Shown: one piece after another, positions 1 to 64,000 of the stretch
Layout of the letters: every line of letters begins with the position of its first letter
Position numbering within the stretch: the stretch's first letter is position 1
Assembly: GCA_016871195.1 (NCBI GenBank)
Contig: VFZN01000004.1
Coordinates: forward strand, 124,001-188,000
From: Acidobacteriota bacterium
Lineage (GTDB): Bacteria > Acidobacteriota > Vicinamibacteria > Vicinamibacterales > UBA2999
Direction of reading: 5' to 3'
Length of the DNA: 64,000 nucleotides
Position numbers and translations under genes: made by a program
The notes under the pieces: generated by a model
Database searches by the model: none
What the model saw: the letters and a program-made list of their open reading frames with translations, nothing else
Told to the model about the DNA's origin: nothing

Positions 1-612
1 CCCTTCGCCAATCTGCCCGACAAGAAAATCGTCAACAACAGCATCACCTACAAGGCCGCCAGCAAGTCGTTCGGCCTGGCCGCGCACAAGACGGCGTGGT
101 TCCACTCGACCAACCCCGAGCTGCTCGCCAAGGTGCGCGTCCATCATCGCGCCGAAATGAACACGCTCGGCATCGTGGCCAACCAGGCCGCCTACGCGGG
201 CGGTGAAGAGTGGCTGCGGCAGTGCGTCAACTACATCGATGGCAACCACGACTTCGCGGTGGACTACATCAAGAAGAACCTGCCGCTGGTGAAGGCCTAC
301 AAGGCCGAGGGCACCTACCTGATGTGGCTCGACATGACCGGCCTCGCCGAGAAGATCGACGCCAAGGGTCGCGCCGACAAGTTCAACCGCGAGAAGGCGG
401 CGAATGTGGCCGCGCGCAAGCCGGAGCAGATGATCGAAGAGTGGCTGGTGCGCAACGCCAAGGTGCACCTGAACTCGGGGGCGTCCTACGGCAAGGGCAG
501 CGACAACCACATGCGCATGAACATCGCCACCTCGCGCAAGACGCTCGAGAAGGCCCTGTCAAACATGGCGAGCGCCATGCGCGCCGGTACGACCTCGATG
601 GCGCAGGGCTGA
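1..612 (+). CDS. PLP-dependent class I/II aminotransferase, C-terminal part (PatB/MalY-like)
   Basis: The reading frame is open from base 1, so the gene starts before the window; about 203 C-terminal residues are visible. Translation from base 1 gives the motif AASKSFGLAAHKTAW, where Lys22 of the visible part sits where fold-type I PLP enzymes carry the Schiff-base lysine. The spacing and the following YLMWLDMTGL and MRMNIA segments fit the MalY/PatB branch (cystathionine beta-lyase-like C-S lyases) or a related aminotransferase. The family assignment is good; the substrate cannot be told from this fragment. A strong intrinsic terminator follows 31 bases after the stop, so this is the last gene of its transcription unit. 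Confidence 0.85.
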   Translation, partial: PFANLPDKKIVNNSITYKAASKSFGLAAHKTAWFHSTNPELLAKVRVHHRAEMNTLGIVANQAAYAGGEEWLRQCVNYIDGNHDFAVDYIKKNLPLVKAYKAEGTYLMWLDMTGLAEKIDAKGRADKFNREKAANVAARKPEQMIEEWLVRNAKVHLNSGASYGKGSDNHMRMNIATSRKTLEKALSNMASAMRAGTTSMAQG

Positions 613-643
613 TTCAGCCTCGCGGTCACCTCACGCACTGACG

Positions 644-685
644 ACGGGGTGGAACCCTTCTCGGGTTCCACCCCGTCTCTTCTTG
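644..685 (+). terminator. Rho-independent terminator after the aminotransferase gene
   Basis: A perfect 14-bp stem (acggggtggaaccc at 644-657 with its complement at 663-676) closes a 5-base loop. It is followed by the T-rich run ctcttcttgt. This is one of only two hairpins in the window with a clear T-tract. Confidence 0.88.
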
Positions 686-691
686 TACGGC

Positions 692-1960
692 ATGGCGCGC
701 ATCCTCATCCCGACGTTTGGCTCGTTCGGCGACGTCAATCCGTACATCGCGCTGGGCCTCGAGCTGCAGCGCCGCCGACACACACCGGTGCTGGCCATGC
801 CCGCGATTTTCCGCGAGGCGGTGGAAGCCACGGGGCTGGCATTCGCCCCCGTCAGGCCCGACCTCAATCCTGACGACACCGCCTTTGCCCGGCGGCTGCT
901 CGACCCCTATCGCGGCACCGAGGTGCTGTTCCGCGAACTGCTGATGCCGGCCCTGCCTGCGGCCTTCGATGACCTGTGGGCGGTGTCGGCTGATGCCGAC
1001 CTGTTCGTCACGCATCCGGCGGCCCTGGCGGGTCCGCTCGTCGCCGATGCGCGCCGGGTGCCCTGGCTGTCGACGGTGCTCGCGCCCATTTCGTTCTTTT
1101 CCCCGCGTGATCCGATGGTGCCGCCGCAGGTACCGTTCCTCTTTCCCCTGCTGACCCGTTCGCCGCTCGCGAGCCGGGTGTTCTACGCCACCGCCAGTGC
1201 ACTCACTTCGTGGTGGAGCCGACCGGTCCGCACGCTGCGCCGGGCGAAAGGGCTACCCGACCGGGGAAATCCGGTGATGCAGGGGCAGCATTCGCCCTGG
1301 GGTGTGCTGGCGATGTTTTCGGCCGCCCTGGCACCGCCACCCGAGGCCTGGCCCGCACACACCACCGTGACCGGCGCGGCACGCTACAACGCGCCGGCTG
1401 CAGCCGGGACAGACGAGGCGCTTGCGAGATTTCTGCGCGAGGGCGAGGCTCCGGTGGTGTTCACGCTGGGCACGGCCGCTGTCGAGCTGCCTGGCGACTT
1501 TCACGAGGTCAGTGCCGCCGCCGTCGAGCGACTCGGGTGCCGGGCGGTGTTGATGGTCGGCAGACATGCCCATCACCGGCCGGCCGGTGTCAGCGCCCGG
1601 GTGCTGGTCGTCGACAGTGCGCCGCATGCTGCGCTGTTTCCGCAGGCGTCCGCGGTCGTGCACCAGGGTGGGGCTGGAACGCTGCATCAGGCCCTGGCCG
1701 CAGGCGTGCCCTCTCTGGTCGTGCCGCACGCGCATGACCAGGCCGATAATGCGGCGCGTCTGCAGCGGCTGGGCGTCGCCCGTGTGCTCACACGGCGGCA
1801 CTACACCGTAGAACGCGTCGCCGAGACGCTGCATCAGATGCTGCACGATACGGCGCTGCGGGCCAGAGCCACGGCGATGGGAGCCCGTGTCGCATCCGAA
1901 GACGGGGCGGCGGCGGCTGCCGATGTGATTGAGCGGGTGCTGCGGAACCAGCAGCGCTGA
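692..1960 (+). CDS. Glycosyltransferase, GT1/GT28 UDP-glycosyltransferase-like (MGT family)
   Basis: This 422-aa protein has the two-domain GT-B layout. The N-terminus MARILIPTFGSFGDVNPYIA is the typical acceptor-domain start of sterol/macrolide-type glycosyltransferases, with the G-x-x-G-D-x-x-P element. The C-terminal nucleotide-sugar site is the HQGGAGTLHQALAAGVPSL segment, followed by PHAHDQADNAARL. I chose ATG 692 because the conserved N-terminus begins there. A TTG at 683 is in frame but lies in the T-tract of the preceding terminator. No Shine-Dalgarno is visible before 692, so initiation is unusual. The acceptor is unknown. Its stop is 75 bases before the convergent DUF1028 gene, with a hairpin between them. 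Confidence 0.85.
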   Translation: MARILIPTFGSFGDVNPYIALGLELQRRRHTPVLAMPAIFREAVEATGLAFAPVRPDLNPDDTAFARRLLDPYRGTEVLFRELLMPALPAAFDDLWAVSADADLFVTHPAALAGPLVADARRVPWLSTVLAPISFFSPRDPMVPPQVPFLFPLLTRSPLASRVFYATASALTSWWSRPVRTLRRAKGLPDRGNPVMQGQHSPWGVLAMFSAALAPPPEAWPAHTTVTGAARYNAPAAAGTDEALARFLREGEAPVVFTLGTAAVELPGDFHEVSAAAVERLGCRAVLMVGRHAHHRPAGVSARVLVVDSAPHAALFPQASAVVHQGGAGTLHQALAAGVPSLVVPHAHDQADNAARLQRLGVARVLTRRHYTVERVAETLHQMLHDTALRARATAMGARVASEDGAAAAADVIERVLRNQQR

Positions 1961-1980
1961 CGGGCTGACAGTGCCATTCA

Positions 1981-2012
1981 CCGCTGCGGTGGCCTGGCGG
2001 CCGCCGCAGCGG
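1981..2012. terminator. Hairpin between convergent genes
   Basis: Nine perfect pairs (ccgctgcgg 1981-1989 with 2004-2012) continue through a T-G pair and ggcc/ggcc to a TGGC tetraloop, about 14 pairs in all. There is no T-tract on either strand. The position between two gene ends suggests a bidirectional transcript end or 3' stabiliser. Confidence 0.5.
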
Positions 2013-2035
2013 ATTCTGGATGACGGGTGCTGTGC

Positions 2036-2926
2036 CTACTTGGGCACGTACAGCGTCGGCGGCGGGGCCGGCAGGCGCGGGGCGCCGGCACGAATCCAGT
2101 TGTCGTAGCGCATCCGCAGGGTCTTGACCGGATTCCCGCTCTCGCCCTGCTTGATGTTGTCGTCGGTCACGCTGATATAGGCGTAGTACTGCCCGTCGTT
2201 GTGCGTCTTGCCGAGCACATCGCCCTTCTCGGCGATGGTGATATAGGCGACATGCGATGTCTTGTTGTCGCACGGCACAAACTCTGTCGGGTTCGCGCCG
2301 CAGTTGCAGCGGTGATCCCCGCCGTATTCGTCTGCGGCTTCCATCGCCGCCATCACGCGGTCAGCCATGGTGCCCTTCGCGCGCGTGAAGGCCAGCGCCG
2401 CCATCGTCATCACCTGATCACCGAGCAGCGTGTTGCCCTGCACCTGATAGTAGATGTCACCGACCTGGCCGCCCCAGTAGAGTGACGACTGCGAGTTGCC
2501 CGTGCCATTGAAGCCGGCGCGGTTGTTCCGGTTCGTGACCGTGCCGCCGTTCGGCATGGCGACGATGCCGAACTGGCGGCGTTCGATGTTGGGATCCTTC
2601 TTCAGCAGTTCGATGATCTGCGCGGGAGGCGTGCCCTTGCGCAGTTCGTTGTAGACCAGCATCTGGTTTTCACGGGTGTTGTCGACGCCGGCCTGGCAGG
2701 CGGCAATGCCGACGCCGGGAATGATGACGGCCTGCACATCCATCAGATCGCGTGCGGCGTTGGGCTGCCGCGCCGGGAATCCCGACTGCCGCACGCAGGT
2801 GGCCGAGGCAATGATGACCTGGCCGGTGCGTGAATCGAGGGCGATCACAGACCAGGTGGCAAATGCCGGCACCACCGAGGCGGCCAGCAGGGAGAGGGTG
2901 AGGAGCAGAAGTCGCATGGCGCTCAT
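2036..2926 (-). CDS. DUF1028 family secreted protein
   Basis: A 296-aa protein. It begins with a signal peptide (MSAMRLLLLTLSLLAASVVPAFA) that should be cut just before ATWSVIALD. The mature N-terminus ATWSVIALDSRTGQVIIASA, the internal GVGIAACQAGVDN and the following GTPPAQIIELLKKDP region are characteristic of DUF1028, an Ntn-hydrolase-like family whose substrate I do not know. A cysteine-rich patch, HRCNCGANPTEFVPC, lies near residue 220. ATG codons at 2926 and 2917 both give a good signal peptide; the longer upstream extension does not look like coding sequence. The gene is divergent from the TonB receptor gene, with about 135 bases for both promoters. Confidence 0.82.
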   Translation of the reverse strand: MSAMRLLLLTLSLLAASVVPAFATWSVIALDSRTGQVIIASATCVRQSGFPARQPNAARDLMDVQAVIIPGVGIAACQAGVDNTRENQMLVYNELRKGTPPAQIIELLKKDPNIERRQFGIVAMPNGGTVTNRNNRAGFNGTGNSQSSLYWGGQVGDIYYQVQGNTLLGDQVMTMAALAFTRAKGTMADRVMAAMEAADEYGGDHRCNCGANPTEFVPCDNKTSHVAYITIAEKGDVLGKTHNDGQYYAYISVTDDNIKQGESGNPVKTLRMRYDNWIRAGAPRLPAPPPTLYVPK

Positions 2927-3061
2927 TCTATGCGCGACGGGCAGTCGTGAGGGAGCGAGAAAATCAGGGCTTAACATTCACGTAAATAGAAGTGGTGCTT
3001 ATATCGCGTACACTCCCGCATCCCGCGTCGCGCAGTGTCGCCCCGGGGCAGGAGGTACTTC

Positions 3062-5899
3062 GTGAAGACGCATGCATGGATGAGTTTTCTGGGCGGTCTG
3101 GTGCTGGCGGCAGGCATCGCAACATCGGCCTGGGCACAGGGGACGACCGGCACCATCACCGGACGTGTGCTCGACGGCAGCGGCGGACTGCTGCCCGGCG
3201 CGACGGTCGCCATCAGCAGTCCGGCCATGATTGGCGGCCCCCGCGAGGCCGTGACCGATGGGCTCGGCACCTATCGCTTCACGGCTGTGCCTCCAGGGTC
3301 CTATCGGGTGGTCTTCTCGCTGCCCGGCTTCCAGACACTGACGGTGGAAGGCGTTACGCTGCTGGCTGGCGCGACGATGACCGTCAACGGACCGCTGCAG
3401 CTCGACAGTGTCTCCGAGTCGATTACCGTGACCAGCACCACGCCGACCATTGACCTGCAGGCCACGACGGTGGGCGTCAACTGGAGCGAGCAGCAGATGG
3501 AAGACCTGCCTTATGGCCGCGGCATCCGTGGACTGGCGCGCCTCGTACCCGGGCTGGCTCCGACGCAGTTCGACGTGGGCGGCAACACGGTCGGCGGATC
3601 GACGACGACCGGTGCGCGCTCCTACGGACGCGCCGGCGGCGAGCTCATCAAGTTCGACGGTGTCGTGTGGGATCAGTTCTTCGGCGACTACAACACCTAC
3701 GATCAGATTCAGGTGTCGGCCGCCGCGCGCAGCGCTGAAATGCAGAGCCCAGGCGTGTCGATGAGCTTTGTGGTCAAGTCGGGCAGCAACGCCTTCCGCG
3801 GCAACTATCTCGGGGCCTGGCAGGACGGCAACTGGCAGGGCAGCAACGTCACGCAGAGCCTGCGCGATCAGGGCTTCGACCCGGGCAACAACAAGTTCAC
3901 CCGCTACAATGACGCCAGCGTCGATCTCGGCGGACCGATCGTCCGCGATCGCCTCTGGTTCTATGCAGCCTACGGCTACAACTATTCCGGGCTGCTGATT
4001 CCCGGGTTCATCTCGCAGAAGACCGGCGAGCAGGTCGAGTTCTTCACCCGGCTCGACAATCCCACGCTCAAGCTGACCTACCAGGCGTCACGCAACAACA
4101 AGTTCGAGCTGACGCAGCAGTTCAACCGCAAGTGGCAGCCCTATCGCACGGCCAGTCGCTTTGTGCCGCTCGAGGCCACGCAGAACCAGATTGCCTGGAC
4201 GGCGATTGGCCCGGCGCTCAAGTTCACGCGCATCATGAGCCAGAGCATGACACTCGACCTCAGTGTCAACCGCTCGGGCTACTGGTGGCCCGACAAGGCC
4301 TGGACCGACGATGTGCGCAAGACCGATCTGACAACGACGCAGACGAGCGGTGCCTTCCTCGAGCTGAAACGCAAGCCGGCACGCTACGGATACAACGGGA
4401 CACTGTCGTGGTATCGCGCCATCGGCAGCACCAACCACGAAATCAAGACCGGGTTCCTCGGCTACCACAACACGAACTTCGTCGAGACCTACGGGTATCC
4501 CAACCAGCAGATCTATCGTTATCGCAGCCTGCCGGGCGACACCGACCTCTTCCTGCGTCCCGACTCGGTGCAGGTCTTCGAGTATCCGAACAACACCAAC
4601 GCGGGCGTGCTCTACAACTCGGGCTACATCAACGACAGCATGAGCCTCACGCGCAAGCTCACGGTCAACGTCGGGGTGCGCTACGACCGGTACTCGTCGT
4701 GGCTGCCCGAGCAGGGCAATCCGGGCACCGGGCCCTATGCGACGCAGCGCATCTATTCCGAGAACCGCGACTTCCCGACCTATACGGCGTGGTCGCCACG
4801 CATATCGACGGTGTACGACCTCACCGGCACCGGGCGGGTGGCACTCAAGGCCAGCTATGGGCGCTATGCGGCGGCCGGGTCCGGCATCACGGCGGCGTCG
4901 GGGCCGGTGGCGGGGCAGATCAATCCTGCGGCGACGCTGGTGTCGACCTACAACCGCTGGGACGGACGCATCCCCTACACACCTGTGCCTGGCGACCTGG
5001 CGTCGGTCACGGGTGCCACGCGAGACAGCCGCTTCGACCCGAACCTGAAGGGCGAATACATGGACGAGTGGACCGCCGGCGTCGACCTCGGCCTGCGCCG
5101 CGATACCGTGGTGCGCTTCAACCTCGTCCGCAAGTACGACTTCCGCGGATACAAGGAACTCAATCTGGCGCAACCGTTCGAAGCCTTCACCGACTTCCGC
5201 ACCGGCGTCGATCCGGGGCGCGATAACGTCACCGGCACTGCTGATGATGGTGTCGTGCAGGTGTGGTCGGTGCCGCGCACGTATCCCACATTCGGGCAGA
5301 TCAAGACCCTCTGGGTCAACACGGTGGGCGACGAAGGCAACGATCGCTACACGGCGCTCGAGGCCACGCTCAACAAGCAGTACGCCGATGGCTGGTCGTT
5401 CATGGCGTCGTATGTGTGGGACCGGCGTATCGTGCGCAACATCGAACCGCGCACGCCGAACGAAGCCGCCTACAACTGGCAACTGCCCGAGCGTTACCAG
5501 AGCGTGCGGCTCAATGGCACGTATGAACTGCCGTGGAAGCTAATGATCGCCGCGACATTTACCGGGCAGGAAGGCGAGTATTACAACCGCATCGTGCAGG
5601 TGCGTGACGCGCTGAATACGCTGGTGAATGTCGTGGTGGAAGGGCAGGCGGGACGCTATGACTGGGTCAAGCTGGCCGATGCCCGGCTGTCGAAGACGTT
5701 CTCGTGGGGCAAGTCGCAGTCGCTCGAGGCGTTTGTCGACGTGTTCAACCTCACCAACTCGAGCGTGGTCCTGCGCCGGGTGACCACCAACGGGCCCAAC
5801 TACTTTAAGCCCCTGTCGACCGGGGGCATCGATGCCGCGTCGGCCAATCCCATTCCGGCCGCCCGCGTGTTCCGCGCCAGTCTTCGCTACCGCTTCTAG
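3062..5899 (+). CDS. TonB-dependent receptor with N-terminal carboxypeptidase-regulatory-like domain (Oar-like)
   Basis: This 945-aa outer-membrane protein starts with a signal peptide (MKTHAWMSFLGGLVLAAGIA...AWAQ). A beta-sandwich of the carboxypeptidase regulatory type follows (TGTITGRVLDGSGGLLPGAT, about residues 28-110), then a plug region and a long beta-barrel ending in FRASLRYRF, with the terminal Phe expected for outer-membrane insertion. GTG 3062 is chosen because AGGAGG lies 6 bases before it (3050-3055); an in-frame GTG at 3035 lacks a site. Such receptors are abundant in Acidobacteriota and usually import large or rare substrates using TonB energy. The cargo cannot be read from the sequence. 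An intrinsic terminator follows directly. Confidence 0.93.
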   Translation: MKTHAWMSFLGGLVLAAGIATSAWAQGTTGTITGRVLDGSGGLLPGATVAISSPAMIGGPREAVTDGLGTYRFTAVPPGSYRVVFSLPGFQTLTVEGVTLLAGATMTVNGPLQLDSVSESITVTSTTPTIDLQATTVGVNWSEQQMEDLPYGRGIRGLARLVPGLAPTQFDVGGNTVGGSTTTGARSYGRAGGELIKFDGVVWDQFFGDYNTYDQIQVSAAARSAEMQSPGVSMSFVVKSGSNAFRGNYLGAWQDGNWQGSNVTQSLRDQGFDPGNNKFTRYNDASVDLGGPIVRDRLWFYAAYGYNYSGLLIPGFISQKTGEQVEFFTRLDNPTLKLTYQASRNNKFELTQQFNRKWQPYRTASRFVPLEATQNQIAWTAIGPALKFTRIMSQSMTLDLSVNRSGYWWPDKAWTDDVRKTDLTTTQTSGAFLELKRKPARYGYNGTLSWYRAIGSTNHEIKTGFLGYHNTNFVETYGYPNQQIYRYRSLPGDTDLFLRPDSVQVFEYPNNTNAGVLYNSGYINDSMSLTRKLTVNVGVRYDRYSSWLPEQGNPGTGPYATQRIYSENRDFPTYTAWSPRISTVYDLTGTGRVALKASYGRYAAAGSGITAASGPVAGQINPAATLVSTYNRWDGRIPYTPVPGDLASVTGATRDSRFDPNLKGEYMDEWTAGVDLGLRRDTVVRFNLVRKYDFRGYKELNLAQPFEAFTDFRTGVDPGRDNVTGTADDGVVQVWSVPRTYPTFGQIKTLWVNTVGDEGNDRYTALEATLNKQYADGWSFMASYVWDRRIVRNIEPRTPNEAAYNWQLPERYQSVRLNGTYELPWKLMIAATFTGQEGEYYNRIVQVRDALNTLVNVVVEGQAGRYDWVKLADARLSKTFSWGKSQSLEAFVDVFNLTNSSVVLRRVTTNGPNYFKPLSTGGIDAASANPIPAARVFRASLRYRF

Positions 5900-5908
5900 C
5901 CACCATAT

Positions 5909-5948
5909 CGGCCGGCGTGTCCCCCGCATGGCACGTCGGCCGTTTTTG
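5909..5948 (+). terminator. Rho-independent terminator after the TonB receptor gene
   Basis: An 11-bp stem (5909-5919 with 5932-5942, one G-T pair) closes a 12-base loop and is followed directly by TTTTT. It starts 10 bases after the stop codon. Confidence 0.88.
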
Positions 5949-6001
5949 TCTCCGGCGGTGCTAAGCTCTCAGGGATTCCGTCGTCGGGACGGACCCTGAC
6001 C

Positions 6002-6502
6002 ATGTACCCGCCATCGCCCTCCGCTCCGTTATTCGACCCGGCTGACGGCCCGGTCGCTGCCCAGGCAGAGGACGGCTCGCTCACGCCCATCTACGGCAAG
6101 CGCGTCATCATCATCGGTGGAGGCGCACAGGTGGGGCAGGTGGCCATCGGCGCCATCAGCGAAGCCGACCGCCACAACATCCGCGGTGAACGCATCTCGG
6201 TCGATACCATTCCCCTCGTCGGGGAACAGGCCATTGCCGACGCCGTGCGCGCCGTCGCCCGTCTGCCCCGCGCGGCGATTCTCGTGCTGGCCGGGTCGAT
6301 CATGGGGGGGCAGATCACCGAGGCGGTGACCGACCTGCAGGCGCACGGCATTCGCGTGATTGCCCTCAACATGGTCGGCGGTGTGCGGAAGGTGGCCGAT
6401 CTGGTGGTGTCGGATCCGGTTCAGGCGGGTGTGATGGCGGTGATGGCGATTGCCGACACCGCCCGGTTCGATCTGGCGCGGCAGCAGGGGCGCGCCTACT
6501 GA
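6002..6502 (+). CDS. Conserved Gly-rich Rossmann-like protein of unknown function
   Basis: A 166-aa soluble protein without signal peptide or membrane segment. After a variable N-terminal tail it has a beta-strand plus glycine loop ([18 protein letters not shown]) and then a striking polar block, [17 protein letters not shown], that looks like an active or binding site. Later come [16 protein letters not shown] and [20 protein letters not shown]. It resembles, from memory only, a family best known from methanogenic archaea (DUF5612-type). I cannot verify that and assign no function. It stands alone: a terminator lies upstream and the next gene has its own ribosome-binding site 48 bases downstream. 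Confidence 0.75.
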
Positions 6503-6550
6503 CGATGAGGGGCGGGCCCGGTGGCCGGCCCCGTTCACAAGGAGCAGCAC

Positions 6551-8419
6551 ATGACAATGACTCGCGTGACGTGGGGCGTGACGGTGGCCGCGGTCCTGGC
6601 CGGCGGTCTGGGTGTGGCGGCGCAGCAGGCCTCGACGACCGACCCCCGGGTGGGACTCAAGGCCGGGCTGACCGATGCCGGGGTCGCCGCACTGCACATG
6701 GAACTGGTGGCCAATCTGCCCAAGCCCGAGGGCTTCTTCGACCCCGAGGCACCCGCAGGGTCGCCCATCGAGCCCGAACGGGCGCCGGGCGCACCGCCGC
6801 CGCCCCCGCCAGCTCCTGGCACCCCCCCGCCTCCGCCACCACGTGGCAGTGGCTTCACGAATTCCGATCTGGCCTTCTTCGGCACCAATGCCGTCGTGGG
6901 CAACTACCACGGCTACAACATCTATGACGTCGAGAACGCGCGCCGCCCGCGCCTGCTGACGTCGGTCGTCTGCCCGGGCGGCCAGGGCGATGTGTCGGTG
7001 TGGGGTCACCTGCTGTTCATGTCGGTCGAGCAGACGCGCGGACGGCTCGACTGCGGCCTGCAGGGCATCGAGGGCACCGTCTCGGCCGAGCGCTTCCGCG
7101 GCGTGCGCATCTTCGATATCTCCGACATCCGCAAGCCCCGTCAGGTGGCCGCGGTGCAGACCTGCCGTGGCTCGCACACCCATACGCTGGTGCCCGATCC
7201 GAAAAATCCGAGCCGGCTCTTCGTGTACGGCTCAGGCACGAGCAGCGTGCGCCCCGGTGAGGAACTGGACGGCTGCTCGGCCAAGGACGCCAAGGAGGAC
7301 CCGAACACGTCGCTCTTCAGCATCGACGTCATCGAGGTGCCCCTCGGCGCCCCCCAGAACGCGCGCATCGTCAACCGTCCGCGCATCTTCATGGATGAGA
7401 CGACGGGGAACATCGCCGGCCTCTGGCAGGGCGGCAACCACGGTGAGGGCACGCAGACCAGCCGCATGACCAACCAGTGCCATGACATCACGGTCTACAG
7501 CGAGATTGGCCTGGCGGCCGGGGCGTGCTCGGGCAACGGCATCCTGCTGGATATCAGCGACCCGCAGAACCCGAAGCGCCTCGACCATGTGATCGACAAG
7601 AGCTTTGCCTACTGGCACTCGGCGACATTCAATAACGATGGCACCAAGGTCGTCTTCACCGACGAGTGGGGCGGCGGGTCACGCCCGCGCTGCCGCGCGA
7701 CCGATCCACTTACCTGGGGTGCCGACGCCATCTTCGACATCGTCGACCGAAAGCTGGTGTTCAAGGGCTATTACAAGATGCCGGCGGCCCAGAGCGAGCA
7801 GGAAAACTGCGTGGCGCACAACGGGTCGCTGATCCCCGTGCCCGGCCGCGACATCATGGTGCAGTCGTGGTATCAGGGCGGTGTGTCGGTGTTCGATTTC
7901 ACCGACTCGGCGAAGCCCGTCGAGATTGCCTACTTTGACCGCGGTCCCATCGATGCGAAGAACCTTGTGTCGGGTGGCTACTGGTCGAGCTACTACTACA
8001 ACGGCTTTATCTACGGCGCCGAGATCGCCCGCGGCATCGACATCTTCCGGCTGCTGCCGAGCCAGTATCTGTCGCAAAACGAACTCGATGCGGCCGCGCT
8101 GGTGCGGTGGAACGAGTTCAATTCACAGAACCAGCCCAAGGTGAGCTGGCCCGCGTCGACGGTGGTGGCGCGTGCGTATCTCGACCAGCTGCGCCGGGGC
8201 ACGGCCGTCACTGCGGCGCGAGCCGATGCCATTGCGGCCACGATTCAGAAGCTCGACGGCGTGCGTGCGGGCGACCGCAGTGCCGCGCCGGTGCTGGGTG
8301 AGGTGACGACGCTGGCTGCAGCCCTCGAGAAGGACGCAGGAGCGCTGCAGGGACGCGATGCGCTGCGTCTGCGGGGCATCGCCGACTCGCTGCGCGGACG
8401 CGCGGCACAGCTGCGATAG
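6551..8419 (+). CDS. Secreted LVIVD-repeat beta-propeller protein
   Basis: A 622-aa protein with a signal peptide (MTMTRVTWGVTVAAVLAGG...AAQQ). A proline-rich linker with two runs of consecutive prolines lies near residues 78-100, and a propeller follows. Repeats such as YHGYNIYDVENARRPRLLTS, FRGVRIFDISDIRKPRQVAA and GGVSVFDFTDSAKPVEIAYF carry the LVIVD-type x-D-[IV]-x-x-P signature. Several Cys and His residues (SVVCPGG, CRGSHTHTL, NQCHDI) may bind metal or form disulfides. ATG 6551 is preferred: AAGGAG at 6539-6544 lies 6 bases upstream, whereas the longer frame back to 6521 has no site. Function is unknown; the family is common in secretomes of environmental bacteria. Confidence 0.85.
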   Translation: MTMTRVTWGVTVAAVLAGGLGVAAQQASTTDPRVGLKAGLTDAGVAALHMELVANLPKPEGFFDPEAPAGSPIEPERAPGAPPPPPPAPGTPPPPPPRGSGFTNSDLAFFGTNAVVGNYHGYNIYDVENARRPRLLTSVVCPGGQGDVSVWGHLLFMSVEQTRGRLDCGLQGIEGTVSAERFRGVRIFDISDIRKPRQVAAVQTCRGSHTHTLVPDPKNPSRLFVYGSGTSSVRPGEELDGCSAKDAKEDPNTSLFSIDVIEVPLGAPQNARIVNRPRIFMDETTGNIAGLWQGGNHGEGTQTSRMTNQCHDITVYSEIGLAAGACSGNGILLDISDPQNPKRLDHVIDKSFAYWHSATFNNDGTKVVFTDEWGGGSRPRCRATDPLTWGADAIFDIVDRKLVFKGYYKMPAAQSEQENCVAHNGSLIPVPGRDIMVQSWYQGGVSVFDFTDSAKPVEIAYFDRGPIDAKNLVSGGYWSSYYYNGFIYGAEIARGIDIFRLLPSQYLSQNELDAAALVRWNEFNSQNQPKVSWPASTVVARAYLDQLRRGTAVTAARADAIAATIQKLDGVRAGDRSAAPVLGEVTTLAAALEKDAGALQGRDALRLRGIADSLRGRAAQLR

Positions 8420-8451
8420 GCGCGTCGAACGACACGGCTATGTGAGGCGAT

Positions 8452-8483
8452 CGGCAGGGCCCCCGCCACGGGGGCTGCTGCCG
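8452..8483 (+). terminator. Hairpin downstream of the LVIVD gene
   Basis: Stem cggcag / gccccc (8452-8464) pairs with gggggc / ctgccg (8470-8483) around a 5-base loop with a small internal bulge. No T-tract follows. It could end the LVIVD transcript, or lie in a leader of the next gene, whose ribosome-binding site is at 8501-8506. Confidence 0.4.
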
Positions 8484-8511
8484 GGCCGCACTGCCTGCCG
8501 GAGGAGTCACG

Positions 8512-8931
8512 ATGCCGCGTCCGCGACTGACGGTGTCGACCCGTGCGTCACTCGTGGCCCTGTCGGCGCTCGCCCTGCTGGGTCTGGCGCACTGGATGCG
8601 CCCGCGCCACCTGGTGAGCGCAGAGCTGCTGGTCTACCTGCTGGGCGTGCTGCCGAACCTTGCGGCCGTGATTGCGATCACCTTTGTGCTGCTGGCGGGA
8701 TGGATCGACCAGCATCCCACGGCCTCGCCGGGCGACATGCGCCGCCGTTGCCGGGCCTTTGCGCTGTTCGCCACGGCGGGCCTCATCGTGTGGGAAGTGG
8801 GGCAACTGTTCAGCCGCTCCCTCCGCTTCGACTACCACGACATCGCGGCCACCCTTCTCGGTCTCGGCGCCTCGTGGACGCTGAATGCCTGGGTCATCCG
8901 TGGGGCACCGGGGCCACACACCACCCGATAG
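8512..8931 (+). CDS. Small integral membrane protein, possibly VanZ-like
   Basis: A 139-aa protein with about four hydrophobic segments: residues 10-27, 40-62, 82-100 and 113-130. A strong GAGGAG lies 5 bases before the ATG. The element RSLRFDYHDIAATLLGLGAS near the C-terminus resembles the Asp-x-x-Asp-x-x-Ala-x-x-x-Gly pattern of VanZ-like membrane proteins, but the match is weak. Without a search it is best called a hypothetical membrane protein. It lies between the LVIVD gene and the AlkD-like gene, on the same strand. Confidence 0.65.
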   Translation: MPRPRLTVSTRASLVALSALALLGLAHWMRPRHLVSAELLVYLLGVLPNLAAVIAITFVLLAGWIDQHPTASPGDMRRRCRAFALFATAGLIVWEVGQLFSRSLRFDYHDIAATLLGLGASWTLNAWVIRGAPGPHTTR

Positions 8932-8993
8932 GTGTGCCGTCGTCACGACGCCCGCGACCCGCCGCAGGTTGTGACCGGAGGACTGTCACCACC

Positions 8994-9068
8994 ATGATCG
9001 ACGCACTCGACACAGGCTCGCGGCATGTGCCACAGCACAGACACGCACCTTCTGGGAGCGCTACCTGA
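8994..9068 (+). other. Probable 5' coding segment of the AlkD-like gene, out of frame
   Basis: An ATG at 8994 has a good GGAGGA (8977-8982) 11 bases upstream and reads MIDALDTGSRHVPQHRHAP before a stop at 9066-9068. The homologous N-terminus of the next gene (TRTFWERYLRGAVPFRGVP) is encoded in the -1 frame from about 9041, where no ATG, GTG or TTG occurs between the stop at 8972 and GTG 9092. One missing or extra base between about 9030 and 9050 would join the two. Confidence 0.5.
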
Positions 9069-9091
9069 GGGGGGCTGTCCCGTTTCGCGGT

Positions 9092-9817
9092 GTGCCGATG
9101 GCTGGTGTCCGCCGTGCGGTACACAGCTGGTGGAACGACGATGGCCCCGCAGATTTGGCGGTGCCCGCCCAGAAGGCACTCGCACTGGCCTTGTTCGAGG
9201 GACGCTACTGCGAGGACAAGCTGGCCGGGACACTGGTGCTGCAGGAGATCCTGCTCGGACACCTCAACGACGAGGATATCGACGCCTTCGGACGACTGTT
9301 CGAGCGGGCATGCATCGCTGACTGGAACACGAGTGACTGGTTCTGCGTGAAGGTGCTGGGGCCGCTGGTTGCGCGCGATGTCCCGCGTCGGCACCGAGTC
9401 GACCTGATCACTGCGTGGAAGTGCGCGCCGACTGTCTGGCAGCGCCGTTCGGCCAATGTCGCCTTCGTGAACCTGGCCCGACGCGGCGACGCCAATTTTC
9501 CCGGATTCACCGCACTCATGCTCGACACGTGTGCCGCCACGGTGTGCCACGAGGAACGTTTTGCGCAGACCGGGGTGGGCTGGCTGCTGCGCGAACTGGC
9601 CGAGGCCGACTGCGAGGCGGTGACCGCATTCACTCGCGCACATCTCGCACGCATGTCGCGGGAGGCCGTGCGATACGTGACCGAACGCATGCCGCACGAT
9701 CAGCGCCGCGCGCTGCTCGACGCCCACACGAGGGCACGTGGACGGTCAATGCGCCGCGAAGTGGCGATGCACGTTACCCCGACCGACGCCAGCCCATCCG
9801 GCCCGTCAATCGAGTGA
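9092..9817 (+). CDS. DNA alkylation repair protein, AlkD-like HEAT-repeat family (5' end probably frameshifted)
   Basis: The 241-aa reading frame from GTG 9092 shows the helical-repeat pattern of the AlkD/COG4912 family: FEGRYCEDKLAGTLVLQEIL, NTSDWFCVKVLGPLVA and WLLRELAEADCEAVTAFTRAH. These proteins excise alkylated bases such as N3- and N7-alkylpurines. The recognisable N-terminal segment FWERYLRGAVPFRGVPMAGV lies upstream of the first possible start codon in this frame, so GTG 9092 is probably not the true start. Either a sequencing or true frameshift separates it from ATG 8994, or the protein is truncated. The 3' end overlaps the convergent DinB-type gene by 44 bases. Confidence 0.72.
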   Translation: MPMAGVRRAVHSWWNDDGPADLAVPAQKALALALFEGRYCEDKLAGTLVLQEILLGHLNDEDIDAFGRLFERACIADWNTSDWFCVKVLGPLVARDVPRRHRVDLITAWKCAPTVWQRRSANVAFVNLARRGDANFPGFTALMLDTCAATVCHEERFAQTGVGWLLRELAEADCEAVTAFTRAHLARMSREAVRYVTERMPHDQRRALLDAHTRARGRSMRREVAMHVTPTDASPSGPSIE

Positions 9818-10316
9818 TGTGGGCCAGATGATGGCGGCCGTGCCACGCGTACAGCGCCAGCTGCTGGTCGAGTGACATGCGTCCCAGTTCGGGATGCGTG
9901 AACGTCCGTGCGAATGCGGCGTCGGGCAGGCGTGTGATGGCATCGACCCACCGGGCGTGCAGCGACGCGAGCAACGCGAGTGAGAGCGACACCGGGGCAA
10001 GGCTCGCATCGGGCAGCCGGGCCCAGGCCTGCTCGTCGTAGGGGCGGATGACCGGCACGTCTTCGGTCAGGGCTAGACGGAACCGGACGTAGGCGTTCAG
10101 ATGGCTGTCGGGCAGGTGGTGCACCACCTGCCGTATCGTCCAGCCCCCGGGACGATACGGCGTGTCGAGCTGCGCATCGCCGAGGCCCTCGACTGCAGCG
10201 CACACGGCCTCCGGAAGCACGGCCAGGTCGGTCACATGCAACGCACGACTGGCGGCGTCACTGTGTGCAGGCGCCACAAATGGCCCGAGGGGATACGAGA
10301 GATCCGCGGCCTCCAT
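9774..10316 (-). CDS. DinB/YfiT-family putative metal-dependent enzyme (bacillithiol-transferase-like)
   Basis: A 180-aa four-helix-bundle protein of the DinB superfamily, YfiT branch. The three histidines expected to bind the metal are visible in IRQVVHHLPDSHLNAY (about residue 66) and in YAWHGRHHLAHITRL (about residues 158-165). Family members bind Ni or Zn, and some act as thiol-S-transferases. The N-terminal YPLGPFVAP block is also typical of YfiT proteins. It lies 6 bases upstream of, and points away from, the stop of the molybdenum hydroxylase gene, so it may be the last gene of that leftward unit. Confidence 0.85.
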   Translation of the reverse strand: MEAADLSYPLGPFVAPAHSDAASRALHVTDLAVLPEAVCAAVEGLGDAQLDTPYRPGGWTIRQVVHHLPDSHLNAYVRFRLALTEDVPVIRPYDEQAWARLPDASLAPVSLSLALLASLHARWVDAITRLPDAAFARTFTHPELGRMSLDQQLALYAWHGRHHLAHITRLTGRMGWRRSG

Positions 10317-10322
10317 CGGCCG

Positions 10323-12488
10323 CTATGCCTTCCGCAGCGGTGTCTGGGTGAAGGGCAGGGCACGCACGCGGACGCCCGTCGCGGCGAAGATGGCATTGGC
10401 GACCGCCGGTGCGATGGGCGGCACGGCGGGTTCGCCCAGCCCGCCGAGTGGGGCATCCGATCGCACGAACTCGACGCGGATGCGCGGCGTGTCCTTGATG
10501 CGTGGCATGGGATAGTCGCGGAAGTTTCTCTGTGCGACGCGACCTTCCTCGATGGTGATCGCGCTCATCAGGGCGGCCGACAGACCGAAGAGGATGCCGC
10601 CTTCGACCTGTGCCGTGGCGCCGTCAGGACTGATCACGTCGCCGCAGTCGACGACCGCATCGACCGCCAGCACCCGCAGCACGCCGGCAGCGTCGACCCG
10701 CACATGCGCGACTTCGGCAACGATGCTGCCGAAGCTGTCACAGAGGGCGATGCCCCGCCCCTCGCCCTCGGGGAGCGGCGTACCCCAGCCGGCCAGCGTC
10801 GCGGCGCGCTCGAGCACCGCCAGCGCGCGGGGCGACGTCGACAGCAGGCCGCGGCGATAGTCGCAGGGGTCAGCCTTGGCCTCGTGCGCCAGTTCATCAA
10901 TGAACGACTCTTTGAAGAAGCCGTGCTGCGAGCTGGCCACGGATCGCCACGCACCCAGCCGCACGTGATGCGCCGACTCCTTCTGGGTGCTCTCGGTCTT
11001 CCCGATGGCATACGGCATCGCCAGCGCCTCGCCGTCGCCATCGCCCGTGAAGGCCACTCGCACGATGAGCGGGCGTCCCGAGGCATCGAGGCTGGCGGCG
11101 TGGCGTGACAACGCGGCCGGCCGATAGTAGTCATGCTGCATGTCGGTTTCGCGCGACCAGATGGTCTTCACCGGCGTCGGCGACATCTGCTGCGCCACCT
11201 GCACGCCGAGTTCGATGTAGTCGAACGTGTAGGGCAGGCGACGCCCGAATGATCCACCCAGGAGGTGGTTGGTCAGCTGCACCCGCTCGCGGTCGATGCC
11301 GAGCGCCTTGGCCGCCACCGTGCGGGCATTCAGGGGATCCTGCACACCAGCCCAGATGCGTGCGCCCGTATCGTCGACCTGCGCGGTGCACGACAGCGGT
11401 TCCATCGAGGCATGCGCTAGGAAGGGCACGCGGTACTCGGCCCGCACCACCCGCGTCGCGTCGGCGGGCATCTCGGGCAGCGGCCCGATGGCCGCGTCGA
11501 ATGCGGCGAAGATCGAGGCCGACGACACCTGTCCGTGGCCGGCGTCGGTGTAGACGGGCTGCAGTGCCGCCAGCGCCTGGCGCGCGCGCCAGTAGCTGTC
11601 GGCCACGACCGCGACCGCGTTGGGCAGCGACACCACCTTCTTCACACCGCGCAGCGCCATGGCCGGCGCAGGATCGACCGACTGCAGCGTGCCCCCCTGC
11701 ACCGGGGCGATGTCGATCGCCGCGTAGAGCATGTCCGGCAGCGACACGTCGATGCCATAGGTGGCCCGCCCGTTGACCTTCGAGGCGATGTCGAGTCGGG
11801 GTGCAGACGTGCGGCGCAGCGAGAACGCGTCAGGGCCTTTCAGCGTCGGCGATGTGGGCACCTTCAGGTGCGAGGCCGCCTCGGCCAGCTGGCCGTAGGT
11901 CGCCTGCCGTCCCGACGCGGCATGCCGCACCACCGACTGCGAGGCCTGGCACTCACGGGCCGGCACGCCCCACTGCTGCGCCGCCGCGTCTACCAGCATC
12001 TGGCGCGCTGCGGCTCCGGCCACGCGCATGCCGAATTCACCCGTGCTGCGCACGGCCGTCGACCCGCCCGTGACCATCAGGCCGATCCAGTCGGCCACTT
12101 TATACATGCCGTAGTCGAAGCCACGCGCCATCACGGCCGGCACATGGTCGCCGGTGATCGTGCGGGCCAGATAACCGTTGGCATACGTATCGACGCCCGG
12201 CGCTTCGATGACCTCGACCTGTGCCCAGTCGGCATCCAGCTCATCGGCGGCCATCATGCCGAGGGCCGACAGCGTCCCCTGGCCCATGTCGCAGTGCGGC
12301 ACCAGAATCGTGATGCGTCCGTCTGCGTTGATGCGAATCCACGTGGTGAGCTGCCCGGGGCCGGGTCCTGCGGGTTCGACGACCGCATGACGCGCCGGTG
12401 CCAGCGCAAAGCCAGCCACGCCGAGCAGGAACCCACCACCGGCAATGGTGCCGGCACCGATGAAGGTGCGTCGCGTCCACTTGTTCAT
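10323..12488 (-). CDS. Molybdopterin-binding large subunit of a xanthine dehydrogenase-family oxidoreductase (IorB-like)
   Basis: A 721-aa protein beginning with a twin-arginine signal (TRRTFIGAGTIAGGGFLLG), so it is exported folded. The Moco-binding domains show GQGTLSALGMMAADELDAD near the N-terminus, LGGSFGRRLPYTFDY in the middle, and GLGEPAVPPIAPAVANAI near the C-terminus, where Glu686 matches the catalytic glutamate of the family. The arrangement resembles isoquinoline 1-oxidoreductase beta subunits and other periplasmic aldehyde/N-heterocycle oxidases. Its start overlaps the stop of the 2Fe-2S subunit gene (ATGA), so the pair is translationally coupled. No FAD subunit is adjacent, so electrons probably pass to a cytochrome. 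The substrate is unknown. Confidence 0.9.
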   Translation of the reverse strand: MNKWTRRTFIGAGTIAGGGFLLGVAGFALAPARHAVVEPAGPGPGQLTTWIRINADGRITILVPHCDMGQGTLSALGMMAADELDADWAQVEVIEAPGVDTYANGYLARTITGDHVPAVMARGFDYGMYKVADWIGLMVTGGSTAVRSTGEFGMRVAGAAARQMLVDAAAQQWGVPARECQASQSVVRHAASGRQATYGQLAEAASHLKVPTSPTLKGPDAFSLRRTSAPRLDIASKVNGRATYGIDVSLPDMLYAAIDIAPVQGGTLQSVDPAPAMALRGVKKVVSLPNAVAVVADSYWRARQALAALQPVYTDAGHGQVSSASIFAAFDAAIGPLPEMPADATRVVRAEYRVPFLAHASMEPLSCTAQVDDTGARIWAGVQDPLNARTVAAKALGIDRERVQLTNHLLGGSFGRRLPYTFDYIELGVQVAQQMSPTPVKTIWSRETDMQHDYYRPAALSRHAASLDASGRPLIVRVAFTGDGDGEALAMPYAIGKTESTQKESAHHVRLGAWRSVASSQHGFFKESFIDELAHEAKADPCDYRRGLLSTSPRALAVLERAATLAGWGTPLPEGEGRGIALCDSFGSIVAEVAHVRVDAAGVLRVLAVDAVVDCGDVISPDGATAQVEGGILFGLSAALMSAITIEEGRVAQRNFRDYPMPRIKDTPRIRVEFVRSDAPLGGLGEPAVPPIAPAVANAIFAATGVRVRALPFTQTPLRKA

Positions 12489-12988
12489 GACCGCTCTCCC
12501 GTGCCTGCCGCGGCGTCGGTCGGCACAGTCGCCGCACGCATAGCCACCGCCTCATGGATCGCCGCACGCACCCGCGGATATGTGCCGCACCGGCAGATGT
12601 TGGTCAGGCGCGCATCAATCTCGTCATCCGTCGGGGCAGGCGTGTCGGCCAGCAGTGCTGCCACGGCCATGATCATCCCCGACTGGCAGTAGCCGCACTG
12701 CGGCACCTGCCGCGCGACCCACGCCACCTGCACCGCATGCGGGCTGTCAGCCGGCGCCAGGGCCTCGATCGTCACGACCGACTTGCCCTCAGTCGCCGAC
12801 AGCGGCAGCGTGCACGATCGCACTGCGCGTCCATCGAGATGCACCGTGCAGGCCCCGCACGCGGCGATGCCGCAGCCGTACTTGGTGCCGGTCAGGCCCA
12901 GCTGTTCACGCAGCGCCCACAGCAGGGGCATCTCAGGTTCAAGGTCGAGGGTATGTGGCGTTCCGTTCACGGTCAGCGAAATCGGCAT
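12485..12988 (-). CDS. 2Fe-2S small subunit of a xanthine dehydrogenase-family oxidoreductase (IorA/CoxS-like)
   Basis: A 167-aa protein with both cluster motifs. The plant-ferredoxin type set is Cys39, Cys44, Cys47 and Cys59 (KYGCGIAACGACTVHL...RSC). The helical-domain set is Cys98, Cys101, Cys132 and Cys134 (PQCGYCQSGM...NICRCGTYPR). It transfers electrons from the molybdenum centre of the large subunit encoded next to it. It has no signal peptide, so it is presumably carried out by the Tat signal of the partner. It is the first gene of the unit, 132 bases from the divergent M20 gene. Confidence 0.93.
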   Translation of the reverse strand: MPISLTVNGTPHTLDLEPEMPLLWALREQLGLTGTKYGCGIAACGACTVHLDGRAVRSCTLPLSATEGKSVVTIEALAPADSPHAVQVAWVARQVPQCGYCQSGMIMAVAALLADTPAPTDDEIDARLTNICRCGTYPRVRAAIHEAVAMRAATVPTDAAAGTGERS

Positions 12989-13120
12989 GGCAGGCTCCCG
13001 GGTGCTCCGAGTGTGTCACGGGCGTCTGCCGGTGGCAATTGCCGCCGCGCCGAAGAAGCTGATGACGCCAGCGCCCGACCCCGGTAGACTGTGCCCACTG
13101 GCAAGCAGGAGGCCACAGAC

Positions 13121-14719
13121 GTGATGCGTAGATGTGCAGTATGGGTCCTGAGTGCGGCATGCGCGCTCACGACGGTTCCCGCAGCCGCCCAGACCGACAG
13201 GACGGCCGCCTACAAGGCCGATGCGGTGCGCGGCGTCGACGAAATGGCCAAGATGGCCCAGGTCATGGTCGATTCCGTGTTCAGCTTCGGCGAACTCGGC
13301 TTTCAGGAGGTCGAAACCTCGAAGTACCTGACCGGCATCCTCGAACAGAACGGCTTCAGGATCGAACGCGGCGTCGCCGGCATTCCCACCGCCTGGGTCG
13401 CCCGCTGGGGCAACGGCAAGCCTGTCATCGCCCTCGGCTCCGACATCGACGGCATTCCCCAGGCGTCCCAGAAGCCCGGCGTGGTCTATCCCGATCCCAT
13501 CCTGACCGGTGCCCCGGGACACGGTGAAGGCCACAACACCGGCGTCCCCCTCAACATCATCGCGGCACTGGCCGTCAAGCGCGTGATGGAACGCGAGAAA
13601 CTGCCCGGCACCCTGATGATCTGGCCCGGCGTCGCCGAGGAACTGCTGGGCACCAAGGCTTACTTCATTCGCGAGGGCCTCTTCAAGGATGTCGACATCT
13701 CGCTGTTCGCCCATGTCGGCGGAAATCTCGGCGTGTCGTGGGGCGACGGCGGTGGCAACGGCATGGTCTCGGTCGAATACACCTTCGAAGGGGAAACGGC
13801 GCATAGTGCCGGCGCGCCGTGGCGCGGCCGCTCGGCGCTCGACGCCGTCGAGCTGATGAATGCCGGCTGGAACTACCGCCGCGAGCATCTCCGTATTTCA
13901 CAGCGCTCGCACTACGTCATCTCGAACGGGGGCGATCAGCCCAATGTCGTGCCGAGGAACGCCAGTGTCTGGTACTACTTCCGCGAGAACGACTACCCGC
14001 ACATCAAGGAAATGTGGGACATCGCCAACAAGATGGCCGACGGTGCCGCGCTGATGACCAACACCAAGTGGACGTCACGCACGCTGGGCTCCGCGTGGCC
14101 CCAGCACATGAACAAGGTCGTCGCCGAGACGATGTTCGACAACATCAGGAAGGTGGGCCTGCCCACCTGGACGGCTGACGATCAGGCGCTGGCCAGGGGG
14201 CTGCAGCAGTATCTCGGCAACCCGACGAGCCCTGGGCTGGCGACCGAACTCGAGCCGCTCGGCGGCCCGGTGCCGAACGAACGCAACACCGGCGGCGGGT
14301 CGGACGACATCGGCGACATCTCGTGGAACGTGCCGACGGTCACGCTGCGCTATCCGGCCAACATTCCCGGGCTGCCCGGTCACAACTGGTCGAGTGCCAT
14401 TGCCTCAGCCACACCCATCGCGCACAAGGGTGTCGTCGCCGGTGCGAAAGTGCAGGCCATGACCGTGCTCGACCTGCTCACGAAGCCTGAACTGGTCAAG
14501 GGGGCGTGGGACTACTTCAACAACGTGCAGACGAAGGATCGCAAGTACATCCCCTTCATCACGAAGGACGACAAGCCGGCCACGCACCTGAACGCGAACA
14601 TCCTCGGCCGCTATCGCGAGGAGATGAAGAAGTTCTACTACGACCCGTCGAAGTACTCGACCTACCTCGAGCAGCTCGGCATCACCTATCCGACGCTGGC
14701 CCCTGCCACGAAGCGGTAG
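13121..14719 (+). CDS. Exported M20-family amidohydrolase, AbgB-like
   Basis: A 532-aa protein with a signal peptide (MRRCAVWVLSAACALTTVPAAAQ) and the M20 metallopeptidase core. Metal-site elements include GSDIDGIP, GHGEGHNTG and the VAEE segment; a dimerisation-domain region follows with ETAHSAGAPWRGRSALDAVEL. The size and the PAHSPW-like block place it with the p-aminobenzoyl-glutamate hydrolase subunit B (AbgB) type of aminoacyl amide hydrolases rather than true dipeptidases. AGGAGG at 13107-13112 fits GTG 13121 (8 bases) or the adjacent ATG 13124; a more upstream GTG at 13091 has no such site. The protein should act in the periplasm, and the substrate is not predictable. A strong hairpin follows the stop. 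Confidence 0.87.
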   Translation: MMRRCAVWVLSAACALTTVPAAAQTDRTAAYKADAVRGVDEMAKMAQVMVDSVFSFGELGFQEVETSKYLTGILEQNGFRIERGVAGIPTAWVARWGNGKPVIALGSDIDGIPQASQKPGVVYPDPILTGAPGHGEGHNTGVPLNIIAALAVKRVMEREKLPGTLMIWPGVAEELLGTKAYFIREGLFKDVDISLFAHVGGNLGVSWGDGGGNGMVSVEYTFEGETAHSAGAPWRGRSALDAVELMNAGWNYRREHLRISQRSHYVISNGGDQPNVVPRNASVWYYFRENDYPHIKEMWDIANKMADGAALMTNTKWTSRTLGSAWPQHMNKVVAETMFDNIRKVGLPTWTADDQALARGLQQYLGNPTSPGLATELEPLGGPVPNERNTGGGSDDIGDISWNVPTVTLRYPANIPGLPGHNWSSAIASATPIAHKGVVAGAKVQAMTVLDLLTKPELVKGAWDYFNNVQTKDRKYIPFITKDDKPATHLNANILGRYREEMKKFYYDPSKYSTYLEQLGITYPTLAPATKR

Positions 14720-14730
14720 CAGACACGCGC

Positions 14731-14763
14731 CCTGGAGCCTGCCGTCACACGGCAGGTTCCAGG
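14731..14763. terminator. Strong hairpin between convergent M20 and kup genes
   Basis: cctgga/g/cctgccg (14731-14744) pairs with cggcagg/t/tccagg (14750-14763) around TCACA: 13 pairs with one mismatch. There is no T-tract. It is placed 11 bases after the M20 stop and 77 bases after the kup stop on the other strand. Confidence 0.55.
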
Positions 14764-14839
14764 TGCGGCATCAGAGCGCCTCGCCTTGAGGCCGCCGCAA
14801 ACGCCCGGCTCCCGCAACGGTCGCCCCGCGCAGGCGGCG

Positions 14840-16705
14840 TCAGATCTCCACCTGCACACCCAACTCGACGATGCGGTCCGGTGGCAGCCGGAAGAATCCG
14901 GCTGCGCGGCCGGCGTTGCGTGCCATGAACGCAAACAGGTGTTCGCGCCACGAAGCCATGCCGGGCGCGTCGGTCACAAGCAGCGTCTCGCGTCCCAGGA
15001 AATATGTCGTCTCGTCGTCGATGCGCAGCACGGCCTCACGGGCCAGCGTCTTCGGCACGTCGACTTCTTCCATGAAGCCCGTGCGCACCACGACTTCGAA
15101 GATACCCCGACCGAGCGGTCTGATATCGACGCGATCTTCAGGGGCCACATAGGGAATCGGCTGCGTGGACACCTGCAGCGAGATGACGCGCTCGTGCAGT
15201 ACGCGGTTGTGACGAATGTTGTGGGCCAGCGCCGGTGGCGTGGCCGACGGCTGCGCCGTCATGAAGACGGCCGTGCCCGGCACGCGCGCCAGCGCCTGCG
15301 TGTCGAGGCTGTCGACAAACGCATCGAACTTGAGTGACCGTGCCGTCAGCCGCCGCGCGACGATCGTGCGACCCGTCTTCCACGTGGTCATCAGCGTGAA
15401 CAGCACGGCGCCAATCAGCAGGGGGAGCCAGCCACCGTCCAACAGCTTGAGCAGGTTGGCGCTGAAGAACGACCCATCAATGACGACGAGTATGCCCGTG
15501 AGGCCATACGCCACGGGCACCGGCCACTTCCAGCGCTCGGTCATCAGCACATGCAGCAGTAGCGTAGTCAGCAGCATGGTCATCGTCACGGCAATGCCAT
15601 AGGCCGCGGCCAGCGCGGTCGATGTGCCGAACGACACCACGATGGCTGTGGTGGCGAGGAAGAGCATCCAGTTCACCTGCGGCAGGTAAATCTGGCCCAT
15701 CGTCTCCCTGGACGTGTGCGAGATGTCGAGGCGCGGGCAGTAGCCCAGCTGAATCGACTGCACGGTGAGCGAGAAGACGCCGGAAATCATCGCCTGTGAC
15801 GCGATGATGGCAGCCATGGTCGACAGGGCCACGAGCGGCAGGCGGAACGCGTCGGGGGCCATCAGGAAGAACGGATTCGACGCGGCCGTCGGATCTTTCA
15901 GCAGCAGCACCGCCTGGCCGAAGTAGTTGAGCAGTAGCGCGGGCAGCACCACGGCAAACCAGGCCGCGCGAATGGGGAAGCGGCCAAAGTGGCCCATGTC
16001 CGCATAGAGCGCTTCGCCGCCGGTGATCACAAGGCATACCGCCCCGAGCACCGCCAGCCCGTGCCACTGATGCTCGACGAAGAACTGCACGCCGTGCCGC
16101 GGGTCGAAGGCCCACAGCACCTCAGGCGCCTGCACCATCCAGCTCAGCCCCATGACCGCCAGCACGGCAAACCACACCAGCATCACCGGCCCGAACAGCC
16201 AGCCGACCACGCCGCTGCCACTCCGCTGCAGCGTGAAGAGCGCGACGAGAATCGCCACCGTCGCCGGGACGGTGTAGTGGCGGAAACCCGGGAAGACGAC
16301 CTCCGCGCCCTCCATCGCGCTCAGCACCGTAATCGCCGGCGTGATCATGGCGTCGCCGTAAATCAGCGACGCCCCGAACAGGCCAATCAGCACCAGCACC
16401 GGCGTCACGAAGCGACGACTCTCGCGCCTGGGCAGCAGCGAGGTCAGTGCCAGGATACCGCCCTCGCCGCGGTTGTCGGCGCGCATGACGATGGCGATGT
16501 ACTTGAGCGAGATGACGATCAGCAGCGCGTAGATGATGAGCGAGAGCACACCCAGCACGTTGTCGTAGGTGACGGGTACCGAGTGTGAACCGGAAAAACA
16601 CTCGCGGATGGCATAGAGCGGGCTGGTGCCGATGTCGCCGTAGACAACGCCCAGTGCTCCGAGGACCAGGCCCGCACGGGCCTGATGCGCACTGTCAGTA
16701 GACAC
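14840..16705 (-). CDS. kup: Kup-type potassium uptake protein
   Basis: A 621-aa inner-membrane K+/H+ symporter. The diagnostic N-terminus LVLGALGVVYGDIGTSPLYA is present. It is followed by RADNRGEGGILAL, the conserved LYADMGHFGRFPIR block and roughly 12 hydrophobic segments, then a C-terminal cytoplasmic domain from about residue 470. The start is GTG 16705, with GGAGG 4 bases before it. No c-di-AMP riboswitch fold is recognisable in the 137 bases upstream. Length and motif content are normal for the family. Confidence 0.96.
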   Translation of the reverse strand: MSTDSAHQARAGLVLGALGVVYGDIGTSPLYAIRECFSGSHSVPVTYDNVLGVLSLIIYALLIVISLKYIAIVMRADNRGEGGILALTSLLPRRESRRFVTPVLVLIGLFGASLIYGDAMITPAITVLSAMEGAEVVFPGFRHYTVPATVAILVALFTLQRSGSGVVGWLFGPVMLVWFAVLAVMGLSWMVQAPEVLWAFDPRHGVQFFVEHQWHGLAVLGAVCLVITGGEALYADMGHFGRFPIRAAWFAVVLPALLLNYFGQAVLLLKDPTAASNPFFLMAPDAFRLPLVALSTMAAIIASQAMISGVFSLTVQSIQLGYCPRLDISHTSRETMGQIYLPQVNWMLFLATTAIVVSFGTSTALAAAYGIAVTMTMLLTTLLLHVLMTERWKWPVPVAYGLTGILVVIDGSFFSANLLKLLDGGWLPLLIGAVLFTLMTTWKTGRTIVARRLTARSLKFDAFVDSLDTQALARVPGTAVFMTAQPSATPPALAHNIRHNRVLHERVISLQVSTQPIPYVAPEDRVDIRPLGRGIFEVVVRTGFMEEVDVPKTLAREAVLRIDDETTYFLGRETLLVTDAPGMASWREHLFAFMARNAGRAAGFFRLPPDRIVELGVQVEI

Positions 16706-16803
16706 AACTCCTCCAATCCGCCGGCGAGGTTAGCTGTCGGGCTCGGCGTTGGAAGTCGCCGTCCGGCCTGGCCGGATGCGCCCCTGAAACTCGGGTCCCC
16801 CGC

Positions 16804-16821
16804 GACGCGCATGGGCGCGTC
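16804..16821. terminator. Short perfect hairpin between the diheme cytochrome and kup genes
   Basis: gacgcgc (16804-16810) pairs with gcgcgtc (16815-16821) around ATGG. TTT follows on the plus strand only. It lies 22 bases past the stop of the leftward cytochrome operon and may mark its transcript end. Confidence 0.35.
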
Positions 16822-16842
16822 TTTGGCGTCAATCTTCCGATT

Positions 16843-17871
16843 CTACTTGGTCTTGGCCTTGGCGTCCTTCAACGCCTTGTAGTGGGCCTCAATCGGCTTG
16901 AACGGCCCGAGGCGGTGCTGCTCGAGCGGAAACTCGTCGGCATACGGGCCATAGGCATTGTCGACGGGCTTGGTCGTCAGGTCCGGATAATCCTTCTCCT
17001 GCCCGATCATCGTGGGCCGCGACTGGGCATTGATGTAGGCCGCGACGTCAAACGCCTCGTCGTCAGACAGCGTGGCTTCGCCCAGGGGCATGCGCGCCTT
17101 GATGAAGCGTGCGGCAGTCAGCACACGGTGCATGCCGGCTCCGGTGTTGAAGCTGTCCGGGCCCCAGACCGGAGGAAACAGATAGCCTTTGCCTTTGTCT
17201 TCGGTGGCCAGCAGCCCCAGCCCGTCCTTGCCGTGACAGGTGGCGCACCGGCGCTGATACACCTCGCCACCGGCATCAACGTCGGCGCGACGGTCGGGCA
17301 TCTTGAAGGCGGGCGGTTCGGTGGCCTTGCGCGCCGAGGCGGGCATCGCGTCCCACTGCCGGCCGAGCCCGCGCAGGTAGGCTGCCATGGCCATCATCTC
17401 GACACTGTCCATCGGCAGCGGCTTGCCGTTCATGCTGCGCTGCATGCACTCGTTGATGCGGTCTTCGATATCGGTCATCTGGCCGGCACGACCGGAAAAG
17501 CGCGGATAATGCGCGTCGGTTTCGAACAGGTGCAGCGTGCCGGGGTCGGTGCCGGTGCCCAGATGGCACGAGCCGCAGTTGAGGCGGCTGTTGATGTAGC
17601 GCTTCTGCGGATCAGCCTGATCGGGCCCCAGCAGTTCAGCCGTCTGCGCGATGAGCCGACGGCCGAAATCTTCGGTGGCCTCGGCGGGCAGCGTCACCAT
17701 CGAGGCCGGTACCGCATCACCCCCACCCGACGCCGCCGCCGATGGGCGCCACAGCGACGCGCTGGTGCCAGACGACTGCAGCCCGACTACGATGAGGCCG
17801 ATGCTCAGGATGACGCCGGCCACGAGGGCAGGCAGCCATCCGGTTCCGCGGGGCGACGGGGCAGGGGTCAC
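16843..17871 (-). CDS. Diheme cytochrome c, thiosulfate dehydrogenase (TsdA)-like
   Basis: A 342-aa protein with an N-terminal membrane anchor (residues 11-31) and two heme c sites: Cys99-x-x-Cys102-His103 (NCGSCH) and Cys209-x-x-Cys212-His213 (CATCH). The N-terminal domain reads like TsdA/SoxA-type cytochromes (RRLIAQTAELLGP, INSRLNCGSCHLGTGTDP, YPRFSGRAG). TsdA enzymes oxidise thiosulfate to tetrathionate, or do the reverse, and use a cysteine as axial ligand of heme 1. Cys142 in INECMQRSMNG, 39 residues after His103, is a good candidate. The start is GTG overlapping the previous stop (GTGA), so it is coupled to the cbb3-type genes upstream. An electron donor or acceptor role for that oxidase is inferred. 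Confidence 0.78.
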   Translation of the reverse strand: MTPAPSPRGTGWLPALVAGVILSIGLIVVGLQSSGTSASLWRPSAAASGGGDAVPASMVTLPAEATEDFGRRLIAQTAELLGPDQADPQKRYINSRLNCGSCHLGTGTDPGTLHLFETDAHYPRFSGRAGQMTDIEDRINECMQRSMNGKPLPMDSVEMMAMAAYLRGLGRQWDAMPASARKATEPPAFKMPDRRADVDAGGEVYQRRCATCHGKDGLGLLATEDKGKGYLFPPVWGPDSFNTGAGMHRVLTAARFIKARMPLGEATLSDDEAFDVAAYINAQSRPTMIGQEKDYPDLTTKPVDNAYGPYADEFPLEQHRLGPFKPIEAHYKALKDAKAKTK

Positions 17872-18059
17872 GGCAGACTCGACTCCTTGGATGACGGAGA
17901 GGTCCGTCGATCCGCATCATATCCCCGCACCGCGTCGAGGAAGGTGAACTTGGGTTGCTCGATCGCGGCACGCCACCCTGGCAGTGCCAGCCACGCGCCC
18001 GCGAAGGCCAGCACCAGCGCGACCGAACCCCACACGATGAGGTCACTGAGGGTGTTCAC
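17868..18059 (-). CDS. Small single-span membrane protein of the cbb3-type operon (CcoQ-like position)
   Basis: A 63-aa protein starting at GTG 18059, one base after the stop of the CcoO-fusion gene. Its stop overlaps the start of the diheme cytochrome gene. Residues 4-26 (SDLIVWGSVALVLAFAGAWLA) form one membrane helix, and a polar tail follows (WRAAIEQPKFTFLDAVRGYD). Its place in the operon and its topology match small accessory subunits of cbb3 oxidases such as CcoQ, though sequence similarity is not evident to me. Tight coupling on both sides argues strongly that it is real. Confidence 0.7.
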   Translation of the reverse strand: MNTLSDLIVWGSVALVLAFAGAWLALPGWRAAIEQPKFTFLDAVRGYDADRRTSPSSKESSLP

Positions 18060-18060
18060 G

Positions 18061-19308
18061 TTACTTCCGCAGATGACCGGGCAGCGACGGCGTGTAGAGA
18101 CTGCGCACGTAATGTGCCGTGGCCAGGATCTCGGCACTCGTGAGACGCGAGGTCCACGGGGCCATGGGCGAGCCGGGTATGCCTTCGCGCAGCACCCGCA
18201 CGGCTTCCGACAGGCTCAGCTGCTGCTGTGTGAAGTTGGCCGGCACCATGGGCAGGGCATCGGCGGCGGTGCCATCCCCCCGGCCGTCGGTGCCGTGGCA
18301 CTGCGCGCAGTTGGCGGCGTAGACCTCACGGCCCTGCGCCAGCAGCGCCTCGGAGGGCGCCGGCTCGACGCGGGTGACCGACAGGGCCTGCACGGCCTGG
18401 GCCAGGGCTCCGAGGTCGTCAGGCGACAGGTCGCGCCACGCGGGCATGGCAGCACCGGTCACGCCGTTCCAGAGCGCCGACGCGAGGCGGGCGTTCGAGT
18501 AATCGTGCTGCGACAGATTCTTCGGGGCCGGGCGCAGGTGGCTCGCCGCCGGGCCATTGCCCTGGCCCTCGGGACCGTGGCAGGTAGCGCAGTGGCGGGC
18601 AAAGAGGGCCTGTCCCCGCGGCAGGGCCGCGGCATCAATCGGCAGGGCCGGAGCCTCGCCGTGCCTGATGGCGCGCGCCGGATGGTTGTTGAGCCGCCCC
18701 TCGAAGGCCATGGCCATCAGCGGGTCGTCGTCGCAGTCGCAGCCCTCTCTGGCGCGGGCCTCGCCTTCGGGACCAGCGACTTCGCGCGCACGACCGAGGC
18801 TGTCGAGATAGGCCACGAGGTCACGCGCCTCCTGGGTGGGCCGGTCGGGTGCGCCGTCGAAGAGCCAGGGATAGGCCGGCATCACCGACTCGCGGACGAC
18901 ATCGCGCGGAGCGTAGAGGTGCGCGTACTGCCAGTCGAGGCTGCGCGTGCCACCGGCCCGGCTGAGGTCAGGCCCGATGCGACGGGTGCCGAGCATGTGC
19001 GGCGTATCAAACTGGGTTTCCCACGCCAGGGTCGGGGCTCCGAACCGTCGGGTATCGGCTGCGGTGAAGCGCACCTGCTGCGAGTGGCAGTATGAACAGC
19101 CCTCGCGGGCGTAGACAAGGCGACCGCGCGATTCGCTGACCGACGGGCGCAGCGGCACCTCAGGCGCCATGCGCGTCGTCTGGTCGCGGAGCATCTGCGT
19201 CGGCCACACCCCGAGCAGCCCCACTGACGTGACGAAAAACAGCACGCCGGCCACACAGGCCACCACATAGGCCATGCGCAGCGCGCGTGTCGACGTCGGG
19301 GCGCTCAT
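18061..19308 (-). CDS. Fused cbb3-type oxidase subunit II (CcoO) and dicytochrome c protein
   Basis: A 415-aa protein. Residues 10-35 form a membrane anchor. Residues 55-170 are a CcoO/FixO domain (EGCSYCHSQQVR with heme Cys71/Cys74/His75, then MLGTRRIGPDLSRAGG and a conserved YPWLFDG). Two further cytochrome c domains follow, with Cys240/Cys243/His244 (HCATCH) and Cys334/Cys337/His338 (NCAQCH), taking the place of a diheme CcoP. It would bring electrons to the heme-copper subunit encoded just upstream, with which it overlaps by ATGA. A linker with the odd run REGCDCDDDP joins the domains. Separate ccoO and ccoP genes are the usual arrangement, so the fusion is notable. Confidence 0.9.
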   Translation of the reverse strand: MSAPTSTRALRMAYVVACVAGVLFFVTSVGLLGVWPTQMLRDQTTRMAPEVPLRPSVSESRGRLVYAREGCSYCHSQQVRFTAADTRRFGAPTLAWETQFDTPHMLGTRRIGPDLSRAGGTRSLDWQYAHLYAPRDVVRESVMPAYPWLFDGAPDRPTQEARDLVAYLDSLGRAREVAGPEGEARAREGCDCDDDPLMAMAFEGRLNNHPARAIRHGEAPALPIDAAALPRGQALFARHCATCHGPEGQGNGPAASHLRPAPKNLSQHDYSNARLASALWNGVTGAAMPAWRDLSPDDLGALAQAVQALSVTRVEPAPSEALLAQGREVYAANCAQCHGTDGRGDGTAADALPMVPANFTQQQLSLSEAVRVLREGIPGSPMAPWTSRLTSAEILATAHYVRSLYTPSLPGHLRK

Positions 19309-20726
19309 GTGTGGTCTCCCGCAAGACTCGGCGCCAGATGCGTGCGCGACTGTGCCACCGGGTCACCGCCCTCGGGGCGGACCGACAGCCCGCCTCCGCG
19401 GGGGCCTGTCGTCAGGCCAGCCAGCAGCAGAATGAAGCCACCGCTCAGCAGACCGCCGATGTGCGTGCGTGCGGCCCAGTACTTCCGCGAGGCTGCCACA
19501 GAATCCATCCACGGCGCGCCGTCGAGCCAGAGCTGTCCCTGCACGAGGCCCGCGAGGGTGAGGTCGGCGACCATCAGCACCAGGCCGATGGTCATGAGCC
19601 AGTAGGCCCACGACAGGGCCCCGGCGTGGTACCGCGCCTCGGGCATCCGCTGCCACGCGTGAATCAGGCCGCCGGCGGCCGCAAAGCTGGCGAAGCCGAG
19701 CATGGCCATGTGGGAATGCGCGATGACCCAGTCGGTGAAGTGCACGCGCTGGTTGAGCGACATCTGTGCCTGCACCGAACCCTGCAGGCTCACGATCAGA
19801 TAGAACACGATGCCGGTGCTGACAAAGCGCAGGGCCGGGTCGCGCGGCAGCCAGCCGGCTCCGCGCAGCGACAGTAGCAGATTCGTGACGACGAGCACGA
19901 CGCTGACCCCGAGCAGGGCCGACGTGATGATTGCGGTCAGCTGCGCCGACATCGGAATCACCGAGAACACGTAGTGATGCGTGCCGTTCAGCGGATAGAG
20001 GAAGAACAGCAGCCAGAAGCCCAGCATCGACAGGAAGTGGCTGAAGATGGGGCGGCCCGTCGACGCGGGAATGACGAAGTACATCGTTGACAGCGCCAGC
20101 GGCGTGACAAAGAGGCCAACGGCGTCGTGAATCCACAGCCCGCTGAAGGCGGCCCCGGCGGCGCCGGCCACGACCTCGGGCACGACATTGCCCATCGGAT
20201 AGCTCAGCAGCGTGAATACCAGGCCGCCGATGATGTACCAGCTCGAGATGTACATCGACTCGACGCCGCGGCGGAAAAACCCGGGAAGAAACTGGACGCC
20301 CATGCCGACCAGCACGAGGGCGACCATGACGTCGACCATCAGGGGAAACTCGGCCCACTCGAGGGGCTGGCTGACGCCGGCGAGCACGAGCACCCAGCCG
20401 GGCACCATGACGCCGAAGTTCCAGAGTGCGCACAGCCAGATGCCGAGGCGTTCGCTCGTCACCGGACGCCCGGTGAGAATCGGCACCGCATGGTAGAGAA
20501 ACGCGAAAAAGGCGTTGGCGAGCCAGCCCAGCATGATGCCCTGTGTGTGGGCATAGCGGATGCGGCCCCAGCCGAGCGAGGGGGTGCCGGCGCCGAAGTC
20601 GGGCGACTGCAGCTGGAACGCCGCCACCAGTCCGAAGCTCACCGAGATGAGCAGCGTGACCAGGGCGGCGATTCCATGAGCGCGGACGAGGCCGCGGGCA
20701 ACTGTCGGAGCAGGGGCCGTCGTCAC
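19305..20726 (-). CDS. cbb3-type cytochrome c oxidase subunit I (CcoN-like)
   Basis: A 473-aa heme-copper oxidase core with about 12 membrane helices. Ligand candidates are the low-spin heme His in RYAHTQGIMLGW, the CuB histidines in GLWIHDAVGLFVTPL and NGTHHYVF, and the heme pair in VIAHSHMAMLGF. The overall pattern and the CcoO domain encoded next make this the C-family (cbb3) rather than an A-type oxidase. It would reduce oxygen at the expense of c-type cytochromes, with high oxygen affinity as is usual for the family. A NorB-like role is less likely because the neighbour is CcoO. It lies 13 bases downstream of the duplicated-domain gene, in one unit. Confidence 0.88.
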   Translation of the reverse strand: MTTAPAPTVARGLVRAHGIAALVTLLISVSFGLVAAFQLQSPDFGAGTPSLGWGRIRYAHTQGIMLGWLANAFFAFLYHAVPILTGRPVTSERLGIWLCALWNFGVMVPGWVLVLAGVSQPLEWAEFPLMVDVMVALVLVGMGVQFLPGFFRRGVESMYISSWYIIGGLVFTLLSYPMGNVVPEVVAGAAGAAFSGLWIHDAVGLFVTPLALSTMYFVIPASTGRPIFSHFLSMLGFWLLFFLYPLNGTHHYVFSVIPMSAQLTAIITSALLGVSVVLVVTNLLLSLRGAGWLPRDPALRFVSTGIVFYLIVSLQGSVQAQMSLNQRVHFTDWVIAHSHMAMLGFASFAAAGGLIHAWQRMPEARYHAGALSWAYWLMTIGLVLMVADLTLAGLVQGQLWLDGAPWMDSVAASRKYWAARTHIGGLLSGGFILLLAGLTTGPRGGGLSVRPEGGDPVAQSRTHLAPSLAGDHT

Positions 20727-20739
20727 AGAGGGGGCAGTG

Positions 20740-21828
20740 TTACTTGTTGATCGGAATCATGATGTGCGCGCCGGGCGTGCCGGGCAGCATCAGCCAGGGC
20801 GTGCCGCGCATCTCCAACGCTTCCTCGCGCTGGCTGGCGGTCGACACCCCGATCGTCTCGGGCGTGGCCCCGGGCACCGACAGCACCCACAGCAGCTGGA
20901 TGCGGTCGCGCTTGCCGTAGAGGCGATACGACATCGTGCCGAACGGTGTTGGCTTGATGGTGCCGTTCTTGGTGGCCTCGGCGACGGCGGCGGTGATCTC
21001 GGCTTCGGTCTTCTTCTGCGCCGTCAGCTTTGCCGTCAGATCACGACGGGCCGCGGAGACCTTGTTGTAGCACCAGGTGAAGCCGTCGGCCAGGCGGGGC
21101 ATGCACTCGATGGCGTTGGTCCCGGGACGCAGCACGCGGCGATCGCCGTTGGCGTCGTACTCGTAGACGGTGGCGCCGGCTTTCAGATCGTCGGGCAGCG
21201 GCAGCGTGGCCTGCGTGATCTTGTCGGTCGCCTCGTCCGTGATGGTCGAGTCTTTCGGCGCCGGGTTGATCGGAATCATGATGTGCGAGCCGGGCGTGCC
21301 GGGCAGCATCATCCACGGGAGGCCCTTCCCCTCGAGAGCATTGGTGCGCTGGCTTACCGTCGAGACGCCGACGGATTCCGGGGTCGCGTTGGGCAGCGAC
21401 ATCACCCACAGGTCCTGAATGCGGTCACGCTTGTCGTACTGGCGATACGACATCATGCCCTGCGGCGACGGCGGAATCGTGCCGGCCTTCACTGCCGCCG
21501 CCATGGCGGCCGAGATTTCGGCCTCGGTCTTCTTCTGGGCCGTCAGCCTGGCCTCGAGGTCGCGGCGGGGAGCCTGCGAGTTGTGATAGCAGCGGGCGAA
21601 GCCGTCGACGCTGCTCCGCACGTGACATTCCGCCCAGTTGGTGCCCTTGCGCAGCACCTGGCGGTTGCCCTCGGCGTCGTAGGCCACGACGGTCGCGTTA
21701 TCACGCATGTCCGGCGGAAGAATCTTCACCGCATCCGCAATGCGCGGATCGGCGGCACCGGTCTGGGCCGCCACGGACAGCGGCACCAGCACGAGGGCGG
21801 TGGACAGCAGGCGAATCATTCGAGCCAT
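20740..21828 (-). CDS. Secreted protein with two tandem copies of an unknown domain
   Basis: A 362-aa protein with a signal peptide (MARMIRLLSTALVLVPLSVAAQ). Two clearly homologous halves of about 165 residues follow. Each runs from an AT-V-x-Y-D-A-x-G-x-R-x-V-L-R-x-GTN block, through RRDL-x-A-x-LTAQKKTEAEI and an SYR-x-Y-x-KRDRIQ-LWV block, to LPGTPG-H-IMIPIN at the end. Each copy has a Cys pair (AECH...ARCY; IECM...TWCY). ATG 21828 has GAAAGG 9 bases upstream; the longer open frame back to 22167 only reads over the DsrE-like gene. I do not recognise the domain. Its place between a DsrE-like protein and the oxidase suggests a periplasmic accessory role. Confidence 0.8.
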   Translation of the reverse strand: MARMIRLLSTALVLVPLSVAAQTGAADPRIADAVKILPPDMRDNATVVAYDAEGNRQVLRKGTNWAECHVRSSVDGFARCYHNSQAPRRDLEARLTAQKKTEAEISAAMAAAVKAGTIPPSPQGMMSYRQYDKRDRIQDLWVMSLPNATPESVGVSTVSQRTNALEGKGLPWMMLPGTPGSHIMIPINPAPKDSTITDEATDKITQATLPLPDDLKAGATVYEYDANGDRRVLRPGTNAIECMPRLADGFTWCYNKVSAARRDLTAKLTAQKKTEAEITAAVAEATKNGTIKPTPFGTMSYRLYGKRDRIQLLWVLSVPGATPETIGVSTASQREEALEMRGTPWLMLPGTPGAHIMIPINK

Positions 21829-21863
21829 GGAACAGTACCTTTCACTCTCTGGAAGTCGTGCGT

Positions 21864-22502
21864 TTACCCGACAAACAGGAGGCGGAACCCGCGCTCCTGC
21901 GCGTGCAGCACCCCGACCACGCCAGCGGCCACGAGCCGCGAACTGGGCAGCAGGTTCGGGACCATTTCGTTCTTGAGCAGCGCATCCGCGTCGCCACCCT
22001 GGCCCGCGAGGCGCCCGGCGATCCCGCGGCTGGCGGTGCCGCACACAATGAACTGCACGCCGCGCTTGGCGAGGCCCGACAGCTGCATGCGCTCGCCCGA
22101 GTTGTAGGGATTCCCGGTCGGGGTCGGCTCGACCTTCGGGGCCAGCATCTTGCCGTACTTGGCCCACACAGCGTCGCCGTAGCCGTAGGCGGTTGCCGAG
22201 TGGCGCAGGCAGATCATGATGGCCATGTCGGCGTCTTCGATGCCGTAGCCGTTCTTGCTGCCGGTGTAGAGGTTGCCCGCAAAGCGGATGGCGTCGGGCA
22301 GACCCTCGGGCGAGGTGACGTCGAGGATGACGCGGTGCTTGCCCGGCATGGTGCTCATCCAGTCATCCGTCGGGTGCAGCATCGGCTGGAACGGTGCCGC
22401 GCCCCCCTGGGCGGCCGTCGCGGTGCCGCCAAAGGCAGCGGCCGTGGCCACTGCGCCCAGTCCGGTCATGACGTTACGACGCCCGGTGATTCGCTTCGAC
22501 AT
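21864..22502 (-). CDS. Tat-exported DsrE-like protein
   Basis: A 212-aa protein. It begins with a twin-arginine-type signal (TGRRNVMTGLGAVATAAAFGG), so it should be exported folded. The remainder resembles the DsrE/DsrF fold: HRVILDVTSPEGLPDAIRFAGNLY, DADMAIMICLRHSATAYGYGD, and LSGLAKRGVQFIVCGTASRGIA with a single well-placed cysteine in the C-x-T element. DsrE-like proteins bind or transfer sulfur through such a cysteine. ATG 22502 is preferred over the longer frame because GAGGG lies upstream and the signal peptide starts there. It is the first gene of the six-gene leftward unit. Confidence 0.72.
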   Translation of the reverse strand: MSKRITGRRNVMTGLGAVATAAAFGGTATAAQGGAAPFQPMLHPTDDWMSTMPGKHRVILDVTSPEGLPDAIRFAGNLYTGSKNGYGIEDADMAIMICLRHSATAYGYGDAVWAKYGKMLAPKVEPTPTGNPYNSGERMQLSGLAKRGVQFIVCGTASRGIAGRLAGQGGDADALLKNEMVPNLLPSSRLVAAGVVGVLHAQERGFRLLFVG

Positions 22503-22533
22503 AGTCTGCTGTCCCTCTGCAAGTGAAATCGGA

Positions 22534-22561
22534 GGCACCCCGGGGTGCCGCACCGATTATA
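22534..22561 (-). promoter_or_regulatory. Putative -10 box and palindromic operator of the dsrE/cbb3 operon
   Basis: On the minus strand a perfect TATAAT occupies 22561-22556. Just downstream lies a perfect 16-bp palindrome, GGCACCCCGGGGTGCC (22534-22549), placed over the expected transcription start. No good -35 box is visible, so an activator may be needed. A palindrome at this position is typical of a repressor site or a 5' hairpin. Confidence 0.5.
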
Positions 22562-22594
22562 TGCCTGTCGCGTGTGCCATCATAGGGGCCGCCG

Positions 22595-23485
22595 ATGGCC
22601 CTCGACGCCCTCGAATCTGAAGCCATCCACATCTTCCGGGAAGCCGTGGCGGCCGCCCGCAATCCGGTCCTCATGTACTCGGTGGGGAAGGATTCGTCGG
22701 TGCTGCTGCACCTCGCGCGGAAGGCCTTCCACCCGGGGCCCCTGCCGTTCCCGCTGCTGCACATCGACACGACCTTCAAGTTCCGTGACATGTATGCGCA
22801 CCGCGCCCGCATGGTTACCGAAACCGGGGCCCGTGTCATTGCACACACCAATCAGGCCGGTATTGCGGCCGGGCTGTCGCCCTTCGTCCACGGCTCGAGC
22901 CACTGGACCGACGTGATGAAGACCGAGGCCCTCAAGCAGGCCCTCGATGCCCACGCCTTCGATATCGCGATCGGCGGGGCACGCCGCGACGAAGAGGCGT
23001 CACGGGCCAAGGAACGCGTCTGCTCGTTCCGCGCAGCCGGGCACCGCTGGGACCCGAAGCGCCAGCGGCCCGAGCTGTGGGACCTCTACAACCTCCGCAT
23101 GCACGACGACGAAAGCGTGCGGGTATTCCCGATCTCGAACTGGACCGAGCTCGACATCTGGCGCTACATCGAGCGCGAGCAGATTTCGGTCGTGCCGCTC
23201 TACTTCGCCGCCCTTCGACCGGTCGTGAGACGCAGTGGCACGTGGATCATGGTCGACGATGACCGGCTGCCGCTTGAGCCGGGCGAGGTGCCCGAGCAGC
23301 GACTGGTACGGTTCCGCACACTGGGCTGCTATCCCCTGAGTGGCGCCATCGAGAGCCCGGCCGCCACGGTGGCCGACATCATCGCCGAAACCGCAGCGGC
23401 CGCGGCGTCGGAACGTCAGGGGCGCCTCATCGATTCCGACCAGCCGGCCTCGATGGAGAAGAAGAAGCGCGAGGGGTATTTCTGA
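22595..23485 (+). CDS. cysD: Sulfate adenylyltransferase subunit 2
   Basis: A 296-aa protein, normal length for CysD. The PP-loop [10 protein letters not shown] (residues 29-38) of the adenylyl-transferring fold is present. [32 protein letters not shown] and [15 protein letters not shown] are strongly conserved CysD blocks. With CysN it forms ATP sulfurylase, which makes adenylylsulfate from sulfate and ATP. The stop overlaps the start of cysNC by one base (TGATG). It diverges from the dsrE/cbb3 operon. Confidence 0.97.
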
Positions 23486-25308
23486 TGCCCGACCTGCTGC
23501 GCCTGCTGACCTGCGGCAGTGTCGACGACGGCAAGTCGACGCTGCTCGGGCGGATGCTGTACGAGACGCGCTCGATCTTCGAGGACCAGCTGTCGGCCCT
23601 CGAACGCGACACGCGCCGCTACGGCACACAGGGCGAGCGCCTCGACCTGGCCCTGCTCGTCGATGGCCTGCAGGCCGAGCGCGAGCAGGGCATCACGATC
23701 GATGTGGCCTATCGGTTCTTCTCAACCGCGCGCCGGCGCTTCATCGTGGCCGACACCCCGGGGCACGAGCAGTACACCCGCAACATGACCACCGGGGCAT
23801 CGACGGCCGACCTCGCCATCATCCTGGTCGATGCACGCAAGGGCCTGCTGACCCAGACCCGCCGGCACACGCGCATCGTCGCGATGATGGGCATCAGGCA
23901 CGTGGTGCTGGCGGTCAACAAGATGGATCTGGTTGGCTACGACCAGGGGGTGTTCGACGCGATTGCCCGGGAATATGCCGAATGGGCTACGCCGTGCGGG
24001 TTCGCGGAGGTGGTGGCCCTGCCGCTGTCGGCCCTCGAGGGTGACGGGGTGGTCGAGCCGAGTCCGCACATGCCGTGGTTCACCGGTCCAACGCTGCTCG
24101 GGCATCTGGAAGCGGTTGATGTCTCGGCCACCGCAGACACCGGTCCGCTGCGCCTGCCGGTGCAGATGGTGCTGCGGCCCGATGCCGACTTCCGGGGCTT
24201 TGCCGGGCGCGTGGCGGCGGGTGTGCTGCGGCCAGGGGATCCGATCACGGTGCTGCCGTCAGGAGTCGAGGCCACCGTGCGCGCCCTGCCGGCGTTCGGT
24301 GGGGATCGGGCCGAGGCCCGGACGGGTGACTCGGTGCTGGTGCAGCTCGACCGCGAGGTCGATGTCAGCCGCGGTGACGTGCTGACGACGGCGGGGGCCC
24401 CGACCGGCGTGGCCGATCAGTTCGAGGCGCGGGTGCTGTGGCTGGGGCATGCCGATCTCGTGGCCGGGCGCCGCTATCTGTTCAAGCTGCACACCCGCGA
24501 AGCACGCGCGACGATCACCGCCATCCGGCACCGTGTTGATCTCAACACCGGCGCGGCCCTCTCGGCGCAGCATCTGGCGCTGAATGACATCGGTGTCGTG
24601 ACCCTGTCGGTCAGTCAGCCGATGCCCTTCGAGCCCTACAGCACCAACCGCACCATGGGCGGGGGGGTGCTGATCGACCCAGTCACGTTCGACACCGTCG
24701 GCGCTGTGCTCATCGACTTTGCACTGCGACGCAGCGGCAATCTGCACTGGCATCCGTCACCGATCACCCGTGATGACCGCCGCGCCCTGATGCAGCAGCG
24801 AGCGTGCTGCGTGTGGTTCACCGGCCTGTCGGGCAGCGGCAAGTCGACCATTGCCCATGCCCTCGAGCAGCGGCTGCACGCCGACGGCCGGTTCACCTAT
24901 GTGCTGGATGGCGACAACGTCCGCCACGGGCTCAACCGCGATCTCGGCTTCACGGAAGCGGCCCGCGTCGAGAACATCCGTCGCGTGGCCGAGGTGGCGC
25001 GACTGATGGTCGATGCGGGGCTCGTGGTGATCGTGGCGTTCATCTCACCGTTCCGCGCCGACCGCGCGATGGCGCGGTCGCTGTTTGCCGACGGTGAGTT
25101 CGTGGAGGTATTCGTCGACACGCCGCTCGACGAATGCGAGCGGCGCGATCCGAAGGGCCTGTATCAGAAGGCCCGGGCGGGCACGCTGCCGAACTTCACC
25201 GGCATCGACAGTCCCTACGAGGCGCCCGAGGCTCCCGAGATCAGGCTCGAGACCACGGCCATGGCGGTGGACGCGTGCGTCGACTGCGTGCGCACACGGC
25301 TGCCCTGA
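23485..25308 (+). CDS. cysNC: Bifunctional sulfate adenylyltransferase subunit 1 / adenylylsulfate kinase
   Basis: A 607-aa fusion. The N-terminal CysN GTPase shows G1 [13 protein letters not shown] (residues 10-22), the [13 protein letters not shown] switch, [12 protein letters not shown] and NKMD. Beta-barrel domains follow to about residue 430. The C-terminal APS kinase has the P-loop [11 protein letters not shown] at about residues 446-456, then [16 protein letters not shown] and the FISPFRADR and [10 protein letters not shown] segments. Together with CysD it turns sulfate into PAPS. No cysH or cysI lies in this window, so the PAPS may serve sulfotransfer, assimilation or both. CysNC fusions are known in many bacteria. 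Confidence 0.97.
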
Positions 25309-25318
25309 CCTCCGTCCC

Positions 25319-26098
25319 ATGGATCCCCTGCGCGTGCTCGCCGGCGCACTGACCGGCTTTGTGGTGGGCATGACCGGGGTCGGCGGCGGCGCCCTCATGA
25401 CACCGCTCCTGCTGCTCGTGTTCGGAACGGCGCCAATGACGGCCGTCGGCACCGACCTGTGGTTTGCGGCGCTGACCAAGGCGGCCGTGTCGTGGAGGCA
25501 GCACCGGGCCTGCCTCATCGACTGGCCGGTGGTGCAGGCCCTGTGGACGGGCAGTCTGCCGGCATCGCTCGTCACGGTATGGGCCATGGCCGCACGGGCA
25601 CCAGACCCTGCGACGGTCGCCATGATCAGGGGAGCGGTGGGTGTGGCCGTGATGCTGACGGCGGCCAGCCTGCTCTGGCCGCGCAGGCACACGTCTCTGG
25701 ACACCGAGCCCTCGACGGCGGTGCTGTCGGGGAAGACCAGGGCGCTGACGATCGTGGCGGGCGCAGGGCTCGGTGTGATGGTGACGCTGACGTCGGTCGG
25801 AGCCGGCGCGCTCGGGGCAGTGGTGCTGAGCCGCCTCTACGCGACGCGGCTCTCACCGCTGCGGTTGGTGGCCACCGACATCGCGCATGCGATTCCCCTG
25901 GCGCTGTGCGCCGGCGTCGGTCATCTCGCATTCAGTGCTGTCGATCTGTGGCTGCTGCGCGACCTGCTGGTCGGCTCGGTGCCTGCCGCGCTGCTCGGTG
26001 CGGCACTGGCGAGTCACGTGCCCCAGCCCCTGCTTCGGCGCCTGCTGGGCGGCATGCTGTTCGTCGTGAGCGCGCTGCTGCTGCAGTCGCTGCGGTAG
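25319..26098 (+). CDS. TauE/SafE-family membrane transporter (sulfite exporter-like)
   Basis: A 259-aa inner-membrane protein with about seven to eight hydrophobic helices. The TauE signature is present in both halves: TGFVVGMTGVGGGALMTPLLL at residues 14-34 and GAGLGVMVTLTSVGAGALGAVVLSRLY near residue 155. ATG 25319 lies 10 bases after cysNC, and the longer open frame only reads through cysNC. Members export sulfite, sulfoacetate or related small anions, or are unassigned. The position after cysDNC favours an organosulfur or sulfite role, by inference. Confidence 0.88.
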   Translation: MDPLRVLAGALTGFVVGMTGVGGGALMTPLLLLVFGTAPMTAVGTDLWFAALTKAAVSWRQHRACLIDWPVVQALWTGSLPASLVTVWAMAARAPDPATVAMIRGAVGVAVMLTAASLLWPRRHTSLDTEPSTAVLSGKTRALTIVAGAGLGVMVTLTSVGAGALGAVVLSRLYATRLSPLRLVATDIAHAIPLALCAGVGHLAFSAVDLWLLRDLLVGSVPAALLGAALASHVPQPLLRRLLGGMLFVVSALLLQSLR

Positions 26099-26110
26099 CC
26101 CCGCGCGCGC

Positions 26111-26962
26111 CTACAGGACCACGCCGACGCGGCGGGCCAGGGCGAAGGCCAGCGCCATCGAGACCAGCACGTACGCCACCAGCCACGGCACGCGTGTGCC
26201 GGCCACAGCGAGCCCGGGTTCCGGATAGGCCAGCGACACGCGCATCGCCGCGTGCGAGGCCGGCAGGGGAGGGTCTGACGGATACAGCAGCAGATCGTCC
26301 CAGCCCGTGCCCCGCACCGGTGAACGGCGTGCGAACCCCGTGGTCGCATCGAGGGTGATGGCGGCGTCGGTACCCGAGTCTGCATCGCGCAGGGTGAGGG
26401 TAAAGCGACCGGCCCGCTCGGGTGTGACGCGCCACACCACCTCGCGCCCGTCGCGCAGGCGCACAGGCGCGGTCTCTGCGTCGATCCCCTCGGGCGTGAC
26501 GAGCGTCATGTGCTCGGCCGCCGCGAGGCGACTGGCGTGCAGCTCGGCCCGCAGCACGACTGCCGTCCCGGGGCGAAGGCCGTCATAGCCATAGAGGGCT
26601 TGCAGCTGCGCCACGATCAGCGTCAGCGGCAGAGCCATCCAGAGGAACGGCACGAGGGTATGCCGCAGATAGGCGGCGTTTGATCGCAGCATGCGTCCGA
26701 CGGCGGCCCACACGCCGAGGGGCTCGTCGTGAAACAGCCGCACCTCGAAGAGGGCCGCGCGAATACCGCGCTTGGCCGCCGCCAGCGCGGCCTGATTCGA
26801 GGTGCGCCTCACCACGGCCAGCATGGCCAGTGCGGTCAGGGCCGACACGAGGCCCAGCGTCGACAGGGGCGCACGGCTGACGAGCGGTGCCAGCACGGCA
26901 TCGGCCACGGGCGTGAGCACGGCATTGACTGCCGCGACCGCCTGCTCAGGAAATGTAGCCAA
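26111..26962 (-). CDS. Membrane protein with Oxa1/EMC3-like N-terminal part and periplasmic domain
   Basis: A 283-aa protein. Hydrophobic spans lie near residues 35-52, 100-122 and 262-280. Between the first two is a charged amphipathic stretch (RRTSNQAALAAAKRGIRAAL, then EVRLFHDEPLGVW, LRSNAAYLRHTLVPFLWMALP), an order reminiscent of EMC3/DUF106-type members of the YidC superfamily. Residues 125-255 form a beta-rich, probably periplasmic domain, unlike YidC. The similarity is by eye only. The TTG start at 26962 overlaps the preceding small gene by 17 bases. It is the last gene of a four-gene unit with two phosphodiesterases. Confidence 0.65.
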   Translation of the reverse strand: MATFPEQAVAAVNAVLTPVADAVLAPLVSRAPLSTLGLVSALTALAMLAVVRRTSNQAALAAAKRGIRAALFEVRLFHDEPLGVWAAVGRMLRSNAAYLRHTLVPFLWMALPLTLIVAQLQALYGYDGLRPGTAVVLRAELHASRLAAAEHMTLVTPEGIDAETAPVRLRDGREVVWRVTPERAGRFTLTLRDADSGTDAAITLDATTGFARRSPVRGTGWDDLLLYPSDPPLPASHAAMRVSLAYPEPGLAVAGTRVPWLVAYVLVSMALAFALARRVGVVL

Positions 26963-27140
26963 GTCCCTTCAGCTTCTTCCGGATGTCTTCCTCGGAATCG
27001 GCGCCGTCAATCGATGCCAGTTCCTTCTCGAGCACGTGGGCGACGAACTCGTCGACCGATGCATAGCCGGCCAGATCGGCATAGCGCTTCACGCGGGCCA
27101 GCAGGGCTTTGTCGAGCTTGATGCCGCGGTCAAACCACAT
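26946..27140 (-). CDS. Small ribbon-helix-helix-like protein
   Basis: A 64-aa protein: a short N-terminal strand (DRGIKLDKALLARV), then two helices with the pattern AGYASVDEFVAHVLEKELA typical of ribbon-helix-helix proteins, then a charged tail. The Shine-Dalgarno AAGGAG lies inside the last codons of the upstream phosphodiesterase gene, whose stop is one base before this gene's ATG. The 3' end overlaps the membrane-protein gene by 17 bases. It could be a DNA-binding autoregulator of the operon or a protein-protein adaptor. Confidence 0.72.
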   Translation of the reverse strand: MWFDRGIKLDKALLARVKRYADLAGYASVDEFVAHVLEKELASIDGADSEEDIRKKLKGLGYIS

Positions 27141-27141
27141 C

Positions 27142-29103
27142 TCAGGGCTCCTTCGTGACAGTGGGAAACGCCTCGACGCCGAACTCGGCGAGCAGGGCCG
27201 CGGCCAGCTGCTGCAGCGACCGCGCCTCGCGCTTGAGCGGGCGGCTCGCGAACAGCACGCCGGGCACCGCCTCGTGATCCATGCAGTGGTCGCCGGTCCA
27301 GTGCGTCGTGTTGTCGGTCAGCACCTCGAGCGGCAGTCCGCCCAGGGCCGACTCGTCTGACGTACGCGTGCCTTTCGCGTAGCCGATGATGAGGTCGGGC
27401 GCCAGATCGGGCGACGTCGCCATCGTATACACCTCGTCGCGCAGATACACCTTCGTGATGGCGGGCTGGCCGGTGGCCGGGTCGATCACCGCCAGCAGCT
27501 TGCGCCGCAGTTCGTCAAGCAGTGCGTCGCGGCTGGCTGCCGGCACCGTGCCATCGCGTTCGCGGCCCTGCAGGTTGAGGTAAAGGCCGTTGAGGCCGAG
27601 GCCATAGGCGCGCGTGCGCGACCAGTCGACATTGGTGAAATAGCCCGGGTCGCTGGCGAGCTTCGGATCACGCGCGGCGAGGTAGCCTTCGTCACGCAGC
27701 CAGCTGTTGAGGTTGAAGGCGCGCCGCCATGTCGTGAAGCCGTGGTCCGACATCACCACGAGGAGATCGTCAGGGCCGAGGCGCGCCTGCGTGTCGGCCA
27801 CCACGCGGTCGAGCGACTGATACAGCTGTTCCATCAGCGCCACGTACTGCGCATCGCGCTCGGGCCGATAGGTCGGGTGCTGCGGATCGCGTGAATGCCA
27901 CATCATGTGGCCCACCTGATCCACATTGCCGAAATAGTAGAAGAGGAACCCGTCCGTGAAATTCCCGAGCACATGCGCATACTGACGCACGTTCTCTTCG
28001 CCGGCGATCGCCGCCTGCGCGAGAAATTCGTCCGTGGTCAGCACGCCGGTCTTCAGTGCCTTGGTGTCTTCGGGCATGCCCTGCGTATAGAACCGCCCGG
28101 TTGCCTCGGCAAGGTCGGCCGCATACGAGGCGGGCGTCGACACGGGCATCGCGGGCGACAGCGGGTCGATGTTGACCGGGCTGGCATACAGCTCGAAGAA
28201 CGGTTCGACGGCCTTCAGGAAAAACCGCACCTCACCCGTCAGTGACTGCGTCGGCACGAGCGGAAAGGTCACCGGCAGCCAGTCACTCCACTCGCCGACC
28301 TTGAGCACGCGCTCTTCCGTGCCCAGGGTCAGCGTCACCGCACTCGCGCCCTGGCCGATGGCCACGGTGAACGGTGCCTCGACACGCTGGGACGCGCTGC
28401 GGAACGGATGATCCGGTCCCTTCAGCACCGCCTCGACCACGCCCTGCCGCGGGCGCACCTGAATCACTTCGCCGCCAGACAGTGTGCCACCCGCGAACGC
28501 ATACGGCTCGGATGTAAAGAACGAGAAGGTGCCGTAGGTGCCCAGCAGATCGGGCGTGCCCATGCCGCTCAGTTCGCGCGAGGCCGTCCCCGACGGGGGA
28601 AAGTTGGCGGGCATCCTGATGATGGTCGTCGGCACGCCGCGCGCTTCGAGCACGTCCCAGAACGGCTGCCCCTGCCGCAGCAGTTCGACCCGGCCTCCGC
28701 TGAGCGGCACACGCCATGGTCCCAGTGACACAGTCCGGCCGCCTTCCGTGCGGGTCGTCGACAGAAACGGCGTCATGGTCTTCGGATCACGATGAATGAA
28801 GTCGAAGATGCCGTGGCCGCCGGGGTCGAGGCCCGTGATGAACGTCGACCATGCCACCGGACTCTGCGGCGGCACCGTCGTGCCGAGCGGTGCAAACTGC
28901 CCCGACGCCGCCAGCTTCGCCAGCGCAGGCAGACGACCGGCCTGCAGCATCTGCGCGGTGAGCTCATGGTCGAGACCATCGAAGCCGAGCACGATGACCT
29001 TGCGGCCGACCGGCGTGCGCGATTCGCACGCCAGCGACGCGACGGTCAGCGTCACGATCAGGGCAAGGCCCGCAGTCATGCCTGCGGTGAGGCTGCGTGT
29101 CAT
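27142..29103 (-). CDS. Alkaline phosphatase-superfamily phosphodiesterase, predicted lipoprotein
   Basis: A 653-aa protein. The N-terminus ends in VASLAC, a lipobox with Cys26, so it is probably membrane-anchored outside the cytoplasm. The type I phosphodiesterase/nucleotide pyrophosphatase core is clear: VIVLGFDGLDHELT (metal Asp), SPVAWSTFITGLDPGGHGIFDF (Ser/Thr nucleophile), GNVDQVGHMMW, and VVMSDHGFTTWRRAFNLN (metal Asp-His). ATG 29103 is chosen because GGAGGG lies just upstream and overlaps the previous stop as ATGA. It is a paralogue of the protein encoded immediately upstream. The substrate, perhaps a phosphodiester-linked lipid or glycan, is unknown. Confidence 0.88.
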   Translation of the reverse strand: MTRSLTAGMTAGLALIVTLTVASLACESRTPVGRKVIVLGFDGLDHELTAQMLQAGRLPALAKLAASGQFAPLGTTVPPQSPVAWSTFITGLDPGGHGIFDFIHRDPKTMTPFLSTTRTEGGRTVSLGPWRVPLSGGRVELLRQGQPFWDVLEARGVPTTIIRMPANFPPSGTASRELSGMGTPDLLGTYGTFSFFTSEPYAFAGGTLSGGEVIQVRPRQGVVEAVLKGPDHPFRSASQRVEAPFTVAIGQGASAVTLTLGTEERVLKVGEWSDWLPVTFPLVPTQSLTGEVRFFLKAVEPFFELYASPVNIDPLSPAMPVSTPASYAADLAEATGRFYTQGMPEDTKALKTGVLTTDEFLAQAAIAGEENVRQYAHVLGNFTDGFLFYYFGNVDQVGHMMWHSRDPQHPTYRPERDAQYVALMEQLYQSLDRVVADTQARLGPDDLLVVMSDHGFTTWRRAFNLNSWLRDEGYLAARDPKLASDPGYFTNVDWSRTRAYGLGLNGLYLNLQGRERDGTVPAASRDALLDELRRKLLAVIDPATGQPAITKVYLRDEVYTMATSPDLAPDLIIGYAKGTRTSDESALGGLPLEVLTDNTTHWTGDHCMDHEAVPGVLFASRPLKREARSLQQLAAALLAEFGVEAFPTVTKEP

Positions 29104-31184
29104 GCGAGTCCCTCCAGGGGACGCCCTTCCATATGCGCCGGCGGCGTGATGCCGAACAGCGTCAGCGCCGTGGGCGCCAGGTCGATGATCGACGGCGCAG
29201 TCGTCTGCGTGGGCCGGTTGCAGAAAAACACCCCGGGCACGAGGCGCGGGTCGACACCGTGGTCGCCGCTCCATGCCTTGGTATTGTCCTCGAACAGGGG
29301 GCCGGTCACCATGCCTGTCGCCGCATCCCACGAGATGCGGTAGCCGTGGTTGTAGCCCACGACAAGGTCGGGTGCATTTTCAAGGTACGGTCCGGAATAG
29401 AGCGCAGCCGTATCGAACGCGTCGGTGACCGCCACAGCATCGCATGCCTCGTCGCGCAGGCCGCGCAGCCCCGCCATGATCTGCGCCTTGACCGCCGCGG
29501 CTTCGTCACCGGGCGAGACGATACCCCAGGCTTCGCGACCTGTCAGGTTGAGATAGATGCCGCTGAGGCCCAGGGCATACGCGCGGGTCTTCGACCAGTC
29601 GACGTCGCGCAGCCACTCGCTGCGTCCGTCAGTGCCCGGCTTCAGCGTCAGCAGCCCCTGCGTGCGCAGCCACTCGTTCACGCTCACACCCCGCCTGAAC
29701 GACGTGAACCCATGATCCGAAATCACCATCAGCACATCGTCGGGCGAGAGGCGCGCACGGACGCGGCCGACCAGCGCATCGTTGTGCACGTAGAGATCGC
29801 GAATCGCGTGGCGGTGATCCGTGTCGGTGAGATGGCGCGCGGCCGGATGCCCCGGATCGAGATGGCGCCAGAACATGTGCTGGATGCGATCAGTGGCATC
29901 GAACACGCACACCAGCGCGCCGCGATCGAGGCGGTCGAGTGAGGCGTGCAGCATGGCCTCGCGCTCGCGGTCGATGTCGTACGCCTGCTGCAGGAACGTG
30001 GCCTCGTCTGTCACTCCTTCGTTGAGCGCCCACGTGTCTTCGGCGAGGCCCAGCGTCGAGAATGCCCCGATGCGCGCCGCCATATAGCTGGCAAAGTACG
30101 GCGGATGCGAGATGGGCATCGCCGGGCGCTCGGGATCGAGGTTGATGGGCGACAGATACAGCGAAATGTGCTCGCCGCACTCGGTCAGCAGCAGTCGTGT
30201 GAGACCGGCAACGGAAATGCCCGGCACTGCGGGGAATGACAGCGTCACCCAGTCACTCAGCACTCCCTGTGTGAGGGAGAGACGGGTGCCGCCGATCGTC
30301 ACAGTCGCCGTGCGGATATCGGCCTGCACCTCGACGCGCAGGGGCAGCGTGAGCGGGGGCTCGCCGTCGAGCAGCGTATTGGGAGGCCCCGTCACCACGC
30401 CGTGCATGGTGGCCCCGTCGCGCGTCATCTCAAGGCGGATACCGCCTTCCTTGAAACGCCCGGTGGCCGGGCGTGTCGAGGCCAGCAGGAACGTGCCCTG
30501 CGTGCCAAGCAGATCGGGCACGCACATCGCGCTCAATTCGGCGCCATGAAACTCATCCGGAGGAAACGTGATCGGCACGCGCAGGATGGTGCTCCAGATG
30601 CGGTGCTCGCCGAGAATCGTCCAGAATGGCTTTGACCGTCGCAGCAGGCGGAGGTCGGGTCGGCCAAGCGGCAGGCGGAAGCGCCCGAGCGTCAGCACGC
30701 GCGTGACCGGACCAATCACCGCCGACGAGAGCTTGGGAAGATAGGTGCGCCGGTCACGGTCGAGGAAGTCGAAGATGTTGTGCCGCGCCGGATGCGTGCC
30801 GGTGCTGAATGACGACCACGCCACTGGCGACAGGGCGGGATAGGTGGTCTCGAGCCGCCGATAGCTGCCGGAGGCGGCCAGCGCCGAGAAGTGGGGCAGC
30901 AGGCCCTCGCGCATGAACTGATCGGTCAGGCCCGGGTCCTGGCCGTCGAGCCCGACGATGACCAGCCGCCGGATGCGGGCCTTCGGACGCCTGATGCCCG
31001 TGGCCCAGCGCCATGCGGCGCGGAACGGCCAGACGAGCAGGGTGGCGATCGCCACGAGCAGGGTGGTGACCAGCACGAACGCCGACGACATCAGCGCAAA
31101 GCCGGCCCCGGGTCCGATGTAGGCCGACGCGGGTGCAGCGCTGACCAGCAGCAGCCATGGCGCCAGAACGATGGCAGCGAACAT
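29100..31184 (-). CDS. Alkaline phosphatase-superfamily phosphodiesterase with N-terminal membrane segments
   Basis: A 694-aa protein. Two hydrophobic stretches (residues 1-22 and 30-53) precede a catalytic domain that starts RRLVIVGLDGQDPGLTDQF. Key motifs are LSPVAWSSFSTGTHPARHNIFDFLDRD, FDATDRIQHMFWRHLDP, and MVISDHGFTSFRRGVSVNEWL. SGDHGVDP near the C-terminus completes the metal site. The two paralogues share motif order throughout but differ in anchoring: membrane helices here, a lipobox in the other. A long in-frame extension upstream of ATG 31184 is antisense to the sulfotransferase and was rejected. It is the first gene of the four-gene leftward unit. Confidence 0.87.
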   Translation of the reverse strand: MFAAIVLAPWLLLVSAAPASAYIGPGAGFALMSSAFVLVTTLLVAIATLLVWPFRAAWRWATGIRRPKARIRRLVIVGLDGQDPGLTDQFMREGLLPHFSALAASGSYRRLETTYPALSPVAWSSFSTGTHPARHNIFDFLDRDRRTYLPKLSSAVIGPVTRVLTLGRFRLPLGRPDLRLLRRSKPFWTILGEHRIWSTILRVPITFPPDEFHGAELSAMCVPDLLGTQGTFLLASTRPATGRFKEGGIRLEMTRDGATMHGVVTGPPNTLLDGEPPLTLPLRVEVQADIRTATVTIGGTRLSLTQGVLSDWVTLSFPAVPGISVAGLTRLLLTECGEHISLYLSPINLDPERPAMPISHPPYFASYMAARIGAFSTLGLAEDTWALNEGVTDEATFLQQAYDIDREREAMLHASLDRLDRGALVCVFDATDRIQHMFWRHLDPGHPAARHLTDTDHRHAIRDLYVHNDALVGRVRARLSPDDVLMVISDHGFTSFRRGVSVNEWLRTQGLLTLKPGTDGRSEWLRDVDWSKTRAYALGLSGIYLNLTGREAWGIVSPGDEAAAVKAQIMAGLRGLRDEACDAVAVTDAFDTAALYSGPYLENAPDLVVGYNHGYRISWDAATGMVTGPLFEDNTKAWSGDHGVDPRLVPGVFFCNRPTQTTAPSIIDLAPTALTLFGITPPAHMEGRPLEGLA

Positions 31185-31238
31185 GTGCGGGCGGGGCGTG
31201 CGGGTCAACCCTGTTACTCTAGGCGGCAGGTCCCCTGC

Positions 31239-31865
31239 TTGGCAACCGTGCTCTCCCCTCGTGCGCTCTTCCGCCGCTGGCGTCGTGGTCGGCCCATCGT
31301 GGTCGTGTCGGGCCTGCCGCGCTCGGGCACGTCGATGGCGATGCGGATGCTGGCGGCGGGTGGCCTTCCGCTCGTCACCGACGGCGAGCGTGCAGCCGAT
31401 GGCAGCAACCCGCACGGCTACTTTGAACTCGAGCAGGTCAAGACGCTCGACAAGCGCGGCCCGACCGAATGGCTGGCCCGGGCCCGGGGCCGGGGTGTCA
31501 AGATCATCTCGTTCCTGCTGACCTACCTGCCGGAAGACTACGACTATCAGGTCATCTTCATGCACCGGCACCTCGACGAGGTGCTGGCCTCGCAGAACGC
31601 CATGCTCGACGCGCGCGGCGAGGCCCGGGGGGCCGAGGATGCGCGCACGCGCACGCTCTACGCCGCGCATCTGCAGCAGGTGGCGCGCTTCATGGCCATG
31701 CGCGCATGCTTTTCGGTCTGCGAGGTCCACTATCACGACGTGGTCGCCGACCCGGCGCACGAGGCCGCGCGCATCAATGCCTTCCTGGGCGGACATCTCG
31801 ACGAAGCGCGCATGGTCGAGGCCGTCGATGCGGCGCTCTATCGGAACCGTGTGCCTGCACCATGA
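31239..31865 (+). CDS. Sulfotransferase-family protein
   Basis: About 208 aa. The 5'-phosphosulfate-binding loop [18 protein letters not shown] is near the N-terminus. It is followed by [33 protein letters not shown] (3'-phosphate-binding type segment) and a [16 protein letters not shown]-terminal block typical of bacterial sulfotransferases. TTG 31239 (GCAGG 8 bases upstream) or GTG 31248 are the plausible starts; no ATG precedes the loop. PAPS from the cysDNC products nearby would be the donor. The acceptor is unknown. The 3' end overlaps the DUF2200 gene by ATGA. Confidence 0.8.
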
Positions 31866-32224
31866 CCGCCAGCGGACCGCACCGCGTCTACGCCATGCGC
31901 GTCGGCCATGTCTATCCGCTCTATGTGGCCAAGGCCACGAAAAAGGGCCGCACGCAGGGCGAGGTCGACGATATCCTCCGCTGGCTGACGGGTTATACGC
32001 AGGCGCAGCTCGAGGCGCACCTGCGAGACGGCACCACATTCGAGGCCTTCTTTGCCCGGGCACCCTGCCCGAACCCTGCGCGGGCGCGCATCACGGGTGT
32101 CATTTGCGGCGTGCGGGTCGAGACCATCGACGATCCGGTCATGCGCGAGGTGCGCTACCTCGACAAGCTCATCGACGAACTGGCGCGGGGCCGGCCGATG
32201 CCGAAGATTCTGCGCGAGGCCTGA
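31862..32224 (+). CDS. DUF2200 family protein
   Basis: A 120-aa protein matching the DUF2200 family over its whole length: [40 protein letters not shown], and [20 protein letters not shown]. Function is unknown. ATG 31862 overlaps the sulfotransferase stop (ATGA), so the two are co-translated. It converges on the AbiEii-like gene with only 12 bases between stops. Confidence 0.85.
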
Positions 32225-32236
32225 ACGCGCCGCGCC

Positions 32237-32896
32237 TCAGCGATCGAGGCGATCACTCACCACGGCCACTGGCTCTGGCGTCGTCACCAGCGCGGCCACC
32301 GTCGCAAGCCGCTGCTGAATGCCGGCAGGCAGCGTCGGCAGGTCACCATCGCCGTAGTAAGACAGGGCTTTCAGGGTAATGAGCGGCGTGAAGTCCGGAT
32401 AGAGGGCCTGTGCTGCGCCCAATGCCCGCGGCAGGGTGATGCCGCAATCGAGCAGGGTCGCCAAATCGAAGTAATCCTTCCGCTCGGCCCGCACCTGAAC
32501 GACCCGCACCTTCTGGGCGGCCAGATCGAGCAGCGACGCGAGCCTGACCCCGTTATCGCGTGACTGCGACACCGCACCAACGCGACCCAGGCGCAACTGT
32601 CCGAAGAACGAGACCTTCACGGGCGCTCCGCGATCGACGAGATAGGTGGCCGTGTCAGGGGCCGCCTCCACCAGCACCGCTCCCGCGAGGAAGGCCATCT
32701 GCTGCGGCAGCTGCAGCGCATCGACCGGATCGTTGGTGAAAAAATCGAAGTCTTCCGAGACGCGGCTGCCCGTGCTGATCGCCAGCGCGGTGCCTCCGTA
32801 GAGCACGCATGTCGGGGGCAGTGTGTCCGCAAACTCGTCCCACAACTGTCGCTGCGCGGCAGGCAGCGTCTCGAGCCGCGGCGTGATGACGTTCAC
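32237..32896 (-). CDS. AbiEii-like nucleotidyltransferase (putative toxin-type)
   Basis: A 219-aa protein. The nucleotidyltransferase core is visible as CVLYGGTALAISTGSRVSEDFDFF (residues about 27-50), with the Gly-Gly-T element and the Asp-Phe-Asp metal pair, followed by LASLLDLAAQKVRVVQVRAERKDYFD. This matches the AbiEii/AbiGii toxin family (DUF1814-type). GTG 32896 overlaps the stop of its upstream partner (GTGA). Type IV toxin-antitoxin and abortive-infection activity is known for characterised AbiEii, but many genomic members are untested. A role in defence here is inference. Confidence 0.8.
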   Translation of the reverse strand: MNVITPRLETLPAAQRQLWDEFADTLPPTCVLYGGTALAISTGSRVSEDFDFFTNDPVDALQLPQQMAFLAGAVLVEAAPDTATYLVDRGAPVKVSFFGQLRLGRVGAVSQSRDNGVRLASLLDLAAQKVRVVQVRAERKDYFDLATLLDCGITLPRALGAAQALYPDFTPLITLKALSYYGDGDLPTLPAGIQQRLATVAALVTTPEPVAVVSDRLDR

Positions 32897-33207
32897 GGGA
32901 AGACCCGGGTGGGCACTGGGCCGGCGGGGCCGAGTCCGAGGCGGTTGTGCCAGTAGTGCCACGAGCGGATATCCATCACACCCGGCGGCGCCTGCGACAG
33001 CGCCTCGCGCAGCCGAGCGGCACCGAACAGGTCCTCGATGCGGTTGACGTCGTGCAGCGTGCCCCGCGCCATCACCCGGCACAGAAAGTCGGTCTCGTTG
33101 GCCAGCACCTCGTCGGGGGCCTTCCACCAGACCACGCGCGTGGCCAGCAGCCGCAGCTCGTCGGTCACGGGCACAGCGGTGCGGCTCCGATTCAGATGCG
33201 CCGCCAC
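32893..33207 (-). CDS. Small partner protein of the AbiEii-like gene
   Basis: A 104-aa soluble protein, [20 protein letters not shown] near the start and [17 protein letters not shown] near the end. I recall similar short proteins directly before AbiEii-type nucleotidyltransferase genes, where they are presumed antitoxins. Here it is coupled to the next gene by a GTGA overlap. It also overlaps the coaA 3' end by 16 bases. It does not resemble the winged-helix AbiEi antitoxin. Confidence 0.68.
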
Positions 33208-34142
33208 AGCACCCGCTCGACCCGATGGTCGGTGCTCTTGTGCAGAATCAGGTGCGCCCGCATCCGCGTCGGCAGGATGTTCTCGCGCAGGTTCACCCCA
33301 TTGATGCGCTGCCAGATGTCTTCGGCCGTCGCCCGGGCCTCGGCATCGCCCAGCGAGACGTACCGGTTGAAATACGAACCCGGCTCCTGAAACACCGTCG
33401 CCCGCAGCTGCAGGAAACGTTCGATATACCAGGCGCGGATGTCGCGCTCGTCGGCATCCACATAGATGGAGTAGTCAAAAAAATCGGACGCAAACAGCTG
33501 GTCGTCGCCACGCACGCTGGGCGGGGCCTGCAGCACGTTGAGGCCCTCGACAATCACCACGTCGGGCTGCCGCACGGTCTGCGTCGCTCCCGGGACGATG
33601 TCGTAGAGGGGATGGGAATAGACCGGCGCATGCACCTCGGGCGCGCCCGCCTTGACCTCGGCCAGAAACCGCACCAGAGCCCCGCGGTCATAGCTTTCCG
33701 GAAAGCCCTTCCGCTGCATCAGATTGCGCTCGCGCAGCACATCGTTCGGCAGCAGGAAGCCGTCAGTGGTCACCAGGGCGACGGACGGATGGTTGGGCCA
33801 GCGCGACAGCAGTGCCTGCAGCACGCGCGCCGTCGTGCTCTTGCCGACCGCGACACTGCCTGCGAGGCCGATGATGAACGGCACCTGCCCGCCGGTCTGT
33901 CCGAGGAACGTCTGCGACGCCTGATGCAGTGCCTGCACGGCCCCCACGTGCAGGTTGAGCAGGCGTGACAATGGCAGATAAACCTGCACGACTTCGTCGA
34001 GCGACAGCGCCTCGTTCACGCCGCGCAGCTGGTCGAGATCCGATTCCGACAGGGTGAGCGGGGTGGTTTTGCGAAGGGCCGCCCATGACTCCCGGTCGAA
34101 CGACAGGAACCGTGACAGCGGCAGCAGGGACGGCGAGCTCAT
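33192..34142 (-). CDS. coaA: Type I pantothenate kinase
   Basis: A 316-aa protein of normal CoaA length. The P-loop [12 protein letters not shown] (residues 92-103), [31 protein letters not shown], and the ending [19 protein letters not shown]...[19 protein letters not shown] are all diagnostic. It phosphorylates pantothenate, the first step of coenzyme A synthesis, in the cytoplasm. It diverges from the malate synthase gene. Its 3' end overlaps the small AbiEii partner, so the toxin-like pair may be read from the coaA promoter. Confidence 0.97.
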
Positions 34143-34213
34143 GAAGCATCTGACAGCATGACGGGATTACGAACGATGGTCAACAATCCCCTGCAGATGT
34201 GATACCAAGCGGC

Positions 34214-36109
34214 ATGCACGTTTCCGCCCTGCAGTTCAGCACCACCGCCCTGCGCGACTACGCCGACATGCTGACGCCCGATGCCCGGGCCCTGCTCACC
34301 GCCCTCGCGCCGCTCGATGCCGGGCGGCAGTCGCTGATGGCCCACCGCACCGCCCGCCGCCTTGCGCGAGCCCGCACGCAGACGCGGCTCGACTTCCTGC
34401 CCGATGCCGCCGTCATTGCCGGCACCGGCATCACCGTGGCCGATGCACGCGCCGGACGCTTTGAGGGCGGTGCGATTCCCGCCGACCTGAAGCGTCAGTG
34501 GATTCAGGGCACCGGCCCTGCGGCGCGGCCCCGCTCGACGCTGGCTCAGAGCCTGCGGAATGTCGCCTACGCCCTGCTCTCGGGTGCAGACGGCTGGATG
34601 TTCGATGGCGAAGACGCCCTTGGGCAGCTCGACACCATGTCGCTCGACAATCAGCGCAGCCTGCGGTGTGCCCTGCATCGCGAGCCGCTCTTTCTCGAGG
34701 TTGCCACCAGGGTTGCCGCAGAGATGAACCAGTGGGCCACCGGCTTCCTCGGCCGCGCCATCGTCGATGATGCGGCGGCGCAACTGCAGCACACCACCGT
34801 GATCTTCCGTGCGCGCGGGCTGCACCTCGACGATCGCCACGTGTGCCACGCCGACGGTACCGGGCTCGGGGCATCGCTCGTCGACGCCGCCCTCTACGTG
34901 TGGCACAACCACGCGGCGCTGCGGTCGCGCGGGGCTTCGATCGTGCTCTATCTGCCCAAGATTCAGACGGCGGAAGACGCCGCGTACTGGAACCGCCTGC
35001 TCTCGCATATCGAGCAGCACGTCGGATTGCCGCCAGCCACCATCCGCACGTATGTGCTCGTCGAGCAGATCGAGGCGTGCTTCCAGCTGATGGAAATCCG
35101 TGCCGCACTGTCGCCCCGCTTCGTCGGCTTCAACACGGGCCGCTGGGACTACATCAACAGCGTCTCGGATGCGCTGGCGTGGGACGCGGCCTTCGTCAAT
35201 CCGAACATCGACGCCGTTACCATGACCTACGGCTACATGCGCGCCTATGAAGATCGTGTGCGCCGGGCCGTCAACACGCCCGACGCGCTCGGGCAGTGCG
35301 CCCTGTGGCAGGGCGGGATGGAACCCAATATTCCCGTCGGCTCGGCCGCGGGCGTCGAGGCCGGCATGGCGCGCGCGCTGGCGGGGGCGGCCCGCGAGCA
35401 GCGCGAGGGCGCCTCGGGCAAGTGGGTCGCCCACTGGAAAATGGTGCACATCGTCCGGCCCGTGTGGGCACGCGCCGGCGCCGACAATCAGCTCGGCCGC
35501 GCCTTTGCCCCGCTCGACTACACCCCGGCGGCCGCAGCGGCCCTCACCGCGCACGACTCCGCGCCGCGCACGGTGCGGGGCGCACGCGACCTCATCAGTG
35601 TGGCGGTGCAGTATGGCAACGCCTTCCTGCAGGGCATGCAGGCGGCCGCCCTCAAACCCGCAGACTTCTTCGGCAATGACGATGTGCTGTATCTGATGGA
35701 AGACATGGCCACGGGTGAAATCCGCGTGAGCATCCTGTGGGAATGGCTGCACAAGCAGGCACCGTTCACCGAGGCCGACCCGGCGACTGGGGTGCAGGTC
35801 GGTGATGTCCTCACACCGGCGCTGTTCAACCGGCTGCTCGAGGAAGAAATGACGAAGCTGCACGCGGCCTCGTCGCGCGACGTGCATGACACATCGAAGC
35901 GCACCACCCTGCCCATCGCCGAGGCCATCGTCAGGCGCTATGTGGGTGAGCCGGTGAAGATGCCCTGGTACATCGACCTGCTCAACGCCACCCTGGGCGT
36001 GACGGATGGCGGCGAGGCGCACCGGCGGATTGCGCTGGTGGTCGAGGCCTTCGAGGCCGATGGCACGCGCGTCACACGGAATCTGGACTTCGAACGGGCG
36101 GGCGTGTGA
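34214..36109 (+). CDS. aceB: Malate synthase (isoform A type)
   Basis: About 631 aa. It matches malate synthase A through LRNVAYALLSGADGWMFDGEDALGQ, LYLPKIQTAEDAAYWN, TIRTYVLVEQIEACFQLMEIR, FVGFNTGRWDYI (metal/glyoxylate-site region) and the C-terminal IAEAIVRRYVGEPVKMPWYIDLLN. It condenses glyoxylate with acetyl-CoA in the glyoxylate bypass; no isocitrate lyase lies in the window. The protein is longer than the roughly 530-aa E. coli AceB, with an insertion in the middle. ATG 34214 is preferred over GTG 34199; neither has a strong Shine-Dalgarno. Confidence 0.88.
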   Translation: MHVSALQFSTTALRDYADMLTPDARALLTALAPLDAGRQSLMAHRTARRLARARTQTRLDFLPDAAVIAGTGITVADARAGRFEGGAIPADLKRQWIQGTGPAARPRSTLAQSLRNVAYALLSGADGWMFDGEDALGQLDTMSLDNQRSLRCALHREPLFLEVATRVAAEMNQWATGFLGRAIVDDAAAQLQHTTVIFRARGLHLDDRHVCHADGTGLGASLVDAALYVWHNHAALRSRGASIVLYLPKIQTAEDAAYWNRLLSHIEQHVGLPPATIRTYVLVEQIEACFQLMEIRAALSPRFVGFNTGRWDYINSVSDALAWDAAFVNPNIDAVTMTYGYMRAYEDRVRRAVNTPDALGQCALWQGGMEPNIPVGSAAGVEAGMARALAGAAREQREGASGKWVAHWKMVHIVRPVWARAGADNQLGRAFAPLDYTPAAAAALTAHDSAPRTVRGARDLISVAVQYGNAFLQGMQAAALKPADFFGNDDVLYLMEDMATGEIRVSILWEWLHKQAPFTEADPATGVQVGDVLTPALFNRLLEEEMTKLHAASSRDVHDTSKRTTLPIAEAIVRRYVGEPVKMPWYIDLLNATLGVTDGGEAHRRIALVVEAFEADGTRVTRNLDFERAGV

Positions 36110-36135
36110 GAGTATCAGCTGGAAGGAGCACTCCC

Positions 36136-37086
36136 GTGGATGCACTGACGCGACGTGACTGGCTGCGGCTGACGCTGGCGGCCGGGGCCGGGCTGGCCCT
36201 CACCCCTGGTGACCTGTGGGCGCAGGGCACACTCATCACAAGGGCCATTCCCTCGACGGGAGAGCCGCTGCCGGTGATTGGCCTGGGCAGCTCGGCGACC
36301 TTCTCGCAGGTGGCGCGGCAGGAAGATGTTTCGGCACTCAAGTCGGTGCTGCAGACCCTGCTTGATGGCGGGGCCACGCTCTTCGACACGGCCCCGAGCT
36401 ATGGGTCGTCGGAAGAAGTGGCGGGCCGCATCGTGAAAGACGCCGGCTGGGCGTCGCGCGTGTTCTGGGCGACCAAGCTCAACGTCGCGGGGCGTGGGGG
36501 CAGCAGTGCCGACCCGGCGGCGGCGCGGGCGCAGGTCGAGGCCTCGTTCCAGCGCGTGGGGAAGGCGAAGATCGACCTGATTCAGGTGCACAACCTGGGC
36601 GACCCGGCGACGCAGCTTCCGATTCTGCACGAGTTCAAGAAGCAGGGCCGCATCCGTTACGTCGGCATCACCACGACCTTCGACCAGCAGTACGACGAAC
36701 TGGTGCGCATCATGCGCAACGAGCCGCTCGACTTCATCGGCATCGACTATGCGATCGACGGACGCGAGGTCGAGCAGACGATTCTGCCACTGGCGCAGGA
36801 GAAGAAGATTGCCGTCCTGGCCTATGCGCCGTTCGGGCGCACGCGCCTCTTCCGGCGTGTGGCCGATCGCCCGCTGCCCGACTGGGCGGCCGAGATCGAT
36901 GCGAAGACCTGGGCGCAGGTGTTCCTCAAGTGGATCATCGGCCACCCGGCGATTACGGCGGTGACCCCGGCCACCTCGCAGGCGAAGAACATGATCGACA
37001 ACCTCGGCGGCGGCATGGGCCGGCTGCCGAATCAGGACCTCAGGAAGCGCATGGCGGCGTATATCGATGCGCTGCCGGGCGCCTGA
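36136..37086 (+). CDS. Tat-exported aldo/keto reductase
   Basis: A 316-aa protein. A twin-arginine signal (LTRRDWLRLTLAAGAGLAL) is followed by an aldo/keto reductase barrel: PLPVIGLGSSATF, FDTAPSYGSSEEVAG (catalytic Asp and Tyr), VFWATKLNV (Lys), IDLIQVHNLGDP (His) and AITAVTPATSQAKNM near the cofactor site. GTG 36136 is chosen because AAGGAG (36123-36128) lies 7 bases before it; the frame extends to 36106 inside the malate synthase stop without a site. Periplasmic aldo/keto reductases are uncommon, since NADPH is cytoplasmic; the Tat pathway may deliver cofactor-loaded protein. Confidence 0.87.
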   Translation: MDALTRRDWLRLTLAAGAGLALTPGDLWAQGTLITRAIPSTGEPLPVIGLGSSATFSQVARQEDVSALKSVLQTLLDGGATLFDTAPSYGSSEEVAGRIVKDAGWASRVFWATKLNVAGRGGSSADPAAARAQVEASFQRVGKAKIDLIQVHNLGDPATQLPILHEFKKQGRIRYVGITTTFDQQYDELVRIMRNEPLDFIGIDYAIDGREVEQTILPLAQEKKIAVLAYAPFGRTRLFRRVADRPLPDWAAEIDAKTWAQVFLKWIIGHPAITAVTPATSQAKNMIDNLGGGMGRLPNQDLRKRMAAYIDALPGA

Positions 37087-37125
37087 TCGACCGCACACGC
37101 ACGACTCAGAGGAGCAGACGCACCC

Positions 37126-38268
37126 ATGCGCAACACAACCACGATGACGATGGCGATTGCCGCGGTGGCCCTGGGGGCCGCCGCGGTAGCCGTGCAGGGA
37201 CAGGCCCAGTCGCCACGCGGCGCGCGCGGCCCGGCCGAACACGCCAAGGTGACCCCCATCAACAACCTGCCCAACCCCTATGAAACCGTGCGCAACTGGG
37301 GCACGCTGCCCGATGGGCGCAAGTGGGGTTCGGTCAGTGCGATTCACGTTGACAAGGATGGCAAGCACATCTGGGCCGGCGATCGTTGCGGCGCCAACTC
37401 GTGCGCCGGCAGCAAGGTCGACCCCATCGTCAAGCTCGATCAGACGGGAAAGGTCGTGAAGAGCTTTGGTGCGGGACTCATCCTCTGGCCGCACGGCATG
37501 GATGTGGATCGTGACGGCAACGTGTGGGTGGTGGATGCGCGGTCGGCGACCGAGGCCGAGCTGAAGCAGTTCCCCGATGCGGCCGGCAAGGGCCACACGG
37601 TGATGAAGTTCAGCCCCGACGGCAAGCTGCTGCTGACCATTGGCACGCCGGGGCAGGCAGGCGACCCGCCCTCGAAACTGAGCGAACCGAACGACGTGAT
37701 TGTGGCGCCCGATGGCAGCATCTTCGTGGCCGAGGCCCACAACGCGCAGTTCCTCGACGCGCCGGGCCCCGGGGCCATTGGCCGCATCAACAAGTATTCC
37801 GCCAACGGTACGTTTATCAGGAGCTTCGGCACCTTCGGCTATGAGAAGGGCGAGTTCCGCGGACCGCATGCGCTGGCGTTCGACTCGAAGGGGCGGCTGT
37901 TTGTAGCCGACCGCGGCAACCGCCGCATCCAGATCTTCGACCAGAACGGCACGCACCTCGACACGTGGTATCAGTTCAGCCGCATCAGCGGCCTGTTCAT
38001 CACGACGGATGACACGCTGTATGCCATCGACTCGGAATCAGACGACAACTACAACCCCGGGTGGCGCAAGGGCCTGCGCGTAGGCAGTGCGCGCACAGGT
38101 GAGGTGTGGACGTTCACGCCCGAGCATGTGTCGAAGCAGGCCTCGGGCATGGGCGGCTATGGATCGATGGGCGAGGGCGTGACGGTCGATGCGGCCGGCA
38201 ACGTCTATGCGGGTGAGGTGGGCCCCATCCAGGGTCTGACCAAGTTCATCCCGCGCCTCAAGCGCTGA
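37126..38268 (+). CDS. Secreted NHL-repeat (six-bladed beta-propeller) protein
   Basis: A 380-aa protein with a signal peptide (MRNTTTMTMAIAAVALGAAAVAVQ). NHL-type repeats follow: LIWPHGMDVDRDGNVWVVDA-like, LSEPNDVIVAPDGSIFVAEA, FRGPHALAFDSKGRLFVADR and GSMGEGVTVDAAGNVYAGEV. GAGGAG lies upstream of the ATG. The fold is clear and the activity is not: such proteins may be lactonase-like, peptidylglycine-lyase-like or binding proteins. It is 39 bases downstream of the aldo/keto reductase and likely co-transcribed. Confidence 0.87.
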   Translation: MRNTTTMTMAIAAVALGAAAVAVQGQAQSPRGARGPAEHAKVTPINNLPNPYETVRNWGTLPDGRKWGSVSAIHVDKDGKHIWAGDRCGANSCAGSKVDPIVKLDQTGKVVKSFGAGLILWPHGMDVDRDGNVWVVDARSATEAELKQFPDAAGKGHTVMKFSPDGKLLLTIGTPGQAGDPPSKLSEPNDVIVAPDGSIFVAEAHNAQFLDAPGPGAIGRINKYSANGTFIRSFGTFGYEKGEFRGPHALAFDSKGRLFVADRGNRRIQIFDQNGTHLDTWYQFSRISGLFITTDDTLYAIDSESDDNYNPGWRKGLRVGSARTGEVWTFTPEHVSKQASGMGGYGSMGEGVTVDAAGNVYAGEVGPIQGLTKFIPRLKR

Positions 38269-38276
38269 AGCTACGT

Positions 38277-38305
38277 CCCCGGCTGGCCGCAAGGGCTGGC
38301 CGGGG
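38277..38305. terminator. Hairpin between convergent NHL and aldehyde dehydrogenase genes
   Basis: ccccggctggcc (38277-38288) pairs with ggctggccgggg (38294-38305) around GCAAG: 12 pairs including two G-T. It starts 8 bases after the NHL stop. There is no T-tract. Confidence 0.5.
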
Positions 38306-38338
38306 GCCCTGTCCGGTCGACGGGGGCGGATCAGCCCC

Positions 38339-39850
38339 TCACCCCATGTTCACCATGATGGTCTTCTTGTGGGTGAAGTGCTCGAGCATGGCCTCGAGTG
38401 AGGCCTCCTTGCCGAGGCCGCTGCTCTTGACGCCGCCGTAGCTGAGGTTGGCCTGCACGACGAGGTTCTGGTTGATCTGCACCAGGCCGGCCTCGAGGCG
38501 GTGCGCCAGCGACAGGCCCACCGTGAGGTTGTTCGTCCACAGGCTTGCCGCCAGCCCATATTCGCTGTCGTTCGCCTCGGCCAGCACCGTCTCGGCATCG
38601 TCGAACGGGAAGATGGTGGTGACCGGTCCGAAGATTTCCTCCCGTACGAGGCGGCTGTCCTTCGTGAGCCCGGTGAAGATGACCGGCTGCAGGAAGAGGC
38701 CCTTCGTCAGTGCCGGGTCGGTCGGCATCGCACTGCACACGCGCGCCGTCGCGCCGGCCGTCGCCTGGCCTTCGGCCACAAACGCCCGCACCTTCTCGTA
38801 CTGACCCGTTGAGATGATCGTGCCGATGTCCGTCCGCTCGTCGAGCGGATCGCCCATCACCATCGCATCGACGCGCTCTGCCATCGCGGCGACAAAGCGG
38901 TCGAAGATGGGACGCTCGACATAGATGCGGCTGGCCGCCGTGCAGCTCTGGCCCTGGCGCGTGAAGCGCATCGAGGTGATGGCTCCCGCCACCGTCTTCT
39001 CGAAGTCGCAGTCGGCAAAGACAATCATCGGGCTCTTGCCGCCCAGTTCGAGCGTCACCGGCACAAGCTTCTGCGCCGCCGTGGCCGAGACAATCCTGCC
39101 GGTTTCGACCGAGCCGGTGAAGGTGACCTTCCTGACGAGCGGATGGCTGACGAGCGGCGCACCGCATTCCGGGCCAAAGCCGCTGACCATGTTGAAGCAC
39201 CCGGCCGGCAGCACCCGGTTGAGCAGCTCGCAAATGCGCAGCACGGTGAGCGGGGCTTCTTCGGCGCTCTTGACGACCACCGTGTTGCCGGCCACCAGTG
39301 CGGGCGCAATCTTCAGCGCCATCAGCAGCATCGGCACGTTCCACGGAATGATCGCACCGACTACGCCCAGCGGTTCGCGCACCGTGACGCTCAGCACTGT
39401 CGGCGAGAAGGGCACCGTCTCGCCCTTCAGCTCGCCGCCCAGCCCGCCGAAAAACTCGAAAATGTCCGCGACGACGCCCGCCTCGACGCGGCTTTCGGTG
39501 CGCAGGGCCTTGCCCGTTTCGAGGGCGATGAGCCGAGCCAGTTCTTCCGAATGTGCCTTGAGGATGGCCGAGCACTGGTGCACCAGGGCGCCACGCTTGC
39601 GCGCCGGCATCCGGGCCCAGTCCTTCTGCGCGCGCGCCGCCTCGCGGACGGCGACGTCGATGTCTGCCGCGTCGCCGAGGGCCGCCTGCGCCACCTCGGC
39701 GCCAGTGGCCGGGTTCACCACGGGGAAGGTCTGTCCACTCACCGCGGGCACATACCGCCCTCCGATGAAGTGCAGGCCCGACAGGGCACGGGCCAGGGCA
39801 AACGGATCACGCGTGGGGTCGGCAGGCGTCGGATGCAGGGCGTTGGTCAT
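38339..39850 (-). CDS. NAD(P)-dependent aldehyde dehydrogenase family protein
   Basis: A 503-aa protein with the full aldehyde dehydrogenase layout: VGAIIPWNVPMLLMALKIAPAL (cofactor region), FTGSVETGRIV, LELGGKSPMIVF (catalytic Glu) and RFTRQGQSCTAASRIYVE with the nucleophilic Cys. ITTIFPFDDAE-like and YGLAASLWTNN blocks complete it. It would oxidise an aldehyde to the acid; the specificity is unclear. ATG 39850 has GAGGA upstream. It stands alone on the minus strand. Confidence 0.94.
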   Translation of the reverse strand: MTNALHPTPADPTRDPFALARALSGLHFIGGRYVPAVSGQTFPVVNPATGAEVAQAALGDAADIDVAVREAARAQKDWARMPARKRGALVHQCSAILKAHSEELARLIALETGKALRTESRVEAGVVADIFEFFGGLGGELKGETVPFSPTVLSVTVREPLGVVGAIIPWNVPMLLMALKIAPALVAGNTVVVKSAEEAPLTVLRICELLNRVLPAGCFNMVSGFGPECGAPLVSHPLVRKVTFTGSVETGRIVSATAAQKLVPVTLELGGKSPMIVFADCDFEKTVAGAITSMRFTRQGQSCTAASRIYVERPIFDRFVAAMAERVDAMVMGDPLDERTDIGTIISTGQYEKVRAFVAEGQATAGATARVCSAMPTDPALTKGLFLQPVIFTGLTKDSRLVREEIFGPVTTIFPFDDAETVLAEANDSEYGLAASLWTNNLTVGLSLAHRLEAGLVQINQNLVVQANLSYGGVKSSGLGKEASLEAMLEHFTHKKTIMVNMG

Positions 39851-39969
39851 CGGGTCCTCGTCAGTCGGTCAGTCTGGCCACCCAGCGTAGCAGCACGCTG
39901 CCGCGGGGGCGATGTCGCGGTCGTCTGCACCAGCAGGCACCCGGCAGGGTGCTCTGGCAGAGGCGTCTG

Positions 39970-40596
39970 CTACTTGAGCACGTCGAGCTGCAGGTTGAGC
40001 AGACGCACCGGTTCGCTGGTGTAGTTCTCGAGATCGATGGTGTTCGTGCGGTTGTCCATGCGGATGCGCGTGGCCCAGGCCATGCGGCCCTCGCCCTTGC
40101 CCTTGGCATCGAAGCGCATTTCGAGCAGCGTGAATTTGTCGCCGGTGCGTGGCTGGTTGAGCACTTCCCGGCAGCCAAGCACGCGCAGCGTGATGATGAC
40201 GATGCGGCGGTCGCCATCGGGCAGAGGATGGTTCATCGCGTAGCGGATGTCGGTGCCGAGGCGATAGATGTTGTCGGGGTCGGGCCCCATGTAGCCGGGG
40301 AAGGTGAACCGGCCGATCTCGGGCTGCTGCTGAAGGGCCGTGAGCAACCCCTCCTGCTGCTTTTCGAGGAACGATCGGACCAGAAACTCGCGCTGCGACG
40401 GGTTTGACCAGCCGGTGATGTCGATGCGGATGCCCTGGTTGGCCCCCGTATTGATGTTGCTCATGTTGAGCGCCCAGCCGTTGATGCGGATGCGATCGGT
40501 GGCACTCGGTGCGGTGGTCGACGGCTGCGCCTGCGCGCCCACGGCCGAGCCAGCGAGCAGCAGGCCCAGCGCCCTCACACTTTCGCGACGGTTCAT
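39970..40596 (-). CDS. Secreted protein of unknown function
   Basis: A 208-aa protein. The N-terminus MNRRESVRALGLLLAGSAVGAQAQ is a signal peptide, possibly Tat-type (RR near the start). The mature part has RIRINGWALNMSNINTGANQ, IDITGWSNPSQREFLVRSFL and a C-terminal RMDNRTNTIDLENYTSEPVR that reads as beta strands. I do not recognise the family. A GAGGG site precedes the ATG. It lies 43 bases downstream of rutE on the same strand. Confidence 0.75.
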   Translation of the reverse strand: MNRRESVRALGLLLAGSAVGAQAQPSTTAPSATDRIRINGWALNMSNINTGANQGIRIDITGWSNPSQREFLVRSFLEKQQEGLLTALQQQPEIGRFTFPGYMGPDPDNIYRLGTDIRYAMNHPLPDGDRRIVIITLRVLGCREVLNQPRTGDKFTLLEMRFDAKGKGEGRMAWATRIRMDNRTNTIDLENYTSEPVRLLNLQLDVLK

Positions 40597-40639
40597 GTCT
40601 CACCCTCACCGGGGAGCCTGCGCTCCCCCGGGGGCAGTA

Positions 40640-41248
40640 TCACCGGATGATGCAGGTTTCGTCAAAGGCCAGCCGGGGCAGCCGGGGGTGCAGGGCCGCC
40701 CGATCGCCGTAGCCGAGATTGCAGAGGAAGTTGACGCGCCAGGTGGTGTCGCCGAGGAACGCGGCGTTGACCTTCCCCGCATCGAAGCCCGACATCGGGC
40801 CGCAGTCGAGGCCCACCGCGCGCGCCGCGAGAATGAAGTAGCCCGCCTGCAGGCTGCTGTTGCGCATCGCCGCTTCGGCAATCGCGGCCTCGCGCCCGGC
40901 GTACCACGAGCGCGCGTCGGCATGGGGAAACAGTTGCGGCAGCCTGTCGTAGAAGGCCATGTCCTGCGCCAGGATTGCGGTCACCGGCGCCGTCCGCGTC
41001 TTCTCGACATTGCCCGCCGACATGGCCGGCAGCAACAGGGCCTTCGCCTCGGGCGTCGTCACAAACACGATGCGCAGCGGACACGAGTTGGCCGAAGTGG
41101 GGCCCCACTTCATGAGGTCGTACAGAGCATGCAGCGTCTCGGTCGACACCGGCTGGGGCAGCCAGTGCGAGCACGTGCGTGCCGATCGGAAGAGGGTGTC
41201 GAGCGCGGCAGTGTCGGGAAGTACGGGAGGGGCAGCGAGAGAAGTCAC
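40640..41248 (-). CDS. rutE: RutE/HadB-type nitroreductase family protein (malonic semialdehyde reductase-like)
   Basis: A 202-aa FMN enzyme of the nitroreductase superfamily. It matches RutE along its full length: [83 protein letters not shown] and [21 protein letters not shown]. RutE reduces malonic semialdehyde to 3-hydroxypropionate in uracil breakdown. No other rut genes are visible here, so the true substrate may differ. The start is GTG 41248 with AAGGG close upstream. Confidence 0.87.
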
Positions 41249-41260
41249 AGCCCTTAGGAC

Positions 41261-41282
41261 GCACCCGCACCGTAGCGGGTGC
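41261..41282. terminator. Perfect hairpin in the leader of rutE
   Basis: gcacccgc (41261-41268) pairs with gcgggtgc (41275-41282) around ACCGTA. It lies 13 bases upstream of the rutE start on the minus strand and could act as a leader structure. Confidence 0.4.
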
Positions 41283-41338
41283 CCACGCGTGGTGTGGTCA
41301 CGGCCCCTGGCGCCACGAGGCGGGCGTGGATGTGCACG

Positions 41339-41357
41339 GGGCCTGCCGCACAGGCCC
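41339..41357. terminator. Hairpin after tcyP
   Basis: gggcctg (41339-41345) pairs with caggccc (41351-41357) around CCGCA. It lies 16 bases past the tcyP stop on the minus strand. There is no T-tract. Confidence 0.4.
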
Positions 41358-41372
41358 GCGCGCGCCTGCGGA

Positions 41373-42773
41373 TTAGTCGGCTAGCACGCTCGTGCCCGTC
41401 GGGGCATGGTCGGTGGCGAAGACCTCGGCATCCCACTGACCGAGCCACCGGCTCGTCACGGTGCCGGCGGTCATCGAGCCACTGACATTGGTCGCCGTGC
41501 GCCCCATGTCGATCAGGGGTTCCACCGAAATCAGCAGGCCCGCCAGGGCCACCGGCAGGTTGAGCGCCGACAGCACGACGAGTGCCGCAAAGGTGGCACC
41601 ACCGCCCAGACCCGCGATGCCCACCGACCCCAGGGCTGACACGGTGATGACCGAACTGATGAACGACCACGAGGTGGCATCGACGCCCGCGCTCGGTGCA
41701 ATCATCACGGCGAGCATGGCCGGGTAGAGGCCGGCACAGGCGTTCTGCCCGATAGTGGCCCCGAAGCTGGCGGCAAAGTTCGCGATGGCCGGTGCGACGC
41801 CCACGCGGGAGACTTGTGCGTCGACGCTGAGGGGAATGGCTGCTGCACTTGAGCGCGAGGTAAACGCAAACGTCAGCACCGGGCTGATCTTCTGGTAGAA
41901 GCGCACCGGGTTGATGCCTGACAGCGCCAGAATCGTGCTGTGCATGGCGAGGATGATCGCCATGCCGATGTAGCTGGCCACCACGAACTGGCCCAGGGCC
42001 ATGATGTCGTTCAGGTTCGATGTGGCGGCGACCCGCACCATCAGCGCCATCACGCCGTAGGGCGTGAGCCGCAGCACCAGCCGCACCAGCCGAAGGATGA
42101 GCACCTGGAAGGTGTCGATGCCGCTCTGGATGCGCGCACCGACGTCGGGCTGCTCACGCTTCAGCGCCAGGGCCGCGATGCCCAACAGCATGGCGAACAC
42201 CACGACGCCAATCACCGACATCGGACGCGTGCTCGCCAGGTCGGCGAAGATGTTTGTGGGAATGCCCTGCGTCAGCAACGCCGGAATGGTGAGGCCGGCG
42301 GCATCGCCCACCTGGTTTTCGAGGGCCGTGCCCTTGGCGAGTTCACGCGCCCCCTGCACGAGACCATCGGCCCGCAGCCCGAACGCGAGCGCCATGGCCA
42401 CCCCGATTCCCGCCGAGATGGCGGTAGTCAGCATGAGCAGTCCGATGACACCGGCACTGATGCTGCCGAGGGCGCGGGCATTGTCGAGGCGGCTGACCGC
42501 CGCAAGAATCGACACGAGCACGAGCGGAGCGATCATGGCCTGCATCAGGCGCACATAGCCGCTGCCGGCGATGCCGACCCAGGTCAGCGATTCCCGGATG
42601 ATGTCGCTGCCGAGCCCGTACAGCTCCTGTGCCGCCGCCCCGAGCACGCCGCCCAGCAGCACCGCAATCAGCACATTGGTGGCCAGCGTGCCCCCCTGCT
42701 GCCGCCGTCGGTACAGAGCCGCGCAGGCCAGCACGAAGACGAGAACATTCAACGCAACGGCCAGTATCGTCAT
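41373..42773 (-). CDS. tcyP: L-cystine/dicarboxylate:cation symporter, TcyP-type
   Basis: A 466-aa inner-membrane protein of the dicarboxylate/amino acid:cation symporter family with about 8-10 hydrophobic spans and re-entrant loops. Family signatures are [42 protein letters not shown] (hairpin loop), and [21 protein letters not shown], which point to TcyP cystine transporters rather than GltP glutamate carriers. It probably imports cystine with sodium or protons. ATG 42773 lies 20 bases after the small membrane-protein gene, so both are likely in one unit. Confidence 0.9.
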
Positions 42774-42793
42774 GGGGTGACCTCAGCAGGGAT

Positions 42794-43243
42794 TCAGTGC
42801 ACGTACTTGGGACGGAGCTGGAAGAGCAGGAACAGGCCGACGACAGCCCCGACCAGCGAGCCAAGAATCGCCCCCGAGAGCAGATTCCCGAGAATGCCCA
42901 CGCCCTGGCCCAGAAACAGCAGTCGCCACGACGAGTAGTGGCGTCTGAACAGACCGGGCAGCGCAATTGCCGTGATGCCCGTTTGCACCACTCCCAGCAG
43001 CCAGGTCACGCCGAAGCCGGTTACTCTGGGCCCGAGAAACGGTGCCAGGATCGAGCCAATGCCGAGCGCGGCCAGCATAGCGGGCACGCTGATGATGAGC
43101 ACGACGAGCGTGACCCAGGGGCCGACTTTGACGAGAAACTCGCGCACGCCGTCTGGCAGTTGCAGTGGACAGCCTGCCCCGAAGTGCAGATCGAGTTGCG
43201 CAATGAGTCCGTCAATACCGCTGCCCGTTCCTGTGGCTGCCAT
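42794..43243 (-). CDS. Small integral membrane protein upstream of tcyP
   Basis: A 149-aa protein. After a polar N-terminus with one Cys (FGAGCPLQLPDGV), four hydrophobic segments lie at about residues 40-65, 75-98, 105-125 and 125-143. I do not recognise the family. ATG 43243 is chosen because GGGGGGAG lies upstream; a start at 43270 is also open. It lies 53 bases from the divergent outer-membrane protein gene and probably shares the tcyP transcript. Confidence 0.68.
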   Translation of the reverse strand: MAATGTGSGIDGLIAQLDLHFGAGCPLQLPDGVREFLVKVGPWVTLVVLIISVPAMLAALGIGSILAPFLGPRVTGFGVTWLLGVVQTGITAIALPGLFRRHYSSWRLLFLGQGVGILGNLLSGAILGSLVGAVVGLFLLFQLRPKYVH

Positions 43244-43296
43244 GCCTCGTCTCCCCCCGGCGCGCATCATAACGCAGAGGCTGATACATTGAGGCC

Positions 43297-43797
43297 ATGA
43301 TCCGAGTCACGGCCTGCCTCGCCCTGCTGTGTGTCCTGCTGTCTGCCCCGACCACCTCGTCTGCCCAGTCTGCCGCAGGTCCGACGCAATCGATTAACGG
43401 CAATCCGTTTGGCCTGTTGCTGGGCTGGTTTAACGCCGAGTACGAGCGGAAGGTGAATGATTCTGTGGCGGTCGTGGTGGGGGGCTCGTACTGGGACGCC
43501 GATGGCGACAAGGAGGCCTACATCAATGGCGATGTGATGGTGCGGTACTTCCCGCAGCAGCGGGCACTGCGGGGCTTCTACGTCGGCACCAAGGTGGGCC
43601 TCACCCGAACCGAGAGCGCGCGCACCCGGTTCGGGATCGGGGTTGATGCGGGCTACCAGTGGACCCTGGGGCCGGATGGCCGTTTTTTTCTGGCGACCGG
43701 TTTCGGTCTCAAGCGCCTCTTCGGCGCGACTGACCAGTGGTATGCGCCCGATGTCGTGCCGACCTTCCGCATCGTGAACGTCGGCATCGCGTTCTAG
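43297..43797 (+). CDS. Small outer-membrane beta-barrel protein
   Basis: A 166-aa protein. The signal peptide MIRVTACLALLCVLLSAPTTSSAQ is followed by alternating strands (GLLLGWFNAEYERKVNDSVA, VVVGGSYWDADGDKEA, GFYVGTKVGLTRTESA, GIGVDAGYQWTLG) and a terminal VGIAF with the C-terminal Phe of outer-membrane proteins. The pattern resembles DUF3575-like eight-strand barrels. Function is unknown. It converges on the next outer-membrane-like gene, with 11 bases between stops. Confidence 0.75.
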   Translation: MIRVTACLALLCVLLSAPTTSSAQSAAGPTQSINGNPFGLLLGWFNAEYERKVNDSVAVVVGGSYWDADGDKEAYINGDVMVRYFPQQRALRGFYVGTKVGLTRTESARTRFGIGVDAGYQWTLGPDGRFFLATGFGLKRLFGATDQWYAPDVVPTFRIVNVGIAF

Positions 43798-43808
43798 CCT
43801 GCGGCAGG

Positions 43809-44489
43809 CTAGCGCCCGCCGAACTGCAGCGACAGGCTACCGCTGACACCTCGCAGGTGCGGGCGCACGACGTCGGCGGCTCCCACGAAGCGGTAGCCGA
43901 CGCCGCCTTCCACCCGCAGCCACCGGTTCACATTCCAGAAGGCGTTGAGCTGGGGTTCGGCGACTCCGATGTTGTCGTAGAGCAGCACGGGCGTCGAACC
44001 TGACGCCATCGAGGGGCGCCCCGTGCGCGGGTCGGGGCGGCCCGGGCCGCCCGGCAGACCCCACTCGCTCAGGGGACGCGTGATGGTGGCCGTGCCGAGC
44101 CCCAGGAACAGCCCCGGCGTCAGGCCGGCCGTCTGCGTCCCGCCGATGCTGAACTTCATCAGCCCACCGACATACTGCAGTTCGAAATCGCGCTCGCGGT
44201 TGGCCAGCACGTAACCGGCCGCACCGACAAACAGCGTGCGGTCAAGCTGCCACCCGGCCGAGGCCCCGACCAGCGTGGCCGCGCGGTCGTTCACTGTCGT
44301 GATGCGCACTTCGGGCGCGAAGACCAACCCGTTGTGCATCTGGCGCACCTGCATGGACGAGGTGGCCTGGGCGGCCGCAGTGGTGGCGGTGGTGGCCGGC
44401 TGCGCATGGGCGAGGCCGACGGAGGCCGCGGCGATGATCGCCACAGCCGTCAGGGGTCGCATCGAGCGGAGGAGGATAACCGCACTCAT
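43809..44489 (-). CDS. Secreted beta-barrel-like protein of unknown function
   Basis: A 226-aa protein with a signal peptide (MRPLTAVAIIAAASVGLAHAQ from residue 10). Strand-like repeats such as ATLVGASAGWQLDRTLFVGAA and LMKFSIGGTQTAGLTPGLFL follow, with a loop rich in Gly and Pro (LPGGPGRPDPRTGRPS). The ending SGSLSLQFGGR lacks the terminal aromatic residue of most barrels. ATG 44489 overlaps the stop of the PEGA gene (ATGA), so the two are coupled and may act together at the cell surface. Confidence 0.7.
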   Translation of the reverse strand: MSAVILLRSMRPLTAVAIIAAASVGLAHAQPATTATTAAAQATSSMQVRQMHNGLVFAPEVRITTVNDRAATLVGASAGWQLDRTLFVGAAGYVLANRERDFELQYVGGLMKFSIGGTQTAGLTPGLFLGLGTATITRPLSEWGLPGGPGRPDPRTGRPSMASGSTPVLLYDNIGVAEPQLNAFWNVNRWLRVEGGVGYRFVGAADVVRPHLRGVSGSLSLQFGGR

Positions 44490-45523
44490 CGCGAGAGACT
44501 CACGTTGAGGGTGATCGTTTCGCCGGCCCGCACGTCGACGGTGCGGCGGTAGGGCGCGCGGCCTCCGACGCTGATCTCGATGGTGTGCGTGCCCTCGGGC
44601 AGTTCGACCAGAATCGGTCCGGTGCCTTCGGGGGCGCTCCACTCTTCGCCGTCAATCATCAGACGGGCATCGGTCGGCTGCACCCGAATCGACACGCTGC
44701 CGAAGCCGGCGACGTGGTGTTCGGGGTCGGCTGGCGCGGCGGGGCGGGTGCCCATCGGCCCCATCGGGAACGGCAACTGCCCCATGCCCCCCGGAGCCGG
44801 CATCTGGGGCGGCGGCATCTGCGGCATCCGGCGCATGTCAGGCATCGGCGGCAGGGACTGACGTCCCATGGCCGACGGGCGCGGACCCGAATACTCGCCG
44901 GGCGGCAGCGGCTGCATGTCGAGCCGCACGTCGAGGGTGGCGTTGGGCCTGAACAGCAGACGCTGCGATTCGGTGCGGTAGCCGTCGAGATAGATGGTCA
45001 CCTCGTGCTCGCCGGGTTCCACCTGCAGGCGCTGGAAGAATCCGTCGAAATCATCGACGAGACCGGCGAGGGCTCCGTCAATGTAGACCTCGGCCTGTCG
45101 CGGCCTCACCTGCAGGCGTGCCGAGCCGAATGGCTGACCCCAGCCGCCCCAGCCGGGACCCCAGCCGCCGCCCCATCCGCCGCCCCAGGCGCCGGGACCG
45201 TACCAGCCCTGCCCGTACCAGGGGCCGCCGGCAAAGCCCCAACCCATCCAGAGCGGATCGTAGAAGCCATACCCCCAGCCCCTGTAGAACGAGGCCGGAT
45301 AGGCGCGACGTATGCCGACGCCGACACCCACGCGGGCACGGGGGGCGACGACGACGGGACGGGCGGGCACGGGGCGCACGACAACGGGGGGACGTCCACC
45401 TCCGCCACCTCCACCACCGGGTCGGCCCCGGCGCTGTGCATCGGCCGAGAGGGGCCAGACGAGGGTCAGGGCCAGTGCGGTCAGGGGAAGCAGCAGGCGG
45501 AACGACAGGCGTTGCGGATTCAT
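44486..45523 (-). CDS. Secreted PEGA-domain protein with Gly/Trp/Tyr-rich linker
   Basis: A 345-aa protein. A signal peptide (residues 1-29) and a GRPGGGGGGGGRPP stretch come first. A linker at about residues 78-132 is very rich in Gly, Trp and Tyr. Two PEGA-type beta-sandwich domains follow, SARLQVRPRQAEVYIDGALAG and FGSVSIRVQPTDARLMIDGE, each ending with a VEPGEHEVTIYLDGY or LPEGTHTIEISVGGR segment. PEGA domains usually occur in surface proteins. It is translationally coupled to the next barrel-like gene. Confidence 0.85.
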   Translation of the reverse strand: MNPQRLSFRLLLPLTALALTLVWPLSADAQRRGRPGGGGGGGGRPPVVVRPVPARPVVVAPRARVGVGVGIRRAYPASFYRGWGYGFYDPLWMGWGFAGGPWYGQGWYGPGAWGGGWGGGWGPGWGGWGQPFGSARLQVRPRQAEVYIDGALAGLVDDFDGFFQRLQVEPGEHEVTIYLDGYRTESQRLLFRPNATLDVRLDMQPLPPGEYSGPRPSAMGRQSLPPMPDMRRMPQMPPPQMPAPGGMGQLPFPMGPMGTRPAAPADPEHHVAGFGSVSIRVQPTDARLMIDGEEWSAPEGTGPILVELPEGTHTIEISVGGRAPYRRTVDVRAGETITLNVSLSR

Positions 45524-45610
45524 GGGGCACTCTCCAGACTGCAGGCGGCTATCGCCCTCCGTAGCAAGGGGTGTGCCAGCCTGTGCTGACCTCGTGCGGT
45601 GACACGCCCC

Positions 45611-47143
45611 TCACGGCCAGGTGCGTCGGAGTTCCTCGATGAATGCCCGACGGATGTCGCGGAACTCCTCGACACCCGTCACGCCGTCAGCCGTGCGAGT
45701 CAGGAAGGCCATGTTGGCCTCGCGTCCGGTCAGCAGGAATTCGGGCAGGGACACGGCGTATGACATCTCAGGGGCGAGCGGGGTGCCGTTCACCTGCCAG
45801 CCCGTCGATGTCGACGTCACGGCAGCGCTGTGGTGCAGATATCCGCCTTCTCCGGCATTCCGTCGCCCGGCCTCAAGCACCCGCTGCAGCAGGGCTCCGG
45901 ACATCTGCACGCGTACGATCTTCCCCCCGAAGGGCATGACCCGGATAACGTCGTACTCGGTGAGCGGGCCCGGTGGGATCACATCATCGATGCGGACTGA
46001 CCCGCCATTGAGCAGCCCGATGGCGGCCCCCGTTTCGCGCACCATGCCGGCCACGATGAGATCCGTAAGCTGTCCCGTGCGATTGCGCACGACCGACTCG
46101 CGTCCGTCGAGCGATATCGGTAGCGTCACCACCGCCGCTTCCGGAGTGAAGCCGTCGCGCCGGAACGCGTTGTAGGCCGTGGCGGTCCACTGTTCCACGC
46201 GCCGCGCGACGGTGCGGTCGGGCTGCACCCGTTCGTCGAGCGGCAGCAGCCGCGACTCGACCACGGGGCGCGTCCCCTCAGCGCCGAACGTCATCGACAC
46301 CACGGCCAGTGAGCGGGCGTTGGCGTCGGCTTTCACGATGGGCGTCAGCCGTGCGCCTCGCCGGAGCAGCCAGTTTTCGTGTTCGTGGCCGCCGACAATG
46401 AGATCGATCTCGGGCAGGGCCTCGACCAGCGCGGCGTCTTCCTCGAGCGTGAGATGGGAGATGACGACGACCGCGTCGAGGGGGCGGGGCAGGGCGGTTA
46501 CGGCCTGACGGACCGATTCGACCGCGGGACGATACCGCACCCACGGGCGCGGGTTGGCGTCGGTGACCACGCCGGTGAGGCCAATGCGCAGGGCGCGTCC
46601 ATGCACCGTCACGGGCACCATCACGCCGGGGGTGGTTTTTGGAAATGGCTGCCCCTGCGCGTCGGTGACGTTGCTGACGATGACCTGAAAGCGCGCCTCC
46701 TCGAGTCGGGCGCGGAAGGCCGCTTCGGCCACATCGAACTCGTGATTGCCGAGCGTAGCGAACTGCAGACCCGTGGCGTTGAGCACATCGACCATCTGTC
46801 GTCCGGCCAGAGGCGTGCCGTCGACCCTGGCGGTGCCCAGAGCCGAGGGTGAGAGGAAGTCGCCGCCGAGGGTGGTGATGACCGGCGTCGCTGACTGGCG
46901 CAGTGCAGCGAACGCCGTGGCGACGCGGGCCAGACCGCCCGAGCGGCCGCTATCGAGTGCGCCGATTTCATACACATCGTTGATGTGGGCCAGCGTGACG
47001 GTGGTTGTCGCGGCGACGCTGGCCACGGCCTGCCCCGGGGACGGCGTGCGTGTGGCGGCACCACTCGAGACACAGGCCTGCAGCACGCCCGCGAGCGACA
47101 GGGAAAGCAGGGAACGGAGGAGGGAGCGTCGCATCGTGCGCAT
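45611..47143 (-). CDS. 5'-nucleotidase/UDP-sugar hydrolase family lipoprotein (UshA-like)
   Basis: A 510-aa protein. The lipobox LQAC (Cys24) predicts lipid anchoring. The metallophosphoesterase domain shows LAHINDVYEI (metal Asp/His), LGGDFLSPSALG, TLGNHEFDV, VISHLTLEEDAALVEALPEIDLIVGGHEHENW. The C-terminal 5'-nucleotidase domain has AAIGLLNGGSVRIDDVIPPG and ITEYDVIRVMPFGGKIVRVQMSG-type elements. It would dephosphorylate extracellular nucleotides or hydrolyse UDP-sugars. GGAGA precedes ATG 47143. Confidence 0.92.
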   Translation of the reverse strand: MRTMRRSLLRSLLSLSLAGVLQACVSSGAATRTPSPGQAVASVAATTTVTLAHINDVYEIGALDSGRSGGLARVATAFAALRQSATPVITTLGGDFLSPSALGTARVDGTPLAGRQMVDVLNATGLQFATLGNHEFDVAEAAFRARLEEARFQVIVSNVTDAQGQPFPKTTPGVMVPVTVHGRALRIGLTGVVTDANPRPWVRYRPAVESVRQAVTALPRPLDAVVVISHLTLEEDAALVEALPEIDLIVGGHEHENWLLRRGARLTPIVKADANARSLAVVSMTFGAEGTRPVVESRLLPLDERVQPDRTVARRVEQWTATAYNAFRRDGFTPEAAVVTLPISLDGRESVVRNRTGQLTDLIVAGMVRETGAAIGLLNGGSVRIDDVIPPGPLTEYDVIRVMPFGGKIVRVQMSGALLQRVLEAGRRNAGEGGYLHHSAAVTSTSTGWQVNGTPLAPEMSYAVSLPEFLLTGREANMAFLTRTADGVTGVEEFRDIRRAFIEELRRTWP

Positions 47144-47170
47144 CTTGGGGATTCTCCGGACGCAGATCGT

Positions 47171-48037
47171 TCAGGCGGATGCCCGGCGCGCACGCCGCTC
47201 TTTAAGGGCGCGGGGCAGGGCTCGTGTGATGACCGCGCGCACCGAGGCGGTTAACTCCGTGAGTTCGGCCGCGCGGTGCTCGAGACGGTCGACGCGGTGC
47301 AGCGATGCCGAGAGCGCGGCGCGGATCAACTCCGGGTGATCCGCCAGCCCTTCCAGCACGCCGATGCCGCAGGTATCCGCGGCCGAGAACATGTGGGCTG
47401 CGCCGGCCACCGACTGGGCCACGGCAAAGACCTCGCCGACACCGGGACACGCCTTGGACGTGACGTCGTGCAGCACAAGAATCCCGTCCGGTGCCAGGGC
47501 CCCGGCACAGGTCACGGTGTCCCAGAGGCAGCCGGCGAAGGTATGGTCGCCGTCCACGAGAATGACATCAAACTGCCGTCCGGTCAGCCAACGCTGGAAG
47601 TCGGGCGTGCGCGTGTCGAGGTCCGCAAACTCGAGGCCGAGGTGTTCGATGCACCAGTCGATGCGCATCTGCTGCGAGGCGACCAGGCCGCGACGCTGGT
47701 AGTCGAGGTTGTCGACTGCCGCCAGCAAAGCCGTGATGCCGTGGCGGGCCCACAGGCGCGAGAGAAAAATGAGTGTGGCGCAGCTGCCGACGCCGATCTC
47801 GAGGTAGCGCACCGGGCGGTCACCGAACCGCGTCAGCAGGTCGTTGGCCAGCCGATCAAGTTCCTCAGGTATCTGCTGTAGTTCGAGGCCGCCCTCGACG
47901 CTGGTCCTGAAGTAGGCCGCGTTGTTGGCGCCCAGTCCGCGAATGGTGTCGACCAGCGGCGGGCCGGGTATCAGCGGTGCGGCGTCAAGGCGGCGCAGGG
48001 CATCGTCAAAGGAGAGCGCAGTCGTCTGGGGGGGCAT
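47171..48037 (-). CDS. Class I SAM-dependent methyltransferase-like protein
   Basis: A 288-aa protein. The Rossmann methyltransferase core is visible: PVRYLEIGVGSCATLIFLSRLW (SAM loop), LLAAVDNLDYQRR, FDVILVDGDHTFAGCLWDTVTCAGALAPDGILVLHDV. The GDHT and LHDV pattern is that of the methyltransferase_24 / cephalosporin hydroxylase-like group, often found with polysaccharide or small-molecule modification. ATG 48037 has GAGGG about 10 bases upstream; GTG 48091 is an alternative. The substrate is unknown. Confidence 0.8.
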   Translation of the reverse strand: MPPQTTALSFDDALRRLDAAPLIPGPPLVDTIRGLGANNAAYFRTSVEGGLELQQIPEELDRLANDLLTRFGDRPVRYLEIGVGSCATLIFLSRLWARHGITALLAAVDNLDYQRRGLVASQQMRIDWCIEHLGLEFADLDTRTPDFQRWLTGRQFDVILVDGDHTFAGCLWDTVTCAGALAPDGILVLHDVTSKACPGVGEVFAVAQSVAGAAHMFSAADTCGIGVLEGLADHPELIRAALSASLHRVDRLEHRAAELTELTASVRAVITRALPRALKERRARRASA

Positions 48038-48111
48038 GGGATTGACGCCCTCATGGTGCGTGAACCGGCGTGACAACGCAAGTGCCGTCACGCCGTGTGA
48101 CCGCGAGACGG

Positions 48112-48636
48112 TCAGTTGGCGACGGCCGCCTGCAGGTTGAGGCTGATCTTCACGTCCTCGCCGATGCGCACGCCATCGGTTTCAAGCGCGGCGTTCCAGG
48201 TGAGGCCGAAATCCTTGCGGTTGATCGTGAGTGCCGACTCGAACGCGAGCTTGTCGTTGCCCCACGGGTCACGGGCCGTACCGAGATAGGTCACGGGGAA
48301 GACCACCGGGCGGGTGATGTCACGGATGGTGAGGTCGCCGGCGACGTCGAAGTGCCCGCCGGCCGGCGTGATGCTGCGGCTGACGAAGGTCATCGTCGGG
48401 AAACGCTCGACCGAGAAGAATTCGTCTGATCGCAGATGGGCGTCGCGGTCGGACTGGGTCGTGTCGATGCTCGCGGTCTGCACCGTCACCGAGACCGAGG
48501 ACTGGGCCGGTGCGGCGTCGTCGAACTGAATCGTGCCGGCAAACGACGAGAAGCGGCCGCTGACCTTCGTGATGAGATGGCGCACCTGAAAGGTGACTTC
48601 CGAGTGAGCGGGATCGAAGGCATGGGTCCGGGACAT
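48112..48636 (-). CDS. YceI-family lipid-binding-type protein
   Basis: A 174-aa protein with YceI signatures throughout: THAFDPAHSEVTFQVRHLITKVSGRF, IDTTQSDRDAHLRSDEFF, FPTMTFVSRSI, and LTINRKDFGLTWN. YceI proteins form a barrel that binds a long hydrophobic molecule such as a polyisoprenoid. No signal peptide is present, so this one is cytoplasmic. AGGAG lies 8 bases before ATG 48636. It is 55 bases downstream of a MarR gene, its likely regulator. Confidence 0.93.
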   Translation of the reverse strand: MSRTHAFDPAHSEVTFQVRHLITKVSGRFSSFAGTIQFDDAAPAQSSVSVTVQTASIDTTQSDRDAHLRSDEFFSVERFPTMTFVSRSITPAGGHFDVAGDLTIRDITRPVVFPVTYLGTARDPWGNDKLAFESALTINRKDFGLTWNAALETDGVRIGEDVKISLNLQAAVAN

Positions 48637-48691
48637 GACGGAAACTCCTGTGAGGTGAATGACTGCATGAACCAACGGGAATGGATGACCG

Positions 48692-49159
48692 TTACGCTCG
48701 CGCGCGGGCCAGGGCCAGCGTGTCGATGAGGACACGCAGAGCCGGCCGCCCCAGGTGCGACAGCTGACGCCGGTTGAGGGCTTCGACAGGGGCATCGAGG
48801 GTCTCGAGCAGCCGCAGCCTGTCCGACGTGATGACGGTGGTGACAAAGCGACGGTCGTCGGTGCCGCGGCTCCGGCGGATGAGTCCCGCCGCTTCCATCC
48901 GATCGAGCAGCCTGGTGACGTCGGGCACGCTGGTGACCATGCGTGCCCCGATGGCCGACCGGCACAGCCCGTCGGCACCGGCGCCCCGCAGGATGCGGAG
49001 CACGTTGTACTGGGTCGGGGTGATGCTGGCCGGCTTGACGGCCTGTGCGAGGGCGTGATCGAGCAGCGCAGCGGTGCGGGCGATGCTGAGCATGGCTTCT
49101 GTCTCGGCACTCGGAAACGGGCAGGTCTGCTTCAGTTCGGCCTGCAGGGCGCTACGCAT
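48692..49159 (-). CDS. MarR-family transcriptional regulator
   Basis: A 155-aa protein. The winged-helix core is clear: ITPTQYNVLRILRGAGADGL, RSAIGARMVTSVPDVTRLLDRMEAAGLIRRSR (recognition helix) and GTDDRRFVTTVITSDRLRLL (wing). ATG 49159 gives the usual short N-terminal helix (ALQAELKQT); GTG 49195 is an in-frame alternative. It probably controls the yceI gene that follows, and perhaps itself. An inverted repeat (49293-49310) upstream could be a binding site. Confidence 0.9.
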   Translation of the reverse strand: MRSALQAELKQTCPFPSAETEAMLSIARTAALLDHALAQAVKPASITPTQYNVLRILRGAGADGLCRSAIGARMVTSVPDVTRLLDRMEAAGLIRRSRGTDDRRFVTTVITSDRLRLLETLDAPVEALNRRQLSHLGRPALRVLIDTLALARARA

Positions 49160-49257
49160 GTCGCCACAACAGGTGTGACGACGACTGATGTCCACACAAA
49201 TACTCTGCCGGTCGGGTCAGGGCGGCGCCGTCGATCGCGGGCATCCCGCACCGGGCC

Positions 49258-49287
49258 TTGACACGGGGGGGACCCGCTGTTTATCAT
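49258..49287 (+). promoter_or_regulatory. Sigma70-like promoter of metA
   Basis: TTGACA (49258-49263, a perfect -35) is followed after 18 bases by TATCAT (49282-49287, five of six -10 matches). Transcription would start near 49294, just ahead of the SAM riboswitch. Confidence 0.7.
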
Positions 49288-49292
49288 CTGTT

Positions 49293-49310
49293 TATCCACA
49301 TACGTGGATA
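49293..49310. repeat. Inverted repeat TATCCAC-N4-GTGGATA at the metA transcription start
   Basis: A perfect 7-bp inverted repeat with a 4-base centre in an AT-rich patch between the divergent marR and metA genes. It covers the predicted metA start point. It may be a regulator site or a 5' hairpin. Confidence 0.5.
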
Positions 49311-49415
49311 TTCATCAAGAGTGGCCGAGGAACCGGGTCCGATGACGCCACGGCAGCCGGGCAGCAGTGCTGCGACGGTGCCCACTCCCGCCCCGCACTG
49401 CCGGGGAGAGATGAG
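49311..49415 (+). promoter_or_regulatory. SAM-I (S-box) riboswitch upstream of metA
   Basis: The SAM-I pattern is complete. P1 is TTCATC (49311-49316) with GATGAG (49410-49415). Conserved core blocks are AAGAGTGGCCGAGGAACCGG, CCGATGA and CGGCAGCC. P3 has an internal gcagca/tgctgc hairpin closing at CGGTGCC. P4 is ctcccg...cggggag at 49385-49407. The aptamer ends 5 bases before the metA ATG, and the likely Shine-Dalgarno (GGAGAG, 49405-49410) lies inside P4/P1. Binding of S-adenosylmethionine would therefore block translation start rather than form a separate terminator. Confidence 0.9.
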
Positions 49416-49420
49416 CGGTC

Positions 49421-50347
49421 ATGGGTCTGTCCACTTCCACTGCCACGCCCGTGCGCGTGGGACTCGTCAATTTGATGCCAGATGCTGCCCTGCGGGCCAC
49501 CGAGCGCCAGTTCCTGCGCCTGGTCCAGGGCACCCCGCTCGATTGCCGGGTGGACGTGCTGCGCGCTACGCTGCCCGGCCTCGACCGCGGGCCGGCCGTC
49601 GCCGATGCGCTGGCATCACGCTATGTGCCCATCGATCGCCTGCTCGATGCCGACCCCGATGCGCTCATCGTGACCGGGACGAACGTGGCGGCGGCCGATG
49701 TGTCGGCGCATCCGGTGTTCCCAGAGATGGCGCGCGTGTTCGACTGGGCCGAGACACAGCAGGTGCCGCTACTCACCTCGTGCCTGGCCTCGCATGCATG
49801 GCTGCAGCATCGACGGGGCACCGTGCGCACCACGCTGCCCGACAAGCGCTGGGGCGTGTATGCGCATCGCGTGACCCGTCGCGCGCATCCGCTGGCCCAG
49901 GGACTGCCGTTCACCTTCGATGCGCCACACTCGCGTCACAACACTGTGCACCACCGCGAGTGGGAAGCCGCGGGCCTCGAGGTTGTGGCCACCACCACGG
50001 ATGGCGAGGTGCACGCGGCGGCCAGCGCCGACGGGGCGCGGGTCGTGTGCCTGCAGGGGCATCCCGAGTACGACACCGCCAGTCTGCTGAAAGAGTACGC
50101 GCGCGAGTGGCAGCGCGCCGGGGCGGGCGACCGTGACGTGCCGCCGGTGCCTCGGGGATATCTCTCGCCCGAGGCTCAGGCGCTGCTGGCGGCCTTCCGG
50201 TGGCAGGCCACGCGTGCCCGTGACTGCGGCAGCCCGCTGCCCCCGTTCCCCGAAGAGGCCATCGTCCCGCTGCTGCGCAACACCTGGCGCGAGCCTGCGC
50301 GCGTGTTCTTCCGCAACTGGCTCGAACGCGTGGCGCGCCGGGCCTGA
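49421..50347 (+). CDS. metA: Homoserine O-acyltransferase (MetA family)
   Basis: A 308-aa protein. MetA signatures are LVNLMPDAALRATERQFLRL near the N-terminus, LLTSCLASHAWLQH with the nucleophile Cys121, and GHPEYD with His214 and Glu216 of the catalytic set. It acylates L-homoserine (with succinyl-CoA or acetyl-CoA; MetA enzymes differ in donor) in the first committed step of methionine synthesis. A SAM-I riboswitch and a sigma70-like promoter precede it, so it is under methionine-pathway feedback. No other met gene is adjacent. Confidence 0.93.
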   Translation: MGLSTSTATPVRVGLVNLMPDAALRATERQFLRLVQGTPLDCRVDVLRATLPGLDRGPAVADALASRYVPIDRLLDADPDALIVTGTNVAAADVSAHPVFPEMARVFDWAETQQVPLLTSCLASHAWLQHRRGTVRTTLPDKRWGVYAHRVTRRAHPLAQGLPFTFDAPHSRHNTVHHREWEAAGLEVVATTTDGEVHAAASADGARVVCLQGHPEYDTASLLKEYAREWQRAGAGDRDVPPVPRGYLSPEAQALLAAFRWQATRARDCGSPLPPFPEEAIVPLLRNTWREPARVFFRNWLERVARRA

Positions 50348-50611
50348 GGCGCCGCCGGGGGCCCGCGTCGCGTGCCGACATGTCACCCTGCAGGTCACCC
50401 CGGGCACGCGCGTCCGGCACATGCGCCGTACTGACCTGTGGCAATACACCCTCAGCAGAGCGGGTCCGCTCGCAATCCGACGGGGTACGAGCAGCGCCAG
50501 TGCCACCGCGGATAGGCATCGGCCCCGGCCGGTGCTAGGCTACGCACACCCGTGCGCGCCATCGCGTCGCGTGGCGATCACGGCAACCGTCCGGAAGGCA
50601 TGAGGAGACCT

Positions 50612-51997
50612 ATGAAGAGACGATGGTGGCTGACCGCTGCGGCAGCGGTGCTGCTGGCTGCGGCGGTGGAGCGCGTGCTGGCGCAGCCGGCACGTCCTGC
50701 GTCCCCGCGACGCCTGGCGCTTGTGGGCGGCATGCTGCTCGATGGCTATGACGCGCCGCCGCTGCACCACGCGGCCGTGCTCATCGAGGGCGATCGCATT
50801 GTGCGCGTGGGTCCTGCCGCGTCGACGCCTGTGCCCGAGGGCTATACCGTCATCGACACCAGCGGACGCACGATGATGCCAGGCCTGATCGAACTGCATG
50901 CCCACCTCGTACTGCTCGGGCACGGCAACTATGCGACGTGGTTCCCCTGGATCGACCGCAACGGCGGTGACCCGATGCTCCGCACCGTCATGACCACGGC
51001 CGCCGCGCAGCTGCTCGATGCGGGCATCACCTCGGCGGTCGATCTGGGAGCACCGCTCGAGGCCAGCCTCGCGGTGCGCCGCGACATCGACACGGGCAAG
51101 GCGCGCGGTCCCCGCATGCTGATGAGCGGGCCCTGGATCACACGGACGCCGGCCGTGTTTCCCGAGAGCTACCAGATTGCCGTTGATTCGCCCGAGGCGG
51201 CCGCACGCGCGGTGACGCACCTGGCCGATGCGGGCGTCGACGTGATCAAGGCGCACAGTGGCCTGCGGCGGGAAGACTATGTGGCGATTGCCGAGACTGC
51301 CCATCGACGGGGTCTGCGGGTGCATGCGCATGTCTATGCCGAGCACGACGTGCGCAATGCCCTTGAGACGGGTATCGATGTGCTGCAGCATGCCGGGTCG
51401 GCAGGCACCGCGCCGCCGTACAGTGCCGCGCTCATCACCGATATTGCCAATGCCGGCCGGCCCGTCGTGATCACGGCCGCGCACCGCAGCTGGATCTATC
51501 CCGATACGGCGGCGTTTCCCGAGCGATTGCAGGATCCGGCACTGGCGCGGTCGATACCGCCGGCGATCTGGCGCGAGATTCAGGACTCGACCACCGCCTG
51601 GCGGGCGCTGCCGTACTTTGCGCGCACCGACCGTGAAGTGCTGTATCGCGATCGCGGCGTGCGCCAGTTCATCGAATCGGGTGCGGTGCTCGGCATGGGC
51701 ACCGACTCGGGCACGCCGCTCAACTTCCACACCGAGGCCCTGTGGCGCGAAGCGAAGGTGCACGCCGATCTGGGGATGAGCCCGATGCGGGTCATTTCGG
51801 CGCTGACGCGCGTGGGGGCGACCGTGCTCGGCCGCCAGCGCGACCTCGGGACGATTGAGCCCGGCAAGCTGGCCGATGTCATTGTGCTGCAGGGCAATCC
51901 GCTGTTCGACGTCACCGCGCTGGCCCATGTCGAGACGGTCGTCAAGGGCGGCGTCATCGAGAAGCGACCGGCGACCGGTCAGGAGGTACGACGATGA
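50612..51997 (+). CDS. Exported amidohydrolase-family protein (imidazolonepropionase/prolidase-like)
   Basis: A 461-aa protein with a signal peptide (MKRRWWLTAAAAVLLAAAVERVLAQ). The metal-dependent hydrolase barrel shows PGLIELHAHLVLLG (two metal His), DVIKAHSG (bridging Lys position), GLRVHAHVYAE, and VLGMGTDSGTPLNFHTE (catalytic Asp). The ending LGTIEPGKLADVIVLQGNP is typical of the composite domain. GAGGAG at 50602-50607 fixes ATG 50612. It overlaps the penicillin acylase gene by ATGA. Secreted members often cleave N-acyl amino acids or lactones; the substrate here is inferred only from context. Confidence 0.88.
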   Translation: MKRRWWLTAAAAVLLAAAVERVLAQPARPASPRRLALVGGMLLDGYDAPPLHHAAVLIEGDRIVRVGPAASTPVPEGYTVIDTSGRTMMPGLIELHAHLVLLGHGNYATWFPWIDRNGGDPMLRTVMTTAAAQLLDAGITSAVDLGAPLEASLAVRRDIDTGKARGPRMLMSGPWITRTPAVFPESYQIAVDSPEAAARAVTHLADAGVDVIKAHSGLRREDYVAIAETAHRRGLRVHAHVYAEHDVRNALETGIDVLQHAGSAGTAPPYSAALITDIANAGRPVVITAAHRSWIYPDTAAFPERLQDPALARSIPPAIWREIQDSTTAWRALPYFARTDREVLYRDRGVRQFIESGAVLGMGTDSGTPLNFHTEALWREAKVHADLGMSPMRVISALTRVGATVLGRQRDLGTIEPGKLADVIVLQGNPLFDVTALAHVETVVKGGVIEKRPATGQEVRR

Positions 51998-54462
51998 GGC
52001 AGAGCTGGAAGGCACCGATCGCGCTGGGACTGATGCTTGTGGCCGCGCAGGCCCAGCCTGCCAACGCACAGGCCGCAGCGCCCGGAGCAGCCGCGACGAC
52101 CGAATCGCTGCGCGTGGCGGGCCTGCAGGCACCTGTCGAGATCAGGCGCGACCGGTGGGGCATCAACCACATCTACGCGGCCAACGAGCATGACCTGTTC
52201 TTCGCGCAGGGCTATGCGGCGGCGCGCGATCGGCTGTTCCAGTTCGAAATCTGGCGGCGTCAGGCGACGGGTACGGTTGCCGAGATTCTGGGCCGCCGCG
52301 AGCTGGCGCGCGACATCGGCACGCGCCTGCACATGTTCCGCGGTGACCTGACGGCCGAACTCAACTGGTATCACCCGCGGGGCGCACAGATCATCACGGC
52401 GTTTGTCGACGGCATCAACGCCTACATCGACGACGCCGGCCAGCGCCCCGAGCAGCTGCCGATCGAATTCCGCATGCTGGGGATCAGGCCCGGGCGCTGG
52501 ACGCCGGCAGTGGTCATCTCGCGGCACAACGGCCTGTTGTCGAACGTCACGCAGGAACTCAGCATGGCACGTGCCGTCGCCGCCGTGGGTGCCGACGCGG
52601 TGAAGGCCGTATCCGGCTTCCAGGGCCCCGACCCTCTGCTGACCCTCGACCCGGCCATTGACCCGGCCCTGCTGACACCGGATGTGCTCGATCTCTACAA
52701 CGCCTTCCGTGAACCCCTGCGGTTCCTGCCGCAGGACATCGTCGCGCAGTATCGCGCTCCGCAGGCCGTCGCGCGACTCGATGAGGCGGTCGTCCGTCCG
52801 TCGCCGCTCGACCTCAGCCAGCGGCGTGAAGACATCGGCAGCAACAACTGGGTGGTCAGCGGCAGCCGCACGCAGAGCGGCCTGCCGTTGCTGATGAACG
52901 ATCCCCATCGGCTCCAGGGCGTGCCCTCGCTGCGCTACTGGTCGCACCTGGTCGCGCCGGGGTGGGATGTCATCGGCGGCGGCGAGCCCATGCTGCCGGG
53001 CGTGTCGATCGGGCACAACGCCCACGGGGCGTGGGGGCTGACGATTTTCGGATCTGACTCGGAAGATCTCTACGTCTACGAGACCAACCCGGCCCAACCC
53101 GGTCAGTACCGCTACCGGGGGCAGTGGGAAGACATGCGCGTCATCCGCGAGTCGATTGCCGTCAAGGGCGAGGCCCCCGTGGCGGTCGAGCTCAAGTACA
53201 CGCGCCACGGGCCCGTGCTCAAGGAAGTGCCCGGGCGTCGGGTCGCCTTCGCGCTGCGGGCGGCATGGATGGAGATGGGATCGGCCCCCTACCTGGCCAG
53301 CCTGCGCATGGACCAGGCGACCACCTGGGAGGAATTCCGCGAGGCCTGCGCCTACAGCCGCATTCCGTCCGAAAACATGATCTGGGCCGATCGCCGGGGC
53401 ACCATCGGGTGGCAGGCCGTGGCCATCACGCCGCTGCGGCGCCACTGGAGCGGTCTGGTGCCGGTGCCGGGGGACGGCCGCTATGAGTGGGACGGCTATC
53501 TGCCGATCAAGTCGCTGCCGCACGCGGTCAACCCACCCGTGGGCTTTCTCGTGACCGCGAACAACTATCTCTTCCCGCGCGACTATCCCTTCCCCGAGGC
53601 GCAGCACTACACCGGCGCTGATCCGTACCGATCGAACCGCATCACCGAGCTGCTGTCGTCGGGGCGTGTGCTGACGGTGGCTGACATGATGGCATTCCAG
53701 AACGACGACTATTCGCTGCCCGCCCGCGCGCTGGTGCCGCTGCTGACCGAGGTGACCGTCCCCGAGGCCACGACCCAGCGGGCGCAGCAGCTGCTGCGCG
53801 AGTGGGATGGTGTGCTCGCGAAAGACTCGGTGGCCGCGGGCATCTACGAGATGTTTCAGCGGCAGCTGCTGACGCTCGTGCGCGACCGTCTCGTCCCGTC
53901 GGCTGCACGAGCCGAACTCGGCGGCGTGCCGATGTCGGTGGTCATCGGATGGCTGCAGGCCCCCGACGGCCGTTTTGGCCGCGATCCAATCGCCGGGCGA
54001 GATGCCCTGCTGGCCGAGGCACTCGCGACGGCGGTGCGCGAGCTGACGCAGAAGCTGGGCGCCGACATGTCACGGTGGCAGTACGGCCAGCCGGCATATC
54101 ACCACGCGCTCATCAGGCATCCGCTGAGCGCCGCGGTCGCTGCCGAGCACCGGGCACGCCTCGATGTCGGGCCCGTGCCCCGCGGAGGCGACAGTTACAC
54201 CGTCTCAGCCACGGGTGGCAGCGACAATCAGACCTCCGGCGGATCCCTGAAGATGGTGGCCGATCTGAGCGACTGGGATCGATCGGTGGCGCAGAACAAT
54301 CCCGGGCAGTCCGGTGATCCCGAGAGTCCGCATTATCGCGATTTGTTTGCGCTGTGGGCGCGTGGCCGGTACTTTCCCCTGCTGTACTCGCGTGCCGGCG
54401 TCGAATCGGTCACCGAATCGGTGCTGACCCTGCAGCCGGGTGGCGCAGCGGGGCGCCGCTGA
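51994..54462 (+). CDS. Penicillin acylase-family Ntn-hydrolase
   Basis: An 822-aa precursor with a signal peptide (residues 1-26). The alpha chain contains VEIRRDRWGINHIYAANEHDLFFAQGY and RLFQFEIWRRQATG. The spacer ends before Ser283 in EDIGSNNWVVSGSRTQSG, where self-cleavage should expose the N-terminal Ser of the beta chain. LLMNDPHR and the later FLVTANNYLFPRDYPF and GGSDNQTSGGS blocks are also conserved. These periplasmic enzymes cleave N-acyl amides, including penicillins and acyl-homoserine lactones. The start overlaps the amidohydrolase stop, and the quinoprotein gene begins 3 bases after the stop. Confidence 0.93.
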   Translation: MRQSWKAPIALGLMLVAAQAQPANAQAAAPGAAATTESLRVAGLQAPVEIRRDRWGINHIYAANEHDLFFAQGYAAARDRLFQFEIWRRQATGTVAEILGRRELARDIGTRLHMFRGDLTAELNWYHPRGAQIITAFVDGINAYIDDAGQRPEQLPIEFRMLGIRPGRWTPAVVISRHNGLLSNVTQELSMARAVAAVGADAVKAVSGFQGPDPLLTLDPAIDPALLTPDVLDLYNAFREPLRFLPQDIVAQYRAPQAVARLDEAVVRPSPLDLSQRREDIGSNNWVVSGSRTQSGLPLLMNDPHRLQGVPSLRYWSHLVAPGWDVIGGGEPMLPGVSIGHNAHGAWGLTIFGSDSEDLYVYETNPAQPGQYRYRGQWEDMRVIRESIAVKGEAPVAVELKYTRHGPVLKEVPGRRVAFALRAAWMEMGSAPYLASLRMDQATTWEEFREACAYSRIPSENMIWADRRGTIGWQAVAITPLRRHWSGLVPVPGDGRYEWDGYLPIKSLPHAVNPPVGFLVTANNYLFPRDYPFPEAQHYTGADPYRSNRITELLSSGRVLTVADMMAFQNDDYSLPARALVPLLTEVTVPEATTQRAQQLLREWDGVLAKDSVAAGIYEMFQRQLLTLVRDRLVPSAARAELGGVPMSVVIGWLQAPDGRFGRDPIAGRDALLAEALATAVRELTQKLGADMSRWQYGQPAYHHALIRHPLSAAVAAEHRARLDVGPVPRGGDSYTVSATGGSDNQTSGGSLKMVADLSDWDRSVAQNNPGQSGDPESPHYRDLFALWARGRYFPLLYSRAGVESVTESVLTLQPGGAAGRR

Positions 54463-54465
54463 CTC

Positions 54466-56424
54466 ATGGCCATGTCACCGTCACGCCTCAGCTCCGCGCT
54501 GATGGCGGTGACATGCGTCACCGTCGTGGGCCTCGTGGTGTGGTGTGCGCCGGGCGGGCGCCCGGATGTGTCGGCACAGCAGGCGACCACCGTCAACTGG
54601 CCGGTCTACGGCGGCGACGCGGGGGCGCAGAAGTACTCGCCATTGACACAGATCAATCGCGACACCGTCGCAACGCTCGAGCTGGCGTGGTCGTGGAAGA
54701 CCGGTGAGCAGCCGCTGCAGGAGTTCGGCACGACGCCCGGGGCCTTCCAGAACACGCCCCTGATGATCGACGGTGTGCTGTATGTCAGCACGCCCTACAA
54801 CCGCCTGGTGGCGCTCGATGCGGCCAGCGGTCGGCAGCGCTGGGCGTTCGACCCGCGCGCGTACGAGGACGGGCAGCCTGCCAGCGGACAGGGGTTCGTG
54901 CACCGCGGTGTGGCGGCCTGGCGCGATGGCCATGCCCTGCGGCTGTTCCTCAACACGCGGCACCGGTTGCTGGCGATTGATGCCGAGAGCGGGCAACTGA
55001 TTCCGTCGTTTGGTGAGGGCGGCAGCGTCGATCTGTCGGCGTCACTGCAGTGGGCCATCCGGCGGCAGCACCTGGCCGCCACCTCGCCGCCCGTGGTTTA
55101 CCGCGATCTCGTGATCGTCGGCAGCGGGATCGGTGATCGCCTGATGTACAGGAATGATCCGCCAGGCGATGTGCGGGCCTATCATGCGCGTACCGGTGCA
55201 CTCGTGTGGACGTTCCGGACCATTCCGCAGGCGGGCGAGTACGGCCACGACACGTGGGAAGGCGAGGCGTCTCACATCACCGGGCACACCAATGTCTGGG
55301 CCCCGATGGCACTCGACGAAGGACGCGGGCTGGTCTATCTGCCCGTCAGCACGCCAAGCAACGACTACTACGGCGGCCGTCGGCTCGGGAACAATCTCTT
55401 TGCGGAATCACTGGTCTGTCTCGACGCCGCGACCGGCGTCCGTCGGTGGCACTTCCAGATCGCGCATCACGGCCTGTGGGACTACGACCCGCCAGCGGCA
55501 CCGATGCTCACCACGCTGACCGTGGGCGGACGCCGCATCGATGCCGTGGTGCAGCTGACCAAGCAGGGTTTTGCGTTCGTCTTCGAACGGGTCACGGGCA
55601 CACCGGTGTGGCCGATCGAAGAACGTCCGGTGCCGCAGAGTGATGTGCCGGGCGAACGTACCTCACCGACGCAGCCGTTTCCGACCGCCCCGCCCCCGTT
55701 CACGGCACAAGGGACGTCACTGGCCGATGCATTCGATCTGACCCCGGCACTGAAGGCCGAGGCCGAGACGGCCCTGCGTCAGTTCCGTCTGGGACCGCTG
55801 TACACACCGCCATCGCTGCAGGGCACGCTGGTGCGTCCCGGCGTCTGGGGCGGCGCCAACTGGGGCGGCGGGGCCGTGGTGCCGGGCACCGGCATGCTCT
55901 ATCTGAAGACGACGGGCCTGGCGCAGGTGTATCGCCTCGAGAGACGTGACCCGTCGCAGCCTGATCCCCGGCCGGGCGAAGTCGATGCGGACTATGTGAA
56001 CCGCGGGGGGGCGGCCTTCATCCGCGACGGCATTCCGCTGATCAAGCCCCCGTATGCACACGTCGTGGCGCTGGATCTGTCCTCGGGCACCGTGGCGTGG
56101 AGGGTGCCGTTCGGAGACATGCCGGCACTGCGACGCACCCTCGCGGGCCTCGGGGTGACCTACGACGGTCCCCTCGGCGCGCAGGGACCAGCGGGCGTGC
56201 TCGTGACAGGCGGGGGACTCATCTTCGTCGGTGGGGGAGACGAGGCGGTCCATGGCCTCGACACGCGGAACGGACAGACGCTGTGGACGCGGCCGACGCC
56301 GGAGACGACCGGGACCCCGATGACCTACCAGCTGAACGGGCGGCAGTTCCTCGTCATCGCCACCGGCCGACAGCAGCAGGCGGAACTATGGGCCTACGCA
56401 TTACCGTTGCGACGCCCGCGGTAA
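54466..56424 (+). CDS. PQQ-dependent dehydrogenase (quinoprotein glucose dehydrogenase-like)
   Basis: A 652-aa exported eight-bladed propeller quinoprotein. An N-terminal hydrophobic segment (residues 12-28) is followed by NWPVYGGDAGAQKYSPLTQI, the usual first blade. HHGLWDYDPPAAPMLTTL, GVWGGANWGGGAVVPGTGMLYL and a C-terminal TGTPMTYQLNGRQFLVIATG follow, as in PQQ glucose/polyol dehydrogenases. No heme CxxCH and no membrane-domain bundle are present, so it is a soluble or singly anchored form. It lies 3 bases after the acylase, in one operon. No pqq synthesis genes are in the window. Confidence 0.92.
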   Translation: MAMSPSRLSSALMAVTCVTVVGLVVWCAPGGRPDVSAQQATTVNWPVYGGDAGAQKYSPLTQINRDTVATLELAWSWKTGEQPLQEFGTTPGAFQNTPLMIDGVLYVSTPYNRLVALDAASGRQRWAFDPRAYEDGQPASGQGFVHRGVAAWRDGHALRLFLNTRHRLLAIDAESGQLIPSFGEGGSVDLSASLQWAIRRQHLAATSPPVVYRDLVIVGSGIGDRLMYRNDPPGDVRAYHARTGALVWTFRTIPQAGEYGHDTWEGEASHITGHTNVWAPMALDEGRGLVYLPVSTPSNDYYGGRRLGNNLFAESLVCLDAATGVRRWHFQIAHHGLWDYDPPAAPMLTTLTVGGRRIDAVVQLTKQGFAFVFERVTGTPVWPIEERPVPQSDVPGERTSPTQPFPTAPPPFTAQGTSLADAFDLTPALKAEAETALRQFRLGPLYTPPSLQGTLVRPGVWGGANWGGGAVVPGTGMLYLKTTGLAQVYRLERRDPSQPDPRPGEVDADYVNRGGAAFIRDGIPLIKPPYAHVVALDLSSGTVAWRVPFGDMPALRRTLAGLGVTYDGPLGAQGPAGVLVTGGGLIFVGGGDEAVHGLDTRNGQTLWTRPTPETTGTPMTYQLNGRQFLVIATGRQQQAELWAYALPLRRPR

Positions 56425-56474
56425 CGGCCGCGTGGCGTCTGTGCGCGCTGCAGACCAGCACTGACAGGGGCGGT

Positions 56475-56517
56475 ACGTGCGACGGGCGCAGCATCGAGAC
56501 GCTGCGCCCGGGCACGT
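56475..56517. terminator. Long hairpin after the quinoprotein operon
   Basis: acgtgc and cgggcgcagc (56475-56492) pair with gctgcgcccg and gcacgt (56501-56517): 16 pairs with a small bulge around an 8-base loop. It lies between convergent genes. There is no T-tract. Confidence 0.5.
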
Positions 56518-56539
56518 CGGTGAGAGGCTCCTTCGGTCG

Positions 56540-56833
56540 TTACTGACCGCCGCCGGGCCGACGTCGGCGACCACCACCTTGCGGGCCGCTGCCCTGTGGC
56601 GGCTTGCCTCCGGGGGGACGGCTGCCGTCGCCGTGCGGGGGGCGGCCATTGCCATCACCGGGCGGGCGACCGCCGTCACCACGCGGGGGACGACCACTGC
56701 CATCACCGGGCGGGCGACCACCGCCGCTACCTGGCGGGCGACCACCGCCGCCACCACCGGGTCGGCGGCCCTGGGCCGAGGCCAGGACAGGGGCTGCGGC
56801 AAGCAGCAGGGTCAGAAGCGCACGTCGTGTCAT
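56540..56833 (-). CDS. Small secreted protein with GRPPGDG-type repeats
   Basis: A 97-aa protein. The signal peptide MTRRALLTLLLAAAPVLASAQ is followed almost entirely by Gly, Arg, Pro and Asp in about seven units of the form G-[R/S]-x-PP-x-[G/D]-[D/G]-G. It ends GGGRRRRPGGGQ. GAAAGGA lies 8 bases upstream. A good signal peptide and ribosome-binding site argue that it is expressed, but low complexity makes any homology claim unsafe. It may be a cationic surface or matrix protein. Confidence 0.55.
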   Translation of the reverse strand: MTRRALLTLLLAAAPVLASAQGRRPGGGGGGRPPGSGGGRPPGDGSGRPPRGDGGRPPGDGNGRPPHGDGSRPPGGKPPQGSGPQGGGRRRRPGGGQ

Positions 56834-57025
56834 CAATCGGGTCCTTTCTCAGGAGCGCAGGCTTTCGACAGTGTGCATCGGGACGCGTCACGCGAGATGT
56901 GACATCTCGATGGCATGGGCCGGGTGGTGACACTGCGATACACTCGCCAGACGGGCGGTCGGCGCACGACCATCCACGGTTCCGGTATCGGTTCACAGGT
57001 CACGTTGAGAGCGGAGGCACCAGTC

Positions 57026-58609
57026 ATGGTTTCTGTTTCTGTTCGCGTGGTGACGTCCCTGCTGACCGGGCTCTGTGTCGCAGCCCTCAGCATCGGGGCG
57101 CAGGCGCAGACGTCGGGCAGCATCACGTTTCCCACCTCGGGCGCTCCGGCCGCGCAGGCCGACTTCCTGAGCGGCGTCAAGGCGCTGCACAATTTCGAAT
57201 TCGATCAGGCCGCCCTGGCCTTCCAGAACGCACAGAAGGCCGATCCGGGCTTTGTGATGGCCTACTGGGGCGAGGCCATGAGCCATAACCATCCGCTGTG
57301 GGCGCAGCAGGATGTGGCGAAGGCGAAGGCTTCGCTCGACAAGCTGGCACCGACGCATGAGGCCCGGCTGGCCCTGGCCCGGCTGCCGAAGGAGAAAGCC
57401 TTCCTTGAGGCCCAGCAGGTGCTCTACTTCAGCCAGGGCGACAAGCTGACGCGCGACATCGCCTACGAGCAGGCCATGGCCCGGATGTACGCCGAGTGGC
57501 CGGACGATCACGAGGTCGGCACGTTCTACGCGCTGGCCCTGCTGGGTGCGGTGCGTCCGACCGACGCGGGCTATCGCCGCCAGGCGATGGCGGCCTCGAT
57601 CGCGCAGAAAATCTTTGCGGCGAACCCGCAGCATCCCGGGGCGGCGCACTTCATCATTCACTCGTTCGATGACCCGGACCATGCGCCCCTGGCGCTTGAG
57701 GCCGCCAATGCCTATGCCGCGATTGCGCCCTCGGCCGCGCATGCCCTGCACATGCCGTCGCACATCTACGTGCAGCGTGGCATGTGGGAGCGCGTGGCCG
57801 CCTCGAACATCGAGGCGTACGCCGCTGCCACCGCACTCAACGCGCGCCTCAAGCTGCCCGAGGGACGCGAAGACTTCCACACCCTCGGCTGGCTGACGTA
57901 TGCCAACACCATGCTGGGACGGTTTGACGAGGCGCAGAAGAATGTCGACGCCGCCCGTGCCGCCGCCGAACGCAATCCGACTGCACGCGCCATTCGCGAC
58001 GGGTATCTCGGGATGCGGGCGCGCTACATCCTCGAGTCGGCCCGCTGGGAAGCGCTGACGCTGCCGCCAGACGATGCGGCACCGGCGGATGCGGCGGCGC
58101 ATGCCGGCATGCCAGGGATGGCGATGGGTGCGCCGAGCGGTGGGGTCTCGGAAGGCGCGGCCACCTGGATCTTCATCGTCGGGGTCAGTGGTGCGCGCCG
58201 TGGTGACCTGGCCACGGCCGATGCCGCACTGGCGCGGCTGACCGCCATTCGCGAGCGCGTGTCGAAGGGCACAGACGGATATGCCGCGCGTCCGCATGCC
58301 ATTCGCGAGAAGCAGCTGGGTGCGATCGTCGCCTCGGTGCGCGGGCAGAAGGCCCAGGCGGTGACGCTGGCCCGTGAGGCCAGCACCATCGAGGCCGGCA
58401 TGGCTCCGCCCTCGGGTCCGCCCGAGCCCATCAAGCCGTCGTTCGAGCTGTCTGCCGAGATGCTGGCCGACAACGGTCAGTATGCCGAGGCCGTGAAGGC
58501 ATTCGAGCAGGCCCTGCTGCGCACGCCCAACCGCACACCGTCGGTGCGCGGACTGGCGGCCGCGCGCGCACGCCTGACGCCGGGCACGAACGCTGCGCCC
58601 CGGCAGTAA
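57026..58609 (+). CDS. Exported TPR-repeat protein
   Basis: A 527-aa protein with a signal peptide (MVSVSVRVVTSLLTGLCVAALSIGAQAQ). Helical repeats follow, such as FLSGVKALHNFEFDQAALAFQNAQKADPGFVMAYWGEAMSHNHP at the start, HTLGWLTYANTMLGRFDEAQKNVDAA in the middle and LADNGQYAEAVKAFEQALLRTPNRTPSVRGLAAAR at the end. A HFIIHSFDDPDHA stretch and a Met-rich PGMAMGAPSGG loop are unusual. GGAGG lies 8 bases before ATG 57026; the longer frame to 56915 is not needed. The partner is unknown. Confidence 0.88.
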   Translation: MVSVSVRVVTSLLTGLCVAALSIGAQAQTSGSITFPTSGAPAAQADFLSGVKALHNFEFDQAALAFQNAQKADPGFVMAYWGEAMSHNHPLWAQQDVAKAKASLDKLAPTHEARLALARLPKEKAFLEAQQVLYFSQGDKLTRDIAYEQAMARMYAEWPDDHEVGTFYALALLGAVRPTDAGYRRQAMAASIAQKIFAANPQHPGAAHFIIHSFDDPDHAPLALEAANAYAAIAPSAAHALHMPSHIYVQRGMWERVAASNIEAYAAATALNARLKLPEGREDFHTLGWLTYANTMLGRFDEAQKNVDAARAAAERNPTARAIRDGYLGMRARYILESARWEALTLPPDDAAPADAAAHAGMPGMAMGAPSGGVSEGAATWIFIVGVSGARRGDLATADAALARLTAIRERVSKGTDGYAARPHAIREKQLGAIVASVRGQKAQAVTLAREASTIEAGMAPPSGPPEPIKPSFELSAEMLADNGQYAEAVKAFEQALLRTPNRTPSVRGLAAARARLTPGTNAAPRQ

Positions 58610-58651
58610 ACCATGGCGGAAGGTCCGCGCAGGCGGGCCCACGACAGCATT

Positions 58652-58682
58652 CGGGGCTGGCACCTTGTTGGTGTCAGCCCCG
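58652..58682. terminator. Hairpin between convergent TPR and quinoprotein genes
   Basis: cggggctggcacc (58652-58664) pairs with ggtgtcagccccg (58670-58682) around TTGTT: 13 pairs with one G-T. It serves the ends of both genes. There is no clear T-tract. Confidence 0.6.
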
Positions 58683-58734
58683 AGTCATGTCAATCGGCAC
58701 GTCTGTGGCCGTGCGGGCCGTGCGCGTGCCTGGC

Positions 58735-60507
58735 TTACTTGCCGTCGAGGGTGAACGCGTAGACCTTGCCGCCGTTGATGCCCGACATCACGGCCACATA
58801 CTGCTTGCCGTCAAGCTCGTAGGTCACCGGCGTCGCAATGCCCGAGTCGAGCATGTGCGACCACAGCACGCGGCCCGACGCCGGGTCGAGTGCCTGGAAG
58901 GCGCCGGTGCTCTGTCCGGCAAAGATCAACTGGCCCTCGGTCGACAGTGCGCCTCCGCTCGGGCGGAAGTCGATGCGCCACCGCTCTTTATTCGCCACTG
59001 GATCCCAGGCGACGAAGAACCCGCGGGTGCTGGCTGCCGGCGTCGGTGTGGATGGGGCCGCAGCAGGTGCCCCTGCGACGGGAGCGGGGGTCGCGGTGGC
59101 CGCACTCGCCGCGGCGGCCGCCGTGCCGCGCGCCGTGCCCGTATTCCAGCGGCCCTGTTCAAACTCAAAGGTGGGCGTGTTCTGGAACAGCATGTTCGTT
59201 TCCTGCCCCGGGAAGTAGACGAGGCCGGTCTTCGGGTTGAACGCCATTGGCGGCCAGTGATGGGCTCCGACGGCGGACGGCGACAGGCGCGCTCCCTTGG
59301 CACCATAGCGGGCCTCGGGAGTTTCGACCGGGCGGCCGGTCTTGAGATCGATGTGCGTGGCCCAGTTGACCGCCACATACGGCTGTGCGGAGAGCAGTTC
59401 GCCGGTCAGGCGATCAATCACATAGAAGAAGCCGTTTTTCGGCGCCTGCACCAGCACCTTCCGCACACGACCGTCGATCGTCAGATCGAGCAGCATCATC
59501 TGCTGTGCGGCGTTATAGTCCCAGTCGTCACCGGGCGTGGTCTGGTAATGCCACACATAGCGGCCCGTGTCGGCATCGAGTGCGACGACGGACGAGAGAT
59601 ACAGGTTGTCGCCACCGCCAGGGCTGCGGTGGTCGCGGGCCCAGGGCGATCCGTTGCCCGTGCCGACGTAGACCATGTTGCTTTCGGGGTCGTACGACAG
59701 CCCGTCCCACGGTGTGCCACCGCCGCCGTACTTCCACCACTGACCCCGCCACGTGCGGATCGCCTGTTCCATCGACCGGTCTTCCGCGCCGAGCGACGGA
59801 TCCCCGGGCACCACATACCAGCGCCACGCCTGTTTACCGGTCTCGGCATCGTAGGCCGTGAGATAGCCGCGCACGCCGTACTCGCCGCCGCCGTTGCCGA
59901 TGAGCACCTTGCCCTTCACGATGCGCGGAGCGCCGGTGATCGAGTAGTCAGAGCCCACCGGCGTCGTTTGGATGGCCCAGACGACGCGCCCCGTGTCGGC
60001 GTTGAGCGCGACCAGGCGTCCATCGAGCAGCCCGACATACACCTTCCCCTTGTAGACGGCCACGCCCCGGTTGACCGGACCGCAGCAGAAGCGCGCCGCG
60101 CCGTCGGCGATGCCACCCTTTACGAGCGCCGGGTCCCAGCGCCACTTGAGGGCGCCTGTCCTCGCATCGACCGCATAGACAACGCTGTACGTCGACGTAC
60201 CGTACAGCACCCCGTTGGCGACGATGGGTGTGGTTTCGATCTTGCCCTGCGAGCCGACTTCCACCGACCAGGCCGGGGCGAGGCGGGCCACATTGCTCTG
60301 GTCAATTTGCGTGAGCGGACTATGCCGGGTTTCGGCAAAGTCGCGTCCGTGATTGATCCACTCGCCACTCGCCGGTGTGCGCAGGCGCGCATCGTCGATG
60401 ACGGATGCCGCCGGGGCGGGGGGCTGCTGCGCGGTCGCGGGTGCCGGTGCGGCCAGCAGCCACACCAGTGGCAGCGATGAAAGAGACGCGGCGGAACGAA
60501 TCGTCAT
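58735..60507 (-). CDS. PQQ-binding-like quinoprotein alcohol dehydrogenase-type protein
   Basis: A 590-aa exported propeller protein. The signal peptide spans residues 1-27. Typical elements are WINHGRDFAETRHSPLTQI, ARFCCGPVNRGVAV with the vicinal Cys pair known from quinoprotein alcohol dehydrogenases, and TTPGDDWDYNAAQQMML (active-site Asp region). A low-complexity Ala/Pro/Thr insert of about 50 residues interrupts it near residue 485. No C-terminal heme domain is present, so it is not a quinohemoprotein. GGAGGG precedes the ATG. It is 87 bases downstream of the M28 gene. Confidence 0.9.
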   Translation of the reverse strand: MTIRSAASLSSLPLVWLLAAPAPATAQQPPAPAASVIDDARLRTPASGEWINHGRDFAETRHSPLTQIDQSNVARLAPAWSVEVGSQGKIETTPIVANGVLYGTSTYSVVYAVDARTGALKWRWDPALVKGGIADGAARFCCGPVNRGVAVYKGKVYVGLLDGRLVALNADTGRVVWAIQTTPVGSDYSITGAPRIVKGKVLIGNGGGEYGVRGYLTAYDAETGKQAWRWYVVPGDPSLGAEDRSMEQAIRTWRGQWWKYGGGGTPWDGLSYDPESNMVYVGTGNGSPWARDHRSPGGGDNLYLSSVVALDADTGRYVWHYQTTPGDDWDYNAAQQMMLLDLTIDGRVRKVLVQAPKNGFFYVIDRLTGELLSAQPYVAVNWATHIDLKTGRPVETPEARYGAKGARLSPSAVGAHHWPPMAFNPKTGLVYFPGQETNMLFQNTPTFEFEQGRWNTGTARGTAAAAASAATATPAPVAGAPAAAPSTPTPAASTRGFFVAWDPVANKERWRIDFRPSGGALSTEGQLIFAGQSTGAFQALDPASGRVLWSHMLDSGIATPVTYELDGKQYVAVMSGINGGKVYAFTLDGK

Positions 60508-60594
60508 GATCCCTCCAAAGATGCGCGTGCCACCAGCGGCGCGCGCTCAGTCAGTGCATGTGCGGAGCGGCGACGGGCCGCGCCGCGCTGTCCG

Positions 60595-62280
60595 TCAGGA
60601 TGTCGGTCCGAACACCTGGCCGAAAAAGTCACCGGGGTTCCACCCGGGCCGTGCCTCGGTCTGGGCCACGAGCCAGCCGATGAGAAAGTTGAGGCGCGCA
60701 TGCATCGCACCGGCCTCAAAGTCGAAGGGCTGCGACATGTCGTCGTTGGGCTTGTGGTAGACATCACGGCGATAGCCGGCGTTGATGGCGGAGCCGTCTT
60801 TGGACGGATCGCCTGTCTGGAATCCGCTCTTGATGAACAGCGCGGGAATACCCTGACGAATGAAGCTGAAGTGATCGCTGCGGATGAAGAGCACCTGTTC
60901 CGGAATCGGATCGGTGGCGAGCCCGATGCCGAGGTGCGCGGCCGCCTTCGCCACCGGGTCGGCCAGCGTTGAGTGCTGGGCGCCATAGGGCACGATGTCG
61001 ACCAGGCGGTGGTAGAGGAACGGCATGTCGAGTGACAGGTTGGCGACGAGGCTGTCTTTCGGCACGGTCGGGTTCCGGGCGAAGTAGTCAGAGCCCAGCA
61101 GACCCCATTCTTCAGCCGTGACAAACAGGAAGATCACCGAGCGGCGCGGCGGCGTGGGCAGCGCGCGATAGGCGCGGGCGACCTCGAGCACGATGGCCAC
61201 GCCCGACGCATTGTCGTGCGCGCCGTTGTAGATGGCATCACCGTGCATCGGTGTGCCGACGCCGAAGTGGTCGATGTGCGCCACATAGACGACGTGCTCC
61301 TGGCGCAGCACGGGATCGCTGCCCTCGAGCCGGGCCACGAGGTTGGCACTGTCGACGGCGCGGTGGCGCGTCTGCGTCGTGACCGACAGGCGCGTGGGCA
61401 GCGGTACGGATTGCGGAATGCTGGCGGCGGCGTCGGCAAAGATCTGCGTGAGCGGCTTGGGTGTGCCCTCGAACAAGCGCGTCACACCCGAATGATTGAG
61501 CGAGACCGACCCGCGAAGGGCGGCGTCTCCGCGGTTGGGACGGCCACTGGCATCGAGCCACGAGAAGCCTCCCTGTGCGGAGGTGGCCACGCTGACATCC
61601 CATCGGAAGCGCGGATCGTCGGGCGTGGTGAAGCTCACGGTGCCGATGGCACCGCGCTTCACGGCTTCCGCCTCCTTGACGGCGCCTGACGAGAAGTACG
61701 CTCGCTCGTTGCTGGGAAACTTCGCGGGAGCCCCGCTCAGGTAGGCCACCACTTTCCCGGTCAGGTCGCCGGCCTGCGCGTAGTCGTCATAGCCCAGCAT
61801 CGGTGCGCTCACGCCGTAGCCGACAAACACCACCGGGGCCTCGTCGAGCGTGACGGTCTCGCGCAGATGATCGGCGCCGAGCAGGGCATCGACGCCGTAC
61901 TGCAGGGGATGCCTGCCCGAGGGACCCGTGATGGCGATGCGGCTGTCTGCGGCCGACGCGGTGCCGTTGCGCAGCGGCACACGCTGGCGGAATCCACCGG
62001 ACTCGCCGGCAGGCGCAAGGCCCATCTCACGAATCGCGCCTTCGACGTACTGCAAGGCCCGTTCATACCCGGGTGTGCCCGGTCCCCTTCCTTCCATCGC
62101 ATCGTCGGCCAGCGTCGCCATGTGGGCCTTGACGCGGTCGGCGCTGACGGTGTCGAGGGCCACCTTGGCGTCGGGGGCGTCCGGTGACGGTGGGGCGGGT
62201 GGGGCAGTGGGCTGGGCGCAGGCCGCGCCGAGCATCGCCGCGAGCAGCGCGGCTGACGCGCAGAGTCGTCTGGTGGACAT
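60595..62280 (-). CDS. M28-family zinc aminopeptidase-like lipoprotein
   Basis: A 561-aa protein. The lipobox LGAAC (Cys21) predicts a lipoprotein. A PA-type insert (VVFVGYGVSAPMLGYDDYAQAGDLTGKVVAYLSG) precedes the zinc peptidase domain: VVYVAHIDHFG (metal His and Asp), NGAHDNASGVA (bridging Asp), VTAEEWGLLGSDYF (catalytic Glu) and a C-terminal VYHKPNDD (metal His). This is the standard M28 set. ATG 62280 is chosen because the signal begins there. It may degrade peptides in the periplasm. Confidence 0.92.
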   Translation of the reverse strand: MSTRRLCASAALLAAMLGAACAQPTAPPAPPSPDAPDAKVALDTVSADRVKAHMATLADDAMEGRGPGTPGYERALQYVEGAIREMGLAPAGESGGFRQRVPLRNGTASAADSRIAITGPSGRHPLQYGVDALLGADHLRETVTLDEAPVVFVGYGVSAPMLGYDDYAQAGDLTGKVVAYLSGAPAKFPSNERAYFSSGAVKEAEAVKRGAIGTVSFTTPDDPRFRWDVSVATSAQGGFSWLDASGRPNRGDAALRGSVSLNHSGVTRLFEGTPKPLTQIFADAAASIPQSVPLPTRLSVTTQTRHRAVDSANLVARLEGSDPVLRQEHVVYVAHIDHFGVGTPMHGDAIYNGAHDNASGVAIVLEVARAYRALPTPPRRSVIFLFVTAEEWGLLGSDYFARNPTVPKDSLVANLSLDMPFLYHRLVDIVPYGAQHSTLADPVAKAAAHLGIGLATDPIPEQVLFIRSDHFSFIRQGIPALFIKSGFQTGDPSKDGSAINAGYRRDVYHKPNDDMSQPFDFEAGAMHARLNFLIGWLVAQTEARPGWNPGDFFGQVFGPTS

Positions 62281-62374
62281 GGTGCGCACAGCGTGTCGCG
62301 GATGGCGCCGGGCGTCAAGAAGCAGCCGGCGATCGGGGCGGTGCGTGGTCACGCGCGCCCCCGAGCCGGAGCGG

Positions 62375-63445
62375 TCAGGCGCGGGACAGGGCGGCGGTCA
62401 CCGCGGCCGTGAACTGCGAGGTCGCCGCGGGTGTCGTGCCCGGGTCGGCGATGTCTGCGGTGCGGAGTCCTGCCGAGAGCGTGTCGTCGATGGCCTGCGT
62501 GATGGCCGCGGCCTCGGACGCCAGCCCGAAACTGTGCTCGAGCAGCATGGCCATTGAGGCCATGGCCCCGATGGGATTGGCGATGTCGCGTCCGGCAATG
62601 GTGGGAGCCGAGCCGTGCACGGGCTCGAAGAGGCCGACCTTCGCGCCCAGGCTCGCGGAGGGCAGCAGCCCGAGCGACCCGCAGACCGCGCCGGCCTCGT
62701 CCGACAGAATGTCGCCGAAGAGGTTCTCGGTGAGCAGCACGTCGATGGTCGACGGGGCCAGGGCGAGCTTCATGGCGGCCGAATCGACGTACTCGTGCGT
62801 CAGCACCACCTCGGGATATTCAGTCGCCAGCTGCTGCACGGTACGCCGCCAGAGCTGAGAGACCTCAAGCACATTGGCCTTGTCGACCGACACCAGCCGG
62901 CCGCGCCTGCGCCGGGCCAGATCGAAGGCGACCCGGGCGATGCGGGTGATTTCGTCAACCGAGTAGCGCAGGGTGTTGTGGGCGCTCTGCCCGTCTGCGG
63001 CCAGGCCTCTCGGCTCACCGTAGTAGAGGCCGCCCGTCAGCTCGCGCACCACCATGAGGTCGGTGCCTGCCAGCACCGACGGCTTGAGCGGCCCGCTCGC
63101 CTCGAGGCCGGACCACACGCGGGCGGGGCGCAGGTTGGCATACAGCCCCAGGGCCTTGCGGATGGCCAGCAGGGCTGACTCGGGTCGCTTGCCTGGCGGG
63201 GCCTGATCGAAGGCCGGATCGCCGACGGCGCCGAGGAACACGGCATCGGCAGCGGTCGCGGCCTGCAGGGTCTCGTCGGGCAGTGGCACCTGGGTGGCCC
63301 GCAAGGCTGCACCGCCGATGAGGTGCGGGGCGGTGTGAAACGTGTGGCCGAAGCGCGCCTCGACGGCATGCAGGACGGCGCAGGCCGCCGTTGTGACTTC
63401 CGGGCCGATGCCGTCACCCGGCAGCAAGACAATGTGACCGTTCAT
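62375..63445 (-). CDS. leuB: 3-isopropylmalate dehydrogenase
   Basis: A 356-aa protein of normal length. LeuB motifs are LLPGDGIGPEVTTAA, RPESALLAIRKALGLYANLRPAR, VVRELTGGLYYGEPRG, RLVSVDKANVLEVSQLWRR, VLLTENLFGDILSDEAGAVCGSLGLLPSASL and LFEPVHGSAPTIAGRDIANPIGAM. It oxidises and decarboxylates 3-isopropylmalate in leucine synthesis. The start overlaps the stop of leuA (ATGA). Confidence 0.97.
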   Translation of the reverse strand: MNGHIVLLPGDGIGPEVTTAACAVLHAVEARFGHTFHTAPHLIGGAALRATQVPLPDETLQAATAADAVFLGAVGDPAFDQAPPGKRPESALLAIRKALGLYANLRPARVWSGLEASGPLKPSVLAGTDLMVVRELTGGLYYGEPRGLAADGQSAHNTLRYSVDEITRIARVAFDLARRRRGRLVSVDKANVLEVSQLWRRTVQQLATEYPEVVLTHEYVDSAAMKLALAPSTIDVLLTENLFGDILSDEAGAVCGSLGLLPSASLGAKVGLFEPVHGSAPTIAGRDIANPIGAMASMAMLLEHSFGLASEAAAITQAIDDTLSAGLRTADIADPGTTPAATSQFTAAVTAALSRA

Positions 63446-64000
63446 ACGCCGAATCCGTATCCTGACTCGTGGGGCACCGGCTCGTGCGGCGCCGGCTGTG
63501 ACGGGGCCGCCACGCCGAGCACGGCGCACGCAATGTCGACCAGGTCCTGGTCGGTGATGTGCTTGCGCACATCGGCCGCGGCCACCATGGCCCGATACAC
63601 ACGGTCGACGCCGTCGCGATCGAGGGCGAAGCCCAGCTGCTCGCAGCGTGCCGCCACGGCATGGCGCCCCGAGTGTTTGCCCAGCACCAGCGTGGTGCGG
63701 GGCACCCCGACATCTTCGGGCCGCATGATTTCGTAGCAGCGCCGGTCCTTGAGCATGCCGTCCTGGTGAATGCCGGCCTCGTGTGCGAAGGCGTTCCGCC
63801 CGACGACGGCCTTGTTGGCCTGGACGGCCTCGCCGGTCAGTTCGGTGAGCAGGCGGCTGCTGGGGTACAGCTGCCGGGTGTCGATGCCGGTGGTCACCGG
63901 CAGGCGATCGGCCCGCACGTGCGTGGCCATGATGACTTCTTCGAGCGACGCATTGCCGGCGCGTTCGCCGATGCCGTTGATGGTGCACTCGATCTGGCGC
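63442..64000 (-). CDS. leuA: 2-isopropylmalate synthase, C-terminal part (short form)
   Basis: The frame is open to the window edge; about 185 C-terminal residues are visible. RQIECTINGIGERAGNASLEE, NKAVVGRNAFAHEAGIHQDG (metal His) and LVLGKHSGRHAVAARCEQLGFALD are LeuA signatures. The protein stops soon after ITDQDLVDIACAVLG with a Pro/His-rich tail (SQPAPHEPVPHESGYGFGV). It therefore lacks the C-terminal LeuA allosteric domain that binds leucine in the long form. It condenses acetyl-CoA with 2-oxoisovalerate. It is coupled to leuB by ATGA. Confidence 0.93.
   Translation of the reverse strand, partial: RQIECTINGIGERAGNASLEEVIMATHVRADRLPVTTGIDTRQLYPSSRLLTELTGEAVQANKAVVGRNAFAHEAGIHQDGMLKDRRCYEIMRPEDVGVPRTTLVLGKHSGRHAVAARCEQLGFALDRDGVDRVYRAMVAAADVRKHITDQDLVDIACAVLGVAAPSQPAPHEPVPHESGYGFGV

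Follow-up and report, generated by a model that had tools for sequence, protein, structure and literature searches.

The six-gene operon described here probably encodes a self-contained thiosulfate:O2 oxidoreductase chain at the periplasmic face of the inner membrane, with a substrate, electron path and direction that we infer from the sequences of its genes. The operon lies in a 64,000-nucleotide stretch of DNA (the window) and consists of six open reading frames, A to F, all on the minus strand and transcribed in the order A, B, C, D, E, F:

Gene A, 22502-21864, minus strand: 212 aa, Tat-exported DsrE-fold protein with one invariant Cys
Gene B, 21828-20740, minus strand: secreted protein in which a ~170-aa domain occurs twice, each copy with two invariant Cys
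Gene C, 20726-19305, minus strand: CcoN-like catalytic subunit of a divergent C-family heme-copper oxidase
Gene D, 19308-18061, minus strand: CcoO (one heme c, N-terminal TM) carrying a fused diheme domain of cytochrome c type, with three CXXCH overall
Gene E, 18059-17868, minus strand: 63 aa, single TM, resembling CcoQ in size and place
Gene F, 17871-16843, minus strand: membrane-anchored diheme TsdA thiosulfate dehydrogenase with a conserved C-terminal extension

Spacings of 35 nt (A/B), 13 nt (B/C) and 1 nt (D/E) alternate with 4-nt overlaps (C/D and E/F), and the ORF coordinates thus bear out the leftward operon, with its gaps and overlaps, that an earlier note on this DNA had described. 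Translation of gene A likely starts at the ATG at 22502 (MSKRITGRRNVM, carrying the twin Arg) and not at the upstream GTG at 22553.

The co-location of these genes is not due to chance. Of the 48 related loci in which C is flanked by at least 3.5 kb on either side, F is present in 42, F together with A in 38 and F together with B in 22; the gene set is thus conserved in other genomes, a point on which the earlier note had made its reading depend. Within 193 genomes of the source organism's class, searched for C at E<1e-190 and for an F orthologue at E<1e-100, C occurs in 19, the F orthologue in 19 and both in 18, and the contigs of the two exceptions are 4.3 and 3.4 kb long; these genomes are kin to one another and do not count as independent trials. 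The operon core is conserved across Acidobacteriota and Pseudomonadota, the set turning up again in uncultured acidobacteria and in marine proteobacteria, and nearly all relatives are MAGs. A spread into Actinomycetota was considered and rejected: the “Acidimicrobiia” locus L054 shares its coordinates with G146, a genome of the same order as that of the window, and groups with Vicinamibacterales, so that its label is probably wrong. The cysDNC genes, which the earlier note had added to the sulfur theme, and KUP were searched for as components and are missing from every related locus (0 carry cysDNC); cysDNC thus lies outside the system. Rhodaneses and additional exported DsrE proteins are common among the neighbouring genes.

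F matches PF21342 in a Pfam search and the TsdA structure 4wq7 in a phmmer search (E 1.4e-39). The two CXXCH heme sites of the F family are present in 48/48 relatives; the Cys ligand of heme 1 (C96 of Allochromatium vinosum TsdA), Arg82 and Arg92 are likewise invariant (48/48), as is Met209 at heme 2 (48/48), preceded at position 208 by Arg in 43/48 and Lys in 5/48. Sequence and residues alike identify F as a genuine TsdA thiosulfate dehydrogenase of predicted activity, and the assignment of the diheme protein to TsdA in the earlier note stands. An alternative assignment to SoxA was discarded, as SoxA chains match at only 1e-4 or weaker versus 1e-39 for TsdA structures, and the SoxA model yields 44.7 bits against a cut-off of 110; a search for SoxB returned weak matches only, well below cut-off. 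The motif of the C-terminal extension of F is found in 46/48 relatives and the extension is lacking in three TsdAs without the oxidase; it is not exclusive to oxidase-linked TsdA, since locus L134 has the extension and no C match in the stretch examined.

Gene A was modelled with AF2 at a pLDDT of 96. Via structure comparison, the model matches MTH1491 (Z 14.6), YchN (11.8) and DsrEFH (10.9), with Z scores of 14.6-9 across DsrE-like structures and 5.6 for the next unrelated structure; the invariant Cys is C118 of the modelled mature part. Pfam and NCBIfam contain no family above cut-off for A, PF02635 (DsrE) matches neither A nor three A relatives, and a profile of A finds no significant match among PDB sequences; the placement is by fold comparison only. 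Aligned by hhalign with two genuine members of NF052225, A gives an E of 8.4e-9 (probability 95.7) over 166 columns, with Cys against Cys and an identity of ~17%; against the NF052225 model it scores 17.7 bits and a paralogue up to 40, and the curated cut-off of 300 is not reached. By profile, A is a distant homologue of the thiosulfate dehydrogenase (TSD) of Acidithiobacillus, which is a cofactor-free enzyme. What the earlier note had called DsrE-like is thus upheld by the fold and not by the Pfam model, which does not reach A; the nearest relative is TSD and not the classic DsrE carriers.

This kinship bears on two other readings of the operon. F could act on another sulfur compound (such as sulfide-derived polysulfide, an organic thiosulfate or a thiol) delivered by the Cys of A, a view consistent with the sulfur-carrier character of A and of the neighbouring exported DsrE proteins and rhodaneses, and with the replacement by Arg, in those 43 of 48 relatives, of Lys208 of A. 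vinosum TsdA. We consider this unlikely: the TsdA active-site residues checked are invariant, A is itself kin to a thiosulfate dehydrogenase, and among known TsdAs it is Met209 that is strictly conserved while the residue preceding it varies there too (PMC5146829). More doubtful still, A could be the primary thiosulfate oxidase and F mainly its electron acceptor, which would make a TsdA-like cytochrome the acceptor of Acidithiobacillus TSD. The A family is indeed homologous to TSD, an enzyme reported not to reduce ubiquinone or horse cytochrome c (PMC6335251), and A adjoins TsdA also in genomes without this oxidase; however, A is ~17% identical to TSD and misses the curated TSD cut-off by far, and F has every TsdA active-site residue checked.

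Gene B (AF2 model, pLDDT 92) has nothing above cut-off in Pfam and NCBIfam and no match in a fold search of the PDB. Its orthologues in Gammaproteobacteria have a single domain, and at locus L137 B adjoins TsdA where the oxidase is absent.

Gene C matches the COX1 (E 8.9e-60) and ccoN (E 3.4e-51) profiles; its score against the ccoN equivalog, 174.6 bits, lies far under the cut-off of 583, which sets it apart as a separate clade. Y251, H207, H257, H258, H345 and H347 are kept in 60/60 C relatives, and H60 in 59/59 alignment rows having a residue at that position; with the ligands of hemes b/b3 and CuB and the cross-link Tyr251 thus retained, C should reduce O2. In all 60/60 relatives Glu323 is replaced by Gln, whereas the canonical L012 and L013 and the Pseudomonas stutzeri enzyme retain Glu; this substitution could alter proton delivery. 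Gene D combines FixO (E 5.9e-39) with two cytochrome c domains in Pfam, and matches CcoO chains (1.8e-30) and CcoP chains (2.1e-10) in the PDB; in Pseudomonadota, as in the version of the Pseudohongiella type, it is fused to C with its three hemes retained. On these profiles C and D are a divergent cbb3-like (C-family) oxidase, in agreement with the CcoN-like protein and CcoO-dicytochrome fusion first proposed. The operon contains no other ccoP, the diheme unit sitting on CcoO, and this fusion makes a separate CcoP or TsdB unnecessary. A search of this genome, which is 98% complete, found neither CcoG nor FixS (FixS is tiny), two factors that usually take part in cbb3 assembly; this counts against the proposed chain. 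The position and hydrophobic stretch of gene E are taken from the sequence, and homologues occupy the same position in most TsdA-type loci. A bc-type context occurs at 35% identity (L127-L129).

The remaining 6/48 loci, all from Planctomycetota or the Melainabacteria group, carry SorA in place of TsdA, with SorA and SorB directly upstream of the same fused oxidase, and the oxidases paired with SorA/SorB fall within the same single clade. One SorA-type locus, L092, belongs to the complete genome of Planctomycetes bacterium Pan216. An oxidase clade found with either TsdA or SorA/SorB would have more than one kind of sulfur-oxyanion dehydrogenase as its electron donor; with 42 TsdA and 6 SorA loci, it appears to be tied to such dehydrogenases while the front end is exchanged. 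This exchange, which had not been foreseen, adds to the support for a chain running from a sulfur compound to oxygen, as the earlier note had read the operon. TsdA enzymes do work in both directions, but it is very improbable that F is a tetrathionate reductase merely co-transcribed with a separate respiratory branch: Met without Lys208 recalls the Campylobacter TsdA, a tetrathionate reductase in vivo (PMC5146829), yet a fixed oxidase partner brings nothing to an electron-consuming reductase, and at other loci this oxidase stands with SorA, a sulfite dehydrogenase that produces electrons.

In the proposed thiosulfate:O2 chain, F, held by its N-terminal TM anchor, would convert two thiosulfates into tetrathionate at the Cys-ligated heme; electrons would pass from heme 2 of F to the diheme domain of D, acting as TsdB or CcoP, and onwards through the CcoO heme to the heme b/b3-CuB centre of C, where O2 would be reduced. 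A TsdB-to-cbb3 route has been proposed for other thiosulfate oxidisers (PMC9237845). For the remaining proteins we infer roles from the gene order, families, catalytic residues, co-occurrence and SorA exchange observed here: A may be a further protein that binds or oxidises thiosulfate, or a carrier taking a thiosulfonate group from the product, B a TsdA-side accessory and E a small structural subunit. Metallosphaera DsrE3A reacts with tetrathionate to give Cys-S-thiosulfonate (PMC4175335). A broader proposition, for and against which we see equal chances, is that the Gln323 C-family clade serves periplasmic sulfur-oxyanion dehydrogenases, TsdA or SorAB, as an interchangeable back end, giving hard-wired sulfur:O2 oxidoreductases in which neither quinones nor soluble cytochrome c take part, and that TsdA has a functional partner in the DsrE-fold family to which Acidithiobacillus TSD belongs.

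By comparison with the TsdA/TsdB systems of Allochromatium, Thiomonas, Pseudomonas stutzeri and Halomonas, the operon shares the Cys/His heme 1, the Met at heme 2 and a diheme acceptor. It departs from them in joining this acceptor to CcoO, in including the oxidase genes, in the membrane anchor and C-terminal extension of F, and in having A and B as additional components. Canonical cbb3 CcoNOP has in common with it the heme and CuB ligands, the cross-link Tyr, CcoO and a diheme cytochrome unit; in contrast, C is ~30% identical to canonical CcoN, has Gln for Glu323 and comes with no separate CcoP or identifiable CcoG and FixS in this genome, and CcoN, CcoO and the diheme unit often form a single polypeptide in this clade. 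SorAB sulfite dehydrogenase genes adjoin the same fused oxidase elsewhere; in the window's operon TsdA is present instead. The A. ferrooxidans TSD (AFE_0042; NF052225) resembles A in profile homology over most of A, a twin-arginine signal and the shared Cys, but its neighbours are doxDA and rhd genes and not TsdA or an oxidase (PMC6335251). The DsrE, DsrEFH, TusBCD and DsrE3A carriers share the fold (Z 10-15) and a Cys ending a core strand; unlike them, A is exported and beyond the Pfam DsrE model, DsrE3A being described as cytoplasmic.

If correct, this reading would provide a recognisable thiosulfate-respiring gene set for uncultured bacteria that are widespread in soil and marine sediment (Acidobacteriota, Woeseiaceae and Pseudohongiella relatives), one that surveys based on the canonical ccoN model or on sox genes would overlook. 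It would also join TsdA, the orphan Acidithiobacillus TSD and the DsrE-type thiosulfonate carriers, so far studied separately. The exchange of TsdA and SorA on a shared oxidase amounts to a natural experiment in the wiring of respiratory modules, and Gln323 offers a direct test case for a position that canonical cbb3 enzymes keep constant.

Genes A to F all lie on the minus strand, in the six-gene arrangement that the earlier note had claimed; its gaps and overlaps are borne out, and the coordinates are:

Gene A, 22502-21864, minus strand, Tat-exported DsrE-fold protein
Gene B, 21828-20740, minus strand, secreted duplicated-domain protein
Gene C, 20726-19305, minus strand, CcoN-like oxidase subunit
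Gene D, 19308-18061, minus strand, CcoO fused to a diheme domain
Gene E, 18059-17868, minus strand, 63-aa single-TM protein
Gene F, 17871-16843, minus strand, TsdA-like diheme cytochrome

The genes are separated by gaps of 35, 13 and 1 nt or joined by two 4-nt overlaps, a tight spacing that suggests a single transcript; cysD is the divergent neighbour, ~90 nt from the operon. Its nearest relatives mark the genome as an acidobacterial MAG.

F matches SoxA/TsdA and cytochrome c domain models (Pfam/NCBIfam) and, among solved structures, Allochromatium TsdA (4wq7, E 1.4e-39), SoxA being far weaker. When 48 module TsdAs are aligned with A. vinosum TsdA as reference, both CXXCH motifs, Cys96, Arg82, Arg92, Lys206 and Met209 are invariant; at the position of A. 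vinosum Lys208, 43 sequences have Arg and the other 5 have Lys. In TsdAs, the heme-2-side Met is strictly conserved and the residue preceding it variable, and replacement of the heme-1 Cys nearly abolishes activity (PMC5146829). The 4wq7 match and the invariant residues uphold the proposal that F is TsdA-like: by sequence and residues it is a TsdA. Its N-terminal hydrophobic stretch, devoid of a lipobox, is read as a membrane anchor; its C-terminal extension is conserved, with the motif EQHxxGP in 46 of 48.

The reading of C as CcoN-like and of D as a CcoO-dicytochrome fusion likewise stands. C matches COX1 (8.9e-60), the ccoN model (3.4e-51, but far below the equivalog cut-off) and CcoN chains of solved structures (4.8e-40); D contains FixO and two cytochrome c domains and resembles CcoO chains (1.8e-30), its second half also resembling CcoP (2.1e-10). 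Sixty relatives of C retain the CuB and heme histidines (H60 is gapped in one row), Glu122, Glu125 and the cross-link Tyr251; Glu323, kept in canonical cbb3 sequences (L012, L013, P. stutzeri), is Gln in all 60. In Pseudomonadota, C and D are merged into one polypeptide of ~880 aa, and the three heme sites are retained in fused and unfused forms alike, except in two ORFs that are probably cut short. Judged from these features, C-D is a divergent oxidase; CcoG and FixS were searched for in the genome and not found. A Gln323-type CcoN relative with CcoO, ~35% identical to C, also occurs at L127 (4515-8287), L128 (6115-9883) and L129 (4420-8289), adjoining genes read as a seven-heme cytochrome, Rieske-like and cytochrome b-like proteins; this is another unusual oxidase operon.

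A collection scan gave 80 loci, gathered by similarity to C and hence biased toward close relatives. In 48 of them both flanks of C extend for 3.5 kb or more; 42 of these carry TsdA of this type, 38 also A and 22 also B; the remaining six carry SorA, and none lacks both TsdA and SorA. Across 193 genomes of the window's class, C occurs in 19 and orthologous F in 19, with 18 in common. In Pseudomonadota, A and B are sometimes downstream or divergent, so the conserved unit there is the gene set and not the strict order. The related genomes are nearly all metagenome-assembled with submitter-given names; L054, titled Acidimicrobiia, has match coordinates identical to those of G146, a genome of the same order as ours, and is probably misnamed.

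At the SorA loci (Planctomycetota and the Melainabacteria group), two genes stand ahead of the fused oxidase, one for a sulfite dehydrogenase of SorA type (E 3e-154, a little short of the curated cut-off), the other for a cytochrome of SorB type. Close F is absent from all eight such genomes searched, two of which have a distant TsdA elsewhere. Since these loci form one clade of the C tree with full SH-aLRT support, one change of partner suffices; the root is unsure, so the tree gives the exchange without its direction. Both partners being, by sequence, sulfur-oxyanion dehydrogenases constitutes the strongest indirect evidence for function.

No Pfam family was found for A, B or E. The AlphaFold model of A (pLDDT 96) shows a DsrE fold (Z 14.6 to MTH1491, 10.9 to DsrEFH), in agreement with its proposed DsrE-like nature. 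NCBIfam NF052225, an Acidithiobacillus thiosulfate dehydrogenase (TSD) family that we take to model the AFE_0042 enzyme itself, matches A-family proteins weakly but repeatedly (to 2.6e-10), and an hhalign profile alignment to two bona fide members reaches E 8.4e-9, the invariant Cys pairing with Cys. Ubiquinone and horse cytochrome c do not serve as electron acceptors for A. ferrooxidans TSD (AFE_0042; PMC6335251). Metallosphaera DsrE3A reacts with tetrathionate to form a Cys-S-thiosulfonate (PMC4175335), which offers a chemical precedent for A as a carrier. In several acidobacterial genomes, A-family genes, once together with B, adjoin TsdA with no match to this oxidase; A and B thus belong with TsdA, not with the oxidase. 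Several Acidobacteriota encode a second, diverged Tat-exported A paralogue between A and B (L034 3009-3608, L039 6232-6846, L037 6229-6843), that of L039 scoring better against the TSD model (E 2.6e-10) than A does. Further exported Pfam-DsrE proteins (L030 7097-7633; L041 4-348) and rhodaneses (L042, L068) are found among module neighbours at several loci. B (20740-21828) is built of a duplicated domain, in which two Cys are invariant; its confident AF2 model matched nothing in the PDB, and it is possibly a new fold.

We infer that F would oxidise thiosulfate to tetrathionate and that the electrons would run through the D diheme, then CcoO, to the b3-CuB centre, where O2 would be reduced. On its Cys, A may bind either thiosulfate or thiosulfonate; B would be accessory and E a CcoQ-like small subunit. 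The oxidative direction is deduced from the oxidase, as an electron-accepting tetrathionate reductase would need none. A TsdB-to-cbb3 route has been proposed in other bacteria (PMC9237845); in this operon the acceptor is joined to the oxidase by fusion. Elsewhere in the window, 45611-47143 matches the SoxB superfamily weakly (58 bits against a cut-off of 550) and probably encodes a 5'-nucleotidase-like protein.

In text searches of open-licence literature, neither a tsdA-oxidase operon like this one nor its SorA variant turned up in any title or abstract. The components are known already and their combination is a new variant, the less expected parts being the clade marked by Gln323 and the link between TSD and DsrE.
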